Positions 1 to 25,586 of a DNA stretch of 25,586 bases are shown in pieces. The notes beneath the pieces are model-generated. The model did not search any database. It worked only from the letters and a program-made list of their open reading frames with translations, and had not been told where the DNA came from. The stretch spans positions 108,660-134,245 of the forward strand of contig NW_003141812.1 of NCBI RefSeq assembly GCF_000003605.2, in the 5' to 3' direction. The DNA comes from Saccoglossus kowalevskii (taxonomy: Eukaryota > Hemichordata > Enteropneusta > Harrimaniidae). A program made the position numbers and the translations under genes. Within the stretch, counting starts at the first letter, position 1. Each line of letters starts with the position of its first letter.

Positions 1-1089
1 CCTGAAGCATTCATTTCTGTGCCAGGTTGTATTGACACATTGCCTGATTATGCCACTTTTTTTCCCCACTCGTTTGGCTGTCCATTGAGGCTTTCAGCAA
101 GCTTTGCATTAATGCTGATAGACATACAGTTAACTGTAAAATAAACCCTGTCATGCTTTTTTTGGGTCAGCCAGATGAGATAATAGGGGCTGTAAAAATG
201 AGAAGATCGTATTTAATGCTTGTGGTATATAAAAAACTGAAGATGGAATCTGTAAACATTATCTCTCCATATCAGGTTACGATGTATGTTCAGTCATATA
301 CCACAGCAAGTACATAGATAGTACATAGTTGAATTTACTCTACTGGTGTCATAACCGCTTGGAGACTCTGTAATTGATGTGTTGAGTTATCTTGAAATGT
401 CTCCAGCCTAGTAACTTTAATCTTCTGTCTCAACGCTGGTATGTAGGTTATTCCCTGCCAAGTTTTATTTTGATTCCTATGCCATTCGGAAGTCAACGAT
501 CATGCCTGCTACAGGTACCATTTTTGTTCTATACCGGCAGTCATGTTCCCGGCCGAGGCAAGTAGTATTTGATTGTCATAGTTTATGGCATTGCTCACTT
601 GTTTTTATGTCAAATGTTGAAAAAGTTTTATCTATTTTTAGAAATTCACTTTTATCCATCATGGCGGATACATTCAGTATCATTATCTCAAAACATTGTT
701 GAGTGTACCTACTCGATTGTGGTCCTTCCGCGCTGTTGTGTTGTATTTATAACTGTTTTGACGATGGCTTTGCTCAAATTATAGTTTTAAATGAAGCGTT
801 AGGTCTTAGGCCTATGTAGTGATGGCTGAGTGAAGCCTCCCTAATCATTGTTGATATAACATTAAGCTCTGTCAAATCATATATAGGTGTGTTATCTTTG
901 TTTTTGCATCAGTTTCTACAATGAAGAAGTTTTTGTATATGTGTCTTGAAAATTTACTTTGTTATGTTGGCTGGGTTTTTGTTGATATGAATCCTAATTT
1001 TGTTATAAATTTAAAAAAAAGTATTACATTTATTTTAACATGTTTCCAGTGTAGTTATCTTTCCTATTACTGATACATTCAATGAGACA
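1..1089. other. Non-coding, nothing recognised
   Basis: No exon, RNA gene or known repeat could be supported here. The short open frames on the + strand near 502-784 overlap each other, have no recognisable product and sit in AT-rich sequence, so I treat them as chance. If the RhoGEF gene begins upstream, this is either 5' flank or intron; the sequence does not decide. Confidence 0.5.
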
Positions 1090-1128
1090 TTCTCTCCCAT
1101 AATGCATTGCACATATGCTCACACATAA
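1090..1128 (+). repeat. Isolated copy of the ZNF143-like repeat core
   Basis: A single copy of the core CCCATAATGCATTGCACATA lies about 380 bp before the main array at 1470-2300. It is followed by a short echo, ACATAATGCATAATGC. It may mark the original copy from which the array expanded, or an outlying remnant. Confidence 0.7.
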
Positions 1129-1274
1129 TGCATAATGCGCCGTGCGCTGGTTCCTGGTGTCCATTGCGAATGACAATTAGGACACAGGTTATTAGTAAGC
1201 GCCGTATTGTTCAACTGGGCTGGGATTCCGGCCTAAAGCTGACTGAGTGACTGAGTGATTTGAAAACACTCCAA

Positions 1275-1338
1275 GTTCCGCTCCGTTCCGTTCCGTTCCG
1301 CTCCGCTCCGCTCCGTTCCGTTTCGCTCCGTTCCGTTC
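1275..1338. repeat. Pentanucleotide microsatellite (CCGTT/CCGCT)n
   Basis: About twelve 5-bp units alternate between CCGTT and CCGCT, with one TTTCG variant. It is much richer in C+G and CpG than its surroundings. It sits between the isolated 1090 copy and the main 52/63-bp array. Reading through it gives a meaningless Arg/Ser/Pro-rich peptide. Confidence 0.9.
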
Positions 1339-1469
1339 TGTACTACATTAACACTGCATCTATTCATTCCGCCTGTTTAGACTTCATACTTGAGGTGGTT
1401 CTAACATTTCTTGCTATTTTTGTGCAGAATGATAACAACAACAAAAACAGTTTTAAATTCATGCAACTT

Positions 1470-2300
1470 TTGCACTGCATTGCACATATGCTCAGTAGAT
1501 GTAAAACTTTGAATTTCTTTCCCATAATGCATTGCACATATGCTCAGTAGATGTAAAACTTTCAATTTCTTTCCCATAATGCATTGCACATATGCTCATT
1601 AGATGCAAAACTTTGAATTTCTTTCCCATAATGCATTGCACATATGCTCATTAGATGCAAAACTTTGAATTTCTTTCCCATGATGCATTGCACATATGCT
1701 CAGTAACTTACTCAGTAAATCCACCGCTTGAATGTCTCTCCCATAATGCATTGCACATATGCTCAGTAGAATCACCACTTGAATTTCTCTCCCATGATGC
1801 ATTGCACATATGCTCAGTAGATGCAAAACTTTGAATTTCTTTCCCATAATGCATTGCACATATGCTCAGTAGATGCAAAATTTTGAATTTCTTTTCCATA
1901 ACGCATTGCACATATGCTCAGTAACTTACTCAGTAGATCCACCACTTGAATTTCTCTCCCATGATGCATTGCACATATGCTCAGTAGATGCACAACTTTG
2001 AATTTCTTTCCCATAACGCATTGCACATATGCTCAGTAACTTACTCAGTAAATCCACCGCTTGAATGTCTCTCCCATAATGCATTGCATACCGCCGGTAT
2101 ATGCTCAGTAGAATCACCACTTGAATTTCTCTCCCATGATGCATTGCACATATGCTAAGTAACTTACTCAGTAAATCCACTGCTTGAATGTCTCTCCCAT
2201 AATGCATTGCACATATGCTTGGTAACTTGCCCAGTATATCCAAAACTTTAATTTCTTTCCCATAATGCATTGCACGTATGTTTAAAAACATGCACAGTAG
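1470..2300. repeat. 52/63-bp tandem array with ZNF143/STAF-like cores
   Basis: Fourteen cores CCCATAATGCATTGCA (variants CCCATGATG and CCCATAACG) begin at 1521, 1573, 1625, 1677, 1740, 1791, 1843, 1895, 1958, 2010, 2073, 2133, 2196 and 2259; a partial copy starts near 1470. Spacing is 52 or 63 bp. The longer unit carries an extra ACTTACTCAGT after the CAGTA that follows the core, and one 60-bp unit (from 2073) carries a small insertion containing CCGCCGG. The linker reads ATGCAAAACTTTGAATTTCT or a variant. The core with its leading TT fits the published STAF/ZNF143 consensus YNCCCRNNATNCMYYRCR at every position in most copies, always on the + strand. The array also gives a repetitive minus-strand frame, which I regard as an artefact. 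Confidence 0.95.
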
Positions 2301-3284
2301 ATGCAAATTTTGCAGTTGGTTAAAACTGAATCTGGAAATCTGGTTTTTAAATGTTCTGATGTGTTGAGTTGCTGTGATTAAATTTATAAATAATTGATGT
2401 TCGATTGTTTACCTCTTGTTAAATATTTTTTTTTTATGAGCTAGTTGGGAGCCAACAGTCTTCCTTCAATGAGAATTGTAAATAAACAAACACACTTGAG
2501 GTATTTAATTTCTGCATAAACTGTTTAATTTATCTCTTGGGAGTCACTTATTCCTGGCAGGTCATGAATCTTATAGCTGGGATTGCCTTTTAAAAATGAC
2601 CTGGAGCTGAGAATGGCTCCTCCTGATCACAGTAACACAAATGATTAGGAGAACTGTGCTAATATTATATAATATTCCTTCAAAATGTTGTAAATTGCAT
2701 GATATTAGCTCTTTCAAGGTTTGACTAGTGCAAGTGATAGGCGAGTGGAGGTAAGGTCTGCTATAGTTAGTGTGGGCTGTATTTTTTTTGTAAAATGTTT
2801 TCTTATTGTTTAAATCATGGGATACTGAGCTAAAATGAACTCACATGGAATAAAATGTTTATAATACGCATATATGCGACAACTGGTAAATTACGGATTT
2901 TTGGTGAATCAAAAATTAGTTTTCCAGCTATTTGGATTATCATCTAAATTTTATGCCATCTTATAGGGCATATCACTGTGTTTACTCAATACAATAGTAA
3001 TTTTATTTTATTATTATTAAAACTGAGCTTTGTGCTCCTTAAGTGAACTCAAAGTGCCAGAGTATGAAAGTGCTATTTAATAAGAATTAGTTCAGTTCAG
3101 TTTAGTAAAATAAGTTGTTATTTATGATGCATCAGAATGTGAATCCTACTGCAATGAAGTTGATCGATTACTGAAAAAAACTTGTGTTAAACAGTCTTAT
3201 TTTATTCTGATTTACAAGTGCGTCTTATAAAGAGAATCAATACAAAGTCCAGAGTGTTCTACGGTATTTTCTTCACGACAAATT
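2301..3284. other. Non-coding, AT-rich, nothing recognised
   Basis: No supported gene. A short stretch at about 2593-2626 (AAAATGACCTGGAGCT onwards, then AATGGCTCCTCCTG) resembles 21889-21924, suggesting a low-copy dispersed repeat too short to classify. Confidence 0.5.
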
Positions 3285-4320
3285 TCAGTCAAGTCTGTTG
3301 AAAATTGCGCAAGTCTTACCATGATTGAGATTAATCTGATTGATTGGCGCTGACACGCTCAATATTACGCTGTTCCTTTGCACAAAATGTGACAATCTAA
3401 TCCACTTTAAATCCTGCAAGATGACAAAGGAATGATGTAAACCGTGATTTCGTGTACAAGAGTGTGAGGTCACTGTACAATCCTCACCTTCATCGTGTCC
3501 AACTTGACAAGTTTTTATCATGCCAATTACGGGAATTCGAATATTCATTTAAAACCGAACAATTCAATCAAGTTGAATCTGTGTGCGGTTGCAGGGATTG
3601 CGAGGAAATCGTGCATCATTAAGGGAATCCATCATATTGTTAAATGGGTAATTGTAACGTTTGCTGAATACTGAAGACACAGCTGAGTTTCTCCGTACTT
3701 TGAAGTAGGCCATTGAAGGACGGTCTTGAATGACGCATCCATCATGCGTTCTTTTCAGACAATTCATGTTTTACTTGTTATCTGCACTTACCTTGCTATT
3801 AAAGTGATATCGCTACTTTTCCCGTCATTTGAGTTAACGGTTTCCTAATCGTGTTTTTTTCAAAAGCTTTCTGTTCACTATACTCTTTCAGTGACATCAC
3901 TAAGACTCTTAAAGTATAATTCAGTCGTTTCAGTAAAATGTCTCTTCCATCAGTCATTGAAACGCAAGTCGTTTGAATTCGGGGGGGGGGGGTAAAAGTT
4001 AATTTTGTTTTGCATGCATCAAAATCGCGATAAAAACAGCGTAAAACATGGGTGAACGAAACATTGTACATGCGATACAAAAAACAAGCAATACAAAGTG
4101 GAAATAACACAAAATATGTAAAAATGCAAACTGAACTAGTACAGGGTTTGTACTTATGATGCATTAGGAAACTTTTGTTTGGGGTAGTGGGTGGAGAGTT
4201 GGCACCAGTTACTGATGACTTATGTTTTCCATGCTTCAGTTTTAATAACCGTTGGTCTCTAGGCCACTTTACTTGTTTGGTGACATCAATAAATTTCTCA
4301 GTGTAATTCATTTCATCCAA
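3285..4320 (-). other. Unrecognised minus-strand exon-like cluster
   Basis: I do not recognise a product. Three minus-strand open frames lie in a row (4320-3799, 173 codons; 3767-3564; 3548-3285), and this stretch looks slightly less AT-rich than its flanks. On the minus strand there are good donor matches at about 3788 (AAG|GTAAGT), 3487 (AAG|GTGAGG) and 3317 (CATG|GTAAGA). One pyrimidine-rich acceptor ending TTGCAG lies at about 3419. Acceptor 3419 and donor 3317 bound a 100-nt block open in only one frame. The 173-codon frame has a hydrophobic run of about 20 residues near its middle that could be a membrane segment, and it crosses a run of 12 C. It could be an old processed gene, part of a nested gene, or chance. 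Confidence 0.2.
3981..3992. repeat. Homopolymer run of 12 G
   Basis: A pure G12 run on the + strand. Such a run is prone to length error in sequencing and to slippage, so reading frames that cross it (the minus-strand 3799-4320 frame does) are unreliable. Confidence 0.95.
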
Positions 4321-4329
4321 ATTGTGGAA

Positions 4330-5112
4330 TCACGGAAAGTAACACATAACTTTGTTCTGCAAGTACATGTATAAGTAATTTCATTATAATGAATTAACAA
4401 CTAAGTGTTTGTAAATCAGATGGCTTAGAAATCAGAAATAGAGTGAACTACTTCTGATCAGTTATCAAAGTTGGAGGTTGTGACCTCTGCTCTATAATCT
4501 AGAAATTACAAGCGTCTGTCTTTGTCTTTGTCGTGAGTGTTAATGGTAATGTCAACTTTTTTATGTGGTCATGATAACAATGACTATAGTCTGACTATCA
4601 TCTGTCACTGGTTGTATCAACTTTTTCGAATGACCATGATGGAGTTTACAGAGATCTGTTCTTGTTTTTGTCGTCAATGTCAATTTTGGGATGGTCCTTG
4701 ATCCTTTCAAACACCAAAGTCAAGGCAAGACTTAATAGAGTATCACTAGATTAATTTTTTCCCCATCTCTCTTCTTCATCATTGCATCCACTATTTCCTT
4801 GATTTTTGTAACCACAGTTTTTTGGAAAATCAGGAGTGATGGTTGAATAAAATGGGATGCTATTTGAGGGTGGAACAAGTCTTGTAGCTCCCTCCCTCAC
4901 AACAAGACTCCGTTAGGTCTCTTATGTGGTGTCTTGGAAAGGATTTGTTAGTTTTCGTCCATTAGGTTTGAAATTAAACGAAGAAATGATTGGTGCAGTC
5001 AAATGCAGTAAAATGTAAAATTGTTGCATGAAAATTTATGACTTCAAAAAGTTGTTAGTAATGTCAGTCAAACTGTTTATTTACTGTGTTCGTTATTTTA
5101 TTTTATTTCTAG
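4330..5112. other. Intron or 5' region, nothing recognised
   Basis: It ends in a good splice acceptor (TTATTTTATTTCTAG) just before the first recognised exon. The exon at 5113 begins inside a codon, so at least one coding exon must lie upstream. I could not identify it here or further left. Confidence 0.5.
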
Positions 5113-5255
5113 GCTTGCTGGTCTCTCCGATGATGCGGGGGAGAGAAGACAGTCGCAGCCGAACATTAAATATTCTCCACCACAACAACACCCTTCACAT
5201 CTCGTGGCGGTTTCACCAGACTACGAGAACCAAACAAGAAAATCAGATCCTTATG
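5113..5255 (+). CDS. RhoGEF (ARHGEF11/12-like), exon before the PDZ domain
   Basis: A 143-nt internal exon. The acceptor TTTATTTCTAG precedes it and the donor TATG|GTAAGA follows. It begins with the third base of a split codon and ends with the first base of another. The frame is open throughout and encodes about 47 residues rich in Ser, Pro, Gln and charged residues, beginning LAGLSDDAGERRQSQ and ending RKSDPY. The split Gly codon joins exactly to the next exon, giving SDPYG before the PDZ domain, comparable to the SEIYG that precedes the PDZ domain in human ARHGEF12. The region is likely disordered. The overlapping ATG-initiated frame at 5028-5291 is in a different phase and is not the gene product. 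Assignment rests on splice sites, phase and the junction, since this linker is poorly conserved in the family. Confidence 0.75.
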
Positions 5256-5553
5256 GTAAGAATTCTGTCTTTCCTCTGCATACATTTATAATTCAACACT
5301 AAGGGACATACCATTACAAACTCAGGGAGTGGCAGAATTGGAAAAGAATTTGCACAGGAAAAAAGCCATTGGAAAAAAAAATTGAAGAAAAATAATTTTC
5401 ATATTTCCCACAGTGGTTAAACAAAAACAAAAAACTAAATGAAGGGAAAATATGAAAATATTTTGAAAGTTTTTCTGCAAACCAGATTCAACCTGCATGT
5501 ATGATTATAATCAGATATAGGTGTATGCTGCCCAAACTTCATCTGACAAACTA

Positions 5554-5760
5554 CTGTAAAATATTTATTTTAGCTGAAATTAATTTTCGCTGAAAAGACT
5601 TTTTGAGTGTTTTGTATGGAATTTATTTTCACAGATTTTTGATGAGTTAAATGTGAAATAAGGAAAAAAAAATAAATTTGCTGGATTTTGTTTTCACTAA
5701 ATCATTCCTGCAGCTGAAATAGAGAAAATAAATTCTGAGCAAAAATAAAATATTTTACAG
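5554..5760. mobile_element. MITE, TA-flanked, CTGTAAAAT ends (copy 1)
   Basis: A 207-bp element with inverted ends CTGTAAAATAT and ATATTTTACAG, flanked on both sides by TA. The interior carries motifs such as AATTTTCGCTGAAAAG near the left and AGCAAAAATAAAATA near the right. The TA target site suggests a Tc1/mariner-like source transposase. There is no coding capacity. Confidence 0.85.
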
Positions 5761-6151
5761 TATCTCATTTGTGTTCAAGCAGCTTTGTCTACAAATTACA
5801 ATGAGCCTTTCTTGAAAGCAGTCTGTAACACATTTGTTTTTAATAACGTAAGACTCGAACGTGACTAGTATGCAATGCGGAATTACAATTGATTTGAGCT
5901 TCTGCTGACGTCAGATTTAAATCAGATTAACTTACCTGTTCCCTTAATTGTTTTTTATGGTCATATGTTATAGAGCCAAGGTAAGGTTTATACCAGATTA
6001 GCTAGTATATCCGGTGTAGGAAATAGTGTGGGACAGAGGTATATGCTATAATTGATAATACCCCTTCTTGTAATTTGAAAAAGCTGGAAAGATTTTTTTT
6101 ATATTAAACATGTGTTCCTTTTGCAGCTAGTGTACAAAAATGTTTGAACTA

Positions 6152-6360
6152 CTGTGGAATACTATATTTTCGCTGGAATTAATTTTCGCTGAAAAGGCTT
6201 TTTGGGCATCTTTTATGAAATTTATTTTCACTGATTTTTGATGAGTTAAATGTAAAATAAAAGAAAAAAAAGTATATTCACTGGATTTTATTTTCACGGA
6301 ATCATCCCTTCAGCGAAAATAGCGAAAATAAATTCCAAGCGAAAATAAAGTATTCTACAG
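6152..6360. mobile_element. MITE, TA-flanked (copy 2)
   Basis: A 209-bp element in the same orientation as the 5554 copy and clearly the same family. Ends are CTGTGGAATACT and AGTATTCTACAG with TA on both sides. The interior repeats the motif TTTTCGCTG and its reverse complement CAGCGAAAA, so the whole element can fold on itself. Confidence 0.88.
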
Positions 6361-6540
6361 TATACAAATGGGAATACATATACACTTACATTGATAGTAC
6401 GTACTATTAGTTTTCGTTCGAACAAAGTTTAAAACAGGGATTGATAATAGTGGATAAGTATGATGTATTCGAACAAAAATACCACCTAACACAGAAACCC
6501 ACAAACGTTATATTGTCATTATCGATGAATTGTTATTATC

Positions 6541-6860
6541 CTCGGGGGAGTCACATCCGGGCATTTTCATCGCCTGGCAACCTTCGCGGTGAAAACAAAG
6601 GCCAAAAACTCGCAGAAAATGATACTTGGATGGTTGTTGAGACTCCCCTGAACAGTGTAACAAGATTAGCCTTGTGTGTAACGTATATAAATTTGGTTGG
6701 TCAGGATAACTTCAAAGTTGAGTTTGTGTTGTTTTCTCGAATTTTCACCGGCTCGACCGGCGTTCCACAGCAGCGCGCACAGAGCCCATAGAAATATATG
6801 TACAGTGGTGCGCGTGTCAGCAACGTGGAACGTCTTGTGACGTAGCTCAGCCCCGAGGAT
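6541..6860. promoter_or_regulatory. CpG-rich block with TATA and X-box-like motifs
   Basis: About 20 CpG dinucleotides fall in 320 bp, in contrast to the AT-rich flanks. It holds TATATAAA at 6684-6691, an RFX X-box-like site ATCGCC-T-GGCAAC at 6569-6581 (one mismatch to GTNRCC/RGYAAC), clustered CG-rich sequence near 6746-6776 and a CRE half-site TGACG near 6838. It lies 120-440 bp upstream of the PDZ exon at 6984. An alternative intronic promoter is possible. An unmethylated relic or old inserted segment would look the same. All motif matches were made by eye. Confidence 0.25.
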
Positions 6861-6983
6861 TCATATGTTTGTGTTGCTTCAAATAAGTGCAGTGCAGATA
6901 CTTGCACACACAAAAAATAACAATGTATACACTTTATGGTAAATGATATGACAGTGTGGTTAATCACCATTTTTTTTTTACAG

Positions 6984-7085
6984 GTCAGTTGATACAGAGG
7001 TGTGTAATAGTGCAGAGAGATGAGAAAGGGTATGGTTTGACAGTGAGCGGTGATAATCCAGTATTTGTACAAAGTGTCAAAGAAA
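6984..7085 (+). CDS. RhoGEF (ARHGEF11/12-like), PDZ domain exon 1
   Basis: A 102-nt exon between acceptor TTTTTTTTTACAG and donor GAAA|GTGAGT, entering and leaving in phase 1. It encodes QLIQRCVIVQRDEKGYG followed by LTVSGDNPVFVQSVKE. This is the first part of the PDZ domain of PDZ-RhoGEF/LARG proteins. GYGLTVSG is the carboxylate-binding loop (the GLGF position), and the stretch GLTVSGDNPVFVQSVKE is as remembered for human ARHGEF12. In this family the PDZ domain binds C-terminal tails of receptors such as plexin-B and so brings a RhoA exchange factor to the membrane. The ARHGEF12 form fits better than ARHGEF11, but in an invertebrate this is probably the single pre-duplication gene. Confidence 0.95.
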
Positions 7086-7253
7086 GTGAGTATCTAAAAA
7101 TCAGTGTGCTGTAAAATTCTGTCGTAGCACCACAATTGAGCTCTAATTAGCGTTAGGCCTTAAAAAAGAAAAAATATGTTTCTGGTCAATGTGAACACCC
7201 CCAACAAAAAAAGTATGGGCTGGTCTTTTCCTCAGTCTATTTTACCACTGCAC

Positions 7254-7268
7254 AGTGCCCTCTAGTGA
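7254..7268 (-). promoter_or_regulatory. CTCF-like motif
   Basis: On the minus strand TCACTAGAGGGCACT matches the vertebrate CTCF core CCASYAGRKGGCRS with one mismatch, at the first base. This string also occurs in many dispersed repeats in animals, so it could simply be repeat-derived. Confidence 0.3.
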
Positions 7269-7548
7269 CAGATTGATGAAATTTTGTGGGCCTTCAACTA
7301 ATTTAGCACTCAAAAAAAGAAACGCCTCACTGCCCCATCTTTGAAAAAAGAATTGACGAGAAACATTTTTTTTGCAATTTGTTTCTAATGAAGGATGGTG
7401 AGTTTATTGCAATCATTGTAAGCAATCAGTATTAAGTGTCTTTCACCATCTTCTCAAAAGCTATTAGTGGGTATTACCTTGTTGAAATCAATTCTAAAGA
7501 TATCGATAATCATGGCTTGATTTTAAGTAATTTCTCAAGTCTGGACTA

Positions 7549-7747
7549 CTGTAAAATAATTTATCTTAGTTGGAATTAAATTTCACTAAAAGACATTTTG
7601 GATGTTTTGTATGTAATTTATTTTACCTGATTTTTTGAAAAGTTGAATGTAAATTATAGGAAAAAGGGTATATTCGCTTGATTTTATTTTCACTGAACCA
7701 TTCCTTCAACGAAAAATAGTGAAAATCAATTCCAAACGAAAATACAG
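7549..7747. mobile_element. MITE (copy 3), outer left end of palindrome
   Basis: Starts CTGTAAAATAA with TA before it and ends AAAATACAG with TA after it. The right end is shorter than in the 5554 and 6152 copies, having lost part of AAAGTATTCTACAG. It forms the outer portion of the left palindrome arm and pairs with 8787-8984. Confidence 0.8.
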
Positions 7748-8216
7748 TATTTAATAAGCATTTCTAGTGATCGTCACTGATTTTCCAAATTCTTGTTAAA
7801 TACTACCTTTGAAGCAAGGTGAAATGTACATTGTGTTCCTGAACAATATGACTAAAATTGTGGTGTTGAACTCGTGTTCTATCAGAAGAAAATGACTGTG
7901 AAAATAAAAGAAAATGACTAAAAATGAGAGAACCCGTCATAGTACTGAATAATTAATGCTTCCACTAAAGGTCAATTCGACTGTCACTTTGAATTATTCA
8001 CTTTCCAGAGTCTTGTTTGCCTTTATACAATTATGTAATTTAACTATCTAATTGCTGATGATCCTCTAGTACATAATGGTAACTGACAGGTTATTTAAAG
8101 ATACCTGTTCTCCAGTGGTGGCTAATTACATACCAATGTTGTACTTTTAATCCTTGGGGTACCGAAATCAACTTTTGTCAACGTTCACAAATACAATATA
8201 AAGTTTTCGTAATTTA

Positions 8217-8325
8217 CTGTAGAATACTTTATTTCCACTTGGAATTTATTTTCGCTGAAGGGATGCTTTCAGAATTTATTTTCGCTGAAGGGATGCTTTC
8301 CAAGCGGGAATATAGTATTCTACAG
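8217..8325. mobile_element. Short MITE at the palindrome centre
   Basis: A 109-bp element with ends CTGTAGAATACT and AGTATTCTACAG, flanked by TA on both sides. It contains a 30-bp direct duplication (8242-8270 and 8272-8300, each ending GGGATGCTTTC). It lies at the symmetry axis and belongs to the same family as the outer copies. Confidence 0.8.
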
Positions 8326-8786
8326 TAAATTACGAAAACTTTATATTGTATTTGTGAACGTTGACAAAAGTTGATTTCGGTACCCCAAGGATTAAAAGTA
8401 CAACATTGGTATGTAATTAGCCACCACTGGAGAACAGGTATCTTTAAATAACCTGTCAGTTACCATTATGTACTAGAGGATCATCAGCAATTAGATAGTT
8501 AAATTACATAATTGTATAAAGGCAAACAAGACTCTGGAAAGTGAATAATTCAAAGTGACAGTCGAGTTGACCTTTAGTGGAAGCATTAATTATTCAGTAC
8601 TATGACGGGTTCTCTCATTTTTAGCCATTTTATTTTATTTTAACAGTCATTTTCTTCTGATAGAACATGAGTTCAACACCACACTGATTTTAGTCATAAT
8701 GTTCAGGAACACAATGTACATTTCACCTTGCTTTAGAGGTAGTATTTAACAAGAATTTGGAAAATCAGTGACGATCACTAGAAAAA

Positions 8787-8984
8787 CTGTATTTTCGTTT
8801 GGAATTGATTTTCGCTATTTTTCGCTGAAGGGATGCTTCAATGAAAATAAAATTCAGCGAATATGCTTTTTTTCTATGTCTCACATTCAACTCATCAGAA
8901 ATCAGTGCAAATAAATTGTATACAAAACACCCAAAGAGCATTTTCAGCAAAAATTAAATCCAGCTAAAATAAAGTATTTCACAG
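8787..8984. mobile_element. MITE (copy 4), outer right end of palindrome
   Basis: Reverse-complement counterpart of 7549-7747. It starts CTGTATTTTCG, ends TATTTCACAG and is followed by TA. It differs from the left copy at many positions, unlike the inner arms. Confidence 0.8.
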
Positions 8985-9283
8985 TATAGAGAAATTATGT
9001 CCATTTGGTTCAAGATTATCAAAAAAATTTAGAAAAATACATAAAAAATGTACCAAAATTTTGTCATGAAAAATTATGGGGCTCTATGTTAAACAGTCAC
9101 CTACTATTAAAGTCAAAGGACACAGTCAAACACTGCGAAAACTGTACTGACCCAAAAAAATTACTATAGTCCCTCTTAGTCAAATAATCCTGGTCAGAAA
9201 AAAAGAAATAGAAATTCAGTTTTTCCCCCTTCTTTAAAATCGTTTCTAATGTGTAACGTGCAGCTAAAAATCTGACTAGTTAT

Positions 9284-9298
9284 AGCGCCCCCTAGAAG
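9284..9298 (-). promoter_or_regulatory. CTCF-like motif
   Basis: On the minus strand CTTCTAGGGGGCGCT contains AGGGGGCGCT, identical to the 3' part of the vertebrate CTCF core, with a weaker 5' part. It has the same orientation as the site at 7254, and the two sites flank the palindrome. Function is not shown. Confidence 0.3.
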
Positions 9299-9712
9299 CA
9301 TGGAATAAAAAACTGTTGTTTTTATGTTGTGAGTCATGATTTGTGCTTTTGGAAATGAAGAAAGTTGTAGAAGCTTGTTAGACTTTTATTCAGTGTTTCA
9401 ACTGCCAGCTCATTTCAAATATCTGCTTCTGCCCTTTTAGCTTTTTTTGAACATATTAAACAAATAGAAGACAATCAACAACATCTAATTTTTTTTTGCA
9501 AACATTTTGAAAATCGTTTAGGTATTTTCTTTCAATTTCTTGTTAATTTTGGACAAAATGAACAAAAGGTGATTTTAGTTATAATATATTTCTGTTGTGC
9601 ATTCTGGATAGCTTTGTATCAGTTATTTGAATATGAATGAATTCATCATTTTCAAAATGGCCTACTGGCATAAAATAATCCCCTACTGACACTCAATATT
9701 GCTTTCCTGTAG

Positions 9713-9762
9713 ATGGAGCAGCTTACAAAGCAGGTGTACAGCAGGGTGACAGAATAATTAAG
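9713..9762 (+). CDS. RhoGEF (ARHGEF11/12-like), PDZ domain exon 2
   Basis: A 50-nt exon between acceptor TTGCTTTCCTGTAG and donor ATTAAG|GTATGT. It supplies two bases to finish a split Asn codon, then GAAYKAGVQQGDRIIK, and ends in phase 0. Joined to the previous exon it gives VKENGAAYKAGVQQGDRIIK, which matches the PDZ helix and GDRI-K strand of ARHGEF11/12 (human ARHGEF12 has EDGAAMRAGVQTGDRIIK). The expected continuation, VNGT followed by the helix with the ligand-binding His, was not found in the remaining 15.8 kb. The exon end is partly duplicated 110 bp downstream. Confidence 0.95.
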
Positions 9763-9883
9763 GTATGTCAGATGTATACTTTTACCACCCCCACGCTCAC
9801 CCACCAAGAAAAACCAAACAACTTTGGTGCTCCTATCTGACAATTTTTCCGCAGTGTGACAGAATAATTAATGTATGTCAGAT
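9741..9883 (+). repeat. Direct duplication of exon end and donor, 110-bp period
   Basis: Positions 9741-9773 (exon end plus donor) and 9851-9883 match over 33 bp with two differences. The second copy is preceded by TTTTTCCGCAG, an acceptor-like tract, and keeps a GT after AAT in place of AAG. It could be spliced as an 18-nt, frame-preserving microexon (Cys-Asp-Arg-Ile-Ile-Asn), but more likely it is a decayed tandem duplication. A run of 13 C follows at 9885-9897. Confidence 0.85.
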
Positions 9884-10040
9884 ACCCCCCCCCCCCTCAA
9901 AAAAAATTGTTTTGTCTTGTTTTCATCCCTGTTCAGTGACTTCAAAATGTGTTTTTTACCTTTTGAATCTCGGAGATCTCTACAAAAACTTCCTAATTAG
10001 GGTGGTCAGAATATCTCGTTAGTCATGCTACTGTATTCAT

Positions 10041-10488
10041 ATGTTAAGGGTTTGCTTTACCAGAACCAAAAAAGCATTCACTCTCGACTCATTTTTTAGT
10101 TCATATGCACTATTATGTTGCTGTTACATTTGTTTACCAGTGTCTAGGTGTTATTAATTAATTGCTGAAATGTCTGAAAACACAGATTGTATGTCTACCT
10201 TTTATTCAAGTTTATTGAAAATTATTAGTCCCTGTTCGGACGTAGTCCGAAAACGGGGACTTATGTTAAGGGTTTTGCTTTACCAGAACCAAACAAGCAT
10301 TCACTCTCCACTCATTTTTTAGTTCATATGCACTATTATGTTGCTGTTACATTTGTTTACCAGTGTCTAGGTGTTAATTGCTGAAATGTCTGAAAACACA
10401 GATTGTATGTCTACCTTTTATTCAAGTTTATTGAAAATTATTACTGGTAGTCCCTGTTCGAACGCAGTCCGAAAACGGGGACTTATGT
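10041..10488. repeat. Tandem duplication, ~222-bp unit, with terminal hairpin
   Basis: Two copies start with ATGTTAAGGGTTTTGC-like sequence at 10041 and 10263. Copy 1 has about 7 extra bases in its ATTAATTAATT run. Each ends in an imperfect hairpin of about 33 nt (10229-10261 and 10451-10483). In copy 1 the inner stem is TTCGGAC-GTA-GTCCGAA, and the outer bases are GTCCC and GGGGAC. Copy 2 has changes in the stem (TTCGAACGC). Confidence 0.9.
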
Positions 10489-11416
10489 TTTGACCTCTGT
10501 GTGTCTGTCCTTTCGTCTGTGTGTGCGTCTAGACCTGTATATTAGAAATGCCTGGACCAATCACAATCAACTTCACACATACATCATACATGATATTATA
10601 CATATGCACACCAATTTGTTTCAAGATGGCCGAATGGCGGCCATTTTTGTGCTAAAAATCATCAAAATCAAGCATTTTTCGATTGTTTACAGATGGATTT
10701 TGTTCAAACCTTGTATATACGTTACACATTATAGGACCTTGATNNNNNNNNNNNNNNNNNNNNNNNNNNNNNNNNNNNNNNNNNNNNNNNNNNTTTTTGT
10801 GCTAAAAAATCATAAAAGTCAAGCATTTCTCGGCTGTTAACAGATGGATTTTGTTCAAACTTGATATATACATTAGACATTATGGGATCTTGATGCAAAT
10901 TATTTGTTTTTCAGATCAGATTCAAAATTGCTGTCTGGCGGCCATTTTGTTTTAATGAATGGGTTTCCAGGCCCATATGTCTGACTTGTTTTGACTGATT
11001 ATGTTCAAATTTTTAATATTCATTATACATCATGTCATAGATATACAGATATATTGGTTTGATGATCCTATTCAAAATGGCTGAATGGTGGCCATTTTTG
11101 TACTAAAAAATCATCAAATATCAAGCATTTCTGGCATTTATGGATGGATTTATTTCCAAGATTTATGTAGCATTTTAATTCGTATTTGGCACATACATCA
11201 TACATGTCGGTTTGTTTCATAATCAGATCAAAGATGGCCGAGTAACAGCTGTTTTTATTTTTGGCCATATTACTACTACACAGAACATGTGTTTTGATGT
11301 AATTAAACAATTTGTTGTATATGCCATTTGGGACTCAAGTTTCAAGGACATGCTTGCAACAACCCTGCTTTAATATGACTAGCACAAAGAGAACTTTCAA
11401 AAATTCAACAGGGACT
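10449..11416. mobile_element. Non-autonomous transposon-like element, AGTCCCTGTT ends
   Basis: The left end AGTCCCTGTTCGAA (10449) has an inverted counterpart TTCAACAGGGACT at 11404-11416. No clear target duplication is seen. The interior is a degenerate tandem repeat with units near 10620, 10925, 11070 and 11228. Each unit is built around a palindromic core such as GATGGCCGAATGGCGGCCAT, followed by TTTTTGTGCTAAAAAATCAT and AATCAAGCATTT. An assembly gap interrupts it. There is no coding capacity. The copy at 10227 may be a second left end from the 222-bp duplication. Confidence 0.55.
10744..10793. other. Assembly gap (50 N)
   Basis: Fifty N lie inside the degenerate tandem repeat. The sequence on the two sides is from similar repeat units (TTTTTGTGCTAAAAA-like), so the gap is probably a collapsed or unresolved repeat and its true length is unknown. 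Confidence 0.99.
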
Positions 11417-11545
11417 GTGTCATTTTCAATGACTTGTTTATTTAATTTTGCTATATTGCTGATAAGTGTGAGTTCGTGATTTAAATCCTTGTGATTATGT
11501 AAAATTACAATGGAACTTATTGTTTAACTTGCAAATCCAAAAGTA

Positions 11546-11600
11546 TAAAACCCAGTGAATATGCTCAAAATATCAAAACAGTGAAATTGAAATACCAAAG
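11546..11600 (-). mobile_element. MITE fragment (CACTGGGTTTTA type)
   Basis: AAAACCCAGTGAATATGC followed by ACAGTGAAATTGAAAT matches the reverse complement of the 17066-17273 element interior. No ends are visible, so this is a decayed fragment. Confidence 0.45.
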
Positions 11601-12639
11601 AAAATAAATGCTTTAATTACAACTTTCTCAAATAAAGTTATAAAGTTTATTTGGATAGTTTTAAATGCTTTTTACGAAAAACACCCCTTTTAACCATGAA
11701 TGATTATAAATACTATTGCTGTATGGAAAAACAAGATTGAACAAATAATTTTAAAATAAACGATTTTTTACATTGAAGGATTAAATTTTAGTATATTTAT
11801 AAGAATGGCAGATTATTGTTTTTAATATTTTCACATCAATTTGTTCGTCTGTTATCACACTCCATAAGTTGTCGCCCTGGTACTTATTAATGACATTGAC
11901 AAATACGTTGATCGCCGCTAGCTTGCTGTTTTTTGAGTTGTGTAGTCCCTTGTCTAGAGTTGAATGCTAAACCACCCTACCCTGGGCAAGGGTCACACAA
12001 ACTCAAGGTCTCAAGATTCTTGTAGTTGACTGGTTCTAGTTGATGCCGGGATAGCGCATTAAATTACCATAATGCAATTATGATAGTGAGATGGTCATAC
12101 ACTCCTGTCACATAGTTCCAAACATGAAATATGGTTTCTATGCCACATAACTCACTCCAGGCAAAATATCTGATCTGAAAATAGAAATTCTGACAAATTG
12201 ACGACTTTTTTTAGAAACTGCTGTTAAATAATCAATTGTTAACTATGTATAATTATTAATATTTTTCTTACAAGATTTTTAAAATGTAATTCATACCACA
12301 CAATAATGAAAAGTACATTACAAATGACATACTCTGTACGGCAGCTCTCATCCTTCAACTTACGATTTAACTTATATACTTCATTAAACTTTGAGTGCCT
12401 GATATTTTTCCTGGCCCAAAATTCAGTGCAAATATTTACACATTTTGTCAAATTTTGTCACTATTTTGGGCCATACAGACAGTTTCAGATATTGCTTTTA
12501 TTTTTTTGATCAAATGGTCACATGTGGGTAGAAGCAGACCAAATAATTTTGTAGATGGTGCCAAAAGTTGACAATGGCTCCCAAAGTCTGGACAGGCTAG
12601 CTGTTCACATCGTTTAGCATCTTATTAAATGTGCAAGGG
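11601..12639. other. Intron, nothing recognised
   Basis: AT-rich sequence without splice-bounded open frames or recognised repeats. The opposite-strand frames over 12239-12509 overlap and show no family features. Confidence 0.5.
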
Positions 12640-12705
12640 AGTGTGTGGCTCAGAGACTTAGGTCATTCACCTCAACTGAGAGTGTTGTTCTAGAGGAAAT
12701 CCTTT
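12640..12705 (+). mobile_element. Degenerate tRNA-derived SINE head
   Basis: TGTGGCTCAGAGACTTAGG resembles a tRNA A box. It is followed about 35 bp later by TTGTTCTAGAGGAAATCC, a decayed B box (GGTTCNANNCC type). The order and spacing are tRNA-like, but the bases needed for a functional tRNA are missing. This is a weak pattern call. Confidence 0.35.
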
Positions 12706-12731
12706 AACTTAAGGCACCATTCAAAAAATAT

Positions 12732-12911
12732 GTAATTAATTTTCGCTGAATATAGTTTTTGGGTGTTTTGTATGGAATTTATATTCACTGATTTTTGACA
12801 AGTTGAATGTAAAGGAAACAAGTTATATTTGCTGGATTTTATTTTCAATGACTCATTCCTTCAGCGAAAATAGCGAAAGTTAATTCCAAACGAAAATAAA
12901 GTATTCTACAG
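12732..12911. mobile_element. MITE (copy 5), 5'-truncated
   Basis: Matches the 6152-6360 element from AATTAATTTTCGCTGAA to the right end AAGTATTCTACAG, followed by TA. The left end CTGTAGAATA is missing, so about 30 bp are lost. Confidence 0.85.
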
Positions 12912-12913
12912 TA

Positions 12914-14490
12914 GTTCTTCCACATGAAATGTTGTGATAATTTCCAGCACTTGTGTTAACAAATTAGAAGTAATGCCACATTTTGTCTGTTTGGTTCAAA
13001 ATTAAAATTTAATTATTAGAGTGAAAATTACTGAAAAGGTGATCAGATTTGAGTGTGAAAGAAATAAAGAATGAAATACTGAATGATATCTTTATAACCT
13101 TTATAGCATTGATATTAAACAATAAAATGTTAACCCGAGAAAAACGCCTTTTAGTTTGAAAAGAATCCCTCAGAGATACTACCTGTCATACCTGCAAATA
13201 ATAGTTTAGCCCTCCCCCAACAAGGATGTATCTCTAGATATGTTGTTCCGACATGAAACCAGCGCAATACATACAGTGGTCTTTAGTGGTTGTGGTAGCT
13301 AACTGATTCTACAGAGAGGAAGGATTTTCTCTTATCCTAAGCTCCATCAAAATTGTGAAGTGTTAATTTAATTTACACTGAGCTGTAATTGTTCATTCTA
13401 ACACGTAAGTACAGACACTTGTATATTGAATTAATCCACAAAACTACCAGCACTATATACCATATGCTAGCACCCACCCATATTTTTGCAGATGACACTT
13501 AAATTTCCATTAATTACTATAGTTCTAACAAACAGATCAGGCTGTTCTGTTGCACTGCACTGAAATGGTCCACCGAACACTATCTTCTGTGTTGATTCAC
13601 AAAGTACCAGTATTATTGATCTGTCACCGATACCTGTTGCTTTCAGAGCTGTCTTCCGTGTATTTATAGCTATGGAGTTATTAGCATATTAATTTCTCAC
13701 ACCTCTATGTAGTTCTAATAACCTGTGAATCAAACGTAAACCAGATTCTCCCGTAAACTCAGTCTTCAACGCTTCACATCCCCCCTGTTATTAATGGTAC
13801 TAGTATCCAAAGTGGTGCATAAATTGTATATTATAGCTGACCTTCCGCTGTCCTTTTACATTGGGTGTGTTGCCGCTTATATAGACAAATAGCCTTGACT
13901 TGTTTCTATCTCGCTCCAACGACATGCTTCTTCTTTAACAGTAAAAATAGGATGACAATTCTTTTGTCTGCAATCAAATTGTAATTAAACAAAAGGCCAA
14001 ACTATTTATATACCCCATCTATTTATATAAGCTCAGTTATATTGTTGTAAATTAAATTTATCATATGTTTGATCACTTTTATGCATTGTAAATGCATGTT
14101 CAGCAGCCGCTGACATGATTTGCGCCAATATTTTTCGGTATTTTTTGTAATTTCTTTTTTAAATATGAATCAACTGTTTTGAGTTTGAGCAAGATTTGAA
14201 AAAAAAAGATAAATAATGGTGCAGGTTTAGGCTGTGAAAGGTGATAAACAGATGACGTGGGCTTTAAAGATGAATAAATTTTAATTTTTTTTTTATTTTA
14301 ATTTTTAAATTATTAAGCAATCCGCATTTTTAATCAGTAATGTAAATAAAATAAAATAATTTTTTTCCCCCTCTTGAGTTCAGTTTCATGGAGGGCTCGA
14401 AATTAACACAATTTCTTGATGCTACCAGTTTTAAAACGCTATTACTCATTTTGACCATAGACTCACCTCTGCATTTACATAAGTATGTAC
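12914..14490. other. Intron, nothing recognised
   Basis: No exon with both splice sites and no known repeat was found. At 13787 a VINGT-like translation occurs, but it has no acceptor and soon meets a stop. The 14200-14370 stretch is extremely AT-rich. Confidence 0.5.
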
Positions 14491-14492
14491 TA

Positions 14493-14672
14493 CCGTAAAA
14501 TCTGTATTAGAAGCCACATCCATAATAGAAGCTGCACCCATTCTTTTTGAACAATTGAGATCCAAAAGTTCACAATTTCTCATACGTGTAGATGCTTTAA
14601 TAGAAGCCGCATCCTCTCGGTTGCTCTGTACCACTTCAATAGAAGCCGCAGCTTTTAATACAGATTTTACAG
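14493..14672. mobile_element. MITE, second family, TA-flanked (180 bp)
   Basis: Ends CCGTAAAATCTGTATTAGAA and its inverted partner AATACAGATTTTACAG form terminal inverted repeats of over 20 bp with TA on both sides. Inside, four copies of a TAGAAGCYGCAYC-like motif (near 14508, 14525, 14599 and 14638) repeat in one direction. On the minus strand these give repeated Ala-Ala-Ser-Ile peptides, which explains the long minus-strand frame at 14446-14763; that frame is not a gene. Confidence 0.88.
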
Positions 14673-15118
14673 TACTATTAGAGCAAATACGGTACCTGTA
14701 GTTTATATGGTACCCAACCACTGCCACAATGGCAATTAAACAGAGCAAATAAAGAAAACACAATGAAAGAAATCAATCAAGTGGTTTCTGTCATTGGTTT
14801 TCTCTCATGATATACAATCTACCAAGTCCACTTTAACCCTCTGAGCACCACAGTTAACCTTTGTCCCCTTTAGGTAAATAAAACGGCATAATTTTTTTTC
14901 TATATATTTCCAAAATTTGGATCATGAGCTGTAGCAAACGAGAAGATAACAAAGCAGTTATAGACAATAACATAAACCATTTGCTGAATCAAAATTTGGG
15001 CTGGAAAAATTGTAGCACTCAACAGGTTACTAAGAAGGGTCAAAAGAAAAGGAAATTGTTTTTGGTCCATTTGTTTTCACACAATGAGGCTTTTTATTAT
15101 TATTAAAAATTTAATAAA

Positions 15119-15235
15119 TAAAATCTGTATTAAAAGCTGCGGCTTCTATTAAAATGGTACAATGTAACCGAGGGGATGCAGCTTTTATTAGAGCATCTAC
15201 ACATATGAGAAATGGTGAATTTTTTGGGGCTCAAC
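15119..15235. mobile_element. Truncated copy of the second MITE family, inverted
   Basis: TAAAATCTGTATTAAAAGCT onward matches the reverse complement of 14493-14672 as far as the TTGGGGCTCAA near 15225. The far end is missing and the copy abuts the duplicated segment at 15236. Confidence 0.8.
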
Positions 15236-15500
15236 TGGTTCAGATGAGAACTGTGGATGCCTTGTAATGTTTTGAGGGAACCCTCGTGGTTTAAGTGATT
15301 ACCGTTCCAAGCAATTGAAATGTGGGTTTCATAGTTTGGCTTTCGGCTTGCAAGTAGGTCTCATGATCTTGTGCACTTTCAGTTGAAGTTGGTTTTCATT
15401 CAAATTGACTCTTACAATGATTTTATAGTGCTTGGATATTTTTATTGGGGGAATTTGGTGACAAACTTCCCCTCGTTTCTAGGTTTCACTGTAATTAACT
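15236..15500 (+). repeat. 265-bp duplicated segment, copy without insertion
   Basis: It matches 16871-17345 over its full length, apart from the insertion there, with only a handful of substitutions seen by eye. It starts TGGTTCAGATGAGAACTGTG and ends near GTAATTAACT. Part of it (GTGGTTTAAGTGATTACC and, about 25 bp further, GTGGGTTTCATAG) vaguely recalls tRNA A and B boxes, so a SINE origin is possible. Here the insertion point reads TTTTATAGTGCTTGG, the empty site. Confidence 0.92.
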
Positions 15501-16870
15501 TCTCTTGATACCACAAACATTTCCAATAATGAGAATTCAACGTTTCACAGTAATATGCTCGATAGCGCACAATTTGAATTCAAATCAAAAATTGAATGTG
15601 ATGCATCTCTTTATAAGGGTAGGTTTGTTTTTCACCGCATCATAGAACAACCGACTCTTACAACATCTGACATACTACTTTTGAATTCAATTCCCACCTA
15701 TGACCTGTATGCAAAATATAACCCTTTTTGGCATGGTGTTTTCTGCTCAGCTAGCGATGAAATCCCAGAACACAATTTCTCAATTTTGTTTCTACTATGT
15801 CAGATAGTGTTTAAAAGCTGTTTGTGCTAAGATACGAGGAAAAATCTCACAGAGCATAGAAGTTCATGAAATTTTAATTCAGCTTGTAATATTGTTGATG
15901 TGCTCTATTGTAGAATTTGTTTTCAAAACCTTCTCCATCCTCTCTAAATTCTTGTGCTGTGTACATCGTGCTTTAACTATAGAAACCACTGTTAAATTAG
16001 AAGTTTTCTTATCGGATTACTAATCAGAACAAGTACATTTAATGGATTAGCATGTCAGTAGTAAATAAAGCAACTTGCAAAATCTCTGCAGCACTGACAA
16101 TGGTGTCCCACAATGCAATTGGCAAGCTCAAGTTATTTCAAACCATACTGTTCGTCTTCTGTTCTCAAATTTTGCTGGGAGAAATTATGGTGTTCAAAGG
16201 TTTGAAGATCAACATACATCCAAGTAACCCATGTCAAGGAAAACATTTTAGTAGATTTTTAAATTCTGATATACCAGCATATCATGATCAGATTGTTGTG
16301 TTGTTGGGTGTATTGTGTTTACTGAAGTATCAGTAAATTCCTACAGCTTAAAATGCATCGTAAATCTCATATTTGAACTATTAGTAGCGTTTATGATCAA
16401 CAGTTTATTTCGGTATACTAACTTAACTACAGTCAGGCTAGACTAGATGCCGACTATTATCACATGACTTTGAAAAATCCACGAATAATAAACTAGTCAA
16501 TCAGTCTGGAGGGTTGTGAGTAGACCTTATGTAAGGATAAGTCCATGCATGGTAGTTCCCATGGTAATGTTATGAAGTCACTGAGACAGCCAATCAGTGA
16601 TGAGTTCTGTGTCATCTAAATTTTTCACATAACCATTCACCAGACCGTTCTTGAGTGCACTGGATTCCAGGCTAGCTCTGCAGATCAAGCAATTGAACTT
16701 GTAGTTACTGTGTAATATGATGTACAACTTGAACAATATATTTTATGAAAACAAGTTGATTTATTACCCCATACGCAGTGGTCCAATGTTACCCATAATG
16801 CATTGTGTTTACCTGGGAACCAGATTCTACTTCCTCTTTTGAACTCGTATTGTGTACAGTGTATGCAAGT
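15501..16870. other. Intron, nothing recognised
   Basis: Two open frames of about 90 codons (15555-15830 and 16052-16336, +) start with ATG but show no family features, no suitable splice sites and no link to the RhoGEF frame; I treat them as chance. A ZNF143-like site lies at 16790. Confidence 0.5.
16790..16807 (+). promoter_or_regulatory. Solitary ZNF143/STAF-like site
   Basis: TACCCATAATGCATTGTG fits the STAF consensus at 17 of 18 positions and shares CCCATAATGCATTG with the 1470-2300 array, but has different flanks. It may be an independent site or a dispersed relic of the array unit. Confidence 0.35.
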
Positions 16871-17345
16871 TGGTTCAGATGAGAACTGTGGATGCCTTGT
16901 AATGTTTTGAGGGAACCCTCGTGGTTTAAGTGATTACCGTTCCAAGCAATTGAAATGTGGGTTTCATAGTTTGGCTTTCGGCTCGCAAGTAGGTCTCATG
17001 ATCTTGTGCACTTTCAGTTGAAGTTGGTTTTCATTCAAATTGACTCTTACAATGACTTTATAGTACTGTAAAATGACTAATTTTCACTGGGTTTAAATTT
17101 CACTGATTTACCATTTCAGGCATATTCAGTGGGTTTTAAATTCACAGTTTCGTCATTTAGATAATGTGTTCTATGATAAATTTTACATATTCACTGGGTT
17201 TTAATTTAGCGCATTTTTCCAGTCAGCGAAATAAGCTAAATTAAAACCCAGTGAATGATTACCCCCTTTATAGTACTTGGATATTTTTATTGGGGGCATT
17301 TGGTGACAAACTTCCCTTCGTTTCTAGGTTTCACTGTTATTAACT
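16871..17345 (+). repeat. 265-bp duplicated segment, copy with MITE insertion
   Basis: The second copy of the 15236-15500 segment is 475 bp because 210 bp are added at 17064-17275. The remaining sequence is nearly identical to the first copy (for example CTCGCAAG against CTTGCAAG, and CCCTTCG against CCCCTCG). Confidence 0.92.
17066..17273. mobile_element. MITE, third variant (CACTGGGTTTTA type), 208 bp
   Basis: Starts CTGTAAAATGACTAATTTTC and ends near CCCAGTGAATGATTACCCCC followed by TTTATAG, with TA on both sides. The interior repeats TTCACTGGGTTTAAATTTCA in both orientations. The ends match the CTGTAAAAT group and the length is close to the 207/209-bp copies. Alternatively the shared 12-mer CTTTATAGTACT on both sides is a target duplication around a 198-bp insert. 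Comparison with 15236-15500 proves a net 210-bp insertion. Confidence 0.9.
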
Positions 17346-19884
17346 GTCTCAAGTAGCAAGAGTCATAGGAGACAAGTTGTTTATCATAATCATTTTTACT
17401 TTGACTTATAAGATTTGAGGAGAATTAATCAAATTAAAAAAAAAAACATTATAGTAAACAAAACAGAAATACGCTCTATCTTTGCAGCCCCTCACTCCGT
17501 GATTAAATGGTCTGCCCCTTGCCTAGCATTCATAGAGGAGTGTACAAATCCAATAAAAGTTAATTTAAAGCACTTCAGTCAACTTCAGGCACCATCTGCA
17601 AAACAGTTTATAGTCTTCTCTTTTTCACAAGATTTTGTCTGTTTGGTCCAAAATTAAAATTGAATTAGGTTAAAATTACATACAAAAAATGGGGACAAAT
17701 TAACTCAAATTTAAGAGGGGAAAACAATTTGGCGTCAAAGGGTGAAGTATTGTACAGGTTATAATTATGATATTGTTTTGTTGATCCCCCCAACCAATTA
17801 CATAGTACATGTATCTTTAAGTAGTATCTAAGGTCTAATCTAAAGTTATATATTCAAAGTACAAAGACCAAGTAAGGCGTCATAAAATCAGTGGGTGTTA
17901 CATTTTTGTGTAGGAGTATTAGTATTTATTTCATTTATTTACAGTACTTTTAGTTTTTCCTCTATTTTTTTTTTTTTTTTTTTTTTTTATTACATGTTTT
18001 TGACTTTATTATATTTTATGTCAAGATCTCAAATGGGATACGATAGCAATAATGATGTACTTACTTACTTACTTACACATTCTAGCCTTCCACACAGAAG
18101 TCTTGTTAAATTTACCAAGTACATATCTGGCTTGACTGTTGTTAGTTCATTTGGTATGTGTACTTTCTTTGTGATTGCTGTGAGTCTAACTACTGAGCTG
18201 AATAAGGTCAGACAAGGACAGGGGGTGTTGACAATTTGCTAGTTTCTGTGTTGGCATGGGATGTCAATATAGCCAGTGTTTTGATGTTGGAATTCTAGGT
18301 TGTATACAGTGTGACGTACTTGTATAACAAGGAGTGGTTTTTGATCGAGTTGGGAAAAGGTAGGATTTTTTGTTATTACGATACTTGCTGCTGCTTGGCC
18401 AAACTTGATTATAGATGTATGGAGATTAATTTTACACTCATGAAATATCAATTCTATTTTCATGGGATTTTCCATGATTTAAAAGTGTGTAAACATCATG
18501 TTATCTGTGTAATCCTGATAAGAACTGATGTAACCTAGAAAAAAAGGTGATGAAATGTTTTTAACCTTCCCCAAGTAAACATCAGTTCATGAGTTTTGGA
18601 GAAAATTTTAGAAACTTGATCTAGTCGTAATATAGTTATTCTGCCTATTCTGGACAATTGTATTCCCCCAACCAGGGGTTTTATACTATGGGATAAATCA
18701 GGGGAGGGGGTGTGTTTCGTAACTTAAAGGTGAACCGCTCAATCCCATGGATTGCACCAAAGAATCATGGGACACTATTGTTTATGTTGTTTACACTGTT
18801 AATCTATTTTTTGTTATCCATTGTTATTTTAATCCAGAAAGTAAATTTGTTGTGAGATTAGACTTAACTGGAAGGTGCCCCTTTAAAATTGTGTTTCTGA
18901 TATCATTACAAAGAACCAGGAACTTGTCTTAGATGAAGATAAAGGTACATGAGAAGAAAAAGTCTGTCTTCATCATCATCATCATCATTGTTGTTGTGGT
19001 GGTGTCAATAACTTTTTCAAACTTGAATATTTTATTGACCAGTTTGGGATCTTGACCAAGTTTGATTTTGGCATGTGTTGTGTGTATCACATATGACTAG
19101 CTGTGTAGAAGGTATTTGCATGTGTATAGGCCCTCACATTATAATGTCATTTGTTTACATTCTTGCAAAGCAGCATGTGAATGTCTCTCACAGATTAATG
19201 CTAGTTTTGATCTGATGTGGTTGTTAATAACAGGGATACATACATACATATACATGTATATTGAATAACAACAGTAGAGAATAACGCAGTTTTTTATCTT
19301 TATCTTTGGGTGAAAACAACCAATGTACATAAATGCTACTACCCTTGCCTATTCCTACTACTGGTTTCTAAATATATAACATGAAAACTCACACAATGAC
19401 TCATTATTACCTGTGCCTACACCCAAGCACTGCAGACCACCAAGTACTTGAATGTCCTGAACTGGGTTACACGTTTAATGCCAAATATAAATTATGTATA
19501 TATTACATCTCAAAAAAATTGGGGCAAACTTTTTGAACTGTTTGGCGATGTCTTGCACCTCGGTGATTAGTAATAAATTGTAGTTTGAAATCTGTTTCAC
19601 TGATGTTCTTATTTCAAATTGTCATGCCGTAAAATAGAAATGTGAGATTATTGAGACTTCATAAGTATCACATAAAGAAATATTTTACCAGTGAAAATTA
19701 CACTGTTTACAGTATATATAATGATCCAATCTTTTTTCGTGTTACATCTTATCGGTAATTGAGTTAAAATCCAATCACTTTTTTGACCTAACACAGTAGA
19801 CCTTCCTTCTGGGTCTAGAGTGAATTACAACAGAAAACAGTGATTAATAGTCATATACAAGAGAGGAAATAAAACGAGCAAAAT
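17346..19884. other. Intron with simple repeats only
   Basis: Contains T24 at 17965-17988, an (ACTT)n run at 18058-18075, (CAT)6 at 18971-18988 followed by TTG/TGG triplets, and a TACA-rich run near 19238-19258. The other open frames have no support. No exon resembling the missing PDZ half was found. Confidence 0.6.
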
Positions 19885-20540
19885 GTACATTATAATGAGC
19901 AAATCACTTTCAGTTTTACATAAGAGATAAGTTATAACTAGCCAATCACTTTCTGTTTTACATAATAGATTAGTTATAATTAGCCAATCACTTTCTGTTT
20001 TACATAATAGATTAGTTATAACTAGCCAATCAATTTCAGTTTTACATAATAGATTAGTATAATTAGCCAATCACTTTCTGTTTTACATAATAGATATGCT
20101 ATAATTAGCCAATCACTTTAAGTTTTACATATCGGTAATAGGTATGTTATAATGAGCCAATCAATTTCAGCGTTACATAATAGATAAGTTATAATTATCC
20201 AATCACGTTCTGTTTTACATAATAGGTAAGTTATAATGAGCCAATCATTGTCAGTGTTACATAATAGATAGGTTATAAGCCAATCAATTTCAGTGTTACA
20301 TAATAGATAGGTTATAAGCCAATCAATTACAGTGTTACATAATAGATAGGTTATAAGCCAATCAATTACAGTGTTACATAATAGATAGGTTATAAGCCAA
20401 TCAATTACAGTGTTACATAATAGATAGGTTATAAGCCAATCAATTTCAGTGTTACATAATAGATAGGTTATAAGCCAATCAATTACAGTGTTACATAATA
20501 GATAGGTTATAAGCCAATCAATTACAGTGTTACATACTGA
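19885..20540. repeat. 42/39-bp minisatellite with a CCAAT box in each unit
   Basis: About 16 units. The left half has 41-42-bp units (GCC of AGCCAATCA at 19941, 19983, 20025, 20066, 20108). The right half has exact 39-bp units from about 20256 (GTTACATAATAGATAGG then TTATAAGCCAATCAATT). Most units carry AGCCAATCA, a full match to the NF-Y consensus RRCCAATSR. Right-hand units are nearly identical, so that half expanded most recently. Since 39 is a multiple of three, the minus strand reads as a repeating 13-residue peptide (LLCNTVIDWLITY), which I regard as an artefact. Confidence 0.95.
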
Positions 20541-21467
20541 TGAGTTAAATAGCAATTACAGCTTGTGGGAAGTTTTGATTATCCAATCACTTTCAGCATT
20601 TCAACACCAGACATAACTGCATCATTAGTATTCAATTTGTGTGTGAACCATGTCGTCTTTTTAGACAGTCATGTGACTTACCCACTCACAATAGACAGCA
20701 GTGAATCATTCTCACAATACGTATCTTCCTGGTACGGTACGTCTGTGATTGTCGATTTGAGGAAGTGTTGCAAAACCTCAAACTGAAAAAATAAAACTGC
20801 GTTCGGGTATCAAGTCGGTGTGTCTCATTAAAAGGTAGGGTGTTTCTATTTGTTTCGTTTGTTCCAGTTTTCTCAAAACTGGTTTGGTTGTTTATTCATC
20901 ATGACTTACTGAGGATAATGCCCTTTGAAAACTTACAATGTTTGTGCTATATTTAGTATTTTGTGAGTGGTGTGGTTCTATACTGCGTCATTGTGAGTTG
21001 AACTCTCCACCTATATATCCGTTTTACACTCTCTTGTGATTGTTTTTTTCACTTGTAAACTAGGTTGTATCTTCGCATGAATCTATGCAGATATCATGAG
21101 TCCACACTGAACCCTCAGGGATTGTTTCGTAATCCATATTTCTTATCAAGTGTTGTTTAATTCAAAGTTCAACTCGAGTGCCGTTTTTTTTTTTTCCCAA
21201 TCTGAACCATTCTGATCATAATACTGTATAAAAGACTGTTGAAAGTTCTAACATGTGCACACACGTAATTTTTTTTTTCATTATTTGATCAAATTCTGTT
21301 CCAGCAACTATACAATCCAGCTGTGTTTGTTTATTTCATGTATTTAAAATGAGAGTGGCCTTATGAGTATGCTTGTAAACGCATTGATGGGTGTAGTCAG
21401 CACCGTTTTGTGGCACTTGTTCGAAAGCTACCAATTTACATATTGTATATTTTTCCAATAAATTAAA
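20541..21467. other. Intron, nothing recognised
   Basis: One extra CCAATCAC lies just past the array at 20582. No exon or known element is supported. Confidence 0.5.
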
Positions 21468-21750
21468 GCAACCTTGTTACAACAAACTTTTTATGGGAGA
21501 CTTATTAAATTAGTTTGTTATAGTGAAGTGTTCACTATAATGAACATAATACACTGGGTTTGTTATAGTGAAGTGTTCACTATAATGAACATAATACTCT
21601 GGGTTTGTTATAGTGAAGTGTTTACTATAATGAACATAATACATTGGGTTTGTTACAATGAAGTGTTTACTATAGTGAACATAATACATTGTTGTGAGCT
21701 GGAGACGTGCTATGTGTTCGGTTTATAAAGGAGTTCATTATAACAAGGAT
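21468..21750. mobile_element. MITE-like element with 45-bp hairpin repeats
   Basis: Ends AACCTTGTTACAACAAAC and GTTCATTATAACAAGGAT are imperfect inverted repeats. Between them four units of 45 bp start at 21514, 21559, 21604 and 21649. Each contains or nearly contains TTATAGTGAA-GTG-TTCACTATAA, a 10-bp-arm hairpin, followed by TGAACATAATACAYTGGG. The last unit has decayed arms. The 84-codon frame through the repeats is a by-product. Confidence 0.8.
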
Positions 21751-21759
21751 ACAGTGTTT

Positions 21760-23395
21760 AAGAATTGATTTGTTCTTGACTGGTGAGTTATATAGGCAGA
21801 GGTAAATGACAAATTTAAGTTTAATTGGTGACTGCTGCATGACAAAATTCACATTCATAATTGATATGAAATATGGTTAACAGACATTTTGAAAATGACC
21901 TGGGTGCTAAAAATGGCTCTCCTGCACATTCTAACGATCTTTAAAATGGAATGAATTTGTGAGGGTGATAATTAGCCCTTCTGGGTCGTGATTTGGGTGG
22001 TTGATTGCTGAATCAGGTGATCATTCTCTTACGAAAGTAAGATTGTGTTCTTGGAAACGTGGGTGGTTCGTTTTAGGGAGTGGCATAAGTAACAGCTTAT
22101 ACCATGATTGCTGTGGATCTATATAGAACAGGGTCTGTTTGTATGTCCTGTGTTTTATACAATCTACTGTCACAAAATATTAAGACTACAATGTGTAGTA
22201 CAGAAGCCACTACAATTACTGTATTAGATCTATTAGAAGCACACGCAAACCGGAAATTGTGTGTATGTAAGACAAATATCCTATGACATGGACACACCTG
22301 TTATTTATGTAAGTGCTGCTAATCAGTAATTATGGTTTTCATATTCAGTATTTATAGAGGTTAATATGAAGTTGAGCTTAAAGCACAACTGTCATCATAC
22401 CACATCCTGATCGATATTGGTCACATGCAACTTATAAATGTAAAGTGTAATGTTTATTTACACAAAATCGAAACGTGCACTGCACCACAATTTTGGCTCT
22501 TAAAGAAACAGACATGCCTCAATAATTTAACCAATAAAACAATAGCGCATGCCTATAACTGCTCTCAGTAAACGTTTTGACTATAAACACCATAAAGTTG
22601 TTAGTAATAACACTTTTATTATAGATATTTATATGATTATATTTAAATTATCGCATTCAGGTCTCAGCGAAATAAATTAAAACCCAGATAATAATTAAAT
22701 TGTATACACGTATCCTGGAGATATATACACCCCCCCCCCCTCCTCCCTCCCCCAACTCAAATTGCTCAGAGGCACATTATTGAGAACATACAAATTGTTC
22801 TGTTTTGTCAAACTGATATATTTAGTTCTGTGATGTTAATATTTGTAATGACCATATCATTTCATGCAACCAATCAAACTAAGATACCATATTGATTTCT
22901 TATAGAATATATAGCTACACTGAAAATAGAAATTAAATTATATTAAATCGAGCATATATGTATGTAAATGTTTTGTGTTTCTGACAGCTGTGCAAGAAAT
23001 CCAGCTTCAGGCAGTTGTTAAAGAAACAGGGTTATTGTACCTGTGTGTGTTCAAAATTGTGGCAGGTGGAAGAATACGATCAGAGATGTAATCTGGGCAG
23101 AGATTAGCCTCTTCACCCCCATTGTAATTTTCCACAATGTAGGTCTCTGATTATTTTTTCCGAAGCACCTCTTTTTATACAAAAACGAATATTGATGGGT
23201 CACTTGACTCTTCCAGAAATTTAACTCAACTCTTTTTATGATCAGTTTTTAAATGCAAGTGGTAGCCACATGGGGTGATACACATGGTGTTTGTGTATTT
23301 TGTCAAGTTTTTATTATTTCATGTTTTATAACCATGACTGTGTGCCCAGTTGCATACAATCTGAGGCTAAGATGCCTTAAAGTCCCATCCTTCAG
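21760..23395. other. Intron, mostly unrecognised
   Basis: Holds a MITE relic at 22663-22688 (AGCGAAATAAATTAAAACCC), a run of 11 C at 22730-22740 followed by a CT-rich stretch, and an acceptor-like site at 22985 (TGTTTCTGACAG). The open block after that acceptor does not encode the expected PDZ continuation. Confidence 0.5.
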
Positions 23396-23757
23396 TGAAT
23401 ACATCTTGGTGAAGGAAATTCCTCCTCGATCATTTCTGTGGTAAGTTTTCGTAGTCCATTGGTGAAGGAAGTCCCCTCTATTATTTGTGAGTAACGCTCC
23501 CTAGCCCATCAGTGAAGGAAATTCATCCTCGATCATTTGTATGGTAAGTCTTCCTGATCCATTTGCGAAGAAAGTCCCCTCTATCATTTATGAGTAACAC
23601 TTCCTAGCCCATCGGTGAAGGAAATTCCCCCATGATCATTCGTGAGTGAATTGGTGAAGAAAGTCACCCTACACCATTTGTGGGGTAAGGCTCTCTAGCC
23701 TATTGGTGTAGAAAGTCCCCGCCATCATTTGTGAGAAAAGGCTCCCTAGCTCATTGC
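23396..23757 (+). repeat. Alternating A/B ~52-bp degenerate minisatellite
   Basis: About seven units start with GGTGAAGGAA or a variant near 23408, 23461, 23511, 23564, 23614, 23652 and 23704. Type A continues AAATTCCTCCTCGATCATTT and type B AGTCCCCTCTATTATTTGTG. They alternate A-B-A-B-A, so the ancestral unit was a ~103-bp dimer. Several units end in donor-like GGTAAGT. Divergence is higher than in the 19885 array, so this one is older. Confidence 0.88.
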
Positions 23758-25586
23758 AAATTATGTAATTTGCAGAAGTGGGATCAAATGGAGGTTACCG
23801 ATTATGCGTAAATTACAGGTCAACTGGGGTTGTCAATTAGGCTTATCTACTTCATATTTTCAGTTCTTCAAGAACGGTTTAATAATTAGCATTCACTTGT
23901 CAAATTTTCTGGTCTCTGAAGCTGCACATGTCTGATGTACTTTTCTTAGTACCTGGTAGTCTTTAATGAGGTTGATTCGCTGTGGTGATTTATAATGTTG
24001 GGTTTTTCTGTTTGTGCCAAAATGAACTATAATATATTACCTGGAATGTGCATTGTTGAATGACTCTGCTGTTGCGGTAATGGATCATGTGATGTTTGTT
24101 TTTTTGTTTTTTTAGTTTCAATACTTTTTTTTTGTCATGTCATGTCTATATATCTATATGTCTATGGCCAAGAAAATTAAATGTTACTGATCGATTTGTT
24201 TTTTTTAAATAATGCACATTTGTGGCTATTTATTTTATTGTAAAGTTTGTATTATAATTTTCAAGAAAATTTGATTTTTCTTTCATTTTTTCAAATATTT
24301 TGCGAAAAACCTGAAAAAAAGTGTTAATCACACGCTTATATTTGACATGAAGATTTCTTGAGTTTGTGAAAATAAGAAAAGGTTTTCATTTCAAAAATCC
24401 TTTAAATTGAGTGAAATTTAATACAAATTGCTGAAAATAAAAAGGAATGTTTCCCAGAGTGCTCTATTACACTGAGAAATCTGGGCAGGTTGCTGAGAAA
24501 ACACTGTCTGTCAATGTTTATCTAATTCATTGTGAGATTTAGGATTACGGCAAGATGTCTCTTTAATATTTTGGTGTTAATTTGTTGCCATGACAATGAT
24601 CATAATACTGATAGTAAACAATGCTATCGTCATAGCAATAATGAAAGATATATTACATCTCTTCTCACATATTCATGACATCAAAAATCAGTTCAGAGAG
24701 AATTTGCAAGCATGATAATTAATTTACAAACATGCTTTGACCCTTTGGTATTGTAAAGGTATGGGGACCACTAGGGCCCCCTACATAGTGACCCTGTGGT
24801 GAGACATAGAATCAATATTCATGGCTTAGTGCTAGAGTCTCATCACCTCACAAGATATGTAACCGATGATGGGTTAGGCAAAGGCTGGTTTCTATTTTTA
24901 AACAACTGTTGGTTGCTACTCGGGAGTGACAACATCCTTTGCTTCCTTCCTTCCCTCCTTCCAAGCACCTTCTGCTGTGCACCATACCACGTTGGTAATC
25001 CAATTCTCATGTGATTTACGTAACATGACATCTCATTATAAGGTAGATTCATTTTAAATTTTATTGGATTTATATACAATTTTACATTTTTGTGTTTCGT
25101 AATAGTATTTGTATGCATAGAAAAACCTACTGCAGGACAGCAGTCTTTTTATCAAGTATAGCACTGATTATGCCTGGAATTGGGCATTAATTAATGCTAT
25201 CCCAGTATTCCTTGTCTAAAACTAATAAAATTGTTTTGAATAGCATCAGTTCTAGGCATCATAGACAAAGTGGTTAGATTAGATTAGAAAAATGTCTAAT
25301 AATCAGGTTATTACCAGGATAGTGCAAAGTATGTACTCCGTCAGTACATGCATAGATCTCTGCGTTGGTCGATGTTCTCGTCTTTATACACATCTTGAGG
25401 TATTCCGTAATATCCTTGTAGTATCACATTGTATTTTTGATATGCTTTATATGTCAGTTGAAAACGTTTATTTTTGATTGTATCGATAGGAGGTAAATCA
25501 ACCTCGTGCTATCATATTAAATATTCGAACTCATAGATGCAGGACATTGACCCAGTTAAGCCAATCAAATTTTTGAAAAATGTCAC
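23758..25586. other. Intron to window end, nothing recognised
   Basis: AT-rich sequence with a CCTT-rich run at 24938-24961 and a perfect 14-bp palindrome GCATTAATTAATGC at 25184-25197. A weak acceptor-like AG before GTAAATCAACC near 25490 does not lead into PDZ sequence. The window ends inside what is presumably the same intron. Confidence 0.5.

Follow-up and report, generated by a model that had tools for sequence, protein, structure and literature searches.

A higher-order tandem array of STAF/ZNF143-type words, probably intronic, in Saccoglossus kowalevskii

When a tandem repeat multiplies a near-perfect word for a transcription factor, all in one orientation, is it a binding platform kept by selection or a minisatellite that carried the word along as it grew? 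This question is raised by a stretch of Saccoglossus kowalevskii DNA of 25,586 nt (the window), in which an earlier interpretation made without database searches (the sequence-only reading) had described about 14 full STAF/ZNF143 sites and had raised possible selection on the core and a possible role as a binding platform, boundary or sponge.

Anatomy of the array and its match to the consensus

The locus holds a genuine tandem array with a genuine motif match, made up of the following features:

1467..2320, forward strand: higher-order tandem array, 14 full units preceded by a truncated one, ends approximate
1519..2274, forward strand: 14 SBS1-like 18-bp cores, candidate sites found by pattern and consensus matching, starting at 1519, 1571, 1623, 1675, 1738, 1789, 1841, 1893, 1956, 2008, 2071, 2131, 2194 and 2257
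1561..1996, forward strand: higher-order unit of 218 bp, present twice (1561-1778 and 1779-1996), the copies 93% identical

The 14 cores are thus packed into about 0.85 kb, with core-to-core steps of 52 bp (six), 63 bp (five), 51 bp (one) and 60 bp (one); the spacing of 52 or 63 bp given in the sequence-only reading describes most of the steps but not those of 51 and 60 bp. The truncated fifteenth unit begins at 1467 and has lost the 5' half of its core. In the 63-bp units, CATATGCT is followed by 12 additional bases, and most of these inserts open with CAGTA repeated. A 9-base insertion stands immediately behind the core of the unit at 2071. With tandem units of tens of bp and a higher-order duplication, the array has the make-up of a minisatellite, and it resembles ordinary minisatellites or VNTRs in its short units, its higher-order duplication and its small indels between units, but is set apart from them by the long, near-perfect factor word in its unit.

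Two further observations concern the edges and the interior of the repeat. The 9-base insertion in the unit at 2071-2130 yields TACCGCCGGTA, by eye two 5-bp inverted arms flanking one base, which somewhat resembles a transposon excision footprint. A transposon with inverted ends was considered for the array as a whole and rejected, as the 27-nt inverted repeat at 1448-1474 and 2302-2328 was not significant against shuffled flanks; the best flank inverted repeat scored 13, which was attained in 304 of 3000 shuffled flanks.

The pattern used in the sequence-only reading, YNCCCRNNATNCMYYRCR, is a looser form of the published 18-bp STAF/ZNF143 consensus YWCCCRNMATSCMYYRCR quoted in PMC5006282. The looser form was exact in 12 of the 14 array cores (1519, 1571, 1623, 1675, 1738, 1789, 1841, 1956, 2071, 2131, 2194 and 2257), with one mismatch at 2008 and two at 1893, and so the 14 sites exist but two of them are imperfect. 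Outside the array the looser form was exact at 1094 and one letter short at 16790, and its remaining matches with at most two mismatches in the 25,586-nt window were two on the forward strand (1151 and 12413) and four on the reverse strand, with two mismatches each. The strict consensus was exact in 8/14 cores and had a single mismatch in 5/14, and core 1893 showed two mismatches by reading; outside the array it was exact at 1094 and had one mismatch at 16790. All 14 cores, as well as the sites at 1094 and 16790, lie on the forward strand, which bears out the single orientation claimed previously. The number of exact matches expected per window was 0.0007 (strict) and 0.006 (loose) from base composition, and 0.0025 and 0.005, respectively, from 400 first-order Markov simulations (1 and 2 hits). 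The 14 cores are copies of one another and were counted as one event, and even so the match to the ZNF143 word is far beyond chance.

The kind of site can be narrowed further. At none of 16 sites was an ACTACA module found directly 5' of the core (2/7 letters of ACTACAA at each, at one spacing), which assigns them to the SBS1 kind. SBS1 and SBS2 are both quoted in PMC7154149, which also mentions a proposal that ACTACA guides THAP11 and HCF-1, and the SBS1 example given there has, by eye, 14 of 18 letters in common with the most frequent array core. The likeness to an SBS1-type STAF/ZNF143 site lies in the eight cores exact to YWCCCRNMATSCMYYRCR; the array differs in its tandem multiplication and in being composed of candidate sites that lie outside any demonstrated promoter. 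According to PMC11118474 the ZNF143 motif spans 29 bases, and the TGGGA core (TCCCA on the other strand) is read by fingers 5 and 6, with loose binding around TGGGA being stressed, so that a short consensus does not settle which of the units could be bound. TCCCA was intact in 13/14 cores, a retention that column rates alone would produce (P 0.33).

Conservation of the core within the repeat units

The sequence-only reading had taken the core to be the best-kept part of the unit, which would suggest selection, and had itself named a core no better kept than the linker as one outcome that would speak against function. Changes were counted by parsimony on a neighbour-joining tree of 13 of the 15 units using a hand-set alignment from which the 9- and 12-base insertions were excluded; the tree excluded the 1094 copy and the two end units, the first being truncated and the last having an incomplete linker. 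The 52 columns showed 25 changes, of which 8 fell in the 18 core columns (0.44 per column) and 17 in the 34 columns outside the core (0.50 per column), and the core was kept no better than random columns (permutation P 0.48, 13 units). The claim of a best-kept core is contradicted by these counts, and the outcome is one of those set against a functional reading, in that the core lacks the lower rate of change, relative to the other columns of the unit, that would be expected of a selected platform.

The changes were unevenly spread behind the core, with 2 in the next 13 columns (0.15 per column; P 0.06 when taken alone) and 15 in the remaining 21 columns furthest behind it (0.71 per column). 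The lower rate of the core relative to these furthest columns (0.44 vs 0.71) was counted against a neutral reading of the array. Within the core, the changes were located at positions 1, 3, 8 and 10, where the consensus leaves position 1 free (T/C), fixes positions 3 and 10, and constrains position 8 in its strict form; PMC7154149 gives an SBS1 example with T at position 8, which makes the tolerance of this position uncertain.

The lowest 18-column span started at core position 11 and passed beyond the core end, with a single change (scan permutation P 0.037), and core positions 11-18 together with the next 13 columns showed 2 changes (P 0.002, for a stretch picked after the fact). The best-kept 18-column block, GCATTGCACATATGCTCA, outruns the ZNF143 consensus and might mark the site of another protein or a structural element. 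We consider this improbable: the block was picked with the data in view, P is only 0.06 for the 13 columns that follow the core, and gene conversion alone can yield uneven homogeneity. Moreover, the CAGTA end of the block hinges on the alignment of the 63-bp units, from which the portion as far as CATATGCT is independent.

Comparison of the block pairs gave a mixed picture. Differences between the two 218-bp copies were 6/72 in the core, 8/94 in the linker and 2/52 in the 13-bp block behind the core, and those for the 1665/1883 pair were 4/36, 3/42 and 0/26, respectively. Three further pairs differed at 2, 1 and 2 of 36 core positions, at 0, 1 and 3 of 42 linker positions, and at 9, 3 and 9 of 26 positions of the 13-bp block, the two values of 9/26 stemming, as read, from the 9-nt insertion shifting the register. 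In 3 of the 5 pairs there was less divergence in the core than in the following 13-bp block, which was counted against a neutral reading. Neither the tree counts nor the block pairs show any protection of the core.

Copies outside the array, other repeats and the probable host gene

Two copies of the word outside the array had been noted previously, and both were recovered:

1090..1121, forward strand: isolated upstream copy, with 31/32 letters (97%) as in the nearest units and a core, at 1094, that fits the strict consensus
16790..16807, forward strand: 17/18 match to the pattern YNCCCRNNATNCMYYRCR

The upstream copy is followed at 1122 by a stretch that weakly resembles the core, the 14-mer having 3 mismatches, and a GTTCC/GCTCC pentamer repeat occupies 1275-1338, between the isolated 1094 copy and the array. 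When set against five repeat copies, the 16790 site agreed in 13 to 15 of the 18 letters of the core, and each of its 40-letter flanks in only 7 to 15. The exact 14-mer CCCATAATGCATTG was found again at 16792 in these unrelated flanks, with 0.0002-0.0004 occurrences expected in the window. Such a recurrence resembles what a dispersed binding site might look like and would count weakly against a neutral reading; the argument is a weak one because another array in the window, with a 45-bp unit, also has one 14-mer found elsewhere. In the same part of the window, a segment duplication joins 15236-15504 and 16871-17350, with 98% identity over one part of 197 bp and 94% over another of 84 bp. About 200 bp interrupt the second copy, and the 16790 site lies just ahead of this copy.

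Two other arrays in the window served as controls:

19898-20536: second array, with 15.6 tandem copies at a period of 39 bp, unrelated to the ZNF143 array
21513-21688: third array, with 3.9 tandem copies of a 45-bp unit

The 39-bp array has RRCCAATSR, which we take to be a CCAAT/NF-Y-type word, at 14 places, all on the forward strand. Distinct 14-mers recurring elsewhere in the window numbered 1/407 for the ZNF143 array, 1/115 for the 45-bp array and 0/310 for the CCAAT array. Both a factor word in a repeat and a word recurring elsewhere are therefore seen in arrays for which nobody would claim a function. The two factor words are not equivalent, as RRCCAATSR carries far less information and is much weaker evidence, having five further matches elsewhere in the window, a difference that favours the ZNF143 word. 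The 45-bp array contains an internal TTCACTATAATGAA stretch that is, by eye, nearly its own reverse complement.

These copies and repeats bear on whether the array belongs to a dispersed family carrying the word, such as a satellite-bearing transposon or a genome-wide satellite. This is possible but doubtful, and it overlaps with a minisatellite reading, as it concerns the number of arrays and not their action. It is favoured by the 31/32-letter copy standing apart from the array at 1090-1121 and by several other dispersed repeats within the window, and opposed by the insignificant flanking inverted repeat (304/3000 shuffles reach its score) and by the 16790 site having no flank in common with the array. 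An exact 29-mer of the array had 0 matches in viral contigs and an exact 22-mer had 0 matches in bacterial and archaeal contigs, weak absences in collections not meant for animal genomes; YWCCCATAATGCATTGCA matched two stretches in viral contigs, which we attribute to chance.

Downstream of the array, three coding exons were recognised:

5113..5255, forward strand: coding exon ahead of the PDZ exons, from its translation, with splice sites by eye; starts mid-codon
6984..7085, forward strand: exon with the first part of a PDZ domain, ARHGEF11/12-like, from domain and structure matches, with splice sites by eye
9713..9762, forward strand: exon with the following part of the PDZ domain, from domain and structure matches, with splice sites by eye

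Towards its end, the stretch encoded by these exons enters a PDZ domain, of which it covers a part (Pfam PF00595, E 1.8e-07), and its nearest solved structures were those of human ARHGEF12 (E 1.4e-22), followed by ARHGEF11 (E 2.5e-17). The mid-codon start of exon 5113-5255 implies a further exon upstream, so that the array probably sits in an intron of an ARHGEF11/12-like gene, a Rho regulator, on the same strand. A tblastn search of the window for the next coding exon, using a human ARHGEF12 peptide, gave nothing convincing (best E 0.14), and no RNA family reached its gathering score within the window.

The surroundings of these exons are rich in repeats. A large inverted repeat spans 7547-8986, where the sequence aligns with its reverse complement at 89% across 1461 columns, and a dispersed repeat of ~200 bp occurs in both orientations at 5549-5763, 6142-6363, 7539-7752, 8782-8986 and 12731-12913 (78-84% alike among the nine pairs listed), possibly a MITE family. 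A direct duplication of about 230 bp (10040-10267 and 10262-10489, 92% identical) lies some 250 bp ahead of a run of 50 N (10744-10793).

ZNF143 biology and the readings of the array

A boundary or looping platform would rely on the architectural role of ZNF143, which a 2020 review had named a looping factor (PMC7154149). That role is contradicted by PMC11687419, which reports that acute depletion of ZNF143 leaves chromatin loops unchanged and traces the link between ZNF143 and CTCF sites to an antibody cross-reacting with CTCF, and we regard such a platform as very improbable. The same study describes ZNF143-CTCF motif pairs within SINE/B2 repeats as having no binding signal, from which it follows that a motif within a repeat need not be a platform. 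These pairs are like the array in that the motif is multiplied through residing in a repeat; they differ in being dispersed and, in that report, without binding signal, whereas the array is a tandem one of candidate sites.

A functional homotypic cluster is another way in which the array could matter to its probable host gene. Many ZNF143 sites in the same orientation could act as a tandem-repeat enhancer, an intronic promoter or a repressed element for the ARHGEF11/12-like gene, and the 14 cores, a word far above chance and the intact TCCCA in 13 of these cores all point in this direction. The precedent is a tandem repeat near IFNB1, described in PMC13373173, in which 45 PU.1 motifs form an enhancer that is repressed by MORC3; it is the closest proven case we found for the idea of the sequence-only reading. 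The two are alike in that a tandem repeat multiplies the motif of one factor near a gene, and they differ in that the IFNB1 enhancer has 45 motifs in 192-bp units, compared with 14 in units of about 55 bp, and in that its activity and repression were demonstrated in assays. Against a functional cluster stand the core kept no better than random columns, the missing ACTACA module, and the preference of ZNF143 for active promoters, where most of its peaks lie (PMC11687419), together with its action on initiation (PMC11118474), as the array is outside any demonstrated promoter. Removal of ZNF143 is reported to bring a loss of accessibility at just 10% of its peaks (479/4684; PMC11118474). On balance a functional cluster is unlikely, and it retains the small share of belief that we give it because of the PU.1 repeat near IFNB1.

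In its most specific form, this idea would make the array a ZNF143-driven homotypic enhancer, or repressed enhancer, of the RhoGEF gene, with copy number setting its strength and the sites stacked on one face of the helix. At 10.4 bp per turn, the main steps (52 and 63 bp) come near to 5 and 6 turns; the phase R was 0.94 at that value but fell to 0.26 at 10.5 and 0.13 at 10.6, and this is weak evidence because there are just two main steps. We hold this form to be slightly less likely still than a functional cluster in general.

The reading that we prefer is a local higher-order minisatellite, probably intronic, in which an SBS1-type word was amplified neutrally. It is probable, and it is favoured because of the tandem and higher-order structure, the P of 0.48 for the core and the lack of the ACTACA module. 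A founder unit of about 52 bp would have happened to hold an SBS1-type STAF/ZNF143 word and would then have been multiplied by replication slippage or unequal exchange. The variant 11 bp longer and the duplication of the 218-bp block, both of which are present in the array, would have arisen during this amplification, and the resulting sites may be bound passively where chromatin is open. A selected role for the array, if it has one, is not visible in its sequence. Our searches of the literature on ZNF143 with satellites, tandem repeats or invertebrates, and for ATAATGCATTGC as text, found no such array among the papers listed; a published precedent may nonetheless exist.

As a probable neutral minisatellite, the array is a caution, in that a near-perfect factor word can stand in a repeat far above chance and carry no sign of selection. 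If the array is bound, it would provide a natural test of many ZNF143 sites in a row acting together, and of whether other tandem repeats turn into enhancers as the PU.1 repeat has.
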